A DNA stretch of 42,103 nucleotides, taken from positions 1 to 42,103 of the forward strand of contig JAAETI010000330.1 of the NCBI GenBank assembly GCA_024228555.1. The letters run 5' to 3'. Source of the DNA: a bacterium (lineage in GTDB: Bacteria > Actinomycetota > Acidimicrobiia > Spongiisociales > UBA5794). Positions 1 to 42,103 of this stretch are shown here, in pieces. Positions within the stretch are counted from its first letter, which is position 1; each line of letters starts with the position of its first letter. Below the pieces are notes generated by a model. The model ran no database searches. It had not been told where the DNA came from and worked only from the letters and a program-made list of their open reading frames with translations. The translations under genes were made by a program, and so were the position numbers.

Positions 1-1002
1 CTCGACGCCGCGGCAAACGGAGCTTCATTCCGTGCTGCGGTACCCGGCGGCGAGGCGGTCTATGCGCCCGTCCTTCTCCCCAACACCGGCGAGACGATCG
101 TAGTGCGGGTCTTTGTCACCGATGAATCCCTAACCGACGGCGTTGCCAGATCGACGACCACCCTTGGCGTGCTGGGCCTAGCCCTGGTTGCGATCGCGAT
201 CGCGGTCTCGGACCGCCTCGGCCGATCCATGGTGCAGCCCGTGCGCGAATTGTCGGCGACCGCCTCCGTCCTTGGCGAGGGGAACCTCGAAGCCAGGGTG
301 ACTCCCTCGGGACCGCGCGAGGTCCAGGAGGTTGCGTTGGAGCTCAACGACTTGGCCGACCGGATCGTCCGCTTGCTGCGTATGGAGCGTGAGGCTGCGG
401 CCGATCTATCGCACCGGCTGCGGACACCGCTCACCGCAGTCCGACTTGATGCGGAAGCGTTGCCGGAAGGCCAGGGGACACAACGACTTCTCGACGACCT
501 CGATGAACTGGAGAGGACCGTCGACTTCGTGATCCGCGAAGCTCGCCGCCCCGGCCGGACCGACACCATCGACGCTTGCGACATCGCCGAAGTTGCCGCC
601 GAACGGGTTGCGTTCTGGACCGCACTCGCTGAGGAGCAAGATCGCACCCTCGACTACATGTCGGATGGCAAGCCGGCCCCGGTGGCGCTTGGTGCCGATG
701 ATGCCACCGCAATGATCGACGCACTCGTCGGCAACGTCTTTGCACACACCGAGGAAGGCATTGACTTCGTGGTGGCCGTTGCCTCGGTATCAGATGATGA
801 GGTCATGATCATCGTTGATGATCAGGGGCCGGGCTTCTCAGCCGAGATGGCTGAACGGGGCATCAGCGCAGCCGGGTCAACAGGCCTGGGCCTGGACATC
901 GCAACCCGGACCGCAGATTCGGCGGGTGGCAATCTGACAATCGGAGTCAGCGAGGAAGGCGGAGGCCGCGTCGCCGTTACCTTGCGGCGTCGTCTCAGCT
1001 AG
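1..1002 (+). CDS. HAMP-domain sensor histidine kinase, C-terminal part (5' end outside window)
   Basis: The reading frame is open from base 1, so the N-terminus and first membrane helix lie to the left. What remains is the end of an extracytoplasmic region, one membrane helix (around codons 50-65), a HAMP segment ending in the motif SDRLGR, and a HisKA box DLSHRLRTPLTAVR with the phospho-accepting His at bases 412-414. These are followed by an HATPase domain with N-box DALVGNVFAHT, G1 motif DDQGPGF and G2 motif STGLGLDI. The protein is therefore a membrane kinase that phosphorylates a response regulator, probably encoded just outside the window. It is clearly paralogous to the kinase at 31563-32885, with the same H-box and G2 wording. 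Its stop overlaps by 8 bp the end of the convergent ferric-reductase-like gene, so it may control that operon (inference). Confidence 0.93.
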   Translation, partial: LDAAANGASFRAAVPGGEAVYAPVLLPNTGETIVVRVFVTDESLTDGVARSTTTLGVLGLALVAIAIAVSDRLGRSMVQPVRELSATASVLGEGNLEARVTPSGPREVQEVALELNDLADRIVRLLRMEREAAADLSHRLRTPLTAVRLDAEALPEGQGTQRLLDDLDELERTVDFVIREARRPGRTDTIDACDIAEVAAERVAFWTALAEEQDRTLDYMSDGKPAPVALGADDATAMIDALVGNVFAHTEEGIDFVVAVASVSDDEVMIIVDDQGPGFSAEMAERGISAAGSTGLGLDIATRTADSAGGNLTIGVSEEGGGRVAVTLRRRLS

Positions 1003-1597
1003 CTGGCACCTCAGCGGGCTCGGCGCTCTTCGCTGCTGGCGCTCGCCGTGCGGCGGGTCGGGCTGCCCGGGTCGGTGGTGCCACCGACTGCGCAATCCGG
1101 ATGATCATCAGCATCGTCACCATGGCCAGCGACGCCACGTACATGATCGTCACCGCGGCGTTGGCGGTATCGGTACCGCTGAAGACTCCGTGCAGCGCCG
1201 CACCCAGGAATGTCCCAAACGACGCCATGTGAATCGCTCGCCAAGCGTTCTGCCCGATCCACTTCTTGACGTAGAAGCTCAGGGTGATGACAAACATCAT
1301 GTAGAAGGCAACGACACCCAGGGCAACCGGTAGCGGTTGCCACGCCGATGCCCCAGGGACAAATAGGGCCCGATAGCCAAAGTCGATGAAGTCGTGGTTG
1401 AAGAGGAAGTACATATGGATTCCGGTTGCGATCAGCGAACCGATGGCCAGCGACTCGTGGAACCACGACACCGGCTTCGCCTTCACGGCCCTGCCGAGAA
1501 CCTTTGTTGAGATCAGCAGACCCCAAATGGTCGATCCGGCCAACAATGCATAGGCGATGAGGCCTGACCCCCGGATCGCCATCCACTCAATACTCAT
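995..1597 (-). CDS. Ferric-reductase-like transmembrane cytochrome b-type protein
   Basis: A 200-residue integral membrane protein with about five to six helices. Four histidines sit in two helices in the spacing expected for two bis-His haems: H47 and H61 (x13) in WFHESLAIGSLIATGIH, and H123 and H136 (x12) in IHMASFGTFLGAALH. This is the pattern of the ferric reductase/NOX/MsrQ-like membrane domain, which carries electrons across the membrane. The Ala/Arg/Pro-rich C-terminus is cytoplasmic and probably disordered. I chose ATG at 1597 because GGAG lies about 9 nt upstream; the longer open frame only runs antiparallel through apbE. The gene is last in the operon, 25 nt after apbE. It has no NAD(P)H/FAD domain of its own, so it needs a partner. 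The family is secure; electron donor and acceptor are unknown. Confidence 0.85.
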   Translation of the reverse strand: MSIEWMAIRGSGLIAYALLAGSTIWGLLISTKVLGRAVKAKPVSWFHESLAIGSLIATGIHMYFLFNHDFIDFGYRALFVPGASAWQPLPVALGVVAFYMMFVITLSFYVKKWIGQNAWRAIHMASFGTFLGAALHGVFSGTDTANAAVTIMYVASLAMVTMLMIIRIAQSVAPPTRAARPAARRAPAAKSAEPAEVPAS

Positions 1598-1622
1598 TTC
1601 GTTGCTCCATCGTTCAAGATGC

Positions 1623-2459
1623 TCACGCCGCCATCTCCCACCCAGTGGTTGCGTATACGTTGCCGTCATGCCAGACGACCAACGCGGCATCGATCCAATT
1701 CTGTTGCTCTGCCCACGCCAAACCGTGCTCTCCGTGGAGCAAGACAGCCTTTGCCCCAGCCTCTGCCTCGACGGCTGAGGCCGCGATGACGGTTGCGCTG
1801 AAGATCGGCGACGTGGCAGGGGCAAGACGACGGGGATCAATGATGTGGTGAGCTTCACGACCGGCGACCTTCCAGCGACGTCGTGACGACGATGATGTGG
1901 CCAAGCCACCGCTGCCAAGCAGAACCCGGGCGGCCACCTCACCCCAGGGATCCTCAATCTCCACGATCGTATCGGCAAGCACTGAGCGAACATCGCCGCC
2001 TGCGGAAACCACATCGGCGAGCCCGCGCGTCACTGCCTGATCGCATGTCCATCCCTTGGCGATCCCTCCGAGATCGAGACGCACGCCGTGCTGGCGATAG
2101 ACCGAGTTGCCGTCTACCGACCATCGACCAATCCCTCGGATTGGGCCCAGCTCGCTGCGGTCGGCCACATCGACAAAGTCGCGGTCGTAACCCCAATCGA
2201 CAAGCGCACCGCCCACCGCCGGGTCGATAAGCCCGTCGGTACGAAGCAGGAGCCCAGCTGCTGTGGTGAGACATGAAGCCATCTCGTCCGACACCACCAG
2301 CGTGGGATCTGGGGACCCGTTCAATCGACTCAGTTCGCTGTCGGCAATGAACCGGCTGAACACACGCTCGGCAGCGTCGAACCATTCCCCGACACCAGAA
2401 ACATCGGAGCCGATGGCGACGACGCTGGTTCCCATGGCACGGAAGGACACCCGATTCAT
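1623..2459 (-). CDS. apbE: FAD:protein FMN transferase (ApbE family)
   Basis: A 278-residue ApbE-like enzyme. The family moves FMN from FAD onto Thr/Ser of exported redox proteins, using Mg2+. Recognisable family signatures are the N-terminal MGTS, FSRFIADSELSRLN, the Gly-rich GGIAKGWTCDQAV, SAGGDVRSV and the late HHIIDPR. No clear lipobox or signal peptide is visible, which is unusual for a family that normally acts outside the membrane. The start is the ATG at 2459, which overlaps the preceding stop as ATGA, so translation is probably coupled. Its neighbour is a ferric-reductase-like membrane protein. That pairing is typical of extracytosolic flavin electron-transfer loci, but the usual FMN_bind substrate domain (S/T-G-A-T/S motif) is not seen in the window. 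The family call is firm and the substrate unknown. Confidence 0.9.
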   Translation of the reverse strand: MNRVSFRAMGTSVVAIGSDVSGVGEWFDAAERVFSRFIADSELSRLNGSPDPTLVVSDEMASCLTTAAGLLLRTDGLIDPAVGGALVDWGYDRDFVDVADRSELGPIRGIGRWSVDGNSVYRQHGVRLDLGGIAKGWTCDQAVTRGLADVVSAGGDVRSVLADTIVEIEDPWGEVAARVLLGSGGLATSSSSRRRWKVAGREAHHIIDPRRLAPATSPIFSATVIAASAVEAEAGAKAVLLHGEHGLAWAEQQNWIDAALVVWHDGNVYATTGWEMAA

Positions 2460-2827
2460 GAGCCGGAGCTGGTTACGACATTGATGGTCGGTCGATCCGC
2501 CGACCCGCCACCGCCAGAGGAAGAAGAACCACCACCGCCACCGCCACCGCCAACGGTCACGGTGCGGGTGATGACCTCTGGAGGGGGCGGAGGAACCGGG
2601 GTGTAGCGAATGATGACCAGGCCTTCCTCGGTCGGGGCCGGAACTGCGGCCACCGGCTCCGGGACTTCTTGCACTTCCGGCTCGGGCAGAGGCTCTGGCG
2701 CCGGCTCGGCAACGTCGGCCTGCTCGGCGGCGGCTTGGACCGCAATCACCGAGGTGCCCCATGCGACTGCGGCGCCCGTCCAGGCAAGGATTCGAGCCCA
2801 CCTGCTGGGGAATAGACGTTTCAGCAT
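2456..2827 (-). CDS. Small membrane-anchored Pro/Glu- and Gly/Ser-rich protein, function unknown
   Basis: A 123-residue protein I do not recognise. Residues about 10-32 form a signal anchor or signal peptide with a basic lead (MLKRLFPSRWAR). Next come an acidic Pro/Glu segment (PEPLPEPEVQEVPEP), a short hydrophobic strand, a poly-Pro stretch, a run of Gly then Ser then Gly, and a Thr/Ser end (VVTSSGS). It looks like an exported flexible linker or wall-spanning protein. ATG at 2827 is preceded by an excellent GAGGAGG about 5 nt away, lying within the end of the upstream gene, so I prefer it to an ATG 36 nt further out. The stop overlaps apbE by 4 nt (ATGA). A role as scaffold or flavin-accepting partner of the redox module is possible, but no canonical flavinylation motif is present. 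Confidence 0.75.
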   Translation of the reverse strand: MLKRLFPSRWARILAWTGAAVAWGTSVIAVQAAAEQADVAEPAPEPLPEPEVQEVPEPVAAVPAPTEEGLVIIRYTPVPPPPPEVITRTVTVGGGGGGGGSSSSGGGGSADRPTINVVTSSGS

Positions 2828-2828
2828 G

Positions 2829-3197
2829 TCAGCCCTCCTCGCCGGCCGGGTCTTGCTCGACAACCGTCAAGACTGCACCCTGCTCGATCAACACCCGGGT
2901 CACCGCATCGGGCAACTGCTCGTCCAACGTTGGCTGGCCCGTCAGCTCCGCATAACCATTGGCCTGCAAGATGCGGACAATCGATGGGTCGAGCTCGTCA
3001 ACCTCGAGTTCGGGGACCGGCTCAACCACAACGGTTGTGAATTCCGAGGAGGTGGTGGTGGCGTCGCTCACCACAACCTCCTCGACTACCGATTCTTCCG
3101 CAGGGGAGGTCAGCAGCCAGAGCACGGGGACTAGCCCTGTCACTGCCACTACCGCTGCGGCCAACAACGACACGAAGCTGGTGGATTCCTTAGCCAT
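2829..3197 (-). CDS. Small membrane-anchored acidic protein, function unknown
   Basis: A 122-residue protein with an N-terminal membrane segment (residues about 9-31, SFVSLLAAAVVAVTGLVPVLW). A Val/Glu/Thr-rich spacer follows (TTTSSEFTTVVVEPVPELEVDEL), then a short folded-looking region, IVRILQANGYAELTGQPTLDEQLPDAV, ending in acidic residues. It has no recognised domain. It lies 18 nt after the acidic-tail gene and just ahead of the next start. No good ribosome-binding sequence precedes its ATG (the leader is pyrimidine-rich), so it probably depends on reinitiation from the gene upstream. Together with its two neighbours it forms a trio of exported low-complexity proteins specific to this redox operon. 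Confidence 0.72.
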   Translation of the reverse strand: MAKESTSFVSLLAAAVVAVTGLVPVLWLLTSPAEESVVEEVVVSDATTTSSEFTTVVVEPVPELEVDELDPSIVRILQANGYAELTGQPTLDEQLPDAVTRVLIEQGAVLTVVEQDPAGEEG

Positions 3198-3215
3198 GAG
3201 AGAAGACGAAGCCGA

Positions 3216-4010
3216 CTACTCGTCGTCTTCGTCCTCATCCTCCTCGTCTTCCTCGTCTTCCTCGTCTTCCTCGTCCTCTTCGTCTTCCTCGTCCTCTTCG
3301 TCCTCGTCGTCGTGGTCATCGTCGTCGTGGTCATCGTCATCATCATGATGACCACGACGATTGGCCGCATCGGCGGCGTCGCGAGCCGCAGACAGCTTGT
3401 CCATACCGTCCACGTAGTCACCGGCGTCGGCAAGACCAGCGGCTTCTCCCACCAGTCGCTCGGCCTTGGCAATCTTCTCGCCGTTGGCTCCGTCGGCAAT
3501 CGCAGCGTTGATGTAGTTCACGGTTGCGGCGTACTCGGCCTCGAACTCCGCAGCGGCATCGTCGGTGTCGGAGTCGTCGGCAGAGTCACCAGATGGACCC
3601 GGAGCAGCAACGACTGTGACGGTCTGGACAACAGCCTCGGGGGCGGGAGGTCCAGGCAATTCGAGACCCTCGGCAAGACAGATGGCACGGAGCGAATCCA
3701 GTGCGGCCTGCTCCAGTGGCGAGATGCTGGCGTCGGCTTCCTTCATGACCAGCGACAGCCCTTGCTCGCCACACGCGGCTGCGAGGTCATCACTCGACGC
3801 TATCTCGGGAAGCTCGATCTCTTCGATCGCTTCTGTCGTTGTTGTGGTCTCGACTACGACCTCAGTGGCGGCGACCTCTTCCGGCTCCGCGGCTGCATCT
3901 GGGTTCACCAGCGCTACCGCGGCGACTGCGCTCAACGGAACGAGCAGCAGCCCTACGACCAGCGAGGTCGAGAACTTCTTCGGTTTGGCAGTTCCAGGTT
4001 TGGCTTTCAA
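3216..4010 (-). CDS. Exported protein with a 45-residue Asp/Glu/His C-terminal tail
   Basis: A 264-residue protein starting at TTG. The start is supported by AAGGAG seven nt upstream, which makes it one of the clearest ribosome-binding sites in the window. Layout: basic lead and membrane helix (about residues 14-36), an acidic/Thr spacer (VVETTTTTEAIEEIELPE), and a possible small domain with two Cys (AAACGEQG and RAICLAEG). After a disordered Pro/Asp region comes a helical segment (about 155-218; EYAATVNYINAAIADG to AARDAADAANRR), and finally a tail of only Asp, Glu and four to five His. The tail should bind cations such as Fe, Ca, Mn or Zn (inference). The DNA for the tail is a 9-nt repeat prone to slippage. 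It is the first gene of the operon with apbE and the ferric-reductase-like gene. No family is recognised. Confidence 0.82.
   Translation of the reverse strand: MKAKPGTAKPKKFSTSLVVGLLLVPLSAVAAVALVNPDAAAEPEEVAATEVVVETTTTTEAIEEIELPEIASSDDLAAACGEQGLSLVMKEADASISPLEQAALDSLRAICLAEGLELPGPPAPEAVVQTVTVVAAPGPSGDSADDSDTDDAAAEFEAEYAATVNYINAAIADGANGEKIAKAERLVGEAAGLADAGDYVDGMDKLSAARDAADAANRRGHHDDDDDHDDDDHDDEDEEDEEDEEDEEDEEDEEDEEDEDEDDE
3219..3353 (-). repeat. Tandem GAC-GAG-GAA (9-nt) microsatellite coding the acidic tail
   Basis: On the coding strand the last 45 codons are almost only GAC, GAT, GAG, GAA and CAC/CAT. The core is about seven imperfect copies of a 9-nt unit reading Asp-Glu-Glu. Loss or gain of whole units keeps the frame, so tail length can vary between strains without destroying the protein. 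The opposite strand reads as a meaningless poly-Ser frame. Confidence 0.85.
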
Positions 4011-4033
4011 CGGCTATCTCCTTGATGTCACGT

Positions 4034-4071
4034 GGACGGATTCCCTACCCCGTCCGACCGCAAGCATGCGG
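4034..4071 (-). promoter_or_regulatory. Two adjacent hairpins in the leader of the redox operon
   Basis: Upstream of the TTG start, GGACGG (4034-4039) pairs with CCGTCC (4050-4055). CCGCA (4058-4062) pairs with TGCGG (4067-4071). Both lie between the likely promoter in the AT-rich part (about 4085-4120) and the ribosome-binding site near 4020. They could be plain leader structure or an attenuator. I do not recognise a known riboswitch class. Confidence 0.4.
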
Positions 4072-4129
4072 GAGGCTGCGTTAAGCCATCGCTAATTGAT
4101 CAACAAACGCCGTCTAAAGATTTGGCAGC

Positions 4130-4780
4130 CTACGGGCGGCGATAGTCAACGACATAGTCGGGCGCCGGAACCTCAGATGTCAGCAAGGAGTCGGCGACAG
4201 GAGCCGACGGACGTATCTGGAGCGGGATGACGCCTGCCCAAATCGGGAGGTCGTAGTCCTCCTCATCATCACTAGGCCCACCGGAGCGGACCTTGGCCGA
4301 GACCTCGTCGATCGGCAGGGCAGCCACGAGCGTCCCTTTGAACTCCTTTTCGGTCATCGGGCGCGAATCCGCCCAACGACCAGGGATCACGTGGTCCGTA
4401 ATCGCCTCGAGCGCCGCCCACTTCTCAGTGGCATCGTCGACTATCCGCGGAGAGCCAAACAACACGACAGATCGGTAGTTCATCGAGTTATGGAACGCGG
4501 CGCGGGCAACGACTAGCCCATCGACCAGCGTGACGTTGACACTGATCTCGGCGCCGGATCGCATCGAGCGCAACATCCGGCTCGCCGGCGAGCCGTGCAG
4601 ATAGAGGGTTTCACCGATTCGGGCATGAATGGTGGGGATGACCACGGGTGCGCCGTCATCCACAAAGCCGACATGGCATATCAAGGCTTCGTCGAGGATC
4701 GTAGTGATCGTCGCTGGGTCATATGAAGCACGCTCGGCGAGCCGGCGCACCTTCGTGCGGGAGCTACTGGGTTCTGACAT
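4130..4780 (-). CDS. Pyridoxamine 5'-phosphate oxidase (PPOX) family flavoprotein
   Basis: A 216-residue soluble protein of the split-barrel FMN/F420-binding PPOX superfamily (Pyridox_ox_2 type). Visible family features are the early ITTILDEALICHVGFVDDGAPVVIPT strand pair, the ligand-contact segment LYLHGSPASRMLR, and VVARAAFHNSMNYRSVVLFGSPRIV. The C-terminal third holds an acidic loop (DDEEDYDLPIWAG) and the PLQ strand seen in this subgroup. It probably reduces or binds a small cofactor-linked substrate; the substrate is unknown. Several in-frame ATGs exist. I chose 4780 because TATGCT lies 6 nt upstream, matching the leaderless pattern elsewhere, and the residues beyond it (MPAMSRRRMYALV) look non-coding. 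It is divergent from the methyltransferase gene. Confidence 0.85.
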   Translation of the reverse strand: MSEPSSSRTKVRRLAERASYDPATITTILDEALICHVGFVDDGAPVVIPTIHARIGETLYLHGSPASRMLRSMRSGAEISVNVTLVDGLVVARAAFHNSMNYRSVVLFGSPRIVDDATEKWAALEAITDHVIPGRWADSRPMTEKEFKGTLVAALPIDEVSAKVRSGGPSDDEEDYDLPIWAGVIPLQIRPSAPVADSLLTSEVPAPDYVVDYRRP

Positions 4781-4786
4781 CACGAG

Positions 4787-4792
4787 AGCATA
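4787..4792 (-). promoter_or_regulatory. -10 box TATGCT for the PPOX gene (leaderless)
   Basis: TATGCT on the minus strand ends 6 nt before the ATG at 4780. No Shine-Dalgarno sequence is present, which fits leaderless translation. No good -35 was found. Confidence 0.5.
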
Positions 4793-4823
4793 CATTCGCC
4801 GCCGAGACATCGCCGGCAAAGAT

Positions 4824-4829
4824 TAGGGT
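4824..4829 (+). promoter_or_regulatory. -10 box TAGGGT for the methyltransferase gene (leaderless)
   Basis: TAGGGT ends 6 nt before the ATG at 4836. The same hexamer with the same spacing precedes the response regulator at 33565, and it is the -10 of the clear gntR promoter. Confidence 0.5.
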
Positions 4830-4835
4830 GATCGA

Positions 4836-5438
4836 ATGTCCAAGGCGCCGCACTCGCTCTTTGCCAGGATCTACGACCTCCTGATGGTTCCGCAGGACCG
4901 CCTCGGCCTAGGCCACCAACGGACCCGTCTCTGCGAGTCGGCATCGGCTCGAGTGCTCGAAATCGCAATCGGGACCGGACTGAACGTCCCCCACTATCGT
5001 CAAGCCACTTCCGTCGTCGGGGTCGACAATCACCGGGGCATGCTCCGGCGGGCGATTCGCCGCACTTGGGAAAGCCCGATACCGATCCGGTTGGTCGCAG
5101 CCGACGCCCGCAACCTGCCATTCCCGGATGACAGCTTCGACACCCTGGTGGTCGGGTTCTCGCTATGCACAATCCCGGATCCCGAGCACACGCTCGAGGA
5201 ACTCGCCAGAGTGACCGCCCCCGGAGGTCAACTCCACTTCCTCGAACATGTCCGATCGGTCAAACCGCGCTGGTCAAAGATGCAAGACAGCCTCGCCCCC
5301 GCATGGGGAAGAGTCTCGGGCGGATGCCGACCCAATCAAGACACAACGACTCTGCTGGATCAGTCCTCATGGGATGTCGAGGAGATCTGGGTCTCTGGCG
5401 GCGGTGGCCTCATCCAGGGGACCGCAAGCAAGGCGTGA
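4836..5438 (+). CDS. Class I SAM-dependent methyltransferase (UbiE/METTL7-like)
   Basis: A 200-residue cytosolic methyltransferase. Motif I is VLEIAIGTGLNVPHY (around residues 40-54). The acidic end of strand 2 is VVGVDNHRGML, motif II is DARNLPFPDDSFDTLV and motif III is APGGQLHFLEHV. The later string PRWSKMQDSLAPAWGRVSGG followed by CRPNQDT is typical of the METTL7/phospholipid- or thiol-methyltransferase-like branch (GGC-x3-DT). The substrate cannot be read from sequence. It might methylate a small thiol, lipid or quinone; MenG-type demethylmenaquinone methylation is conceivable given the men genes nearby, but the branch argues against it. The stop directly abuts that of the convergent ABC ATPase gene, with no gap. 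Confidence 0.85.
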   Translation: MSKAPHSLFARIYDLLMVPQDRLGLGHQRTRLCESASARVLEIAIGTGLNVPHYRQATSVVGVDNHRGMLRRAIRRTWESPIPIRLVAADARNLPFPDDSFDTLVVGFSLCTIPDPEHTLEELARVTAPGGQLHFLEHVRSVKPRWSKMQDSLAPAWGRVSGGCRPNQDTTTLLDQSSWDVEEIWVSGGGGLIQGTASKA

Positions 5439-6185
5439 CTAAAGCCGCCCTGCCTCCACGATACGTTGGAGGAACTGCCGAGTGCGGGGCTGGCTCGGTT
5501 CGCTGAAGATCTGCTTGGGCTCACCCTTTTCGAGGATGACACCGTTATCGAGGAAGCACACCTGATCGGCCACGTCTCTGGCGAATCCCATCTCGTGGGT
5601 GGCGATGATCATGGTCATTCCCTCTTCCTTGAGGCCACGGATCACGCCAAGGACCTCAGCGACCAGCTCCGGGTCGAGCGCCGACGTGACTTCGTCAAAA
5701 AGCATCAGCTCAGGTTTGGTCGCCAACGCCCGCACCACGGCGACCCGCTGTTGCTGCCCCCCAGAAAGACGGTCGGGGTACTCGTCAATCTTCTCCAACA
5801 GACCAAACTGATCGAGCAACAAACGAGCGTTCTCCTCCGCTTCGTCACGAGATGCCCCGTGCACCTTGATAGGGCTCAACGTGATGTTCTCCAGAACCGA
5901 CATGTGGGGGAACAGGTTGAACGCCTGGAACACGATGCCCATGCGCTGCCGGATGTCGTTGGGGTTGACGGAAGCATCTGTGATCAGCTGACCATCGAGG
6001 AAGATCTCCCCTGCGTCGATCTCGAGCAGGAGGTTGATGCACTTGAGAAGCGTCGACTTGCCGGAGCCCGAGGACCCAATCATGCAGACCACTTCGTGCG
6101 GTTCAACAACCAGGTCTACATCTCGGAGGACGACCTTGTCCTCGAACGACTTGACCACGCTTCGTACTTGAATCTTGGCCGTCAT
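5439..6185 (-). CDS. Polar amino-acid ABC transporter ATP-binding protein (GlnQ-like)
   Basis: A 248-residue ATPase of the PAAT importer family. Walker A is GSSGSGKST, the Q-loop is VFQAFNLFPHMSVLENI, the signature is LSGGQQQRVAVVRAL, Walker B is LMLFDEVTSALDPE and the switch His is in ATHEMGFARDVAD. FNLFPH and the DEVTSALDPELV wording are typical of glutamine/glutamate/general amino-acid uptake. Its ATG shares a base with the stop of the upstream permease (TGATG), so the two are translationally coupled. It powers import together with the permease at 6185-7051 and presumably the binding protein at 7971-8855. Confidence 0.95.
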   Translation of the reverse strand: MTAKIQVRSVVKSFEDKVVLRDVDLVVEPHEVVCMIGSSGSGKSTLLKCINLLLEIDAGEIFLDGQLITDASVNPNDIRQRMGIVFQAFNLFPHMSVLENITLSPIKVHGASRDEAEENARLLLDQFGLLEKIDEYPDRLSGGQQQRVAVVRALATKPELMLFDEVTSALDPELVAEVLGVIRGLKEEGMTMIIATHEMGFARDVADQVCFLDNGVILEKGEPKQIFSEPSQPRTRQFLQRIVEAGRL

Positions 6186-7051
6186 CAGCTTCCCACCGCC
6201 TGCCTGCGCCGTCGGTCTCTCTCTGTATACCAGTCCGTGAAGCGAGCCACCGGGACGCTCACCAGCAAGAACAAGATCGTTGCAACAATGTATGGGGTGT
6301 AGTTGAACGTGCTGGCGATGTAGATCTGGGCCTCGCGAACGCCTTCCCGCACACCGAGGACGTAGACAAGAGCCACGTCCTTCTGCAGACTCACAAACCC
6401 ATTGAGCAATGCAGGGATGACGTTGCGGATCGCCTGCGGCACCAGCACAAATCGCAAAGTCTGGAATTGGGTGAGGCCCAGCGACCGCGCTGCCATCCGC
6501 TGGCTTTCGTGAACGGATTCGATCCCGGCTCGATAGACCTCAGCCGTGTACGCGCTGTAGCTGATCACCAGAGTGGCAACACCCCAAAACAGCGGACTGC
6601 TCGGTACACCAGCGAGTTGCAGGGCAGGTATGCCAAAACCCAAGAGCAGGATCAGCAGGATGATCGGCACCCCACGGATCAGGTCGATGAACACGATCAC
6701 GATCGCCCGCAGCGGGAAAAACGCCGGTCCGCGCAGTGATCGGATCATTGCCAACACCAGCGCAAGGAACAGGATGAGGACTTCAGCTACCAGGAACATC
6801 CGAATATCGAGCCAGAACCCGCTGAGAACTTCCGGGAAGGATGCCCAGAAGTGCTCGGAATTGAAGAACTGGTTCTGTACCGCCGGCCATGCCTCGGAGG
6901 TGAGAATCCACCACAGGACAACGGCGACCAGTACCAGCGTCGAAATCGCAGCGACGAGGGCGCTTCTGGCCCCTTCTTCGGTCTGGCGCTTCCCCTGCTT
7001 CCGGGACGGCCACAAGCCAGGACTCTCGACCTTCTCTGGCGACGTCGTCAC
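6185..7051 (-). CDS. Polar amino-acid ABC transporter permease (GlnP/HisM-like)
   Basis: A 288-residue membrane permease. It has an N-terminal cytoplasmic lead and first helix (about 30-50), then a BPD_transp_1 domain with the motif LIRGVPIILLILLLGFGIP. The EAA loop (YRAGIESVHESQRMAARSLG) contacts the ATPase. The start is GTG at 7051, with no in-frame ATG before it. GGTGA lies a few bases upstream and GGAGGAG further out. The gene is read with the ATPase gene. The N-terminal region is longer than in many GlnP proteins, which suggests one extra helix. Exact substrate is not readable; acidic or polar amino acids are likely from the family. Confidence 0.94.
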   Translation of the reverse strand: MTTSPEKVESPGLWPSRKQGKRQTEEGARSALVAAISTLVLVAVVLWWILTSEAWPAVQNQFFNSEHFWASFPEVLSGFWLDIRMFLVAEVLILFLALVLAMIRSLRGPAFFPLRAIVIVFIDLIRGVPIILLILLLGFGIPALQLAGVPSSPLFWGVATLVISYSAYTAEVYRAGIESVHESQRMAARSLGLTQFQTLRFVLVPQAIRNVIPALLNGFVSLQKDVALVYVLGVREGVREAQIYIASTFNYTPYIVATILFLLVSVPVARFTDWYTERDRRRRQAVGS

Positions 7052-7106
7052 AGGGTCACCATCCGTAGCGCTTCTCCTCCACCGCGGACCGGTGAGAATA
7101 GCCGGG

Positions 7107-7112
7107 TACGAT
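7107..7112 (+). promoter_or_regulatory. -10 box TACGAT for the SAM hydrolase gene (leaderless)
   Basis: TACGAT ends 6 nt before the ATG at 7119, and no ribosome-binding sequence lies between. The promoter sits inside the 67-bp gap shared with the divergent permease gene. Confidence 0.5.
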
Positions 7113-7118
7113 CACCCA

Positions 7119-7925
7119 ATGACATTCATCACCCTGACCACAGATTTTGGTACACGCCAGGGAAGCCACACGGTGCTGCATGGTGCCATCTACGGAATTG
7201 CCCCCGACGCCGTTATCACTGATCTCAGCCACGAGATCACGCCGCAGGACATCCGGGAGGCCAACTTCGTTGTCAACAACAGTGCCTTCTTCTTCCCCGA
7301 TGGCACCGTCCACGTGATCGTTGTTGATCCCGGTGTTGGCACAGAACGCCGGGCAATCGCCGCCCGGATCGGTTCGCACTACTTCGTGGCACCGGACAAC
7401 GGGGTCCTCTCGGCGTGCCTTCGTCGTGCTGACGAGATGGGATGGTCAACCGAATTCGTCGACCTCGACAAACCCGAATACTGGCTGACCAACGTTACCA
7501 ACACATTCCACGGTAGGGACTTGTTCGCCCCGGTGGGCGCCCACCTTGGGGCCGGCGTTTCCCTTGGCGACCTGGGATCGGCCATGACCGACCCGATCCT
7601 GATGCCATTGTGGGAAGCGACACAACACGATGACGGCAGCGTCAGCGGAGAGGTCATCTACATCGACGACTTTGGTAATGCGATTTGCTCGATCCTTCCG
7701 GATGAAATCGCTCATCTGCCGGTTCCGAATGGGGTGAAGGTCGAGTTGGGTGGGGCGACCATCGACGGGATGGTGCGAACCTTCGGGGATTCCGAGTACG
7801 GAACCGACACTCTCATCGCTCTGTGGGACTCCAGCGGCTACCTGCTCGTTTCCGAGAACAACGGAACCGGTGGCAAGGTCATCCAGCCCTGCCCAGGGGA
7901 CCGAGTCACAGTCCGCTCCCAATAG
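7119..7925 (+). CDS. S-adenosyl-L-methionine hydrolase/hydroxide adenosyltransferase (DUF62 family)
   Basis: A 268-residue protein of the fluorinase/SAM hydroxide adenosyltransferase family, which splits SAM with water to adenosine and methionine. Conserved family strings are the opening TTDFGT, ITDLSHEI, FFFPDGTVHVIVVDPGVG, APDNGVLS, FHGRDLFAPVGAHLA-like and IDDFGNAICS. The Asp-Arg-His set of water-activating SAM hydrolases appears present (DPGVGTERR and FHGRD), and no fluorinase-specific insertion is seen. ATG at 7119 gives the family's exact N-terminus; the longer open frame only crosses the divergent permease gene. It is flanked by the two halves of an amino-acid transporter on the other strand. 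Its product methionine links it loosely to amino-acid economy, but a direct link is inference. Confidence 0.92.
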   Translation: MTFITLTTDFGTRQGSHTVLHGAIYGIAPDAVITDLSHEITPQDIREANFVVNNSAFFFPDGTVHVIVVDPGVGTERRAIAARIGSHYFVAPDNGVLSACLRRADEMGWSTEFVDLDKPEYWLTNVTNTFHGRDLFAPVGAHLGAGVSLGDLGSAMTDPILMPLWEATQHDDGSVSGEVIYIDDFGNAICSILPDEIAHLPVPNGVKVELGGATIDGMVRTFGDSEYGTDTLIALWDSSGYLLVSENNGTGGKVIQPCPGDRVTVRSQ

Positions 7926-7926
7926 C

Positions 7927-7954
7927 GAAAGGGCCCGGAGGCCCGAGCCCTTTC
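7927..7954. terminator. Bidirectional terminator hairpin
   Basis: GAAAGGGC (7927-7934) pairs perfectly with GCCCTTTC (7947-7954) across a 12-nt GC-rich loop. It sits between the convergent SAM hydrolase and binding-protein genes. T-tracts are poor on both sides, so it may be only partly efficient. Confidence 0.65.
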
Positions 7955-7970
7955 ACCTCAATCCGTAGAC

Positions 7971-8855
7971 CTAGTTCCCGATGGTGGGCACACCGCCATC
8001 CTGGGTAAGCCAGGTGTCCTCGAGTTCCTGCAGTTTCCCGTTGTCGATTAGCTCGGCGAGAGCTACATTGACGCACGAGACAAGCGGGTTGCCATCGGCA
8101 AACAGCATCCCGTAGTTGTCAGGATCGGCAGCGCCTTCTTCGAACTGGCCTGCGATGATCGCACCCTCAACCTGCACCGCAGTGACAAAGTATGCGGCGG
8201 GAAGGTCAACAACCAATCCATCGATCTGGCCGGCGCGCATGGCGGCCTCCACATCGACGTTTTCGTCATAAACGCTTGCCTCAGTGTTGGGTTTGATGAC
8301 GTCTTCGACGAAGTCGAGGCTCGTCGTCCCGATCGCAGCGCCCAGCTTGGCGTCTGCAAGATCGGCCAAGCTCGTAGCCGTTGCGAACGGTGAGTCTGGG
8401 AATGTCACCAATGCCTGGCGGGTCGTGTAATACGGCACGCTGAAGTCAACCACTTCGTCGCGCTCGTCGTTGATCGAGTACTGCTGGATGTTGAAATCCC
8501 AGTCCTTCGGTCCAGGAGCAATCGCCTCTCCAAAGCCGGTACGGACAAAGGCCACCTGGTCGTCCGTGAAACCGAGTTCCTCAGCGAGTGCGTAAACCAA
8601 CCCACCCTCAAATCCAGTCTTGGACTCAGGAACGTCAAAGACATCGTCGCCAACGCCCATCCATGGCGGGAAGACCGGCTCACCGGTGGCAACCGTCAGC
8701 GTCCCCGCCGTCGCCAGATTCAGATCCTCAAATGCACAAGAGACATCGGGATCGACTCCCTCAGCTTCATCGTCGCCTCCACAGGCCGCTGCGAGCAAAG
8801 CCAATGCGGCTATCAGCACCAGCACCCGTGTCCACGTGGCTCTTGCCGCGAACAT
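7971..8855 (-). CDS. Amino-acid ABC transporter substrate-binding lipoprotein
   Basis: A 294-residue extracytoplasmic solute receptor (SBP_bac_3 type). The N-terminus is a lipoprotein signal, LIAALALLAAACGGDDE, with the lipid-carrying Cys about residue 20, followed by an acidic linker. The mature part opens GTLTVATGEPVFPPW, has the family's FNIQQYSINDERDEVVDFSVPYY near residue 120, and KLGAAIGTTSLDFVED for the second lobe. It ends in a short Gly/Thr tail. GGAGG lies 4 nt before the ATG at 8855. It most likely feeds the GlnP/GlnQ-like pair at 5439-7051, from which it is separated by the inverted SAM hydrolase gene, so it must have its own promoter or be read from the aminotransferase side. Ligand unknown. 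Confidence 0.93.
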   Translation of the reverse strand: MFAARATWTRVLVLIAALALLAAACGGDDEAEGVDPDVSCAFEDLNLATAGTLTVATGEPVFPPWMGVGDDVFDVPESKTGFEGGLVYALAEELGFTDDQVAFVRTGFGEAIAPGPKDWDFNIQQYSINDERDEVVDFSVPYYTTRQALVTFPDSPFATATSLADLADAKLGAAIGTTSLDFVEDVIKPNTEASVYDENVDVEAAMRAGQIDGLVVDLPAAYFVTAVQVEGAIIAGQFEEGAADPDNYGMLFADGNPLVSCVNVALAELIDNGKLQELEDTWLTQDGGVPTIGN

Positions 8856-8905
8856 ATATCCTCCAAGGTTCGATGCCGGTGAGCATAGTGTCGACCACGT
8901 CAACC

Positions 8906-10027
8906 CTATACCTCGGCGTCGAGCACCTCAGCCAGGACGTCGAGAACGGCCAGGTCGGTAGTTGCGTGTGAAGCGATGCGTACCCAGTCACCACGCTCCG
9001 AAACCGTCACCCCTGCCGCGGCGAGTCGAAGCACCGTGGCAGCTGCGGGCTCTTCGCTCATTTGGAACGACAGGATGCCGGAACGTTCCTCTTCGCGGTC
9101 CCACGGTTCGAGTATCCCCGCACCGCACCCGCGAACGAGATCCTCAACCGCCATGGCGTTCTCCATCACGGTGGTGGAGATTGCCGTCATGCCCTCAGCT
9201 TCGATCACATCCAGCGCCGCCGCCAGCGCATAGGCGCCAAACAAGGGCGGACCACCGCCTTGGAATCGCTCCGCGTCGGCTCGAGCCGTATGGGGTGGGA
9301 GCGTGTCCCAATCAAACGAATCCTCAACCCCCCACCAGCCGGTGAGGGTCGGGTGAAGCATGTCAATTGATCGGCGTGACAGAGCAAGCAAACCACTGCC
9401 AAACCCGGCCCGCAACCACTTCTGGCCACCGGCAACAATGACATCCGCGGGAGCGCTCTGGAACTCCACAGCCCCCAGACCCTGAATTGCATCTACAACC
9501 AACAGGGCATCGTCGGCGAGTTCGCGCAGTGCAGCAAGGTCAGGTCGAAAACCCGATAGATAGTCGACAGAGCTGACCGCAATGGCTCGTGTCTCATCGT
9601 CAACAGCTTCGCTCAGGGCGCCAACGGTTACCCGCCTGTCGGGAACCTCAACCAGCCGCACTTCGGGACCACCCACCCCGGCGGCTCGCAGCCACGGGTA
9701 GATGTTGGCGGGGAATTCGTGCTCAGGTACGACGACATTCCCCCCAAACGGCACCAACCCGAACGCGATACCGAACAGACCCGTTGACGTCGAAGGGACC
9801 ACAGTGATCAGTTCCGGCGCCATCCCAAGGAACCGCCCGACGGTTCCGAGTGCCGCCTCATAGGTACCAAGAATCGACGGTCCGAGCGGACCTTCTGGCT
9901 CCGAAACCCGGATGAATGCGTCCGAAACAGCACCACGCACCCTCAGCGAAGGAGGGCCAATCGAGGCGAAGTCGAGGTACCCGAGCGGCTCGGAGAACTC
10001 GTGAGTGTATGCGTCGCTAACGGCCAT
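8906..10027 (-). CDS. Class V PLP-dependent aminotransferase (cysteine desulfurase-like fold)
   Basis: A 373-residue fold-type I PLP enzyme. The cofactor-stacking region is VPSTSTGLFGIAF. The strand before the conserved Asp reads LLVVDAIQGLGAVEF, and the Schiff-base Lys is in VAGGQKWLRAGFGSGLL. The opening EPLGYLDFASIGPPS is typical of the class V group that includes desulfurases, isopenicillin-epimerase-like proteins and small-molecule lyases. No active-site Cys loop of a true desulfurase is evident, so the reaction is undefined. ATG at 10027 is favoured because TACTCT lies 7 nt upstream, a leaderless arrangement. The binding-protein gene follows 50 nt downstream with its own strong ribosome-binding site, so the two may be co-transcribed. 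Confidence 0.85.
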   Translation of the reverse strand: MAVSDAYTHEFSEPLGYLDFASIGPPSLRVRGAVSDAFIRVSEPEGPLGPSILGTYEAALGTVGRFLGMAPELITVVPSTSTGLFGIAFGLVPFGGNVVVPEHEFPANIYPWLRAAGVGGPEVRLVEVPDRRVTVGALSEAVDDETRAIAVSSVDYLSGFRPDLAALRELADDALLVVDAIQGLGAVEFQSAPADVIVAGGQKWLRAGFGSGLLALSRRSIDMLHPTLTGWWGVEDSFDWDTLPPHTARADAERFQGGGPPLFGAYALAAALDVIEAEGMTAISTTVMENAMAVEDLVRGCGAGILEPWDREEERSGILSFQMSEEPAAATVLRLAAAGVTVSERGDWVRIASHATTDLAVLDVLAEVLDAEV

Positions 10028-10034
10028 TGGTCGA

Positions 10035-10040
10035 AGAGTA
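10035..10040 (-). promoter_or_regulatory. -10 box TACTCT for the aminotransferase gene (leaderless)
   Basis: TACTCT on the minus strand ends 7 nt before the ATG at 10027. It lies in the same 86-bp divergent gap as the next promoter. Confidence 0.5.
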
Positions 10041-10101
10041 GACAGTCTCCGGTTGCGTTGGCCACGCAAGAAGATGCCGCGGTTTGGTGCAAGCGTGCTC
10101 C

Positions 10102-10107
10102 TACAAT
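10102..10107 (+). promoter_or_regulatory. -10 box TACAAT for the beta-propeller lipoprotein gene (leaderless)
   Basis: TACAAT ends 6 nt before the ATG at 10114 (or 3 nt before GTG at 10111). No ribosome-binding site is visible. Confidence 0.55.
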
Positions 10108-10113
10108 TCAGTG

Positions 10114-11652
10114 ATGACGCACCGGCCGCTTCTTGTTCTGTTGGCGTGCGCAACAATCTTCACCGCGTGCAACGTCGAACCGACCGAGACTGCAGGCAAA
10201 CCGATTGCTGCGCAAACCTCCCTCGAGCCGCTGCCCGCCGTCACCACAACCACCCAGCCCGCATCATCGCAAACGTCCCCGACATCGCCCACCACAACGT
10301 TTGCAGAAGATCCAAGCCTGGTACCCGCATCGACAATCGGCCGACCGTGGGGCGAGGTTGTCGGGCTAACCATGTTTCGCGGCAATCCCACCCACACTTT
10401 CTACGGGACCGGACCACTCCCCGACAGCCTCGACGTCCTGTGGCGGTTCCCTGAGAGTCCAATGTGTGGCTCTTCCGCCGTCGGTGGAGAGGAAACTGTC
10501 TGGTGCGGCAGCGGCTGGACCGGTCAGCCGGTCGTCTGGGAGAGGCCGGATGGGGTAACAGAGGTCATCTTCGGGGCATACGACAAGAACATCCATTTCC
10601 TCGATGCAGCAACCGGGGAACGCACGAGAGACGATTTCTTCATGGGTGACATCATCAAGGGGTCAGTCGTCCTCGATCCGGACGGTTATCCGCTTCTGTA
10701 TGCGGGTTCCCGCGACTCCCGTTTTCGGATCATCGCCCTCGATCGTGCGCAACCAACCGAGATTTGGGGGTTGGAGGCAAGCTCAGTAGCCGGCATGTGG
10801 AACAACGATTGGGACTCCAGCCCGGTGATCGTGAACGATACGTTGCTGGTTGGGGGCGAAAATTCCTGGTGGTTTGCGGTCAAGCTGGGCCGAGATCGCG
10901 ACGAAACAGGACAGGTGACAGTACAACCTGAGGTTTTCTATCAGACACCAATGTGGACTGATGACTTGCTGGCGGCTGTCGGCCGACAGCAATCGGTCGA
11001 GAGTTCGACGGCTGTATTTGGTGATGTCGCCTATGCCGCCAATAGCGCAGGACGGGTCGTGGGAATCAACATCTCCCCCGACTTCAGCGAGGAGGATCGA
11101 ATCGTCTTCGACTTCTGGATGGGCGACGACGTCGATGCATCCATAGTGATTGACGAGCAAGGCATGCTCTACGTGGCCAGCGAAATCGACCTCGCAACAG
11201 CACGGGGCACCGAGATCGGTCAACTCGCCAAGTTGGATCCATCCCAGCCGGATGAGCCGCTGGTGTGGAGCATTGCGATCCCTGCCGCAGACGGAATCGC
11301 AGGCGGGGTTTGGGCAACACCGGCATTGTCAGGATCGGTGATCTTTGTGCCAACCAATGTGGGCGACCTGCTTGCTGTGGATACTGCAACGGGATCCATC
11401 TTGTGGAGCGACGACGTCGGCCCACACGCCTGGTCCTCGCCAGTCATCGTCGATGACTCGCTGGTGATTGCAGTGGATTGCGAAACCAATTCAGGCTTCA
11501 GGGCATATGACATCAGCGATCCGACGCATCCGCTCGTGAGATGGGAATCACAAGTCACCGGTGGATGTATCGAGTCAACGCCAGCGGTCTGGGGCGGACG
11601 CCTGTTCGTCGGATCGAGAGATGGGTTCTTTTATTCGTTGGGAGCGAACTAG
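10114..11652 (+). CDS. PQQ-type beta-propeller repeat lipoprotein
   Basis: A 512-residue exported protein. Signal peptide and lipobox are LLVLLACATIFTAC with the lipidated Cys at about residue 22. A Thr/Ser/Pro spacer follows (VTTTTQPASSQTSP), then a WD/PQQ_2-like propeller from about residue 90 to the end. Repeating blade strings are DVLWRFPE, VIFGAYDKNIHFLDAATGE, LLYAGSRDSRFRIIALD, WDSSPVIVNDTLLVGGEN, AYAANSAGRVVGINI, GDLLAVDTATGSILWSDDVG, WSSPVIVDDSLVIAVDCE and RLFVGSRDGFFYSLG. No dehydrogenase catalytic domain is present, so it is probably a structural, sensing or assembly protein on the outer face of the membrane. Its TAG stop overlaps by one base the GTG of the next gene, so the two products probably work together. 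Confidence 0.85.
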   Translation: MTHRPLLVLLACATIFTACNVEPTETAGKPIAAQTSLEPLPAVTTTTQPASSQTSPTSPTTTFAEDPSLVPASTIGRPWGEVVGLTMFRGNPTHTFYGTGPLPDSLDVLWRFPESPMCGSSAVGGEETVWCGSGWTGQPVVWERPDGVTEVIFGAYDKNIHFLDAATGERTRDDFFMGDIIKGSVVLDPDGYPLLYAGSRDSRFRIIALDRAQPTEIWGLEASSVAGMWNNDWDSSPVIVNDTLLVGGENSWWFAVKLGRDRDETGQVTVQPEVFYQTPMWTDDLLAAVGRQQSVESSTAVFGDVAYAANSAGRVVGINISPDFSEEDRIVFDFWMGDDVDASIVIDEQGMLYVASEIDLATARGTEIGQLAKLDPSQPDEPLVWSIAIPAADGIAGGVWATPALSGSVIFVPTNVGDLLAVDTATGSILWSDDVGPHAWSSPVIVDDSLVIAVDCETNSGFRAYDISDPTHPLVRWESQVTGGCIESTPAVWGGRLFVGSRDGFFYSLGAN

Positions 11653-12620
11653 TGGCTGCAAAAAACAAACCAAGTGCAAGTGTTGCCGTCGGACAAGGGG
11701 TCATCGGCTTTGGGTTGGTGACTGTCGGTGTCATCGGGACCCTGGCGACCGTTCTCGGCTTCTTCGGCTCAACATGGTGGCTATTCGACCTTGCCGCCAA
11801 CTTCCGCGCTCACCTTGCCGTCGTGCTCCTCATTGTGGCGTTGCTCTACGCACTTGTGTTCTCCAAAGCCACCGGCCTGTTCTTTATGGCGATGGCCATG
11901 GTGAACGGTCTCTTGGTACTCCCCCTGTACTTAGGTTCTCCTGAGGCAACCGCCGATGACGATAGGTTGCAGATCGTCAGTTTCAGCGTGGAGCAACGCA
12001 ACTCCATCCGGGACCAGACTTTCCGCTGGGTCGACACTCTCGACGCCGACCTCATTGTGCTCCTCGACACCACGGACGACTGGAGCCGACCCTCGGAGCG
12101 ACTCGATGGGTACAGCATCGAATCCCAGATCCCGGTTGACCGCACGTTCGGCATCACGATCCTTTCCCCGGATGGCGTAGAGGCACAGCTTCTCAGGATC
12201 AGCCGGCTACGCGACTCGGCAGTGCGTATCGAAGCAGCGATCGGTGACGAACCGATCGCGATCTATGCGATCCAAGCCCGGTCGATGGGCAACGGCACAG
12301 ACGCCGCTCATCGTGACGAGTACCTGGCTGAGATTGCGCGCATGGCACGTGCGGAGACCCTCCCAACCGTCGTGGTCGGGGATCTGCAGGCAACTCCTTG
12401 GTCTCATGCGTTCCGCAATCTTGCGTCGACCGCAGACCTCAAGAACTCCATGGATAGCTTCGGTCTGCAAACGACCTGGCCCGCCGATCGCTGGGCCTTC
12501 TTCCGACTGCCGGTCGACCACCTGTTGCACAGCGACGACCTGACGACCGTCGATAGGTATCTGGGACCAACGTTCGGTGTGGACCATCGCCCGATCGTCG
12601 TAACCATCGCAAAGGCCTAG
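11652..12620 (+). CDS. Membrane-anchored endonuclease/exonuclease/phosphatase-fold protein (YafD/VanJ-like), active site altered
   Basis: A 322-residue protein starting at GTG inside the upstream stop (GTG/TAG overlap). The first about 95 residues hold three membrane helices. The rest, from LQIVSFSVEQ to the end, follows the EEP fold. Expected positions are recognisable: DADLIVLLDTTDDW for the usual Leu-x-Glu strand, VVVGDLQATPWSHAF for GDxNxTPWS, LPVDHLLHSDDL for the IDHIL strand and GVDHRPIVV for SDHxP. At three metal or catalytic places the usual residue is missing: Asn to Ser in the first strand, Glu to Asp, and Asn to Gln in GDxN. It may therefore be a non-catalytic member or have shifted chemistry. 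The VanJ/YafD relationship comes from membrane layout and TPWS wording. Confidence 0.8.
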   Translation: MAAKNKPSASVAVGQGVIGFGLVTVGVIGTLATVLGFFGSTWWLFDLAANFRAHLAVVLLIVALLYALVFSKATGLFFMAMAMVNGLLVLPLYLGSPEATADDDRLQIVSFSVEQRNSIRDQTFRWVDTLDADLIVLLDTTDDWSRPSERLDGYSIESQIPVDRTFGITILSPDGVEAQLLRISRLRDSAVRIEAAIGDEPIAIYAIQARSMGNGTDAAHRDEYLAEIARMARAETLPTVVVGDLQATPWSHAFRNLASTADLKNSMDSFGLQTTWPADRWAFFRLPVDHLLHSDDLTTVDRYLGPTFGVDHRPIVVTIAKA

Positions 12621-12645
12621 CCCAGCGGCAAGGCCGAGCACGCAA

Positions 12646-12680
12646 GCTGCTCTGATTCGGCATTGCCGAATCAGAGCAGC
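12646..12680. terminator. Perfect 17-bp inverted repeat, terminator and/or operator
   Basis: The arm at 12646-12662 is exactly complementary to 12664-12680, leaving almost no loop. It follows the EEP gene stop by 25 nt, so it should end that transcript. It also occupies the -35 to spacer region of the next promoter, whose -10 TAGCCT begins at 12684, so a protein binding here could also govern the peptidase gene. Confidence 0.75.
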
Positions 12681-12683
12681 CGC

Positions 12684-12689
12684 TAGCCT
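12684..12689 (+). promoter_or_regulatory. -10 box TAGCCT for the M3 peptidase gene (leaderless)
   Basis: TAGCCT ends 8 nt before the ATG at 12698. The same hexamer is the -10 of the well-formed tRNA-Leu promoter and precedes the LLM gene. Confidence 0.5.
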
Positions 12690-12697
12690 CCATTGCC

Positions 12698-14668
12698 ATG
12701 CTTTACGACTACACCTCAATAACCGCCGACCGCGTTACCGAAATAGCCGATGACGCTATCGCTAGCGCCGACTCGTTGGTTGCGGATGCCGTCACCAGTG
12801 AGCCGCGCTCCTGGGCCACCACAATCGCACCCCTCGAGCAAGCAGGGACAATCATGGGGGACGCATATGGCCAGTCCCCGTTCATGGCGAGGGTCCATCC
12901 GGACAAAGAGGTGCGCGATCGCGCCACAGAAGTTGAGGAGCAGCTGACCAAATGGGGAACAGATCTGATGTTCCGCCCCGATCTCTTTGCTGCGGTCAAG
13001 GAATACTCCGCAACCGACGAAGCACAGTCTCTCACCGGCACCAAAGTGCGATTGGTCGAATTCTGGCTGCGCGACTTCCGCCGCGCCGGCCACGAGCTGT
13101 CGGAGAGCGACCAGGCCGAACTGCAGCGTCTCCAGAAGCGGCTGATCGAGCTGCAGGTCGAGTACTCAAAGAACCTCGACGAGTGGGAAGACTCGATCGA
13201 GGTAACCCGCGACGATCTGCGCGGTCTCCCCGACGAGTACATCGACGGTCTCAAGGCGGGAGCCACCGAAGGGACTCTGCAAGTTGGGATGGCCTATCCC
13301 GACTACATCCCTTTCATTGAGCAAGCCGAGCGCCGTGATCTGCGGAAAGCTCTTCAATTCAAGTTCTGGAACCGTGCTGCCGTCCGGAACGAGCCGCTCC
13401 TGGCCCAAGCCATTCAACTCCGCAGCCAGATGGCGGCTCTCTTCGGTCTTCCGACTTGGGCCCACTTTGCGATGGAGCTCAAGATGGCAAGGAACCCGGA
13501 GGCCGTCAACAACTTCTACGATTCGATAGTCCCTCAGCTGACACCGAAACGGGATACCGACATCGCCGTCATGGCAGAAATGTTGAAAGACGACGGCGAT
13601 CTCAGCGAAGAGCTTGGCGGCGCCAATCTGCAGTCGTGGGACAGCTCCTACTACGCAACCCAGCTTCGCAAACGCGACTTTGGCATCGACCAGAACGAGG
13701 TCGCCCGGTACTTTCCCCTCGAGCAAGTCGTCGATGGCATGTTCGACATCACCGGTGATGTCTTCGGCCTCGTGTACCAGCGTGTCGCCAATGCCCAAGC
13801 ATGGCATCCGGACGTGTTCCTCTACGAGATCCGCAACGCCGGCGAAACCGAGCCGATTGCCTACTTCTACGCCGACCTCTTTCCAAGGGAAGGCAAGTTC
13901 GGACACGCGGCTGCGTTCCCGCTGGTCTCGGGCCAGCTTCTCGAGGATGGCTCCTACCGGAAGCCGATCGCGGCAATAGTGGCCAACTTCACAAAGCCAA
14001 CCGACTCAGCGCCTTCCCTGTTGAAGCACGACGAGGCCTTGACCCTGTTCCACGAATTCGGCCACATCCTCCATTTCTGTCTGACAACAGTCGACGTGAT
14101 GAGGTTCGCCGGCTTTGACACCGAATGGGACTTCGTCGAAGCACCATCGCAGATCATGGAGCACTGGATGTGGCAGCCTGAGGTGCTGCAACGATTCGCC
14201 CGCCATCACGAGACAGGCGACCCGATCCCCGACGACCTCGTGGAACGATTGGTTGCCGCTCGAGATCTGAACATTGGCCTCGCAACCATGAGACAGATCT
14301 TCCTTGGCAGATTCGACATGAATCTGCACGGCTCGACCGAGAGCGTCACCGTGGACCGGGCATCCCGCGATGCATATACGCTCACCGGCTTCCCGTTCTA
14401 CGAAGGTACGCACTTTGGTGCAAGCTTCGGACATCTCATGGGAGGCTACGACGCTGGCTACTACGGGTACCTGTGGTCGAAGGTCTACGGAGACGACATG
14501 TTCTCTGTCTTCAAAGAGGAAGGCATTCTCAGCCCTGCGGTCGGCCGTCGCTATCGCGACGAGGTGCTGGCAATGGGGCACAGCAGGGATGCCATCGACC
14601 ACCTGCGAGCGTTTCTGGGCAGGGAACCATCCACGGATGCATTCTTAGAGGACCTCGGTCTCCAGTAG
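12698..14668 (+). CDS. M3 family zinc metallopeptidase (oligopeptidase A/Dcp-like)
   Basis: A 656-residue cytosolic peptidase. The zinc site is LFHEFGHILHF, with His452, Glu453 and His456; the third ligand Glu is expected about 25 residues on, in FVEAPSQIMEHW, which matches the M3 consensus. Other family strings are YFYADLFPREGKFGHAA and, near the end, GTHFGASFGHLMGGYDAGYYGYLWSKV. Length fits thimet oligopeptidase/oligopeptidase A (about 650-700). The N-terminal half is the helical lid that restricts substrates to short peptides. There is no signal peptide. It recycles peptides in the cytoplasm. The start is the ATG just after a TAGCCT -10 box, with no ribosome-binding site. Confidence 0.94.
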   Translation: MLYDYTSITADRVTEIADDAIASADSLVADAVTSEPRSWATTIAPLEQAGTIMGDAYGQSPFMARVHPDKEVRDRATEVEEQLTKWGTDLMFRPDLFAAVKEYSATDEAQSLTGTKVRLVEFWLRDFRRAGHELSESDQAELQRLQKRLIELQVEYSKNLDEWEDSIEVTRDDLRGLPDEYIDGLKAGATEGTLQVGMAYPDYIPFIEQAERRDLRKALQFKFWNRAAVRNEPLLAQAIQLRSQMAALFGLPTWAHFAMELKMARNPEAVNNFYDSIVPQLTPKRDTDIAVMAEMLKDDGDLSEELGGANLQSWDSSYYATQLRKRDFGIDQNEVARYFPLEQVVDGMFDITGDVFGLVYQRVANAQAWHPDVFLYEIRNAGETEPIAYFYADLFPREGKFGHAAAFPLVSGQLLEDGSYRKPIAAIVANFTKPTDSAPSLLKHDEALTLFHEFGHILHFCLTTVDVMRFAGFDTEWDFVEAPSQIMEHWMWQPEVLQRFARHHETGDPIPDDLVERLVAARDLNIGLATMRQIFLGRFDMNLHGSTESVTVDRASRDAYTLTGFPFYEGTHFGASFGHLMGGYDAGYYGYLWSKVYGDDMFSVFKEEGILSPAVGRRYRDEVLAMGHSRDAIDHLRAFLGREPSTDAFLEDLGLQ

Positions 14669-14703
14669 CCGATGACTCTGGTTCTTGGACCCTCGTTTGC
14701 TGC

Positions 14704-14709
14704 TGTAAT
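14704..14709 (+). promoter_or_regulatory. Possible -10 box TGTAAT for the EamA gene
   Basis: TGTAAT ends 6 nt before the GTG at 14716. It departs from TANNNT at position 2, so it is weaker than the others in the window. Confidence 0.3.
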
Positions 14710-14715
14710 CAGGGT

Positions 14716-15633
14716 GTGACGACTCGTACAGCTGAGCACCTCGTGGTCTGGCCGTTGATCGTCTTCACCGGCCTGGTATTCGGGATCAGCGGGCTCCTAT
14801 CAAAATCTCTGATCGACCGCGGTGTCGACTCGTTCACGGTCACGGCGGTACCGTTTCTCATCGGAGGTGGCGTCGCCTGGCTCGTCGCGTGGCGGGCCGG
14901 GGACATCCGCTGGCGGGCACTTGGGGCCGGTGCGGCGCTGGGGGTAATCAACTCTTCGGTGCCGGCGTTGTTGTTCAACATTGGGTTTGAGACCCTTTCC
15001 GCAGGGCTGGTCACGCTGATCCTGTCGCTCGGACCCGTTCTCACCGCTGCCCTCGCTCATCTGGTATTCGAGGACGAGCGATTCACCAGGATGAAGGGAC
15101 TGGGTTTGGTGCTGGCATTTGCAGGCGTTGCTGCCTTGATCGCGGCACCCGGTGTGATCGAAGGAGCGTCGTACCGCGGTGCGGCGTGGACCTTCGCAGG
15201 GGCGCTGCTCGCAGGTGGGAGCGCCATTCTGATGCGCCTGTACGCGGTCCGTCACGGGGCACTCGCACTTATACCGCCGCAACTTGCCGTTGCGGGGGTG
15301 ACCCCAATTGTGGCGGGCATCGTCTTTGGCCGAACGCTGGTGCCAGAAGGCGGTTTCGCCGGCAATGACCTCCTGATCATGGCGGTGATCGGCGTTGGTG
15401 CGAGCTACGCCGGTGTGCGTACCCTGCTGCTCGCCAATCAAAGGGGCACAACGGGTCAGGTCGCGATGGTCGCCTACCTGATCCCGCTGGTCGGCGTCGG
15501 TGGCGGAATCATCTTCCTTGATGAGCGTCTGACCCCGTGGATAGTCGTTGGCGGCGGGCTGATCCTCGCCGGGATTGCCCTCGGGGGAAGGGCGAGCTCA
15601 GCCCAGGAACCGCAAGGCGTCGAAGGTGTATAG
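14716..15633 (+). CDS. EamA/DMT family transporter
   Basis: A 305-residue membrane protein with ten predicted helices in two EamA repeats, which is the drug/metabolite transporter architecture. The first repeat includes GVINSSVPALLFNIGFETLSAGLVTLILSLGPVLTAAL, and FEDERFTRMKGLGLVLAFAGV is the classic hinge. The second ends with AYLIPLVGVGGGIIFLDERLTPWIVVGGGLILAGI. It is a likely exporter of small metabolites or amino acids; substrate unreadable. The start is GTG at 14716, because the longer frame runs through the peptidase gene. It ends 9 nt before the end of the convergent menE gene, and no terminator is visible between them. Confidence 0.9.
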   Translation: MTTRTAEHLVVWPLIVFTGLVFGISGLLSKSLIDRGVDSFTVTAVPFLIGGGVAWLVAWRAGDIRWRALGAGAALGVINSSVPALLFNIGFETLSAGLVTLILSLGPVLTAALAHLVFEDERFTRMKGLGLVLAFAGVAALIAAPGVIEGASYRGAAWTFAGALLAGGSAILMRLYAVRHGALALIPPQLAVAGVTPIVAGIVFGRTLVPEGGFAGNDLLIMAVIGVGASYAGVRTLLLANQRGTTGQVAMVAYLIPLVGVGGGIIFLDERLTPWIVVGGGLILAGIALGGRASSAQEPQGVEGV

Positions 15634-15642
15634 CCCAGCTGA

Positions 15643-16971
15643 TCAAGGCGCCTTCATCGCTATGTCGAATAGGGCGACTCGGTCGACCTTGCCTCCTGCC
15701 AACAACGGAATGGCATCGACGAATGCCCAGTGCTTGGGGATTTCGTGTCGGGCCAGACGTTCCTGCGCCCACCGTTCGATGCGTGGCTGCGAGTCGATGT
15801 CTCCCACGACGACCGCGACCAGCACTTGGCCCCACTCCGGGTCAGGTACACCAACGACCTCGACCCTATCGAAAGACTGATAGGCGCTGAGGACGTCGGC
15901 AACTCTCGCTGGGAACACATTCTCCCCGCCGGTGACGACCATGTCGTCGGCTCTCCCCAATACGACGAGCCTTCCCTTGTCGTCGAGGTAGCCGATGTCC
16001 CCGGTTCGATAACTGCCGTCTCGATCAGGTTCACCAAGGTAGCCGGGCGAGACTGCGGGACCCGAGATGACGATTTCGCCTACACCCGCTTCGCCGGTGC
16101 TCACCTCCATCGCGGCCAGAGGCCGCCCCGCGGTGCCCAGCGACTCGAATGCCTCGCCGGGAGCAACGGTGGCGATCTGAGAACCGGCCTCGGTCATGCC
16201 GTACGTCTGCAGAATCGGCAGCCCCGCATCAAGACCTTGCTCGACCAGGTCGCGACTTGCCACGGCACCACCCATCAACACCGCACCCAGGCCAGCGTAA
16301 GGACCAGGATTGGCCGCCAGGATCCGGTAGAGCATTGTCGGCACCAGACTCACCATGGATACCGACCCGTCCTTCATCGCAGCGGAGGTGCGCTGCGGAT
16401 CGAACTTCTCATGGAGAACCACTGCACCGCCGGCTGCCGCCGACCTCCACAGGATCGAAAGACCACCGACATGAAACAGCGGCAACGTCATCAACCACCG
16501 ATCGGCAGCCGTGTTGCCAATTCGTTGCTCCGAGGCAGCCACCGCGGCCGCCACATTGCTATGAGTGAGCCGCACTGGGCGAGGATCGCCGCCACTGCCC
16601 GAGGTGAGGACGACCGTGTGCAGCAACGCATCAGGGGTCGAATCATGCTCAACGTCCCAAATACGACCAAGATCTGTCTCCCATTGGGCGCGCAGCGGTG
16701 AGTTCTGGTCGATGACAACGGGGGCGGCTCCAATCCGCCAGACGCCCCAGAGAAGCGAGATCAGTGAAAGGTCGGCACCGCCGACGGCAATAGGGATGAT
16801 GTCACCGGTGGTGACACTATTTGCCTGTAGCCGTGCAACCGTCTTGTCGGCAAGCGCGTTGAGCTCGCCATACGAGATTTCCGCTCCATCGTCGGTGACC
16901 AAAGCCAATGAGTGCGGGTTGGCTGCCGCCACGTGCGCCAGCCAGTCTGTGTCGGGCGGTTGAACTGTCAT
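15643..16971 (-). CDS. menE: o-Succinylbenzoate-CoA ligase, MenE-like AMP-forming synthetase
   Basis: A 442-residue adenylate-forming enzyme. The ATP loop is VVLTSGSGGDPRPVRLTHSN, followed by LPLFHVGGLSILWRS, LQTYGMTEAGSQ, SYRTGDIGYLD, RLVVLGRADDMVVTGGENVFP and the C-terminal catalytic Lys in LAGGKVDRVAL. It is short for an acyl-CoA synthetase, as MenE is, and is divergent from menB, so I assign activation of 2-succinylbenzoate to its CoA thioester. ATG at 16971 is taken because the extra N-terminal residues of the longer frame come from the divergent menB region. Promoter and menB promoter share a TACAGTA core. Confidence 0.88.
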   Translation of the reverse strand: MTVQPPDTDWLAHVAAANPHSLALVTDDGAEISYGELNALADKTVARLQANSVTTGDIIPIAVGGADLSLISLLWGVWRIGAAPVVIDQNSPLRAQWETDLGRIWDVEHDSTPDALLHTVVLTSGSGGDPRPVRLTHSNVAAAVAASEQRIGNTAADRWLMTLPLFHVGGLSILWRSAAAGGAVVLHEKFDPQRTSAAMKDGSVSMVSLVPTMLYRILAANPGPYAGLGAVLMGGAVASRDLVEQGLDAGLPILQTYGMTEAGSQIATVAPGEAFESLGTAGRPLAAMEVSTGEAGVGEIVISGPAVSPGYLGEPDRDGSYRTGDIGYLDDKGRLVVLGRADDMVVTGGENVFPARVADVLSAYQSFDRVEVVGVPDPEWGQVLVAVVVGDIDSQPRIERWAQERLARHEIPKHWAFVDAIPLLAGGKVDRVALFDIAMKAP

Positions 16972-16980
16972 GTGGGTCAC

Positions 16981-16987
16981 TACAGTA
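16981..16987. promoter_or_regulatory. Shared symmetric -10 element TACAGTA for divergent menE and menB
   Basis: Read on the plus strand TACAGT (16981-16986) is a -10 for menB, giving a short leader with GGAGG at 17005. Read on the minus strand TACTGT (16987-16982) is 10 nt before the menE ATG. TTGAAC at 16960-16965 could be the menB -35, with a short 15-bp spacer. The two polymerase sites overlap and cannot both be occupied. Confidence 0.5.
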
Positions 16988-17014
16988 TCGCTCGATTCCG
17001 ATTTGGAGGCATTT

Positions 17015-17905
17015 GTGGTTTCGGAGATATTCGATGCGACGGCCTGGGAGCCGATTGCCAACTTCAACTTCACCGATATCACCTATCACCGCGCTCGTGA
17101 CGTGGGTGCGGTCCGGATTGCTTTTGATCGACCCGAGGTCCGCAACGCTTTCCGGCCGGACACAGTCGACGAGCTCTTCACCGCACTGGATCACGCCAGG
17201 ATGACCTCCGACATCGGCTGTGTGTTGCTGACCGGAAACGGGCCGTCGCCCAAGGACGGCGGTTGGGCATTCTGTTCGGGCGGTGATCAACGCATCCGCG
17301 GCAAGGATGGATACCAGTACGAGGACGGCGATGGCATCGACCCCGCAAAGCTCGGACGCCTGCACATCCTCGAGGTTCAGAGATTGATCCGGTTTATGCC
17401 AAAGGTTGTGATCGCGGTGGTACCCGGCTGGGCCGTCGGTGGTGGCCACTCACTCCACGTCGTCTGTGACCTCACGTTGGCTTCCGAGGAACATGCGGTG
17501 TTCAAACAAACCGACGCCGACGTTGCCAGCTTTGACGGTGGGTACGGGTCGGCGCTCCTCGCCCGCCAAGTAGGACAAAAACGAGCCAGGGAGATCTTCT
17601 TTCTTGGCCGCGACTATTCGGCACAGGAAGCGTTCGACATGGGAGCAGCCAACGCAGCGGTCCCCCACGCTGATCTAGAGAAGGTGGCTCTGGAGTGGGC
17701 GGCTGAGATCACCGCCAAGAGCCCAACTGCGCAACGCATGCTCAAATATGCGTTCAACCTGCCGGATGAAGGTCTCGTGGGCCAACAGCTATTCGCAGGA
17801 GAGGCAACCCGATTGGCTTATGGGACCGAGGAAGCGCAGGAAGGCCGCGATGCCTTCCTCGAGAAACGGAAGCAGGACTACCGCCAATTCCCATGGCACT
17901 TCTAG
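17015..17905 (+). CDS. menB: 1,4-Dihydroxy-2-naphthoyl-CoA synthase (MenB)
   Basis: A 296-residue crotonase-fold enzyme that closes the second ring of the naphthoquinone in menaquinone synthesis. Signatures are PEVRNAFRPDTVDEL, the oxyanion region GGWAFCSGGDQRIRG, the Tyr-rich loop DGYQYEDG, VVPGWAVGGGHSLHVVCDL, FKQTDADVASFDGGYGS and the typical C-terminus FPWHF. The last two are diagnostic of MenB among crotonases. GTG at 17015 is chosen because GGAGG sits 5 nt upstream; the longer frame would overlap menE's start. menA follows after 31 nt. Confidence 0.95.
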   Translation: MVSEIFDATAWEPIANFNFTDITYHRARDVGAVRIAFDRPEVRNAFRPDTVDELFTALDHARMTSDIGCVLLTGNGPSPKDGGWAFCSGGDQRIRGKDGYQYEDGDGIDPAKLGRLHILEVQRLIRFMPKVVIAVVPGWAVGGGHSLHVVCDLTLASEEHAVFKQTDADVASFDGGYGSALLARQVGQKRAREIFFLGRDYSAQEAFDMGAANAAVPHADLEKVALEWAAEITAKSPTAQRMLKYAFNLPDEGLVGQQLFAGEATRLAYGTEEAQEGRDAFLEKRKQDYRQFPWHF

Positions 17906-17936
17906 AGGACGTTTCGCCGGCTCGGGACACCGCAAA

Positions 17937-18815
17937 GTGAGACCGTCACTCGGCTCCTGGATACTGGCGGCACGGCCACCGACGCTGTGGGCTGCGGTCG
18001 CTCCGGTGCTGGTTGGGACCGCGATGGCAGTACGGGCCGATGCATATCGCACCGATGCAGCGATCGTCACCATGGTTGCGGCTCTGCTGATCCAGATCGG
18101 CGTCAACTTCGCCAACGATGTTGCCGACGGAACCCGTGGTACCGACGAGAATCGTATCGGTCCGACGCGGGCCGTCGCCGCCGGACTGATCACACCACGT
18201 CAGATGTGGTTCGGGATCGCATGGGCCTTCGGACTTGCTGCGATTGCGGGTCTCTATCTGATCAAGCTCGGCGGCCCTTGGATCTTGGTCATCGGGATCG
18301 CCTCAATTGTCGCCGCCCTCGGGTATACAAACGGACCGATTCCCTACGGGTACTACGGGCTCGGCGAAGTCTTTGTATTCATCTTCTTCGGACTGGTGGC
18401 TACTGCAGGCACCAGGTATGTCTTCGATCGGTCGATCGAGGCAGGAACCTGGGTCGGTGGCGTGTCGATGGGGCTCCTCGCTAGTGCGATACTCATCGCT
18501 AACAACGTCCGCGACATTGAGACAGATCGGACAGCGGACAAACGCACCTTGGCCGTCATCATGGGTCGGGAAGCCGCGGTCATGCTCTATGCAATCTGCA
18601 TCGTCGGTTCCTTGCTGATCCCGCCACTCGGCATTGCGGTCGATTGGCTGCCCGCCGGCGCTCTGCTGATTCTTGCGGCGCTTCCCCTCGGTTTCCCCAT
18701 GATCAGAACACTGCAGCGAGAGCGCAGTGGCCCAGCCCTCGTCGGCGTCTTAAAAGGAACAGCTCGTCTCCAAATAGTCGCCGCAGCGCTACTTTCAATC
18801 GGAATCCTCATCTGA
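17937..18815 (+). CDS. menA: 1,4-Dihydroxy-2-naphthoate polyprenyltransferase (MenA)
   Basis: A 292-residue integral membrane UbiA-superfamily enzyme that attaches the polyprenyl tail to dihydroxynaphthoate. The first Asp-rich motif is NFANDVADGTRGTDENRIG, the second NNVRDIETDRTADKRTLAV; both hold Mg-diphosphate. The opening SWILAARPPTLWAAVAPVLVGTA is characteristic of MenA. About eight to nine helices are evident. The first usable start after the menB stop is GTG at 17937, with only a weak ribosome-binding site, so translation probably depends on menB. It sits downstream of menB in one transcript. Confidence 0.95.
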   Translation: MRPSLGSWILAARPPTLWAAVAPVLVGTAMAVRADAYRTDAAIVTMVAALLIQIGVNFANDVADGTRGTDENRIGPTRAVAAGLITPRQMWFGIAWAFGLAAIAGLYLIKLGGPWILVIGIASIVAALGYTNGPIPYGYYGLGEVFVFIFFGLVATAGTRYVFDRSIEAGTWVGGVSMGLLASAILIANNVRDIETDRTADKRTLAVIMGREAAVMLYAICIVGSLLIPPLGIAVDWLPAGALLILAALPLGFPMIRTLQRERSGPALVGVLKGTARLQIVAAALLSIGILI

Positions 18816-18862
18816 CGGAAACCGCTCTATCCTCCCCGCATTAGACCCATCCTGGAGTACCA

Positions 18863-19219
18863 ATGAAGCTTCTTCCTCTCGTATACGTGACCGACATGGA
18901 CCGCTCGGTCGACTTCTATTCGAAGTTGCTGCCCGCGTCGTCAATCGTGACCTCGTCACCGTATTGGACCGAGCTGCAGGTCGGGGGCGCCTCCCTCGCA
19001 CTCCACATCTCTGAGACCGTTGATCATGACGCAGACGGCATGGGTCTGGGTCTGGATGCGGCAACATCACTCGAAGACGTCGTGGCTCAGCTCGGCGAAG
19101 CGGGCATCAAGCCGAGTGGTGAGATCTGTGCGCAACCGTTTGGACGCTCGATCTCGGTCCAAGATCCTGACGGTCTCGTCATTCAGATCAACGAGCACTC
19201 GGTTCCCGCCACCAACTAG
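18863..19219 (+). CDS. VOC (glyoxalase/bleomycin-resistance fold) protein
   Basis: A 118-residue single-module pair of beta-alpha-beta-beta-beta units. It opens PLVYVTDMDRSVDFYSKLLPAS and closes FGRSISVQDPDGLVIQINEHS, both common in VOC proteins. The candidate metal ligand Glu is in the last strand, while the first-strand His is absent, so metal binding is uncertain. GGAG stands ahead of the ATG. It is probably transcribed with menA. It may act on or bind a small hydrophobic molecule; a connection to quinones is only positional. Confidence 0.82.
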   Translation: MKLLPLVYVTDMDRSVDFYSKLLPASSIVTSSPYWTELQVGGASLALHISETVDHDADGMGLGLDAATSLEDVVAQLGEAGIKPSGEICAQPFGRSISVQDPDGLVIQINEHSVPATN

Positions 19220-19234
19220 CGGGCCATACCCGCT
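19218..19234. terminator. Small hairpin after the VOC gene
   Basis: AGCGGG (19218-19223) pairs with CCCGCT (19229-19234). It overlaps the VOC stop and lies just before the -10 of the ABC gene. It is a short six-pair stem without a T-tract, so function is uncertain. Confidence 0.35.
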
Positions 19235-19236
19235 GC

Positions 19237-19242
19237 TAGATT
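19237..19242 (+). promoter_or_regulatory. -10 box TAGATT for the ABC exporter operon
   Basis: TAGATT ends 8 nt before the ATG at 19251. There is no ribosome-binding site in between, so the transcript may be leaderless. Confidence 0.45.
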
Positions 19243-19250
19243 TGCCAACT

Positions 19251-20174
19251 ATGACCGAGCCGCTGGTTTGCGCCTCAAACCTCACAAAACACTTCGGTGA
19301 CTTCGTTGCCGTCGACTCCGTCGACTTCTCCGTCAAGCCGGGTGAAGTCTTCGGTTTCCTCGGCCCCAACGGTGCAGGCAAGAGTTCCACTATGAAGATG
19401 ATCGGGGCCGTGTCTCCGGTCACCGATGGAGCTCTTACAGTCTTCGGGCTGGATCCTGACCAGGACGGCCCTGCCATCAGAGGACGGCTCGGCGTAGTCC
19501 CCCAGGACAACCTTCTCGATACCGAACTGACGGTTTTCGAGAACCTCTTCATCTACGGACGCTATTTCGACCTACCCAAGCCGGTTATCCGTGATCGGAT
19601 CGATGAGCTTCTCGACTTTGCTCAGCTCGGAGAGCGCCGCAACGATCTAGTGGAGCCCTTGTCAGGCGGAATGAAACGTCGGCTCACCATCGCCCGCGCC
19701 TTGATCAACCAGCCCGACCTGATGCTTCTCGATGAGCCGACTACCGGACTCGATCCGCAAGCACGGCACGCTCTCTGGGATCGGTTGTACCGACTCAAAC
19801 AGCAGGGAGTCACCTTGATCATCACAACCCACTACATGGACGAGGCAGAGCAGCTGTGTGACCGACTGGTGGTTATGGACAAGGGCAAGATCGTCGCCGA
19901 AGGCTCGCCGCAAGAACTCATCGAGCGCTATGCAACACGTGAGGTGGTCGAGTTGCGCTTCCCCATCGGCGAGACCCCTGGTGAGGACAAACTCGACGGG
20001 TTGGCGAAACGTATCGAAGCACTACCCGATCGCACTCTGCTCTACACGGACAACGCTGAGCAGTCCCTCCTCGATCTCAACGAGCGTCCCTTGCCCATCG
20101 AGAGCACGATCGTGCGCCGCGCCACCTTGGAGGATGTGTTCCTCCGTCTCACCGGCCGAACGTTGGTTGACTAG
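19251..20174 (+). CDS. ABC-2 type exporter ATP-binding protein (DrrA/NodI-like)
   Basis: A 307-residue ATPase. Walker A is GPNGAGKSS, the Q-loop is VVPQDNLLDTELTVFENL, the signature is LSGGMKRRLTIARAL, Walker B is LMLLDEPTTGLDPQ and the switch His is in TTHYMDEAEQLCD. The C-terminal extension (ERPLPIESTIVRRATLEDVFLRLTGR) is typical of the DrrA/NodI export group. It should energise export of a lipid, drug or polysaccharide together with the two permeases that follow, with a one-base overlap to the first (TAG/GTG). Confidence 0.93.
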   Translation: MTEPLVCASNLTKHFGDFVAVDSVDFSVKPGEVFGFLGPNGAGKSSTMKMIGAVSPVTDGALTVFGLDPDQDGPAIRGRLGVVPQDNLLDTELTVFENLFIYGRYFDLPKPVIRDRIDELLDFAQLGERRNDLVEPLSGGMKRRLTIARALINQPDLMLLDEPTTGLDPQARHALWDRLYRLKQQGVTLIITTHYMDEAEQLCDRLVVMDKGKIVAEGSPQELIERYATREVVELRFPIGETPGEDKLDGLAKRIEALPDRTLLYTDNAEQSLLDLNERPLPIESTIVRRATLEDVFLRLTGRTLVD

Positions 20175-20950
20175 TGGTCACACCAGGGTCGATGCTGGTT
20201 GTCGAGCGGCACGCTCGTGTCTATCGAAGGACGTGGCGTGGCTCGGTCATCAGCACATTCGCAAATCCAATCCTGTATCTGCTGGCGATGGGCCTGGGGC
20301 TGGGGAGCCTTGTCGACCAAGGCGGCGGATCCGTCCAGCTTGACCACGACTACCTCACATGGCTTGCCCCAGGGCTGCTTGCTGCCGCCACCATGATGAC
20401 GGCAACCGGCGAGTCTCTGTATCCGGTGATGGCCGGCATGAAATGGAACAAGTACTACAGCGATGCGCTGTCGACCCCCGTCTCAACCCACGACTTGGTC
20501 GTCGGCCACTTCGGATGGCTCACACTGCGGGTTCTGTTCACCGCGGTCGTCTTTAGCGGAGTGATGGTGACCTTCGGTTCGATCGGTTTCTCTCGTGTGC
20601 TGCTAGTCATCCCTCCTTCCGTGCTGGCAGGGCTTGCTTTTGCGGGGCCGGTCACGGCCTACGCCGCCCGGCTCGAGAAGGAGACTGGACTCTCTGCAGT
20701 CTTCCGTTTCGTCATCACACCGCTGTTCTTGTTCTCGGGGATCTTCTTTCCGATCGAGCAACTCCCCGACTGGATGGAGCCGATCGCATATGCCACACCG
20801 CTGTGGCATGGCGTCGAGCTGACCCGAGCCAGCGCCCTCGGCATCGAAACGGCCCTGCATCCGGCCGTCCACATCGCAGTCATGGTTGCGTTCCTCGCAG
20901 TCGGTGCCGCCATCGCCAACCGACTCTTTCACAAGAGGCTCGTCGTATGA
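20174..20950 (+). CDS. ABC-2 type transporter permease (first)
   Basis: A 258-residue membrane protein with six helices, starting at GTG overlapping the ATPase stop. YRRTWRGSVISTFANPILYLLAMGLGLGS is the ABC2_membrane opening, and the later SGIFFPIEQLPDWMEPIAYATPLWHGVELTR is the conserved exit of this family. It is homologous to the next gene (same YRR opening and PLYHGVE/PLWHGVE end), which suggests an ancient duplication and a heterodimeric channel. Confidence 0.92.
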   Translation: MVTPGSMLVVERHARVYRRTWRGSVISTFANPILYLLAMGLGLGSLVDQGGGSVQLDHDYLTWLAPGLLAAATMMTATGESLYPVMAGMKWNKYYSDALSTPVSTHDLVVGHFGWLTLRVLFTAVVFSGVMVTFGSIGFSRVLLVIPPSVLAGLAFAGPVTAYAARLEKETGLSAVFRFVITPLFLFSGIFFPIEQLPDWMEPIAYATPLWHGVELTRASALGIETALHPAVHIAVMVAFLAVGAAIANRLFHKRLVV

Positions 20951-21753
20951 CCACGACGCTCAGCCGCCGTATCCTGCCGCCGTCGGTTGACCGGATCCGC
21001 TCCCGCTACGTGCTGGAGCGGAATGTGCTCGTCTATCGCAGACTGTGGTTGATCGTCCTCTCAGGCTTCTTCGAACCGGTCTTCTACCTGTTCTCCATCG
21101 GCATCGGGATCAGCGAGTTGGTTGGGGACGTAGTCGGGCCCAATGGCCAACTCGTCGAGTACACGGCGTTTGTCGCACCTGCTCTCCTGGCCGCCTCTGC
21201 CATGAACGGTGCGGTCTTCGAATCGACGATGAACATCTTCTACAAGCTGAAGTGGGCCAAGACCTACGACGGCATGTTGGCGGCCCCGTTGAGCGTCTGG
21301 GACATCGCTATCGGCGAGATCTCATGGTCTCAGATCCGCGGCGGTCTCTATGCGGGAGCATTCTTGATCGTCATGCTCCGCATGGATCTGCTGCAATCGT
21401 GGTGGTCGATATTGGCTCTGCCCGCCGCCTTGCTGATCGGTGTTGCGTTTGGTGCCGCCGGATTCGCAACGACGACCTATCTCAAGAGCTGGCAGGACTT
21501 CGATCTGATCACTCTCGTGACGATGCTGCTGTTTCTGTTCTCCGCGACATTCTTCCCGCTCGATGTATACCCACCGGTGTTGCAAGCCATCGCACAGATC
21601 TCGCCGCTGTACCACGGTGTCGAGATCATCAGGGCGCTGACGCTTGGTGCGGTGGACAGCGGGATTTGGGTCCACATCGGCTTTCTTGTGGTCATGACGA
21701 TCGTCGGTTTGACCATCACGGCCCGTAGGCTCGAGCAACTTCTCAAGGCCTAG
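20947..21753 (+). CDS. ABC-2 type transporter permease (second)
   Basis: A 268-residue membrane protein with six helices, coupled to the previous gene by an ATGA overlap. It starts with a longer cytoplasmic lead (TTTLSRRILPPSVDRIRS), then ERNVLVYRRLWLIVLSGFFEPVFYLFSIGIGI. The family end reads SATFFPLDVYPPVLQAIAQISPLYHGVEIIR. It forms the exporter with the two genes before it. A strong hairpin follows at 21766. Confidence 0.92.
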   Translation: MTTTLSRRILPPSVDRIRSRYVLERNVLVYRRLWLIVLSGFFEPVFYLFSIGIGISELVGDVVGPNGQLVEYTAFVAPALLAASAMNGAVFESTMNIFYKLKWAKTYDGMLAAPLSVWDIAIGEISWSQIRGGLYAGAFLIVMLRMDLLQSWWSILALPAALLIGVAFGAAGFATTTYLKSWQDFDLITLVTMLLFLFSATFFPLDVYPPVLQAIAQISPLYHGVEIIRALTLGAVDSGIWVHIGFLVVMTIVGLTITARRLEQLLKA

Positions 21754-21765
21754 ATGCATCAAGCG

Positions 21766-21808
21766 CACACGTGTGCCCTGATGGGAAAGCGACCAGGGGA
21801 CACGTGTG
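21766..21808. terminator. 15-bp imperfect stem-loop with two CACGTG cores
   Basis: The arm at 21766-21780 pairs with 21794-21808 with one mismatch and a 13-nt loop. The left side also contains the perfect 12-bp palindrome GCACACGTGTGC (21765-21776) and the right side ACACGTGT (21800-21807). It lies between convergent operons, so a bidirectional terminator is the simplest reading; E-box-like protein sites are an alternative. The remaining 21809-21928 shows nothing else. Confidence 0.6.
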
Positions 21809-21928
21809 AATCGTTGGACCAATGGCGGCCCAATGAACCTTCATCGTGATTGCCCGACAATCGTGCGCCGAGGGGGCCAACGTCCCTTTGCGTCCCAGCC
21901 TGGGCACTTTGTGACCGTCGACCGACGG

Positions 21929-22846
21929 CTAGGAGCGACTCGCCCCAAGCATCGAATTGATGAGACCGGCACCGGTCGCCGAATCGTCGACGGTTACCAC
22001 CAGGTCGGGCTTGCCGGTGCGGACCAACCGCAGGCCGTCGCCGCCGCGGGCTACCACCGCACGAACGTCGGGTCTGACACGATAGCCCCATCCCCCGTAG
22101 GCCATTGGGCTGACCGTCTCCACCTCTGCGTTGGCTATCTCACTCAGTGGAACGATCCACGATGGAAAGCCCAGCCAACCCATACTGACCACAACCCCCC
22201 GCTGGCTGACCGTCGTGCGAACATCGGCAAACGTCACGAGCACCAACCCGATCAGAATGAACACGACCGTGCTCAATCCCCATGTCGCCAAGCCGATGAT
22301 CAGCGATACCGCCCCAAGCACGTACGGCAGCTTGCCTGTGCCGTGACTCGACCACACGGCATGAGTCGGGTTGGCAACATCAAGAACCGGCCGGTCGGCG
22401 TTGGGCCGACTCGTGGGGCGACCCCCAGCCAGCCACCACCCAGCCATACCGGCGCCACCGGCGACAGCCAAGAGCAGCAGTATTCCGACAACGCTAAGTC
22501 CCCCGGCGGCATGCCAATCTGTCTGACCTCGGTTGGCCAGAACCGACAGCCAGCCCACACCAGCCAACAGGGCCCCGATCGCACAGAGACCGGCGATGAA
22601 GGACGCCGCCTCATCCGGGATTCGATTGACAACGCGAACGACAGAAATGTGGACGGCGGCCATGATCCCGACCAGCAGCGCCAACAAGACGGCAGGCGGC
22701 ATTGCGCCGTCGGCGGCCCCGTTCAGACCCCAGTGTGAAGCCATCGGGTTTGGCAGCTCACTCCAGTTCAAGGCAAACGGCAGGCCAAGCGCACCGTAGA
22801 TCGCCAAGGGTATGAGACCGAGGGTCAGCCATCGAGGCAGATTCAT
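21929..22846 (-). CDS. DUF1648-domain membrane protein
   Basis: A 305-residue membrane protein. The DUF1648 motif is at residues about 25-50 (LPNPMASHWGLNGAADG; the family pattern is LP-x-H-x2-G-x2-D). Several helices follow, then a soluble C-terminal part (about 205-305) rich in beta strands (RTTVSQRGVVVSMGWLG, PLSEIANAEVETVSP) that looks like a PH-like domain. Its ATG overlaps the stop of the gntR gene (ATGA). GntR-DUF1648 pairs are common; related SdpI proteins give immunity to toxins, but that role is not demonstrated here. Confidence 0.8.
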   Translation of the reverse strand: MNLPRWLTLGLIPLAIYGALGLPFALNWSELPNPMASHWGLNGAADGAMPPAVLLALLVGIMAAVHISVVRVVNRIPDEAASFIAGLCAIGALLAGVGWLSVLANRGQTDWHAAGGLSVVGILLLLAVAGGAGMAGWWLAGGRPTSRPNADRPVLDVANPTHAVWSSHGTGKLPYVLGAVSLIIGLATWGLSTVVFILIGLVLVTFADVRTTVSQRGVVVSMGWLGFPSWIVPLSEIANAEVETVSPMAYGGWGYRVRPDVRAVVARGGDGLRLVRTGKPDLVVTVDDSATGAGLINSMLGASRS

Positions 22847-23193
22847 GAGTATTCCTTCCTCAGCATTCTTACGACCTCATCCGCGGTCAAACCTTGTCTG
22901 CTTGCCTCCGCGGCGAGGTCTGCGATCCTCTGATGTATCCCCGCCGATGCGACTGACCCCTGGCGCACGATGGCCCCACGGCCCCGCCGGAGTTCGATCA
23001 GCCCTTCCTCACGGAGATCGTTGTAAGCACGAAGGACTGTGTGCATGTTGACGTCGAGCGACTGTGCCAGGTCACGGGCAGCGGGAAGCCGATCCCCGAC
23101 CGCAACCTCACCGGCACCGACTGCGCGTCGTACTGCGGCCGCTATTTGCGCATAAAGCGGGAGACCGCTCTCGGGGTTGAGTTCAAGCAACAT
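22843..23193 (-). CDS. GntR-family transcriptional regulator (YtrA-like)
   Basis: A 116-residue regulator. The winged helix-turn-helix occupies residues about 8-75 (GLPLYAQIAAAVRRAVGAGEV, LPAARDLAQSLDVNMHTVLRAYNDLREEG, IELRRGRGAIV). A short helical C-terminal segment (about 40 residues) replaces the ligand domain of larger GntR proteins, as in the YtrA subfamily. ATG at 23193 is taken because a consensus promoter ends just before it, and the upstream ATG would start inside that promoter. A palindrome covering the start codon is a likely site for autoregulation. It probably controls itself and the membrane protein, and perhaps the exporter nearby. Confidence 0.88.
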   Translation of the reverse strand: MLLELNPESGLPLYAQIAAAVRRAVGAGEVAVGDRLPAARDLAQSLDVNMHTVLRAYNDLREEGLIELRRGRGAIVRQGSVASAGIHQRIADLAAEASRQGLTADEVVRMLRKEYS

Positions 23194-23204
23194 TGTTATA
23201 ACAA
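23193..23204 (-). promoter_or_regulatory. Palindrome TTGTTATAACAA, likely GntR operator
   Basis: A perfect 12-bp inverted repeat that spans the predicted transcription start and the first base of the gntR ATG. Further AACAA/TTGTT half-sites lie at 23211-23215. Its place just downstream of the -10 box fits self-repression. Confidence 0.65.
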
Positions 23205-23232
23205 CCCTAGAACAACTAGATAAATGTGTCAA
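23204..23232 (-). promoter_or_regulatory. gntR promoter TTGACA-N17-TAGGGT
   Basis: On the minus strand TTGACA is at 23232-23227 and TAGGGT at 23209-23204, separated by 17 bp. Transcription would start near 23197, four bases before the ATG. This is the best sigma-70-type promoter in the window. Confidence 0.75.
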
Positions 23233-23259
23233 TAACGATCCTCGGGGTCATGGCACCGG

Positions 23260-23265
23260 TAATCT
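23260..23265 (+). promoter_or_regulatory. -10 box TAATCT for menD (leaderless)
   Basis: TAATCT ends 9 nt before the ATG at 23275. No ribosome-binding site lies between. Confidence 0.4.
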
Positions 23266-23274
23266 TCGCCACCG

Positions 23275-24981
23275 ATGTCAGAACCCAACCGCCGATTCGC
23301 CACCGTCCTCGCAGCCACGCTCGCCGACTGCGGGGTGCGCCACGTATGTGTTTCTCCCGGTTCCCGCAATACACCGCTGATCGCGGGCTTTGCTGCGGAA
23401 GACCGGCTGCAGAAATGGACGCTGCTCGACGAACGGTCCGCGGGGTTCTTTGCGATCGGACTGGCCAGGGTCACCGGCACCCCTGTCGTGATCAGCTGCA
23501 CCTCAGGGACCGCGGCGGCCGAATACCACCCTGCAGTTGTTGAAGCCAGCCAAAGCCACGTTCCCTTGCTTGTACTCACCGCTGACCGGCCCGAGGAGTT
23601 GCGCAACGTTGGCGCACCGCAAACCATCGATCAGCTTTCTCTATACGGCTCCTCCACCAAACTGTTCATCGATGCACCGCCACCGGGCCCAACATCCGCC
23701 GTTGGCCATGCGAGCGAACTCGCCGTTCGTGCTTGGACCGCAGCCACCACAGGGACGCCCGGCCCCGTCCATCTCAATTTGCCATTCCGCGAGCCTCTTC
23801 TTGGCAAGACCGAGTCGATCGCCAATCCGCCGGTACCCGTCGTAACGGCCGCCGAGGTTGCGGCCCTGGATCTGGCCAACGTCGCCGGCCAATTCGATGG
23901 GCGCAAAGGGATCATCGTCGCCGGCCGCAGTGACGACCCTGAGTTCGCCTCCGCCTGTGCTGACCTAGCCGCGGCAACCGGCTGGCCCATCTTCGCCGAC
24001 CCGTTGTCCGGTATCCGTCACGGGACCCATCCGCTCGACAGAGTGTTGGCCTACGGCGATCTTCTCGCGACAGCAGGCGCCCTCGAGCAGCTCAAACCAG
24101 AAATCGTGGCCCGCTTTGGCCCGGTCCCGACCTCGAAGCCAGTCTGGCGATGGCTCGAAGACCACCCGGAAATCGACCAGATCCTCATCGATCCCGAGGC
24201 CCGCGATGCCACCAATAGCGCGACGACAACTGTCGCCGTCCCGGTCACCGCGGCAGCGAGGGCGCTAGTAGGCGATATCACCGCACCGGCACCATCCGGA
24301 TGGGCGGAGAGCTGGGCCGCCGTGGACGAAGCAGCAGGGCACGCCGTCGAAGCAGAACTGCAGTCGGCTTCGTTCCCCAACGAGCCGGTTGTTGCGCTCG
24401 AGGTTGTGGCCTCCGCCCCAGCCGGCTCCATCGTTACGGTGGGGTCATCGATGCCGATCCGTGATGTTGACACATTCAGTGGCAAGTCGGCCACGTCGCT
24501 GCGGATCTTTGGCAACCGTGGCACCAATGGCATCGATGGCATAGTCTCGGCTGCGCTGGGAACTGCAGCCAGCGGTTCGACTGCATTCACCCTCGTTGGC
24601 GATGTGTCGCTCTTTCACGACATCAACGCGCTGGGTTCCGCGGTGCAGCTCGGCCTGCCGTTGACCATTGTGGTTGTGAACAACGATGGCGGGGGTATCT
24701 TTCACTTCCTGCCCCATCATGACCCGGCCGTTCTGCCGCCGGAAACCTTCGATCGGTACCTGGCAACACCGCACGGCACCGACTTCGTCCCGATCGCAGC
24801 GGCATTTGGGCTCGATGCCTACGACGTGAGCAACCATGAAGAGCTGACCCGTTTGCTGAGGACACCTGCCGAGCGCCCCCGACTCATCCAGGTGAAGACC
24901 GACCGAAACCTCAACCTCCAATTGCACCGCAGCGTGGCCGCCGCGGTGGAACTGACGCTAGGTGGCTGCAAGAAGGGTTAG
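23275..24981 (+). CDS. menD: 2-Succinyl-5-enolpyruvyl-6-hydroxy-3-cyclohexene-1-carboxylate synthase (MenD)
   Basis: A 568-residue thiamine-diphosphate enzyme joining isochorismate with 2-oxoglutarate. N-terminal domain: LADCGVRHVCVSPGSRNTPL, then the family ISCTSGTAAAEYHPAVVEAS and LVLTADRPEELRNVGAPQTI. C-terminal cofactor site: FGNRGTNGIDGIVSAALG and GDVSLFHDINAL, then VVVNNDGGGIFHFLPHH, the characteristic MenD motif. Length is normal (550-580). It lies 82 bp from the gntR start on the other strand and overlaps the convergent menF by 24 bp at its 3' end. Confidence 0.96.
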   Translation: MSEPNRRFATVLAATLADCGVRHVCVSPGSRNTPLIAGFAAEDRLQKWTLLDERSAGFFAIGLARVTGTPVVISCTSGTAAAEYHPAVVEASQSHVPLLVLTADRPEELRNVGAPQTIDQLSLYGSSTKLFIDAPPPGPTSAVGHASELAVRAWTAATTGTPGPVHLNLPFREPLLGKTESIANPPVPVVTAAEVAALDLANVAGQFDGRKGIIVAGRSDDPEFASACADLAAATGWPIFADPLSGIRHGTHPLDRVLAYGDLLATAGALEQLKPEIVARFGPVPTSKPVWRWLEDHPEIDQILIDPEARDATNSATTTVAVPVTAAARALVGDITAPAPSGWAESWAAVDEAAGHAVEAELQSASFPNEPVVALEVVASAPAGSIVTVGSSMPIRDVDTFSGKSATSLRIFGNRGTNGIDGIVSAALGTAASGSTAFTLVGDVSLFHDINALGSAVQLGLPLTIVVVNNDGGGIFHFLPHHDPAVLPPETFDRYLATPHGTDFVPIAAAFGLDAYDVSNHEELTRLLRTPAERPRLIQVKTDRNLNLQLHRSVAAAVELTLGGCKKG

Positions 24982-26277
24982 TAGCGGTTGGAACTTGAGC
25001 CGTGTCTCCACAAGCTCAGCGGCAGGATCCGAATCTGCGACTATTCCGTTGCCGGCGTACAGCCGGGACGTGACACCGTCGATCAATGCACAGCGCAAGG
25101 CCAGAGCAACCTGGGCACCGCCTCCCGGATCGATCCAGCCGATTCCTCCTGAATACCAACCGCGATCGATGACTTCCGCCTTGTCGATGAACGCCAGCGC
25201 CTCGGCTCGCGGTGTCCCCCCGACGGCAGGCGTGGGGTGTACCGAAGAGAGAACGTCAAACGTCGAAATCCCTTCGCACAAGGTCCCTTCGATTTCGGTG
25301 GAGAGGTGTTGCACGGTCGCCATGCGACGTAGAGCTGGAACATCCGGATACTCGAGACGCGATGTCATCTTGTCGAGACGCGAAATCAAGTCATCAACGA
25401 CAATCGCGTGCTCAGCCCTGTCTTTGGCGCTGGCCAACAACTCACGTCCCACTGCGATGTCATCGTCACCCTTGCCTCTTCGTGCCGAACCGGCCAACGG
25501 GTTGATCCAAATGTCGCGCCCCCGCTGCGCTAGCAGCAATTCGGGACTCGCTCCAACAAACGCCGAATGCCCCACAACCGCGGCATAGATGTAGCACGAT
25601 GGATTGGCGCGGCCAAGGTGATAGACAAGCCCAAACGGCTCGGTCGCTCTCTCAGAGAGAACCTGAACAGAACGGGCAAGAACGACTTTCTGGAACGATC
25701 CCTCGGTGATAGCGCCGACCGCCTCGCCAACCTCTGACTGCCATTCCACAGTCGAAGGAACCGACTCAACTGTGTGCACACCAGGATCAGGGGGTGGAGG
25801 ATCATCAAAGGCGACCAAGTCCGCAAGCAGTGCCAGAAGCGGATCAGGATCAGCACCGGCGGGTAGTGCCACGACAAGCCTGGTGCGGAGATCGTCCTTG
25901 ACCACTGTTGCTGCAGGCAGGATTGCATCCGCTGCCCCAAAGCCATCCCATTCCGGCTGCGCAGGGCCGTGCGGGTGGAACGAGAAGCCAAGCGCGATAC
26001 GGGCACCTGGGGCCAGCGTCGGCAGACCTGCGAGTCCGGTCGCGAGGGTGGAGAATCTGTCGATCCCCGATGCCGCAAATCGCATTGCCACGCCGAGGCT
26101 GGCGACCTCGTCACCGGCGGGTGTCCGGAAAAAGGAGCTTCTCGCAAACAGCGGTGCACCCGCACGCACAAAGGACAGCGGATCGCAGTCGACGGCCACA
26201 GATGCGGTACGCAGCTGAGTTGCGTCGGCGGTCAGCTGCTCGGCCAGTCTCGCCAATTGGGAATCAGTAAAAAGCAC
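24958..26277 (-). CDS. menF: Isochorismate synthase (MenF/DhbC family)
   Basis: A 439-residue chorismate-binding enzyme making isochorismate, the first dedicated menaquinone step. C-terminal family strings are EGSFQKVVLARS, SPELLLAQRGRDIWINPLAGS, HLSTEIEGTL, VHPTPAVGGTPRAEALAFI and ERGWY-like DRGWYSGGIGW. The N-terminal half is divergent, as usual. The catalytic base Lys is in SFQKVVLAR. GTG at 26277 is preferred because TAGCAT stands 8 nt upstream and the longer frame has no family match. Its end is buried in the menD end. Salicylate synthase is possible on motif grounds alone, but context favours MenF. Confidence 0.9.
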   Translation of the reverse strand: MLFTDSQLARLAEQLTADATQLRTASVAVDCDPLSFVRAGAPLFARSSFFRTPAGDEVASLGVAMRFAASGIDRFSTLATGLAGLPTLAPGARIALGFSFHPHGPAQPEWDGFGAADAILPAATVVKDDLRTRLVVALPAGADPDPLLALLADLVAFDDPPPPDPGVHTVESVPSTVEWQSEVGEAVGAITEGSFQKVVLARSVQVLSERATEPFGLVYHLGRANPSCYIYAAVVGHSAFVGASPELLLAQRGRDIWINPLAGSARRGKGDDDIAVGRELLASAKDRAEHAIVVDDLISRLDKMTSRLEYPDVPALRRMATVQHLSTEIEGTLCEGISTFDVLSSVHPTPAVGGTPRAEALAFIDKAEVIDRGWYSGGIGWIDPGGGAQVALALRCALIDGVTSRLYAGNGIVADSDPAAELVETRLKFQPLLTLLAAT

Positions 26278-26285
26278 GAGGCACG

Positions 26286-26291
26286 ATGCTA
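26286..26291 (-). promoter_or_regulatory. -10 box TAGCAT for menF (leaderless GTG)
   Basis: TAGCAT on the minus strand ends 8 nt before GTG 26277. There is no ribosome-binding site. It lies in the 55-nt gap after the alpha/beta hydrolase gene. Confidence 0.45.
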
Positions 26292-26332
26292 GTCCCTGCA
26301 GCGACACCAGAAGTGACGGTGTACGCCCGCCA

Positions 26333-27187
26333 TCATGCCTGACCGAAGCTGGAAATGAACTCTGCCACCCGCTCGGCCACGAGGTGGGGGCGTTCCATCC
26401 ACACGAAGTGCGACGCTCCGGGCACGACCTCCGCAACAGCCCGCGGCATCCTTTCGACCAACTCGCCTAGATACGGCTCTTGGTGGGTTGTCGAACGTTC
26501 CCCTGCGATCACCAGAACCGGAACATCGATCTCTGCCAGCCGATCCCAGGCTCGGTGATCAGTCGCCGCTGTGAAGAACTCCGCTTCGGATTCAGGGCTG
26601 CACTTGAGTACCACCGCATCACCGTCGTCAGAAAGCCCACCGCGTACGTAGGCTCGCATCGCCCGCTCTTCCCACCCGGCAAAGGCCAGCTTGGAAACCC
26701 AGTTGCTGAAGGCCGCCTCTCTACTTGTGAAACGATCCCGTCTTCGTAGCGCTCCATTGGCCATCGGATTGTCGGGGAATCGACCATAGGGAGGCGGAAA
26801 GATGATCGGCTCGACGAGCACCAGCCCGGAGAACAGGCCGGGACTGGCTAACTCCGCAAGCACCAGCGCGGCGCCTCCGGCGGAATGGCCAACACCGATC
26901 ACGCCGGTGGCGTCCGCACAGAGCTCAACGACATCGCGGCCAGCATCCCACCAATCGAAAGGGCGATCCGGAACACCCGAATCACCGTGGGCCCGCTGGT
27001 CGATGGCGACCCCCCGCAGCTCCGGCACCATCGAATCCAGATCGTCGATAACAGGCTCGCAAAGCTCCTTGCAGAATCCGGTCGCATGGACAAAGACAAC
27101 GAGAGGCTTGACGTCCGGCTCGCCCCATTCGGTGTACGCGATCTCGATGCCATCGCGGGCGGTGAAGGACCGGAAGGAATCTGGCAC
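26333..27187 (-). CDS. Alpha/beta hydrolase, candidate MenH
   Basis: A 284-residue serine hydrolase fold. The oxyanion strand is LVVFVHATGFCKEL, the nucleophile elbow VIGVGHSAGGAALVL (Ser102), and the acid region DVPVLVIAGERSTTHQEPYL; the late His is in GASHFVWMERPHLV. The cap domain spans about 130-200. Its gene lies just before menF on the same strand. The SHCHC synthase MenH, not otherwise seen in the window, is such a hydrolase, so MenH is a reasonable guess but unproven. GTG at 27187 follows the CBS-BON stop by 10 nt, with GAGGA upstream, so the two are probably co-transcribed. Confidence 0.85.
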   Translation of the reverse strand: MPDSFRSFTARDGIEIAYTEWGEPDVKPLVVFVHATGFCKELCEPVIDDLDSMVPELRGVAIDQRAHGDSGVPDRPFDWWDAGRDVVELCADATGVIGVGHSAGGAALVLAELASPGLFSGLVLVEPIIFPPPYGRFPDNPMANGALRRRDRFTSREAAFSNWVSKLAFAGWEERAMRAYVRGGLSDDGDAVVLKCSPESEAEFFTAATDHRAWDRLAEIDVPVLVIAGERSTTHQEPYLGELVERMPRAVAEVVPGASHFVWMERPHLVAERVAEFISSFGQA

Positions 27188-27197
27188 GGTGGCGCCG

Positions 27198-27806
27198 CTA
27201 TTCCTCGTCGTCTAGCCGCCACGTGAGATCGGAGTTGACCTTGATTACGCCATCGAGGCGCCGACCCAACTCGGCCAGCAACCGGGCTTCGTTCCTCGTA
27301 CCGATCTCACCGCTGAAGGTGACAACACCGTTCGAGACCTCGACCGTGATGTCGTCGGGATCGACAAACAGCACTCGCCGGAGCAGGTCTTCCCTTATCT
27401 CGTCTTCGATGATCTCATCGGGACGAGTGAAAGCCGCGACAACATCGAGCCGCGAGATGATACCGAGACTCCTACCGTTGCCGTCGGTCACAGGCAGCCG
27501 GTTCACGTCGTTGACGACCATCGTGCGAGCTGCGTCGGCGACAGTGGCATCTGGCGCGATCGTCAGAACCGACCGGTGCATTACTTGCTCGACGCGCTCG
27601 ACCGGCTGTGGGTTGTCTGCCTCTTCACGAGCGACCTCGAGTCGAAGGAAGTCGGCTTCGGTGATGATGCCAACTACACACGACTCTTCATCACAAACCG
27701 GAAGACCACTCACCTTGTTGCGGACCATCAGCCGAGCTGCCGCCTTTATCGGTGTCTCCGGTGACGCAGTGATGACGTCTGCGGTCATCAGATCAACTAC
27801 ACGCAT
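27198..27806 (-). CDS. CBS-pair plus BON domain protein
   Basis: A 202-residue cytosolic protein. CBS motif 1 is residues about 1-60 (VVDLMTADVITASPETPIKAAARLM and SGLPVCDEESCVVGIIT) and CBS 2 is about 72-130 (VMHRSVLTIAPDATVADAARTM, NRLPVTDGNGRSLGIISRLD). A BON domain follows at about 140-198 (DDITVEVSNGVVTFSGEIGTRNEARLLAEL). CBS pairs bind adenine nucleotides; BON domains bind phospholipid or serve as docking modules. It is likely a nucleotide-sensing regulator. GGAG lies ahead of the ATG, 63 nt after the GNAT-synthetase gene. The target is unknown, and the hydrolase gene follows. Confidence 0.92.
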   Translation of the reverse strand: MRVVDLMTADVITASPETPIKAAARLMVRNKVSGLPVCDEESCVVGIITEADFLRLEVAREEADNPQPVERVEQVMHRSVLTIAPDATVADAARTMVVNDVNRLPVTDGNGRSLGIISRLDVVAAFTRPDEIIEDEIREDLLRRVLFVDPDDITVEVSNGVVTFSGEIGTRNEARLLAELGRRLDGVIKVNSDLTWRLDDEE

Positions 27807-27869
27807 TCGCTGCGCTCCTTCAGATTGTGTGTTTTACCCATTGTTGCACCCCGGGGCCGCCAAAGCTGC

Positions 27870-30602
27870 TCAGAGCTCCGATAGAACGTCGCGTCGCGAG
27901 GGCAGCCAGGTGCCTGTCACCGGACGTATCTTGATGCGGGCATCGACAACGCTGAGACCACGTCCCGGTTCCGCCACCTTCACGGGGTTCATATCCATCT
28001 CGACAATCTCCGGCAGATCTGCAATTAGCGCCGAAACCCGCAACAGCGCATCTTCGACTGCCGCCACGTCGCCGGCCGGTCCACCCCGATATCCGGCAAG
28101 AAGTTTGGCCGACTTGACCTCTGCGATCATCTCCGCAGCATCAACATCGGTGAGCGGATGGATACGGAAGGCAACGTCGCCGATCAGCTCTACAAAGACA
28201 CCACCGAGACCAAACACAATGAGAGGCCCAAAGTTGGGATCCTCGGTCATCCCGATAAGCACTTCATGGCCGCCCTCGACGTACTGCTGGACCAAAACAC
28301 CATCGGGTTCAGCAACGGCCGCGGTCACCGCGGCGAAAGCATCTCTGACCTGATCATCACCCTCGACATCCAGGATCACGCCACCGACATCAGATTTGTG
28401 CAAAGCAGATTCGGAGATGACCTTGAGAACGACCGGGCATTCCATCGCCGACGCCTGCTCAACCGCCTCGTCCGCAGACTGGACCACCGCGGAAAGAGGC
28501 ATCGCCAGCCCGTACGCACTGAGTATCGACTCGACGTCATCGGGGTCGAGCCAGCCGCCGCCGTCGTGTTGCAGCGCTTCGTCAACGATGGCGCGGGCCG
28601 CGATGAAGTCGATACCATCGAGTCGGACGATCGCTCCCTCATCCTTCTGCCGCCAGTTCTGATACTCAACAGCCCGCGCCAATGCGGTCGCCGCCTGCTC
28701 AGGGAATGGATAGGTGGGGATGCGCTTGTCGCCACTACTGAACAGAGCCGGAGCCCCACCAGAACTCATGTAGACGGTCAGGAAGGTCTTCTCTCCGTGG
28801 TATTCGAATGCGGCATCACGGATCGCCATTGCCATTTCCTCCGCACCCTCAGGCGCCGGCGGGATGAAGATTGTCATCAACGCATCGATTTCATCCGAGT
28901 TGAGCAGGATGTCGATGCATGCCGCATACTCCACCGGACCCGCCGATGCGATCATGTCGACGGGATTGGTGACAGATGCGTCTGCGGCAAGGACCGCCCT
29001 CATCTGGTTCTTGAGGTCGTCGCTGAATTCGACGACATCGAGCCCATTCGCCTCTAGTGCATCAACCGCCAGGATTCCGGGACCACCCGCATTGGTCAGG
29101 ATCCCGACCCGCGAACCTTGGGGAAGCGGCTGGTTCGCCATCAGAGATGTCACATCAAAGAGCTCGGTCAGCGTGTCGGTACGTACGACACCGGCCTGCT
29201 TGAACAGCGTGTCGACGGCAACATCCAGGCTTGCCAGAGAACCAGTGTGGCTCGAGGCCGCCCGCGCCCCAGCCGCCGTGCGTCCGGATTTCACTGCAAC
29301 GATCGGCTTCTGCTTGGCAATACGCCGTGCCGCCCTGGCAAACCGACGCGGGTTACCGAAGGACTCCATATAAAGCAATATCACGTCGGTGCCCGGATCA
29401 GATTCCCAATACAGAAGTAGGTCATCACCGGAGATGTCAGCCTGATTCCCGATAGAAATGAACGTGGAGATACCGATGTTCAACTGGGTTGCGTAGTCGA
29501 GGATGGCAATCCCGAGTGCACCGCTCTGACTCGACATTGCCACGTTGCCAGGAGGTGGCGAAAGCGGGCCAAACTGCCCATTCATGCTTACGGCGGAATC
29601 CATGTTGATGAGACCCATGCAGTTCGGTCCCACCATTCGCATCCCGGCATCCCGCACCGTTTGCATGAGGGTATCTTCGAGCTCCGCTCCGGCCTCGCCG
29701 GTCTCGGAGAAACCGGCGCTGATCACAACCAGACCTCGAACCTCCTTCTCAACACATTCAGCAACCACCGCGTTCACAAAGCGCGATGGCACAACGATGA
29801 ACGCAAGATCAACACGACCCGGCACATCGGTAATGGATTTGTAGGCCTTCACAGATCGGACCACATCCGCTTTCGGATTGACTGGGAAGACCGGCCCAGT
29901 GAAATCCCCGTTGATGAGGTTCGTGAAGAGACGTCCACCAATCGAAAGCGGATCACGACTTGCCCCTATCACGGCAACCGCACTCGGGTAGAACACCGGC
30001 ATCAGCGAAGCGGCGATGGCTCTCTGCTCATCGATCTCGTCGGCCTTGCCCAAGAACGGCGCCTCTGTCGTTGGAAACTCGACCTTGTACAGACCGTCAT
30101 CTGGCTCCCGCCGCATCGGGTAGCCGGCATTACGAAAGACCCGAATCATCACGTGGTTGTCGGCGAGCACAGACGCACGAAACGCCGTTATACCTATCGG
30201 GACCGCATACGTGGTCAGGTAGCGGACAAGACGAGTGGCGATGCCCTTGCCCTGCTCAGCGTCGACCACGGCAAACGCGACGTCGGCAATATCGGGGCTG
30301 TTGATATCGCGCCAGTACCGGCCCACACCAACGATCTTGTCGCCACGCATCGCGACGAGGGCCATCCGATCCCGATAGTCGAGATGGGTGAATGCTTCGA
30401 GTTCCTCCGGCTCGAGCCGATCCTTTGCTTGGAAGAAACGGTGATAGACGGTTTGCCGAGACATCCGTCCCATCATGTCTTGGAGACCGTCAGCGTCGGT
30501 GGGGACGATGGGACGGACCCGGATTGTGGTTCCGTCACGAAGGGCAACATCCAGTTCCCAGTCGCTTGGATAATCTGGGGGCAGGGTTGGATCTGCAGTC
30601 AT
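27870..30602 (-). CDS. Bifunctional GNAT acetyltransferase / ADP-forming acyl-CoA synthetase
   Basis: A 910-residue fusion. The N-terminal GNAT domain (about 15-170) has the acetyl-CoA loop VVDAEQGKGIATRLVRYL. A CoA-binding Rossmann domain follows (about 205-320; SAVAVIGASRDPLSIGG and VNPKAD), then succinyl-CoA-ligase-like domains with the phospho-His motif SSHTGSL (His452). A C-terminal ATP-grasp begins near 690 (VVLKVISESALHKSDVGGV, VEGGHEVLIGMTEDPNFGPLIVFGLGG). This is the actinobacterial order, GNAT first, the reverse of enterobacterial Pat. In the Pat group the protein acetylates lysines, notably of acetyl-CoA synthetase; the retained His and full ATP-grasp suggest that the synthetase half may also work. 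The ATG at 30602 has GGAG 5 nt upstream. Confidence 0.93.
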   Translation of the reverse strand: MTADPTLPPDYPSDWELDVALRDGTTIRVRPIVPTDADGLQDMMGRMSRQTVYHRFFQAKDRLEPEELEAFTHLDYRDRMALVAMRGDKIVGVGRYWRDINSPDIADVAFAVVDAEQGKGIATRLVRYLTTYAVPIGITAFRASVLADNHVMIRVFRNAGYPMRREPDDGLYKVEFPTTEAPFLGKADEIDEQRAIAASLMPVFYPSAVAVIGASRDPLSIGGRLFTNLINGDFTGPVFPVNPKADVVRSVKAYKSITDVPGRVDLAFIVVPSRFVNAVVAECVEKEVRGLVVISAGFSETGEAGAELEDTLMQTVRDAGMRMVGPNCMGLINMDSAVSMNGQFGPLSPPPGNVAMSSQSGALGIAILDYATQLNIGISTFISIGNQADISGDDLLLYWESDPGTDVILLYMESFGNPRRFARAARRIAKQKPIVAVKSGRTAAGARAASSHTGSLASLDVAVDTLFKQAGVVRTDTLTELFDVTSLMANQPLPQGSRVGILTNAGGPGILAVDALEANGLDVVEFSDDLKNQMRAVLAADASVTNPVDMIASAGPVEYAACIDILLNSDEIDALMTIFIPPAPEGAEEMAMAIRDAAFEYHGEKTFLTVYMSSGGAPALFSSGDKRIPTYPFPEQAATALARAVEYQNWRQKDEGAIVRLDGIDFIAARAIVDEALQHDGGGWLDPDDVESILSAYGLAMPLSAVVQSADEAVEQASAMECPVVLKVISESALHKSDVGGVILDVEGDDQVRDAFAAVTAAVAEPDGVLVQQYVEGGHEVLIGMTEDPNFGPLIVFGLGGVFVELIGDVAFRIHPLTDVDAAEMIAEVKSAKLLAGYRGGPAGDVAAVEDALLRVSALIADLPEIVEMDMNPVKVAEPGRGLSVVDARIKIRPVTGTWLPSRRDVLSEL

Positions 30603-30680
30603 CAATGCTCCGCAACATGAGTGGTCGTTCTAGGGCGATTTGGACCAATTGTTCCACACGGCACAAAAGCAACGGCGGTG

Positions 30681-30686
30681 TACGCT
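30681..30686 (+). promoter_or_regulatory. -10 box TACGCT for the LTD-like lipoprotein gene (leaderless)
   Basis: TACGCT ends 6 nt before the ATG at 30693, with no ribosome-binding site. Confidence 0.5.
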
Positions 30687-30692
30687 GCGGCC

Positions 30693-31376
30693 ATGAGACG
30701 AGCAGCCCTGATCGCAGCCTTGATTCTCGCGTCATGTGCCGGCGATGGCCAGACGAGCAGTCAGGACACTCCTGCTCCGACACTGACGACGCTTGCGGCC
30801 GCAACCACGCTCGCTCCAACAGCAACCACCGTTGTCGAACCAGAGGCCACGACCACTACATCGACGACGACAACCACCACCATGCCGGCAAACGCCGCCC
30901 CCGCGTTCGGTCTAACCCAGGTGGTGTTTGGCGATGGCGGATTCGTCGTGATCACGAACTGGGGCAATGACACAGGGACGCTGCACGGCTATTGGTTGTG
31001 TCAGGAGGTTTCGTATATGGCTCTCCCCGACGTGGCTCTCGCCCCTGGTGAGCAAGCTGTGATTGGTCTTTCGAAGTCACCTCCGCCAGATCTGGCGGGC
31101 ATGACCGCAACGGTGGATCTCGGCCCGGCGATCGGACCGCTCGCACTCGATTCCGGCGAAGTGGCTCTGTACGATGCGATCGCGTTCGATGATCCGGAGC
31201 ACATCACTGCGTACGTCGAATGGGGCGAAGGAGTGCACTCTCGATCCGCACTCGCCGCCGCAGCCGGTGTCTGGGAGGGAGACGCCGTCGATGTGTTCGA
31301 CGATGCGCCGTCCATCTCGTCGGGGGTCTATCCCGCGATCGACAATCTGGCCTGGTTCGCCGACATCGGCGGCTGA
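30693..31376 (+). CDS. Exported lipoprotein with lamin-tail-like domain
   Basis: A 227-residue exported protein. The lipoprotein signal is LIAALILASCAGDG with the modified Cys at about 15. A long Thr-rich spacer (about 28-66; EATTTTSTTTTTTMPANA) leads to an all-beta domain of about 150 residues (VVFGDGGFVVITNWGNDTG, LHGYWLCQEVSYMALPDVALAPGEQAVIGLS, DSGEVALYDAIAFDDPEHITAYVEWG). Wording such as the one-strand LHGYWL, APGE and GEVALYD matches lamin-tail (LTD) modules on bacterial surfaces, which usually help position or bind other components. The gene stands alone, convergent with the second kinase. Function is unknown; domain assignment is by pattern. Confidence 0.78.
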   Translation: MRRAALIAALILASCAGDGQTSSQDTPAPTLTTLAAATTLAPTATTVVEPEATTTTSTTTTTTMPANAAPAFGLTQVVFGDGGFVVITNWGNDTGTLHGYWLCQEVSYMALPDVALAPGEQAVIGLSKSPPPDLAGMTATVDLGPAIGPLALDSGEVALYDAIAFDDPEHITAYVEWGEGVHSRSALAAAAGVWEGDAVDVFDDAPSISSGVYPAIDNLAWFADIGG

Positions 31377-31530
31377 TACCGCAGAATCAGCAGGCTTTAG
31401 GATTTGTTAGCACTACCCCGACCCGGCCCTAAACCGCGGGCTGCCACAGTGGTTCTTGCTACGCCACGCAGCAAAGCAAAGAATCGCAAGGGTGGACGCC
31501 CCTCATCTGCCCATCATTCTTGCGAAGGTA

Positions 31531-31564
31531 AGAAGGACCCGCCATTAGCCCGGCGGGTCCTTCT
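31531..31564. terminator. Perfect 13-bp terminator hairpin, right arm overlapping the kinase stop
   Basis: AGAAGGACCCGCC (31531-31543) pairs with GGCGGGTCCTTCT (31552-31564) over an 8-nt loop. On the minus strand it directly follows the HK stop and is trailed by CTTACCTT, so it mainly serves the HK operon, and also blocks read-through from the lipoprotein gene. In the remaining gap (31377-31530), only TCGCAAG (31484-31490) pairing with CTTGCGA (31519-31525) is notable, perhaps a second weak fold. Confidence 0.85.
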
Positions 31565-32885
31565 ACGTGGTAGCTGGACCGAATTTCACCTCAACACGAG
31601 CGCCTCCCAACGCCGATTCCCCCAATTTGAGGCCGCCACCGGTCCGCTCGGCGGCGCGGAGAACGATATCAAGGCCAAGACCCGTCGAGCCGCCCCCGCT
31701 TTCGCCACGCTCGTGCGCACTGTCATGCTCGAACCCGGTGCCGCTGTCTTCGACCACCAAAATCACTTGTCCATCCTCGTCGCCGGGACGAGCCTCGATC
31801 CGGTAGCCGGTCCCCGGGTCAGTGTGCGAGAACACATTGCCGAGCAGAGTGTCGACAAGCGCCCCCAAGTCCTGACCGCTGATCGCAACCGGCAGCCTCC
31901 CGCCCGAAGTATGGACATCGACCGGGCGGTCTTGCTCATCGGCCAGCACTTTCCAGAATGTCGCACGGTGCCGCACAATGGCGCCCAGGTCGGCATGCTC
32001 TGGTCCCCTTTCGACAGCAGGGCGCCGTGCCTCTTGGATCATCCGGTCAACCGCCGCCTCCATCCGATTGATGTCCTCGACCAGGACCTTCGATGCCTCG
32101 CTGTCGCTGAGCGTTTCCGCCTGGAGCCGCAACGCTGTCAGCGGAGTACGGAGCCGGTGGGACAGATCAGCAACCGATTCTCTCTCCTCGGCGAGCAGCA
32201 GCCGTAGTCGTTCTGCAAGGAAGTTGAAGGCAACACCGACGTCGGCAATCTCATCGGGACCCGAAGGGACCACCCTCCGATCGAGATCTCCGCCGCCAAG
32301 CGCCAACGCCGCCTCCGACAGTTCAGCGACGGGTCGCACGACGGATCTGCCAAGTCGATCGGCAGCAACAACGGCAACGATAACTAGGAATACACCGAGA
32401 CCGGCGATCATGCCCCAGGCGACCCAGACACCCTCGGTGAGATCTGCCTCGGGCACGAACGCCCGCACCACGACGTCCACCCTCCGATCGGGAACGTCGG
32501 CCGACTCCAGTGGGACCAGCACCTCTGCCCCACCATCGGTGAAGGCGGTAAAGGCTCTCGCCTCGGAGAAGGCAACTTCGATGTTGTCGGTATTGAAGAC
32601 AGGAGCTCCGGCCAATTCGCCGTCGGCAAACAGGATTGTCACCGCATCGGCTCCAGAACCGAATACTTCAATAACGTCTTGGGCGGCGGCAAGGGAGACC
32701 TGGCCATCGTCTTCGGGCGTGGTATTGACGGCAAGTGCAGTGGCGATCGCCTGAGCGAGCGTTTCGGAACGAGATAGAGCCCTGTTCTGTGCTTGATTGC
32801 TCAACAACAGTGCCAACGGGATCATGAATGCAATCACCACCAGGGTGCTGATGGCAAGGGATAGGATCGCGACGCGTTGTCTCAT
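31563..32885 (-). CDS. HAMP-domain sensor histidine kinase (complete)
   Basis: A 440-residue membrane kinase. TM1 is about residues 8-28 and the sensor lies outside (about 30-150, acidic, no recognised fold). TM2 spans about 153-175, then HAMP (ADRLGRSVVRPVAELSEAA). The HisKA H-box is DLSHRLRTPLTALR with His243, the N-box is DTLLGNVFSHT, G1 is VEDSGTGF and G2 is STGLGLDIVLR. Its gene overlaps the response regulator as ATGA, so the two are one operon. It shares H-box, HAMP start and G2 wording with the partial kinase at the left edge. The signal is unknown, but the next-door divergent exported acidic protein may be part of its regulon. Confidence 0.95.
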   Translation of the reverse strand: MRQRVAILSLAISTLVVIAFMIPLALLLSNQAQNRALSRSETLAQAIATALAVNTTPEDDGQVSLAAAQDVIEVFGSGADAVTILFADGELAGAPVFNTDNIEVAFSEARAFTAFTDGGAEVLVPLESADVPDRRVDVVVRAFVPEADLTEGVWVAWGMIAGLGVFLVIVAVVAADRLGRSVVRPVAELSEAALALGGGDLDRRVVPSGPDEIADVGVAFNFLAERLRLLLAEERESVADLSHRLRTPLTALRLQAETLSDSEASKVLVEDINRMEAAVDRMIQEARRPAVERGPEHADLGAIVRHRATFWKVLADEQDRPVDVHTSGGRLPVAISGQDLGALVDTLLGNVFSHTDPGTGYRIEARPGDEDGQVILVVEDSGTGFEHDSAHERGESGGGSTGLGLDIVLRAAERTGGGLKLGESALGGARVEVKFGPATT

Positions 32886-33565
32886 TCTTCTGGAGCGACC
32901 AGCTTGACCCCGACACCGAACACAGTCTGCAAGTAGCGACTTTCCGCTGCTGACTCACCGAGTTTCTTGCGAAGCCACGAGATATGGACATCAACCGTCT
33001 TCTCGCTGCCGCCATACGGCTGCCGCCAGACCTCGGCAAGAAGCTCTCGCTTGGAGACGACCTCACCTAGGCGCTCCGCAAGGAATCGCAATACGTCAAA
33101 CTCCTTGGGACTCAGGTCGATCGGCTCTCCGTCGAGGCGCGCTTCACGGGCCGCAGCGTCAATCGCGAGATCTCCAACCATGAGAGGACCCTGCCGACCT
33201 TCGTTGCCGGTCCTGCGGAGAACCGCTCGCACTCTTGCTTCCAGCTGGTCAACCGAAAAGGGCTTGACCAGATAGTCATCAGCGCCGGCATCGAGAGTCC
33301 TAATCACATCTCGATCTTCGCTCCGTGCGGTGGCGACAATGATTGGGACTGCGCTGACTGCCCGGATCATTTTGAGCAGCTCGGTTCCGTCGAGATCGGG
33401 AAGCCCCATATCAAGGATGACGAGTTCCGGGGAGACGCGAACCACCGCCTGCAGACCCTCCATCGCGGTAGCCGTCGACTCGACGTCGTGCCCGCGGTCG
33501 GCGAGAACCCGCGCCACGAGTTCGCGAATCCGTTGTTCGTCTTCGATTATGACGACTGTTGCCAT
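32882..33565 (-). CDS. OmpR/PhoB-family response regulator
   Basis: A 227-residue DNA-binding regulator. The receiver domain has acidic residues E8-D9, phospho-acceptor Asp52 in LVILDMGLPD, the switch Thr in VATARS and Lys in LVKPFS. The C-terminal winged helix reads LSPKEFDVLRFLAERLGEVVSKRELLAEVW and TVDVHISWLRKKLGE. It should be phosphorylated by the kinase encoded next and bind direct repeats. ATG at 33565 has TAGGGT 6 nt upstream. It is divergent, across a 70-94-bp gap, from the exported acidic protein, a likely target. Confidence 0.96.
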   Translation of the reverse strand: MATVVIIEDEQRIRELVARVLADRGHDVESTATAMEGLQAVVRVSPELVILDMGLPDLDGTELLKMIRAVSAVPIIVATARSEDRDVIRTLDAGADDYLVKPFSVDQLEARVRAVLRRTGNEGRQGPLMVGDLAIDAAAREARLDGEPIDLSPKEFDVLRFLAERLGEVVSKRELLAEVWRQPYGGSEKTVDVHISWLRKKLGESAAESRYLQTVFGVGVKLVAPEE

Positions 33566-33571
33566 GAGGCA

Positions 33572-33599
33572 ACCCTAGGTCGATCTGCAGGAATCTCAA
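33572..33599 (-). promoter_or_regulatory. Promoter TTGAGA-N16-TAGGGT for the HK/RR operon (leaderless)
   Basis: On the minus strand TTGAGA is at 33599-33594 and TAGGGT at 33577-33572, ending 6 nt before the ATG. The -35 and -10 are both visible here, unlike most leaderless genes in the window. Confidence 0.65.
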
Positions 33600-33623
33600 G
33601 ACCTCCTTAGCAATTCCTTAATC

Positions 33624-33629
33624 TATTCT
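33624..33629 (+). promoter_or_regulatory. -10 box TATTCT for the acidic exported protein gene
   Basis: TATTCT ends 6 nt before a GTG at 33636, or gives a 24-nt leader with GAAGGGA before the ATG at 33660. Either start is possible. Confidence 0.5.
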
Positions 33630-33659
33630 TGGCAGGTGCAAAAGAAGGGAATAACCAGA

Positions 33660-34316
33660 ATGGCTCCAATGCGGCAGAGACTCCTTCTCGTCGCCGGATG
33701 GGCTGCAGCTGCCGTCGTGGCCAGTTTGGTCTCAACGGGCGCAGTAGCGGTGGCAGGTGGGCAGGTTACAGACCGGCCCCTCCGCCCTCTCTCGGCGCCA
33801 GAAGTTGCTGCTCTGGCCGAGGAATGCGGGACAACTGAACGAGCGCCTTGCCTCCGGCAGCTCGACAACTCGGTAGTCACGGCATCCACGGTCGAAGCAG
33901 CGCCGGATTTGAACTCAAGCCTCAATGGCGGCGAGGAAGGAGTCTCCCCACCTCTCGACGACTCTATTGTCGATCCTCCTTCAGAGGATCCCCTCGACCC
34001 CGGTGCTGTGTTGGACGAGAGTCTCTTCCCTCCAGAAGATGAAGCCATCGTGCCCGAACCCCGAGCTGAGGTCGTTGACCTGGTCGGCGGACGCGTGAGC
34101 GTGTCGGGAGCTGATGGGGTTGTCACCGTGATCTGGGCGATCCCGAAGCCGGGTTTTGCCTCACTGCCGCCCACGGGACCCGAGGTAGCAACCGACTCGG
34201 TGACAGTGCTGCTTTCCGATGGCTCCCATCAATCGGTGCTTGTCGCCATCTGGTCATCACAGGAAGGACTCGTGATCGAGACAAGCGAAGGTGGCGCCGG
34301 TCTCGTCGACTCCTAG
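33660..34316 (+). CDS. Exported acidic protein, function unknown
   Basis: A 218-residue protein I do not recognise (226 if GTG at 33636 is used). A signal peptide or anchor (about 3-35, LLLVAGWAAAAVVASLVSTGAVAVAGG) precedes a short Cys pair (EECGTTERAPCLRQ). An acidic, Asp/Pro/Ser-rich disordered stretch follows (about 80-140; DDSIVDPPSEDPLDPG), then a small beta-rich C-terminal region (GRVSVSGADGVVTVIWAIPKPG, TVLLSDGSHQSVLVAIWSS). It lies divergent from the second RR/HK pair, mirroring the acidic exported proteins beside the first kinase. It ends inside a CTAG that is also the stop of the convergent ABC-F gene. Confidence 0.78.
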   Translation: MAPMRQRLLLVAGWAAAAVVASLVSTGAVAVAGGQVTDRPLRPLSAPEVAALAEECGTTERAPCLRQLDNSVVTASTVEAAPDLNSSLNGGEEGVSPPLDDSIVDPPSEDPLDPGAVLDESLFPPEDEAIVPEPRAEVVDLVGGRVSVSGADGVVTVIWAIPKPGFASLPPTGPEVATDSVTVLLSDGSHQSVLVAIWSSQEGLVIETSEGGAGLVDS

Positions 34317-35911
34317 GCGAGAGCGATGAGTTCCAGCATCGACTCGTCAAAGAAGCCGGTTTCACCATCAGGCATCACGATCATTCGATCCGGCTGCAAC
34401 GATTCAACGAATTCGGTGTCATGGCTGACCAGCAGCAGGGTTCCGGTGTACTGCCGCAGCGCCCCCAACAGTGCTTTCTTTGCCTGGGGATCGAGGTTGT
34501 TGGTTGGCTCATCCAACAACAGAACGTTGTCGCGCTGCACCACCAGCTGGGCCAAAGCCAGCTTGGTCTTCTCGCCCCCCGACAGCGTGCCGGCGTCCTG
34601 GTCGATCTTGTCGGCAAGCAGGAAGTGGCCAAGGATCGTTCGTAGATCCCTGTCTGGGATCTGCGACACCTCACGCATGTGATCAAGAACGGTCTTGCCA
34701 GCCTTGATCTGTTCGTGTTCCTGGGCGTAGTAGCCAAGCGTGGCCTTGTGACCGATAGCAACGTCACCCATGTCGGCGATCTCGACCCCCGCCAGGATGC
34801 GCAACAGGGTCGTCTTGCCGGCACCGTTCAGACCCATGATGATCATGCGCTCGCCACGATCAACGTCAACATCGACGTCGACAAAGACCACATTGTGGTC
34901 AAACGCCTTGGCCAACCCGGATGCCTTGAGCGGGGTTCGACCCGATGGCTCTGGCTGCGGGAAACGGACCGCAATCTTGCGAGCTTTCCCGCCGACATCA
35001 ACACGCTTCACCTTCAGCTTCTCGACCCTGGTCTCCCATGAGCGAGCCCGCTTGGCCATCTTCTCCGTCGTCCCCTTGAAGCGGCGGATCCCTTCTTCCA
35101 GCCTGGCAATCTTCTCGTCTTGGTGCTTGCGCTCACGGCGGCGTTGCTCGCGGCGGCGGTCCTTCTCCTCGACGTAGAAGCTGTAGTTGCCCCGGTACGG
35201 CTCGAGATGGTGGTCATCAAGGGCCAGCACGGACGTGATCGACTTGTCGAGAAGGGGCAGGTCATGGCTAACCACCAGGAGACCGCCGACATAGTCGTCG
35301 AGAAACTCCATCAGCCACGCCTTGGCATCCAGGTCCAGGTGGTTGGTCGGCTCATCCAAGATCAGCACATCGGTTTCGGCGAAGAGAACTCGCGCCAGCT
35401 CCACACGGCGCCGCTGTCCCCCAGACATGGTGGCAACACGCTGAAACAGATCCTCACCTTTGATCCCCACCGATGCCGCAAAGCGTTTCGCTTCTGCCTT
35501 GGCCACATAGCCACCGCGTGCAGTGAACTCGTCGTCAAGACGGCTGAATCGGGCGATCAACCGGTCTCGTTCTTCACCGTCGGCTGCCTCCATCTTGATA
35601 CGGACCTTCTCCATCCGTCTCTCCAGAGTCCCGATATCGCGGGCAGTCAACACCCTCTCGAGGGCGTTCACCTGGTCGTCGATCAGCTCGGTGATCGCAG
35701 CCTCTTGAGAGAGATAGCCGACCACGCCGCTCCTGCGGATCGCTCCTTCGGCCTGCTCCAACTCACCGGCGAGAGTGCGCAGCAATGTGGTCTTGCCAGC
35801 ACCGTTTGGTCCGACGAGCCCAATCTTGTCGCCACCATGAATCGAGAACGAAGCCTCGCTGATCAGCGGGCGCGCTCCGGCCTCAATCGCCAAGTCTCTG
35901 ACAATTATCAC
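34313..35911 (-). CDS. ABC-F family ATPase
   Basis: A 532-residue soluble protein with two ABC domains. First: GPNGAGKTTLLRTL, MSGGQRRRVELARVL and VLILDEPTNHLDLDA. Second: GLNGAGKTTLLRILAG, LSGGEKTKLALAQL and VLLLDEPTNNLDPQA. The linker between is a charged coiled coil (about 240-310, EEKDRRREQRRRERKHQDEKIARLEEG). There are no membrane helices, so it is a translation-associated ABC-F factor acting at the ribosomal E site, and resistance by ribosome protection is possible. GTG at 35911 overlaps the upstream stop as GTGA, so it is coupled to the LLM gene. Which ABC-F subfamily is not clear. Confidence 0.93.
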   Translation of the reverse strand: MIIVRDLAIEAGARPLISEASFSIHGGDKIGLVGPNGAGKTTLLRTLAGELEQAEGAIRRSGVVGYLSQEAAITELIDDQVNALERVLTARDIGTLERRMEKVRIKMEAADGEERDRLIARFSRLDDEFTARGGYVAKAEAKRFAASVGIKGEDLFQRVATMSGGQRRRVELARVLFAETDVLILDEPTNHLDLDAKAWLMEFLDDYVGGLLVVSHDLPLLDKSITSVLALDDHHLEPYRGNYSFYVEEKDRRREQRRRERKHQDEKIARLEEGIRRFKGTTEKMAKRARSWETRVEKLKVKRVDVGGKARKIAVRFPQPEPSGRTPLKASGLAKAFDHNVVFVDVDVDVDRGERMIIMGLNGAGKTTLLRILAGVEIADMGDVAIGHKATLGYYAQEHEQIKAGKTVLDHMREVSQIPDRDLRTILGHFLLADKIDQDAGTLSGGEKTKLALAQLVVQRDNVLLLDEPTNNLDPQAKKALLGALRQYTGTLLLVSHDTEFVESLQPDRMIVMPDGETGFFDESMLELIALA

Positions 35912-37062
35912 TGTTCACCCAATCTGGCATTGGCCGAGCGGCGAACTCGGCGCAGAATGCTGAAGACCGCCCTGACGGAGTAGACGGCACTCCGTCGCGA
36001 GATTGCCGCCGAAGCTGGACCCAGCACAATGTGGCGGAGGCCGGCATCGACATAGTCCTCGAGGCTCTCTCTCACCACGTCGGGGGTCCCCCACAACATG
36101 TTGTCGGCAACGACGTCGACCGGCACTTTGGCGATGGCATCATCGATCTTCTGTACCGGATAGTCCGAAGGAATGAAGTCGACAAGGCCACGGAATTTGC
36201 GACCGAACGGATGCTCCTGACCGTTACGGAGCCACAGGGAAGCAGGAGCGAGGAGCGCCAGGAACCGCATGATCCTCGTGTCGAGGTACCGCCTGGCTTC
36301 TCGCTCTGACCGAGCCACCACTACCAGCAATTGAGCCGCGGGAACGATCAGTCGACCGTCACGGCCCGCGGTCTTCGCCGCATCTCGGATCTTGGCCAAT
36401 GACGTCGCATACTCGGCGGGCGGCATCGGTACCGTTGGGTACCAGCCGTCTCCGTAGCGACCGGTTAGTCGCAGCATGCGAGGCCCATGCGCCGCAATCC
36501 AAAGCTGTGGAGTCCGGTCAGGGGCCGGTGCCAGATCCATCATCGCCCGCTCGAATTGATAGAACTCGCCGTTGAAATCGAAGGGTCCTCTTGATTCGAA
36601 GCAGCGCCGTATGATCGGCAAGGCCTCCTCGAGCTGGGCAACAGGACGGGAAAACTCGATTCCGTAGGGGACGGTGTTCTCGCGCTCGCCTGCGCCAATC
36701 CCGAGAATCGGCGCACTCTTGGTCATATGTGACAGCGTCATGGCACTCTGGGCGAGCAACACGGGATGACGCCGGAGCGCTTCAGTCACTCCGACCCCAA
36801 TCTGCATAGGACCGGCTTTGTGCGTCAGATACCCAAGCAGAGCCTGGTAGTCGAAGTAGGCGTGGGGGGTGGATTCTGCGGATGCAGTCCAGGACATATC
36901 CCGGTTCCAGAGCTCTTGGGGGAACCAGCCCTGAAAATGATCGACCGTCCAGACGGCATCAAACCGTGCGGTACGTGCAGCGCGAGTTGCCAGCGCGATG
37001 CGACCCAGCGGAGGCTGGGTACCGACGCCGAGACCGATGGATACCTGTTGGGGGGAAAGCAC
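35908..37062 (-). CDS. LLM-class (probably F420-dependent) oxidoreductase
   Basis: A 384-residue TIM-barrel oxidoreductase of the luciferase-like family. GLGVGTQPPLGRIALATRAARTARFDAVWTVDHFQGW opens the barrel with the typical DH pair. IGVGVTEALRRHPVLLAQSAMTLSHMT and LGIGAGERENTVPYGI are the F420-pocket strands, and PQLWIAAHGPRMLRLTGRYGDGWYP is a hallmark. F420 rather than FMN is likely in actinobacteria. I prefer GTG at 37062, because TAGCCT ends exactly 6 nt upstream, over TTG at 37068, which would abut that box. The physiological substrate is unknown. The ABC-F gene is translationally coupled downstream. Confidence 0.88.
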   Translation of the reverse strand: MLSPQQVSIGLGVGTQPPLGRIALATRAARTARFDAVWTVDHFQGWFPQELWNRDMSWTASAESTPHAYFDYQALLGYLTHKAGPMQIGVGVTEALRRHPVLLAQSAMTLSHMTKSAPILGIGAGERENTVPYGIEFSRPVAQLEEALPIIRRCFESRGPFDFNGEFYQFERAMMDLAPAPDRTPQLWIAAHGPRMLRLTGRYGDGWYPTVPMPPAEYATSLAKIRDAAKTAGRDGRLIVPAAQLLVVVARSEREARRYLDTRIMRFLALLAPASLWLRNGQEHPFGRKFRGLVDFIPSDYPVQKIDDAIAKVPVDVVADNMLWGTPDVVRESLEDYVDAGLRHIVLGPASAAISRRSAVYSVRAVFSILRRVRRSANARLGEQ

Positions 37063-37068
37063 CGGCAA

Positions 37069-37074
37069 AGGCTA
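37069..37074 (-). promoter_or_regulatory. -10 box TAGCCT for the LLM/ABC-F operon (leaderless)
   Basis: TAGCCT on the minus strand ends 6 nt before GTG 37062. A second TAGCCT lies about 26 bp further upstream in the end of the GGDEF-EAL gene, so two overlapping sites are possible. Confidence 0.5.
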
Positions 37075-37097
37075 GCTCGTCGAGGCGCGGCCGAAGG

Positions 37098-38783
37098 CTA
37101 TCCGACGGACCGGACCCTTGCTTGTGGGTTGGCGGCTGGAGCCATGAATCCGAACCCTTTTTCGATAGCTCGCGGCAGCCGATCGGTCGCCAGCGGGCGT
37201 GACAGGTAGTAGCCCTGCACGAGATTGCAGCCGAATCCGCGTATCTTCTCGAGCTGCTCCCTGGTCTCGACACCTTCAGCGATCACTTCGAGCCGCAGCT
37301 TCTTCGCAAGAGCAACCATCGATTCGGAGACTGTTGCGGTATCGGCGTCTGTCACCGCATCACGCACGAACTCCCGATCGATCTTGATCGCGTCGATCGG
37401 GAAGCTCTTCAGGTAGCTGAGTGATGAGTACCCGGTTCCGAAGTCGTCGATGGCGATGGACACCCCGAGGGTGCGGAGCCGCTCCAGCGTGCGGTGTGCG
37501 ACTTCGGTGTCGTCGACGAGAGTGGTCTCGGTCAATTCCAGCTTCAGCCACGAAGCATCAAGCTTGGTGCGCTGCAGTGTCTGCTCGACGATGTCTGCCA
37601 GATTGCCACGTCGGAGTTGCCGGGGCGACACGTTGATCGACACCGCAAACTTCTCCAGCCCAGAGTCGTGCCAGGTCTTGAGTTGACGACACGCCTGATG
37701 CATGGCCCACACGCCCAGCGGCACGATCAAATCGGTTTGCTCCGCCAGTGCCACGAAACGCTCGGGGGGAACGATTCCCAACTCCGGATGCTCCCAACGC
37801 AACAACGCCTCGACACCGGCGACGTCACCGGTGTCGGTGTCGATCCACGGCTGATACACCAACCGAAGACCGTCCCCCGTAGCGACCGCCCGGCGCAGGC
37901 CATCGATCAGTCGGAGTCGATCCGAAGCGCTTTGTCGTAGCTGCGAGGTGAAGTACTGGTAGTTGTTCGATCCGGCTGCCTTTGCGGAGTACATAGCTAT
38001 GTCAGCGTCGCGGAGCAACGCCTGCGAGGTATCGCCATCGAGCGGGTACATCGCGATGCCAATCGAGGTCGTGACCCTCAGTTCCCGGCTGCCGACAAGG
38101 TATGGCTCCGCCACCGCATCGAGAATCTTCTCCGCCACCTGACCGGCATCCTCCAGTCGGGTGCCGTTCTCCAGAATCACGGTGAATTCGTCACCGCCGA
38201 TGCGAGCGACGCTGTCGGACTCCCGCACAGCACCAACGATCCGTTTGGCGACCTGCTTGAGCAATGCGTCGCCTGTGGCATGTCCGTAGTGATCGTTGAC
38301 AGTCTTGAAGTCGTCGAGGTCGAGGAACATAAGGGCAACCAGCTCTTCGGTACGCCGGGCCCTTGTGATTGCTCGCTGCAATCGATCACTGAACATGTAT
38401 CTGTTGATGAGACCGGTCAGCGGGTCGTAGCGAGCCAGATAGCTGAGCTTCTGCTGGTCTTCGGCTCGCTCGGTTTCGTGCTCGGCGACACTCTTTGCCC
38501 ATTCCTTGCGTACATCTCGGACCGCAGGGCGGAACAGTAGGAGTGCCTCGAGCACGATGAGGAGCAACATAACCAACAACAGAACCAGCTGGATGGAGCG
38601 GGGGCTTTCTGCCCTGGTGAGAGCCGAGGAGGTGAGAGTGGTCGAGACCACGGCGACGACCGCGATCACAGCTAGACCTATGACATATCGGCCTACCGGG
38701 CGTCGCCCCGGCTCAGTGTTGGCGGTGCTGCCCGACACCGGTTCTGCGACATTCCTCACGCTGGAATTGTTGTCTTGGGTCAA
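37098..38783 (-). CDS. Membrane GGDEF-EAL protein (cyclic-di-GMP synthase/phosphodiesterase)
   Basis: A 561-residue protein. Two helices (about 32-52 and 65-85) bracket only a short outside loop, so there is no large sensor. A short cytoplasmic helix leads to GGDEF (about 115-275): LTGLINRYMFSDRL, DLDDFKTVNDHYGHATGD and RIGGDEF (196-200), with the inhibitory site RESD five residues before it. EAL follows (about 290-540): EALLRWEHPE (325 on), NVSPRQL, LELTETTL, DDFGTGYSSLSYLK, KIDREFV, EGVET and QGYYLSRP. Both active sites look intact. TTG at 38783 is the only start after an in-frame stop; AGGAG is rather far upstream, and a GTG about 23 nt on is an alternative. Confidence 0.93.
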   Translation of the reverse strand: MTQDNNSSVRNVAEPVSGSTANTEPGRRPVGRYVIGLAVIAVVAVVSTTLTSSALTRAESPRSIQLVLLLVMLLLIVLEALLLFRPAVRDVRKEWAKSVAEHETERAEDQQKLSYLARYDPLTGLINRYMFSDRLQRAITRARRTEELVALMFLDLDDFKTVNDHYGHATGDALLKQVAKRIVGAVRESDSVARIGGDEFTVILENGTRLEDAGQVAEKILDAVAEPYLVGSRELRVTTSIGIAMYPLDGDTSQALLRDADIAMYSAKAAGSNNYQYFTSQLRQSASDRLRLIDGLRRAVATGDGLRLVYQPWIDTDTGDVAGVEALLRWEHPELGIVPPERFVALAEQTDLIVPLGVWAMHQACRQLKTWHDSGLEKFAVSINVSPRQLRRGNLADIVEQTLQRTKLDASWLKLELTETTLVDDTEVAHRTLERLRTLGVSIAIDDFGTGYSSLSYLKSFPIDAIKIDREFVRDAVTDADTATVSESMVALAKKLRLEVIAEGVETREQLEKIRGFGCNLVQGYYLSRPLATDRLPRAIEKGFGFMAPAANPQARVRSVG

Positions 38784-39039
38784 ATACGAGATGGGTTACT
38801 CCTGATGGGAAGGCGATATGTGCGCCAGACCGCGGAATCCTGCGCTAGAGAATATCATCACAACCCTCAAAAACTCGTAGGACGCACGACCTATTACAGA
38901 CAGTGTCTTGAAACCGTCGCAAGTCGGAAGACGGCCTACACCTCTACCGGCAACTGTGCGCAGAACCTCGAAAAGCTGACTGACGGCCGGGATCGCAGTC
39001 TCATCACCAACCTGCAGTTCACATCGTGAACTGCCAAGG
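38784..39039. other. Intergenic region without a gene
   Basis: About 255 bp between the GGDEF-EAL gene and the repeat next to tRNA-Leu. Short frames on both strands lack family features and ribosome-binding sites. A TATTCT on the minus strand near 38848 might be the GGDEF-EAL -10. I see no c-di-GMP riboswitch. Confidence 0.5.
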
Positions 39040-39077
39040 AACGCCGCAGGCATTCCCGAACGCCGCAGGCATTCCCG
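39040..39077 (-). repeat. Tandem 19-bp repeat, two hairpins directly at the tRNA-Leu 3' end
   Basis: Two identical 19-bp copies (39040-39058 and 39059-39077) end exactly where the tRNA ends. On the tRNA strand each copy contains GAATGCC-TGC-GGCGTTC, a seven-pair stem with one G-U pair and a three-base loop. It may act as a double terminator or a processing signal, or be a scar of integration next to the tRNA. Confidence 0.75.
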
Positions 39078-39162
39078 TGCCCGGAGCAGGACTCGAACCT
39101 GCACGCCCCTTAGGGGCAGCGGATTTTAAGTCCGCCGCGTCTACCGGTTTCGCCATCCGGGC
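39078..39162 (-). tRNA. tRNA-Leu (anticodon TAA)
   Basis: An 85-nt class II tRNA on the minus strand. The acceptor stem is GCCCGGA with TCCGGGC plus discriminator A. The D-arm contains GGCGAAACCGGTAGACG. The anticodon loop ACTTAAAAT gives TAA (reads UUA Leu). The long variable arm contains CCCCTAAGGGG, and the T-arm GCAGGTTCGAGTCCTGC. CCA is not encoded. It has its own promoter immediately upstream and a twin hairpin repeat immediately downstream. Confidence 0.97.
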
Positions 39163-39173
39163 TTGAGTGAGGC

Positions 39174-39202
39174 AGGCTAGGACTCCTTTTTCGACCGTCC
39201 AA
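39174..39202 (-). promoter_or_regulatory. tRNA-Leu promoter TTGGAC-N17-TAGCCT
   Basis: On the minus strand TTGGAC lies at 39202-39197 and TAGCCT at 39179-39174, with a 17-bp spacer, placing transcription start about 5 nt before the mature tRNA. This confirms TAGCCT as a genuine -10 type in this genome. Confidence 0.75.
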
Positions 39203-39254
39203 CTGCCGAGTATGGCGTGCTGCAGCGGGCTGGCTGAGAGTTACCCGGTTCGAG

Positions 39255-39260
39255 TATCCT
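39255..39260 (+). promoter_or_regulatory. -10 box TATCCT for the EF-G2 gene
   Basis: TATCCT would give a leader of about 30 nt carrying GAGGAG before GTG 39297. No convincing -35 was found. Confidence 0.4.
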
Positions 39261-39296
39261 CGTTGCTCACGTTCACCCGTCTACAGAGGAGTCCTT

Positions 39297-41363
39297 GTGA
39301 AGGTCTACCCACCTGAAAAGATCCGCAACGTCGCGCTAGTTGGACACAGCGGAGCAGGGAAGACCACACTCGCTGAGGCCTTGCTTTATCGCGCCGGCAC
39401 CATTTCCCGCCTGGGTCGTGTCGAAGAAGGGAACACAGTTACGGACTTCGATCCGGAAGAGCATGAGCGAGGCCACTCGCTGAGCCTCGCACTTGCCCCA
39501 ATCGAATGGAACGGCCACAAGATCAACATCATCGACACGCCGGGCCACACCGACTTTGTTGCGGATGTCTATGCGGGCCTTCATGCGGCCGATCTCGCTG
39601 TCTTTGTCGTCTCGGCAACGGATGGCGTTGAGGTTGGAACCGAGCGAGCCTGGCGCGCCGCTGAGGAACTCGGACTCCCCCGCATGATCTTCATCAACAA
39701 ACTCGACAAAGAAGAAGCATCGTTTGACCGCACACTGGAGTCCCTCCAGGAGCGTTTTGGCGCCGGCATCGCCCCTATCGAATTGCCGATCGGCGAAGGC
39801 CCCTCCTTCCACGGCATTGCAGATCTCTTCACCGACAAGGCTTACATCTACGACAGCGGCTCTGGACAGGAAGCCGAGATCCCAGAGGAACTCGAAGCCA
39901 AAGAACACGAGGTCCACGACAACCTCGTCGAAGGAATCGTTGTTGCCGATGACGATCTGCTCGAGAAGTACCTCGAGGGTGAGGTACCAGGAGTGGAGGA
40001 ACTCGAAGAGACCATGGCCAAAGGCGTGGCTTCCGGGAGCGTCTTCCCGGTTGTGTGCGGCTCGGCCACAGGCCCCATCGCCGTTGATCGGCTCGCCGAC
40101 TTCATCTTGGAAATCGGCCCCTCCCCGCTCCGCCGACAGAAGCTAGTCGTCACGGCAGCGGGTAACGAAGTTGAGATCGATCTCAGATCCGACGGGGATC
40201 CGCTCGTCCAGGTCTTCAAGACGATTGCCGACCCCTATGTGGGCCAGATCTCCCTGTTCCGGGTTCTGTCCGGCAAGGTGACCAATGAGCTGGTGCTCCA
40301 CAACCAACGGAGCAATGGCGATGAGAAGCTGGCCAAGGTCGCATCGATGGTCGGCAAAGAATCAGAACTCGTCGACTCACTGCCAATGGGCGACCTCGGC
40401 GCCGTCGCCAAACTCAACGACACAGCAACCGGCGACACGCTGTCGGTGAAGAGCCAACCGATCACCGCGCCACCGCTGCGTAGGCCAACGCCGGTGCTGG
40501 CAACCGCCATCCACGCCAAGACCCAGGCCGACACCGACAAGCTGGCCAACGCGCTGCGACGGATCCAGCAAGAGGACCCCGTCCTCATTATCGATCGCAA
40601 CGCGGAGACCCACCAGACCCTGATGCGGGGTATGGGCGAGACACATCTCACGATCACCCAGCAAAGGCTCAGCCGGAAGTTCGGTGTCGAGGTCGAAACC
40701 GAGCCGGTGCGGGTGCCATACCGCGAGACGATCAGTCGCCGCGCCCAAGCTGAAGGCAAGTACAAGAAGCAGAGCGGTGGACACGGCCAGTTTGGCGTCG
40801 CCATGCTGAAGGTGGAGCCGACCCAGCGCGGAAACGGCTTCGAGTTCGTGGATGAGATCAAGGGTGGCTCGATCCCCCGTCAATTCATCCCTGCAGTTGA
40901 GCAAGGTATCCGGGAAACGATGGTCGACGGCGGAGTGCTTGGATTCCCTGTGGTCGATGTCCGGGTCCGTGTCTACGACGGCAAGTACCACTCGGTTGAT
41001 TCTTCAGAGATGAGCTTCAAGATGGCGGGACGGCTCGGCTTCAAGGCGGCAATGTCCGAGGCCAACCCCATCGTTCTCGAGCCTGTGTCCCAGATCACGG
41101 TTTCCGTGCCCTCCAACTATCAGGGCGAGGTCATGGGAGATTTGTCGTCCCGCCGCGGTCAAGTGCAAGGCACCGAAGCATCGTCCGGCGGTCGCCAGAT
41201 GATTACTGCTCTCGTACCGACCTCCGAGATCATCAGCTATGCGATGGATCTCCGCTCGATAACTCAGGGCTGGGGTAGTTTCACCGCTGAGCACGACCAC
41301 TATCAGGAGCTGCCGTCGCACCTGACCGACAAAGTCGTGGCCGAAGCCAAGGAAGACGACTAG
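39297..41363 (+). CDS. Elongation factor G-like protein (EF-G2/FusA2 paralogue)
   Basis: A 688-residue translational GTPase. G1 is GHSGAGKTT, G3 is DTPGH and G4 is NKLD. Switch I reads RGHSLS instead of RGITI, the divergence seen in the EF-G2/non-canonical group. Domains II-V follow: domain II near DPLVQVFKTIADPYVGQISLFRVLSG, domain IV near YRETISRRAQAEGKYKKQSGGHGQFG and VDVRVRVYDGKYHSVDSSEMSFKMAG, domain V near VSVPSNYQGEVMGDLSSRRG. It acts on the ribosome; in characterised cases EF-G2 has reduced or specialised translocation or recycling activity. GTG start with GAGGAG upstream. Its neighbourhood lacks rpsL, rpsG and tuf, so it is not the main fusA. The stop shares CTAG with the convergent ppx gene. 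Confidence 0.93.
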   Translation: MKVYPPEKIRNVALVGHSGAGKTTLAEALLYRAGTISRLGRVEEGNTVTDFDPEEHERGHSLSLALAPIEWNGHKINIIDTPGHTDFVADVYAGLHAADLAVFVVSATDGVEVGTERAWRAAEELGLPRMIFINKLDKEEASFDRTLESLQERFGAGIAPIELPIGEGPSFHGIADLFTDKAYIYDSGSGQEAEIPEELEAKEHEVHDNLVEGIVVADDDLLEKYLEGEVPGVEELEETMAKGVASGSVFPVVCGSATGPIAVDRLADFILEIGPSPLRRQKLVVTAAGNEVEIDLRSDGDPLVQVFKTIADPYVGQISLFRVLSGKVTNELVLHNQRSNGDEKLAKVASMVGKESELVDSLPMGDLGAVAKLNDTATGDTLSVKSQPITAPPLRRPTPVLATAIHAKTQADTDKLANALRRIQQEDPVLIIDRNAETHQTLMRGMGETHLTITQQRLSRKFGVEVETEPVRVPYRETISRRAQAEGKYKKQSGGHGQFGVAMLKVEPTQRGNGFEFVDEIKGGSIPRQFIPAVEQGIRETMVDGGVLGFPVVDVRVRVYDGKYHSVDSSEMSFKMAGRLGFKAAMSEANPIVLEPVSQITVSVPSNYQGEVMGDLSSRRGQVQGTEASSGGRQMITALVPTSEIISYAMDLRSITQGWGSFTAEHDHYQELPSHLTDKVVAEAKEDD

Positions 41364-42103
41364 AGCTGAGCTAGCTCTAGCGCCAGTCCATCGAGAATGT
41401 CGCTGACCGAGATTCCGACCTCGGTCCCGCCGAGGTGAGCTACCGCTCGTTCGGCACAGATTGCACCGGCTTGCAGCACACCCGCCCTTGCCGGCGACAC
41501 CGCAGGCAACGCCGCTATCTCGCTCGGGGTCATCCCGAGGAGCCAATCAACCGTCGCCCTTAGCTCAGCGAAGGGGAGTATGGCGTCGTAGCTGTCGGCC
41601 GCATGGTGCGCAGCAGCAAGGGTCAAGAAGGTGCCGCCGGAGCCCAAGATCCGGTCGGGCACATAGGGGGGCACGACACCATCAAAAAGGCTATCGACGT
41701 ACGCCCGGATCTCATCGGGATCACTGAGGCCGCGATTCTGCATACGCTCGGTAAGCCGGACCGATCCGATATCGATACTGATCGCATAGTCCGGGTAGTG
41801 CTCACCGATCACAAACTCCGTGCTGCCGCCTCCAACATCGATCACACAGTACGAATCACTGCCCACAAGCGCGTTGGTTGCACCGTTGAAGGTCAACCTC
41901 GCCTCCTCGACACCATCAATCACTCTTGGCGAAAACCCGAGGACGGCAGCAACCCTGTCGGTAAACATCGGTCCATTTTCGGCGCTCCTAGTTGCTGCGG
42001 TTGCCACGCCGCCACACGACTCGACGTTGGCGTCGCGAATGAGCTCCGCAAAGTAGCCGAGCCCTGCGAGCGCCCGTCCCATAGGTTCATCGCTGAGGGC
42101 ACC
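41360..42103 (-). CDS. Ppx/GppA family phosphatase, partial (5' end outside window)
   Basis: The frame is open to the right edge (about 247 residues visible). It belongs to the exopolyphosphatase/pppGpp phosphatase family of the actin-like ATPase fold. Motifs are GVATAATRSAENG, YCVIDVGGGSTEFVIG, ISIDIGSVRLTERM and ILGSGGTFLTLAAA, then a C-terminal region with the metal/phosphate site VSDILDGLALE. It hydrolyses polyphosphate and/or pppGpp in the cytoplasm. In actinobacteria the family has ~310-residue short forms, and the visible size fits. Its stop overlaps the EF-G2 stop through the same CTAG. Confidence 0.93.
   Translation of the reverse strand, partial: GALSDEPMGRALAGLGYFAELIRDANVESCGGVATAATRSAENGPMFTDRVAAVLGFSPRVIDGVEEARLTFNGATNALVGSDSYCVIDVGGGSTEFVIGEHYPDYAISIDIGSVRLTERMQNRGLSDPDEIRAYVDSLFDGVVPPYVPDRILGSGGTFLTLAAAHHAADSYDAILPFAELRATVDWLLGMTPSEIAALPAVSPARAGVLQAGAICAERAVAHLGGTEVGISVSDILDGLALELAQL

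Follow-up and report, generated by a model that had tools for sequence, protein, structure and literature searches.

A probable ApbE-cytochrome electron-transfer module of Actinomycetota with a C-terminal Ser-x-Gly-Ser tail as candidate flavin acceptor

Introduction

ApbE enzymes recognise the motif D-x-x-[S/T]-G-A-[S/T] and attach FMN to its last Ser or Thr; replacement of the Asp has minor effects, and exchanging Gly for Ala or Ala for Val leaves about 50% of flavinylation (PMC12052999). The canonical substrates, which contain FMN_bind, NqrB/RnfD, DUF2271 or DUF3570 domains, are encoded near apbE and display a Ser/Thr-Gly-Ala-Ser/Thr motif. In the MsrQ-like clusters that are widespread in Actinobacteria, apbE lies beside a multi-helix bis-His membrane cytochrome that is proposed to send electrons to an extracytosolic flavin protein; these clusters are defined by PF01794, typically include an FMN_bind gene and often a NAD-binding domain (PMC8238504). 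Small membrane cytochromes with conserved His residues and links to apbE or iron are also described as DUF4405 and FezC (PMC11334425), of which DUF4405 is predicted to have six helices and is itself a Pfam domain. Lactococcal FMN_red proteins offer a precedent for flavinylation on an unstructured C-terminal extension, which there adjoins the FMN_red flavin pocket (PMC11334425), and a Klebsiella ApbE that has no signal peptide acts in the cytosol on a soluble fumarate reductase (PMC12052999). ApbE genes with no known target are an acknowledged gap in about 4% of surveyed genomes, and the same survey dropped proteins without a signal peptide (PMC8238504), so that an ApbE class like the one described below would have been missed.

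The locus presented here shares features with each of these systems and departs from all of them. Compared with the MsrQ-like clusters, it has a 200-aa cytochrome with neither a PF01794 match nor a NAD domain, and a protein with a C-terminal tail, named S3 here, instead of an FMN_bind protein; compared with DUF4405, the cytochrome has five long helices and belongs to no Pfam family. S3 differs from the canonical substrates in that it contains no recognised domain and carries S-x-G-S, without the Asp, at the extreme C-terminus of a low-complexity arm. It resembles the lactococcal proteins in the placement of this ending but has no flavin-binding domain, and the ApbE, while lacking a signal peptide like that of Klebsiella, would act on a membrane-anchored protein with an exported tail. 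I conclude that the locus probably encodes a transmembrane electron-transfer module, associated with a sensor kinase, whose ApbE has S3 and not an FMN_bind protein as its substrate. Electron export by ApbE and a cytochrome is known in kind, and it is the proposed substrate that is new; a description of this operon in Acidimicrobiia was not found in the open-access literature, although one may exist elsewhere.

Results

Gene layout

The window, meaning the whole stretch of DNA that was analysed, is the complete contig C330 of 42,103 bases from a draft genome of 5.4 Mb (97.7% complete, 1027 contigs). Five genes run head to tail on the minus strand in the order S5, S4, S3, ApbE and the four-His cytochrome (CYT), with spacings of 18, 1, -4 and 25 nt, and they converge with a plus-strand sensor kinase that overlaps CYT by 8 nt:

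1..1002, plus strand: sensor histidine kinase, truncated in its 5' part at the contig boundary (Pfam HAMP, HisKA, HATPase_c)
995..1597, minus strand: CYT, 200-aa five-helix membrane protein with predicted bis-His sites (invariant His, AlphaFold2, structural matches)
1623..2459, minus strand: ApbE, FAD:protein FMN transferase, 278 aa (PF02424, 1.7e-40; active-site columns; hydropathy)
2456..2827, minus strand: S3, N-terminal membrane anchor, Pro/Ala/Gly-rich low-complexity linker and C-terminal S-x-G-S; proposed FMN acceptor
2456..2470, minus strand: end of S3, codons AGC TCC GGC TCA plus TGA, Ser-Ser-Gly-Ser; last Ser is the proposed flavinylation site
2829..3197, minus strand: S4, membrane-anchored, small conserved domain
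3216..4010, minus strand: S5, exported or anchored, 264 aa, TTG start, one TM/signal
3216..3356, minus strand: acidic C-terminal tail of S5 plus stop (22 D, 18 E and 4 H in 46 residues)

These gene calls agree with an earlier sequence-only reading of five adjoining minus-strand genes with a kinase ending inside the last, although its span of 995-4010 leaves out the kinase. Its assignment of ApbE is borne out by PF02424 (139.7 bits against a cut-off of 25.6), and both Pfam and the sequences confirm that FMN_bind and [S/T]GA[S/T] are absent from the three small proteins; CYT, S3, S4 and S5 match no Pfam family above its cut-off. Taken as a whole, that reading observed correctly and recognised a redox module, but it did not notice that S3 invariably ends in S-x-G-S, that ApbE is without an export signal, or that the module extends across the phylum.

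Conservation in the order and across Actinomycetota

A protein search found CYT homologues in 44 of the 138 genomes of the order, spanning 28 of 61 genera, and gene calling around them returned the gene order of the window (S5-S4-S3-ApbE-CYT, hereafter module A) in about 30 genomes of this Acidimicrobiia order. Chance is excluded, since about 30 further loci in the order share the arrangement despite substantial divergence. Module B consists of an acidic exported protein, an S3-like tail protein, ApbE and CYT, and module C of CYT, an FMN_bind protein with D-T-[IV]-S-G-A-[ST], and ApbE; FMN_bind is confined to module C, which has no tail protein. A single-protein query over the phylum found CYT homologues in 83 of 396 genomes, and the loci fetched there mostly follow the B plan, many with a less acidic partner. 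The search for the same gene order in relatives, which the sequence-only reading had suggested and whose failure it would have taken as a refutation, confirmed the order and revealed a wider version across Actinomycetota: an exported and often acidic protein, a small anchored protein, ApbE, CYT, and a kinase with a regulator. The acidic partners gave no Pfam match. Of 82 module loci, 47 were found to carry a kinase and 45 a response regulator; the regulator follows the kinase in the relatives L032-L034, L037 and L042, and that of the window lies off the contig.

The membrane cytochrome

The four His residues of CYT to which the earlier reading had drawn attention (His47, His61, His123 and His136) are invariant in 54 of 54 homologues, as are Pro81, Gly94, Trp119, Gly141, Asp143 and Arg167. 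They are predicted to form two bis-His sites, His47/His61 on TM2 and His123/His136 on TM4, with pair spacings of 14 and 13. An AlphaFold2 model (pLDDT 88, pTM 0.80) has five long helices, and its best structural matches were SpNOX, STEAP1/4, cytochrome b561 and Dcytb at Z 13-13.5, which is weak for helical bundles. As the Foldseek E-values are also weak (0.02 at best), kinship with the NOX/STEAP-like haem cytochrome fold is likely, not proven; that MsrQ, FoxB and DUF4405 are missing from the structure rows is no evidence against them. The description of CYT as ferric-reductase-like probably holds for the predicted fold and does not hold for Pfam: PF01794 was not listed at E up to 1, and a DUF4405 match was absent, as was the sixth helix. 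CYT also lacks an NAD(P)H domain.

The accessory proteins S4 and S5

S4 occurs in module A loci only and keeps the pattern ..RVLxxNGYA..LPxxVxRxLIExxxVLTVV. S5 has invariant Cys80 and Cys111 on a helical hairpin that precedes a three-helix bundle (pLDDT 82-97 in these parts of the predicted model, pTM only 0.35), and in the window 40 of its last 46 residues are Asp or Glu, with 4 His in addition. One locus, L037, contains two copies of S5, one with an acidic tail and one with a helical bundle.

As regards the final electron acceptor, a possible but rather unlikely reading, which is compatible with S3 as the flavin acceptor, is that the module is a reductase of iron, copper or manganese, with the Asp/Glu/His tail of S5 collecting the metal and FMN reducing it. 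The acidic and His-containing tail would suit this role, modules A and B repeatedly contain an exported partner of acidic composition, the CYT model resembles the STEAP and Dcytb reductases, and some flavinylation clusters are linked to iron (PMC8238504). Nevertheless, genes for iron transport, siderophores or Fur-type proteins do not recur beside the module, many loci have a weakly acidic tail or none at all (S5 of L038-L040 lacks it), and acidic tails serve many uses.

Search for the ApbE substrate

The host genome encodes one ApbE, a second copy was not found, and FMN_bind, RnfD/NqrB, DUF2271 and DUF3570 domains are absent genome-wide; FMN_bind (PF04205) matched neither S3-S5 nor any other protein of this genome. 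An FMN_bind gene with an ApbE of its own, which by the sequence-only reading would have spoken against the module, is therefore not present in the host genome. That reading had placed the target either elsewhere or in one of the new small proteins, and it is the second option that stands, because the known target families are missing genome-wide and comparison singles out S3, though in a draft of 1027 contigs an unassembled or unknown substrate may remain. S5 was rejected as the FMN acceptor for want of an invariant Ser/Thr, and S4 because inspection of its homologues by eye gave no conserved S/T motif.

The same picture emerged in the order, where 40 genomes have ApbE without FMN_bind and 38 of these have the module cytochrome; of the other two, G120 has an acidic gene resembling that of module B as the neighbour of its ApbE, where a contig ends (L100), and the remaining one is G103. 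Some FMN_bind-less genomes carry extra ApbE genes, and those inspected have as neighbours RnfD-like genes (L094-L096) or, judged by eye, genes resembling DUF2271/PepSY (L097, L101), so not all of them are true orphans. FMN_bind is absent from all 78 tail loci, and the FMN_bind-type loci L081-L084 carry the D-T-[IV]-S-G-A-[ST] sequence. In nearly every ApbE-CYT locus a tail gene directly precedes apbE in place of the FMN_bind gene, and in the other loci this gene encodes a small P/A/T-rich protein.

The C-terminal tail of S3

In all 34 module A homologues, S3 ends in Ser-x-Gly-Ser-COOH. Positions -1, -2 and -4 have zero entropy, and the 12 further positions of the end have about 1.8-2.9 bits: S, K, Q, A and R all occur at -3, the 11 preceding positions vary freely, and the distance from a conserved GLVV block to the C-terminus ranges from 35 to 104 residues. 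Position -4 is encoded by AGY as well as TCN codons and position -2 by each of the four codons for Gly, which indicates that selection acts on the protein. TCA or TCG encodes the last Ser in 33 of 34 homologues, because the third base of this codon usually serves as the first base of the apbE start (ATG or GTG); in the window the apbE start overlaps the S3 end by 4 nt (tcATGa), an overlap that reaches into the last Ser codon. A by-product of this overlap was rejected as the origin of the ending, since the overlap constrains no base of the last codon other than the third, L055 has TCC instead, and the gapped loci L133 (34 bases) and L159 (16 bases) keep the motif.

Shuffling and control genes likewise led to rejection of a composition artefact of Ser/Gly-rich tails. 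In module A, [ST]x[GA]S stands at the exact end of 30 of 31 tails where shuffling gives 0.4, the exception (L054) being a wrong gene pick whose right S3 also ends in SSGS; among 761 control genes, 4 have it at the exact end and 19 within the last ten residues. Module B loci elsewhere in the order have [ST]-x-[GA]-S within the last ten residues in 13 of 13 cases (0.8 expected), mostly followed by one Arg (SNGSR, TNGSR, SGGSR), and loci outside the order in 22 of 34 (2.9 expected from shuffling); the homologues are not independent samples, and all of these figures therefore describe a contrast, not a probability. Endings outside the order include SSGAS, STGGS and TSGSR at the stop as well as SDGS and SRAS, and the near-textbook SGAS and TGGS are seen only in distant members. 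The other 12 of these 34 loci do not show the strict pattern (e.g., TRTS, TTAPS or SPSGNVRCY at the stop), which makes the acceptor there less clear.

The S3 ending aligns with the ApbE motif in spacing and end residues. It does not match D-x-x-[S/T]-G-A-[S/T] in full: the Asp is absent, position 2 is free, Gly replaces Ala, and the C-terminus is free. The N-terminus was readable in 70 tail proteins, 52 of which carry more positive charge on the N-terminal side of the helix than on its C-terminal side (mean +3.3 vs -0.1), and the tail should thus be outside.

The ApbE enzyme

The conserved active site of ApbE consists of Ser, His and Asp, corresponding to Ser241, His257 and Asp285 in Vibrio cholerae. 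The window ApbE keeps the catalytic His (AHHIIDPR) and the TSS segment, while the metal-site block is altered: Asp is replaced by Glu, with equivalence to Asp285 by motif only, and four residues on Thr is replaced by Lys. Glu and Lys are found in 33 of 33 aligned module A ApbEs, as opposed to Asp and Thr in 4 of 4 FMN_bind-type enzymes of the same order, and these residues are mixed in module B and distant loci. By hydropathy, as distinct from a signal-peptide predictor, none of 82 module ApbEs, that of the window included, has an N-terminal hydrophobic segment, and the window enzyme seems to fall outside the secreted/lipidated class, which is marked by an N-terminal signal peptide or lipobox.

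A cytosolic enzyme meeting an exported tail is the weakest point of the S3 reading, and it lends some weight to an explanation that I regard as improbable, namely that the S-x-G-S tail serves for docking or recognition (by ApbE, CYT or an export factor) or receives another modification, and that a different, unrecognised protein accepts FMN. The missing conserved Asp and SGA core would fit such a role, as would the third of outside-order loci that diverge from the strict pattern, but known acceptor families are absent from the host genome, the tail gene takes the place of the FMN_bind gene directly before apbE nearly everywhere, and some tails are near-textbook SGAS or TGGS. Very unlikely is that this ApbE mainly acts as a FAD pyrophosphatase or flavin-trafficking enzyme that yields free FMN, with no operon protein covalently modified: Treponema Ftp has such activity (PMC4767422) and the metal-site block is altered, but throughout the phylum this ApbE is accompanied by a C-terminal motif resembling SGAT, and the catalytic His and TSS segment are kept.

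Discussion

With S3 as the preferred substrate, ApbE would transfer FMN from FAD to the C-terminal Ser of Ser-x-Gly-Ser, and because the enzyme has no export signal, the transfer would probably be cytosolic and precede the passage of the tail through the membrane. S3 would be held by its N-terminal helix with the Arg/Lys-rich side in and the tail out, and its low-complexity linker, which varies in length, may let the FMN move as a swinging arm. CYT would pass electrons through two predicted haems, bound by the conserved His residues, to the tethered FMN; as it has no NAD(P)H domain, the donor is probably a quinol or of the ferredoxin type. From there, FMN may hand the electrons to an extracytosolic acceptor that the acidic S5, together with S4 as its partner, presents or helps to reach.

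Whether this extends to a new class of ApbE substrates that is widespread in Actinomycetota is, in my estimate, an evenly balanced proposition. Such substrates would be domain-free, membrane-anchored tethers whose C-terminal [S/T]-x-[G/A]-S tip is flavinylated before export by a cytosolic ApbE with an altered active site, and the FMN would swing on its arm from a small bis-His cytochrome to an acidic partner that is exported. Should the C-terminal tip prove to accept FMN, these genomes would gain an ApbE target and the ApbE recognition rule would become wider, a four-residue tag would be suggested, and how a flavin-bearing tail crosses the membrane would become a question. An unstudied electron-export system would then be predicted in many uncultured actinobacteria.

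Gene context suggests that the adjacent two-component system may control the operon. Ferredoxin-like genes adjoin about nine of the modules and provide a lead for the electron donor.

The ApbE of the module and other ApbEs of the order

In the metal-site block ADAxATA, replacement of Asp by Glu and of Thr by Lys is frequent among tail-type ApbEs, that is, those of module loci with an S3-like membrane-anchored tail protein instead of an FMN_bind protein (window 1623-2459, minus strand; L032-L085 and L130-L169 in other genomes). The Glu and Lys are invariant throughout module A, which has the gene order of the window, and this replacement in tail-type ApbEs may mark a switch of substrate. In three loci from other genomes of the order (L094-L096), an RnfD-like gene adjoins ApbE, and this ApbE carries an apparent Tat-type signal (RRxFLR), whereas the module ApbE has no signal.

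Gene neighbourhood and variation of the module

Upstream of the gene for S5, the exported or anchored protein with a helical bundle and an acidic tail, lies a gene found at this position, besides the window, only in close relatives (L032 and L034), the product of which possibly binds FMN:

4130-4819, minus strand, Pyridox_ox_2 protein

Two S5 genes stand in tandem at L037:4094-5416. They share out features that one S5 combines in the window, with the acidic tail on one copy and the helical bundle on the other.

Ferredoxin-like genes, a possible cytosolic electron donor, were found near the module in L038, L040, L041, L046, L050, L147, L153, L158, and L169, in the last accompanied by a reductase-like gene. 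Five loci from outside the order (L133, L137, L146, L155, and L157) have, close to the module, a large gene that, judged by eye, resembles cation-transporting P-type ATPases.

The window holds a second two-component system and, divergent from it, a further gene:

31563-33565, minus strand, second kinase/response-regulator pair
33636-34316, plus strand, small protein of unknown family, apparently exported

The kinase of this pair and the module kinase share 44% identity, and in some relatives (L039, L040, L058, and L062) the kinase adjoining the module is more similar to that of the second pair.

Follow-up and report, generated by a model that had tools for sequence, protein, structure and literature searches.

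An Asp/Glu/His tail on a membrane-anchored protein encoded with ApbE and a ferric reductase-like cytochrome: a candidate metal-ligand strip

The window, the whole stretch of 42,103 nucleotides of actinobacterial DNA analyzed here, is contig 330 of 1027 in a 5.4-Mb genome assembly that is 97.7% complete. It harbors five genes arranged on one strand in the order A-B-C-apbE-E, with A first and a cytochrome-like protein encoded by E; the TGA of C overlaps the ATG of apbE (ATGA), and a histidine kinase gene lies on the opposite strand beyond E (Table 1). The feature of primary interest is the C terminus of protein A, the last 45 codons of which encode one Gly, four His, 22 Asp, and 18 Glu; the near-pure acidic run with several His that was originally predicted here is thus real. 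The same prediction derived the run from a 9-nt DNA repeat, and this holds for the EED part, an 80-bp array of period 9 (8.9 copies, 87% matches) in which GAGGAAGAC and GAAGAGGAC are the alternating units, but not for the His-containing part (positions 3312–3350), which shows no 9-bp repetition. Over a 30-codon stretch, 13 bases depart from the unit consensus, seven of them synonymous and six swapping Asp and Glu, with no change of any other kind. No other full copy of the tail stretch is present in the window's own genome, the sole second match being a 39-bp self-match on the reverse strand. An antisense gene was considered as the source of the acid run and rejected: the plus-strand ORF at 2959–3348 is Ser-rich, and the frame of A has conserved homologues. 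Elsewhere in the window, a perfect 19-bp unit is found in 2.1 copies at 39039–39077.

Table 1 Genes and sequence features of the operon region, in window coordinates
Feature	Position	Strand	Evidence or remark
Histidine kinase (HAMP, HisKA, HATPase_c), truncated at window start	1..1002	+	
Gene E, five-helix membrane cytochrome-like; His 47, 61, 123, 136 invariant	995..1597	-	
apbE, FAD:protein FMN transferase family	1623..2459	-	PF02424 1.7e-40; nearest solved structure PDB 1vrm, 1.3e-20
Gene C, 123 aa, single TM, Pro/Gly/Ser linker, C terminus SSGS; candidate ApbE substrate	2456..2827	-	
Gene B, 122 aa, single TM	2829..3197	-	ORF
Gene A, 264 aa, TTG start behind AAGGAG	3216..4010	-	ORF; no Pfam match
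D/E/H tail, 45 residues	3219..3353	-	C terminus of protein A
9-bp tandem array, EED units, GAGGAAGAC/GAAGAGGAC	3232..3311	-	Tandem Repeats Finder
Direct-repeat element TTAGCGATGGCTTAACG, upstream of A	4079..4095	-	By eye; alike in two congeners

Protein A begins with a basic N terminus and a single transmembrane segment, followed by a helical hairpin that holds two invariant Cys (C80 and C111), a three-helix segment, and finally the acidic tail, which scores low in the structure model. From the positive-inside rule, the part of A that is C-terminal to the anchor is predicted to lie outside the membrane, in agreement with the location first proposed for the tail. Neither Pfam nor NCBIfam recognizes a known domain in A of the window, and Foldseek with the A model returned no match at E ≤ 0.001. 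A specific test for PepSY (PF03413) on this protein was likewise negative; only the backbone encoded at the A position of a distant locus, L144, is PepSY-like, falling just under the cut-off (22.6 of 24 bits). In locus L035 (genome G011), two tandem A genes are found at 6562–8013, the first with an acidic tail and no three-helix part and the second with the three-helix part and no tail; A of the window combines both. A Pro-rich stretch followed by V-V/I-x-x-T-V-T-V is common to A (approximately residues 118–136) and C and might form a shared partner contact.

A is detected in 28 of 99 related genomes. Across the class, 38 of 395 genomes yield a match to A at E ≤ 0.001; the strong matches (1e-27 or better) come from 31 genomes, every one of which belongs to the window's order, whereas the remainder are short and weak, so that A, judged by its strong matches among these 395 genomes, is confined to the order. 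In 24 of the 24 order-level loci with a continuing contig, A is followed by apbE and E, an operon context that the original prediction overlooked; in the three others among the 27 fetched, the contig breaks off immediately behind A. Gene E is spread more widely, with matches at E ≤ 1e-8 in 71 of 396 genomes of the phylum, and apbE lies beside E in 38 of 40 distant loci drawn from these 71 genomes, best-scoring first and weaker ones next. The record labels of related loci are nearly all Acidimicrobiia, Acidimicrobiaceae, Actinomycetes, or Actinomycetota MAGs, the rest being some labeled just "bacterium" and one Armatimonadetes.

Within the order, a scored C-terminal tail is present in 23 of 29 A proteins and spans 16 to 55 residues. 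The six without one, which are outside the composition count given below, are the second A copies in L034 and L035, in each of which the neighboring first copy bears a tail; the A proteins of three species of one genus (L048, L049, and L050), which have no acidic tail at all in an otherwise full operon; and that of L054, in which the acid run is internal rather than C-terminal. The original prediction held that tail length might change by replication slippage, and a change by a whole repeat unit is indeed seen between close species: of the congeners L039 and L043, one has a tail longer than the other's by exactly one in-frame 9-bp unit in an alignment with a mean column identity of 94%, a comparison between species with one genome for each. 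Outside the tail, this pair also has gaps of 3 bp and 6 bp; small in-frame indels are therefore not unique to the tail. In L032 (6722–7509), a TAA ends the tail, and further acidic codons continue beyond it until the contig breaks off, an arrangement suggestive of shortening by a point change.

The 23 tails together comprise 708 residues, among which are 382 Asp, 171 Glu, 76 His, 21 Tyr, 11 Ser, 10 Gly, nine Ala, eight Lys, eight Arg, and two Cys, with no Met, Asn, or Gln; His is found in 21 of the tails and is missing from two. In the nontail part of the same A proteins, His accounts for 0.8%, Asn for 1.7%, and Gln for 2.9% of residues. Tail boundaries were set on Asp and Glu only, such that His and Asn are penalized alike. 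The changes from Asp to Asn and from Glu to Gln or Lys require a single base, and that from Asp to Asn is a transition, that from Asp to His a transversion. Since Asn and Gln each lie one mutation away from Asp or Glu, an excess of His and Tyr without Asn or Gln suggests selection for metal-coordinating side chains and not for charge alone, although we attach no formal probability to this bias because the tail sequences are related. This pattern of Asp, Glu, His, and Tyr fits a cation-ligand role better than it fits charge alone, and the near absence of Cys and Met speaks against soft metals.

The A-position genes of the distant loci are not recognizably related to A, and yet their products often end in the same way. 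At least 40% Asp, Glu, and His in the last 30 residues is found for 10 of 20 A-position genes in a first set of distant loci and for four of 20 in a second set, 18 of which have apbE; thus, 14 of 38 distant actinobacterial apbE loci have an acidic tail on an unrelated protein, and these 14, where they enter the composition analysis, were picked for being acidic. Among the 1847 ORFs of at least 60 aa in the first set, A-position genes account for all nine of the most acidic C termini. When ORFs of at least 80 aa from the window and 67 loci were considered, 27 C-terminal Asp/Glu tracts were recovered, 26 of them at the A position of the operon (including one in L171, approximately 0.9 kb upstream of apbE); the sole tract elsewhere is in a plus-strand ORF of L042 that starts from 4273. 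Such a concentration at one operon position argues that the tail is not a product of chance. It is also not indispensable, since 24 of the 38 distant apbE loci fall below 40% Asp, Glu, and His at the A position and L048–L050 are tailless; the tail is frequent, not universal.

The cytochrome-like protein E conserves H47, H61, H123, and H136 in 22 of 22 sequences and, in a second count, in 21 of 21; by sequence, these four form two pairs of would-be heme-ligand His in membrane helices, from which we infer that E binds heme. PF01794, the ferric-reductase-like transmembrane component, is recognized in 16 of 21 E members (best value 1.3e-9), with no match for the window's own E. The model of E (pLDDT 89.4) consists of five long helices, and its predicted fold resembles those of STEAP, duodenal cytochrome b (Dcytb), and bacterial NOX domains, with Z scores of 13.3 to 14.4 over 151 to 158 residues; the top neighbor is SpNOX (Z 14.4, rmsd 3.3, 154 residues), followed by STEAP1 (13.6), STEAP4 (13.5), Dcytb (13.3), and b561 (13.2). 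Stacked hemes characterize STEAP, Dcytb, and bacterial NOX, which act as metal reductases or oxidases. E shares 11 to 17% identity with them and differs in its five helices and in the lack of a fused NAD(P)H or FAD domain. Because the Foldseek E-values are 0.02 or worse and a Z of 13 to 14 is within reach of a common helical-bundle arrangement, the fold evidence is suggestive, and it is the His pattern and the PF01794 matches that carry assignment of E to the ferric-reductase superfamily. On these grounds, the label "ferric-reductase-like" given originally to a neighbor of A appears fair for E, which is however encoded four genes downstream of A and not by the next gene.

No FMN_bind gene is found in the operon, nor is there a conserved [S/T]GA[S/T] motif in A, B, C, or E; candidate canonical flavinylation sites in A, B, and E were rejected because the five [S/T]GA[S/T] matches are scattered and none is conserved. 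Among the 31 genomes with the operon, FMN_bind (PF04205) is absent from 28, DUF2271 from 29, and DUF3570 from 31, and all three are absent from 26; the screen comprised these three of the known substrate families, which also include Flavodoxin_4, FMN_red, NqrB, and others. The three genomes that do have PF04205 carry it on a contig other than that of the operon and beside a second ApbE, and in all five genomes with FMN_bind or DUF2271, a further ApbE is found on the contig of the domain, which is never the contig of the operon. The window's genome encodes one ApbE, that of the operon, and none of the three domains. C ends in S-x-G-S in 25 of 25 proteins read without a filter on the end, against an expectation of 0.045 from shuffling the last 40 residues. 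The C search pattern missed five of 29 loci: three (L032, L036, and L047) end near A, and the other two (L038 and L052) encode C proteins that end in S-x-G-S in a separate listing; the C ends of L042 and L046 were read without the GS-end filter. Distant C-like proteins often end alike (by eye, SDGS, SNGS, TGGS, and SRAS, with several that do not fit), and that of L146 ends in SGAS. The conserved end, together with the 26 genomes that lack all three screened substrate domains, makes C a likely ApbE target with a noncanonical C-terminal tag, and S-x-G-S a possible natural flavinylation tag.

The published ApbE motif, D-x-x-[S/T]-G-A-[S/T], accepts flavin on its last residue, and an engineered seven-residue ApbE tag works at a protein terminus (PMC12052999). 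As in the known substrates described in the accessible part of that source, a Ser or Thr closes a short motif in C, but here S-x-G-S stands at the last residue, with no conserved Asp three residues before the motif and no recognized folded flavin domain; since the two motifs differ, C is a noncanonical candidate substrate and is not proven. In some FMN_red proteins, an unstructured C-terminal extension bears the flavinylation sites (PMC11334425), and the same source describes apbE-linked cytochromes with four central His and links such cytochromes to iron. Unlike C, the proteins in the portion of PMC11334425 available carry their flavinylation sites on a flavin-binding domain, and that portion mentions no acidic tail. 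The operon resembles the MsrQ-like flavinylation clusters that are common in Actinobacteria, which combine a membrane cytochrome of the PF01794 kind with apbE (PMC8238504); electron transfer to the outside has been proposed for them and iron reduction suggested for a VIT1-bearing subset. Clusters of this group encode a PF01794 protein, recognized here in 16 of 21 E members but not in the window's own E, along with apbE or FMN_bind, of which the operon described here has apbE; unlike the typical actinobacterial MsrQ-like cluster, it lacks an FMN_bind substrate gene, which is usual in that group and not required, and it contains A, B, and C in addition, with A acid-tailed (PMC8238504, as far as accessible). 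Neither an acidic tail with ApbE nor a C-terminal S-x-G-S tag is reported in the literature searched, most subscription journals being outside that search.

The fetched stretch includes a match to the window's kinase in 13 of 27 order loci. Response regulators of one family are also found repeatedly, in 16 loci, with an OmpR type in L033. By eye, a direct repeat, TTAGCGATGGCTTAACG or GCTTAACCCACGCTTAACC, can be recognized ahead of A in the window, in L031, and in L033, and L035 has a similar pair; the repeat is a possible response-regulator box, the position of which suggests control of the operon by the linked regulator.

Our preferred reading, which we advance tentatively, is that the tail is an outward-facing polyanionic ligand strip on A that gathers metal cations beside a flavin tethered to C for their reduction. 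A would be the membrane-anchored subunit of an envelope electron-transfer operon, presenting an unstructured strip of Asp and Glu interspersed with His and Tyr; ApbE would attach FMN to the C-terminal Ser of C, which would be tethered to the membrane without a flavin-binding domain; and electrons would reach this FMN from the membrane side by way of E, acting as a five-helix, bis-heme b cytochrome. Hard or borderline metal cations would collect on the strip next to the flavin, and in-frame 9-bp changes would lengthen or shorten the strip with the frame intact. Fe(III) is our best guess for the cation on account of the cytochrome relatives and of the carboxylate, imidazole, and phenolate ligands, which are the usual ligands of Fe(III); Cu(II), Mn, or Ca are also possible. 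A wider version of this reading, which we regard as rather doubtful, is that of an Actinomycetota electron-transfer system with two disordered arms on membrane anchors: the arm on C would end in a natural, domain-free tag, S-x-G-S, whose last residue would carry FMN; the arm on A would capture the metal to be reduced, being kept by composition and not by sequence and tuned in length in 9-bp steps; and the two would meet above a minimal five-helix bis-heme cytochrome.

The alternative that a charged, disordered arm holds a basic partner or extends the complex in the cell wall, with any metals incidental, draws on the low score of the tail in the A model, on the free variation of its sequence with charge retained, and on basic stretches such as RRITRRV (by eye) in distant C-like proteins. 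We nonetheless consider such docking or spacing unlikely, as a role for charge alone would give no reason for His and Tyr to be favored over Asn and Gln, contrary to the counts of 76 and 21 against none of either, and C is not notably basic in the genus of the window. A further alternative is neutral drift, in which a GC-rich array of GAN codons would expand by slippage in a permissive disordered end and serve no specific role. The single 9-bp difference between congeners and the tailless operons of L048–L050 speak for drift; the mixing of synonymous codons with zero nonacidic changes in the window's array, the missing Asn and Gln, and the reappearance of the tail in diverged proteins at one operon position speak against it, and we give this explanation little credence.

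Two further functions can be envisioned for the tail, both improbable in our estimation. It might buffer or present a cation to the linked histidine kinase, with A reporting metal or redox state and the operon regulated in turn; the matching kinases, the recurrent response regulators, and the direct repeat before A are all compatible with such a sensor arm, but the kinase may simply regulate the operon, and other loci have no kinase in the fetched stretch. Many proteins bind Ca(II) through long Asp/Glu runs, and the tail might accordingly act in a calcium-dependent or wall-polymer interaction, either as an acidic adhesive or by mimicking wall polyanions; this leaves unexplained both its His content and its fixed place in a redox operon. 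If the metal-strip reading is true, it gives a concrete function to acidic low-complexity tails that are usually dismissed as noise, and the A proteins constitute a natural series (no tail, short, or long, with or without His and Tyr) by which tail length and composition can be related to metal capacity. Flavinylation of C, if true, explains the targets of many ApbE enzymes without FMN_bind partners and yields the testable claim that an outward reductase can work with a flavin carried on a bare flexible tail.

Family clustering of the flanks, which is not a complete annotation, revealed no recurrent transporter for iron or another metal beside the operon; what recurs are the operon genes, the kinase, the regulator, a ferredoxin (six loci), and families that are antisense or genus-level only. 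A membrane-anchored Thr-rich protein adjoins the response regulator in L031 (11075–11752) and seven further loci; it has no Pfam match, and some copies have a short acidic end. In L045 (5029–5694), another anchored protein, this one with acidic runs in its interior, is encoded just upstream of A. In six loci (L039, L043, L048–L050, and L054), the gene directly upstream of A encodes a small ferredoxin, which in L039 belongs to Fer4_15.
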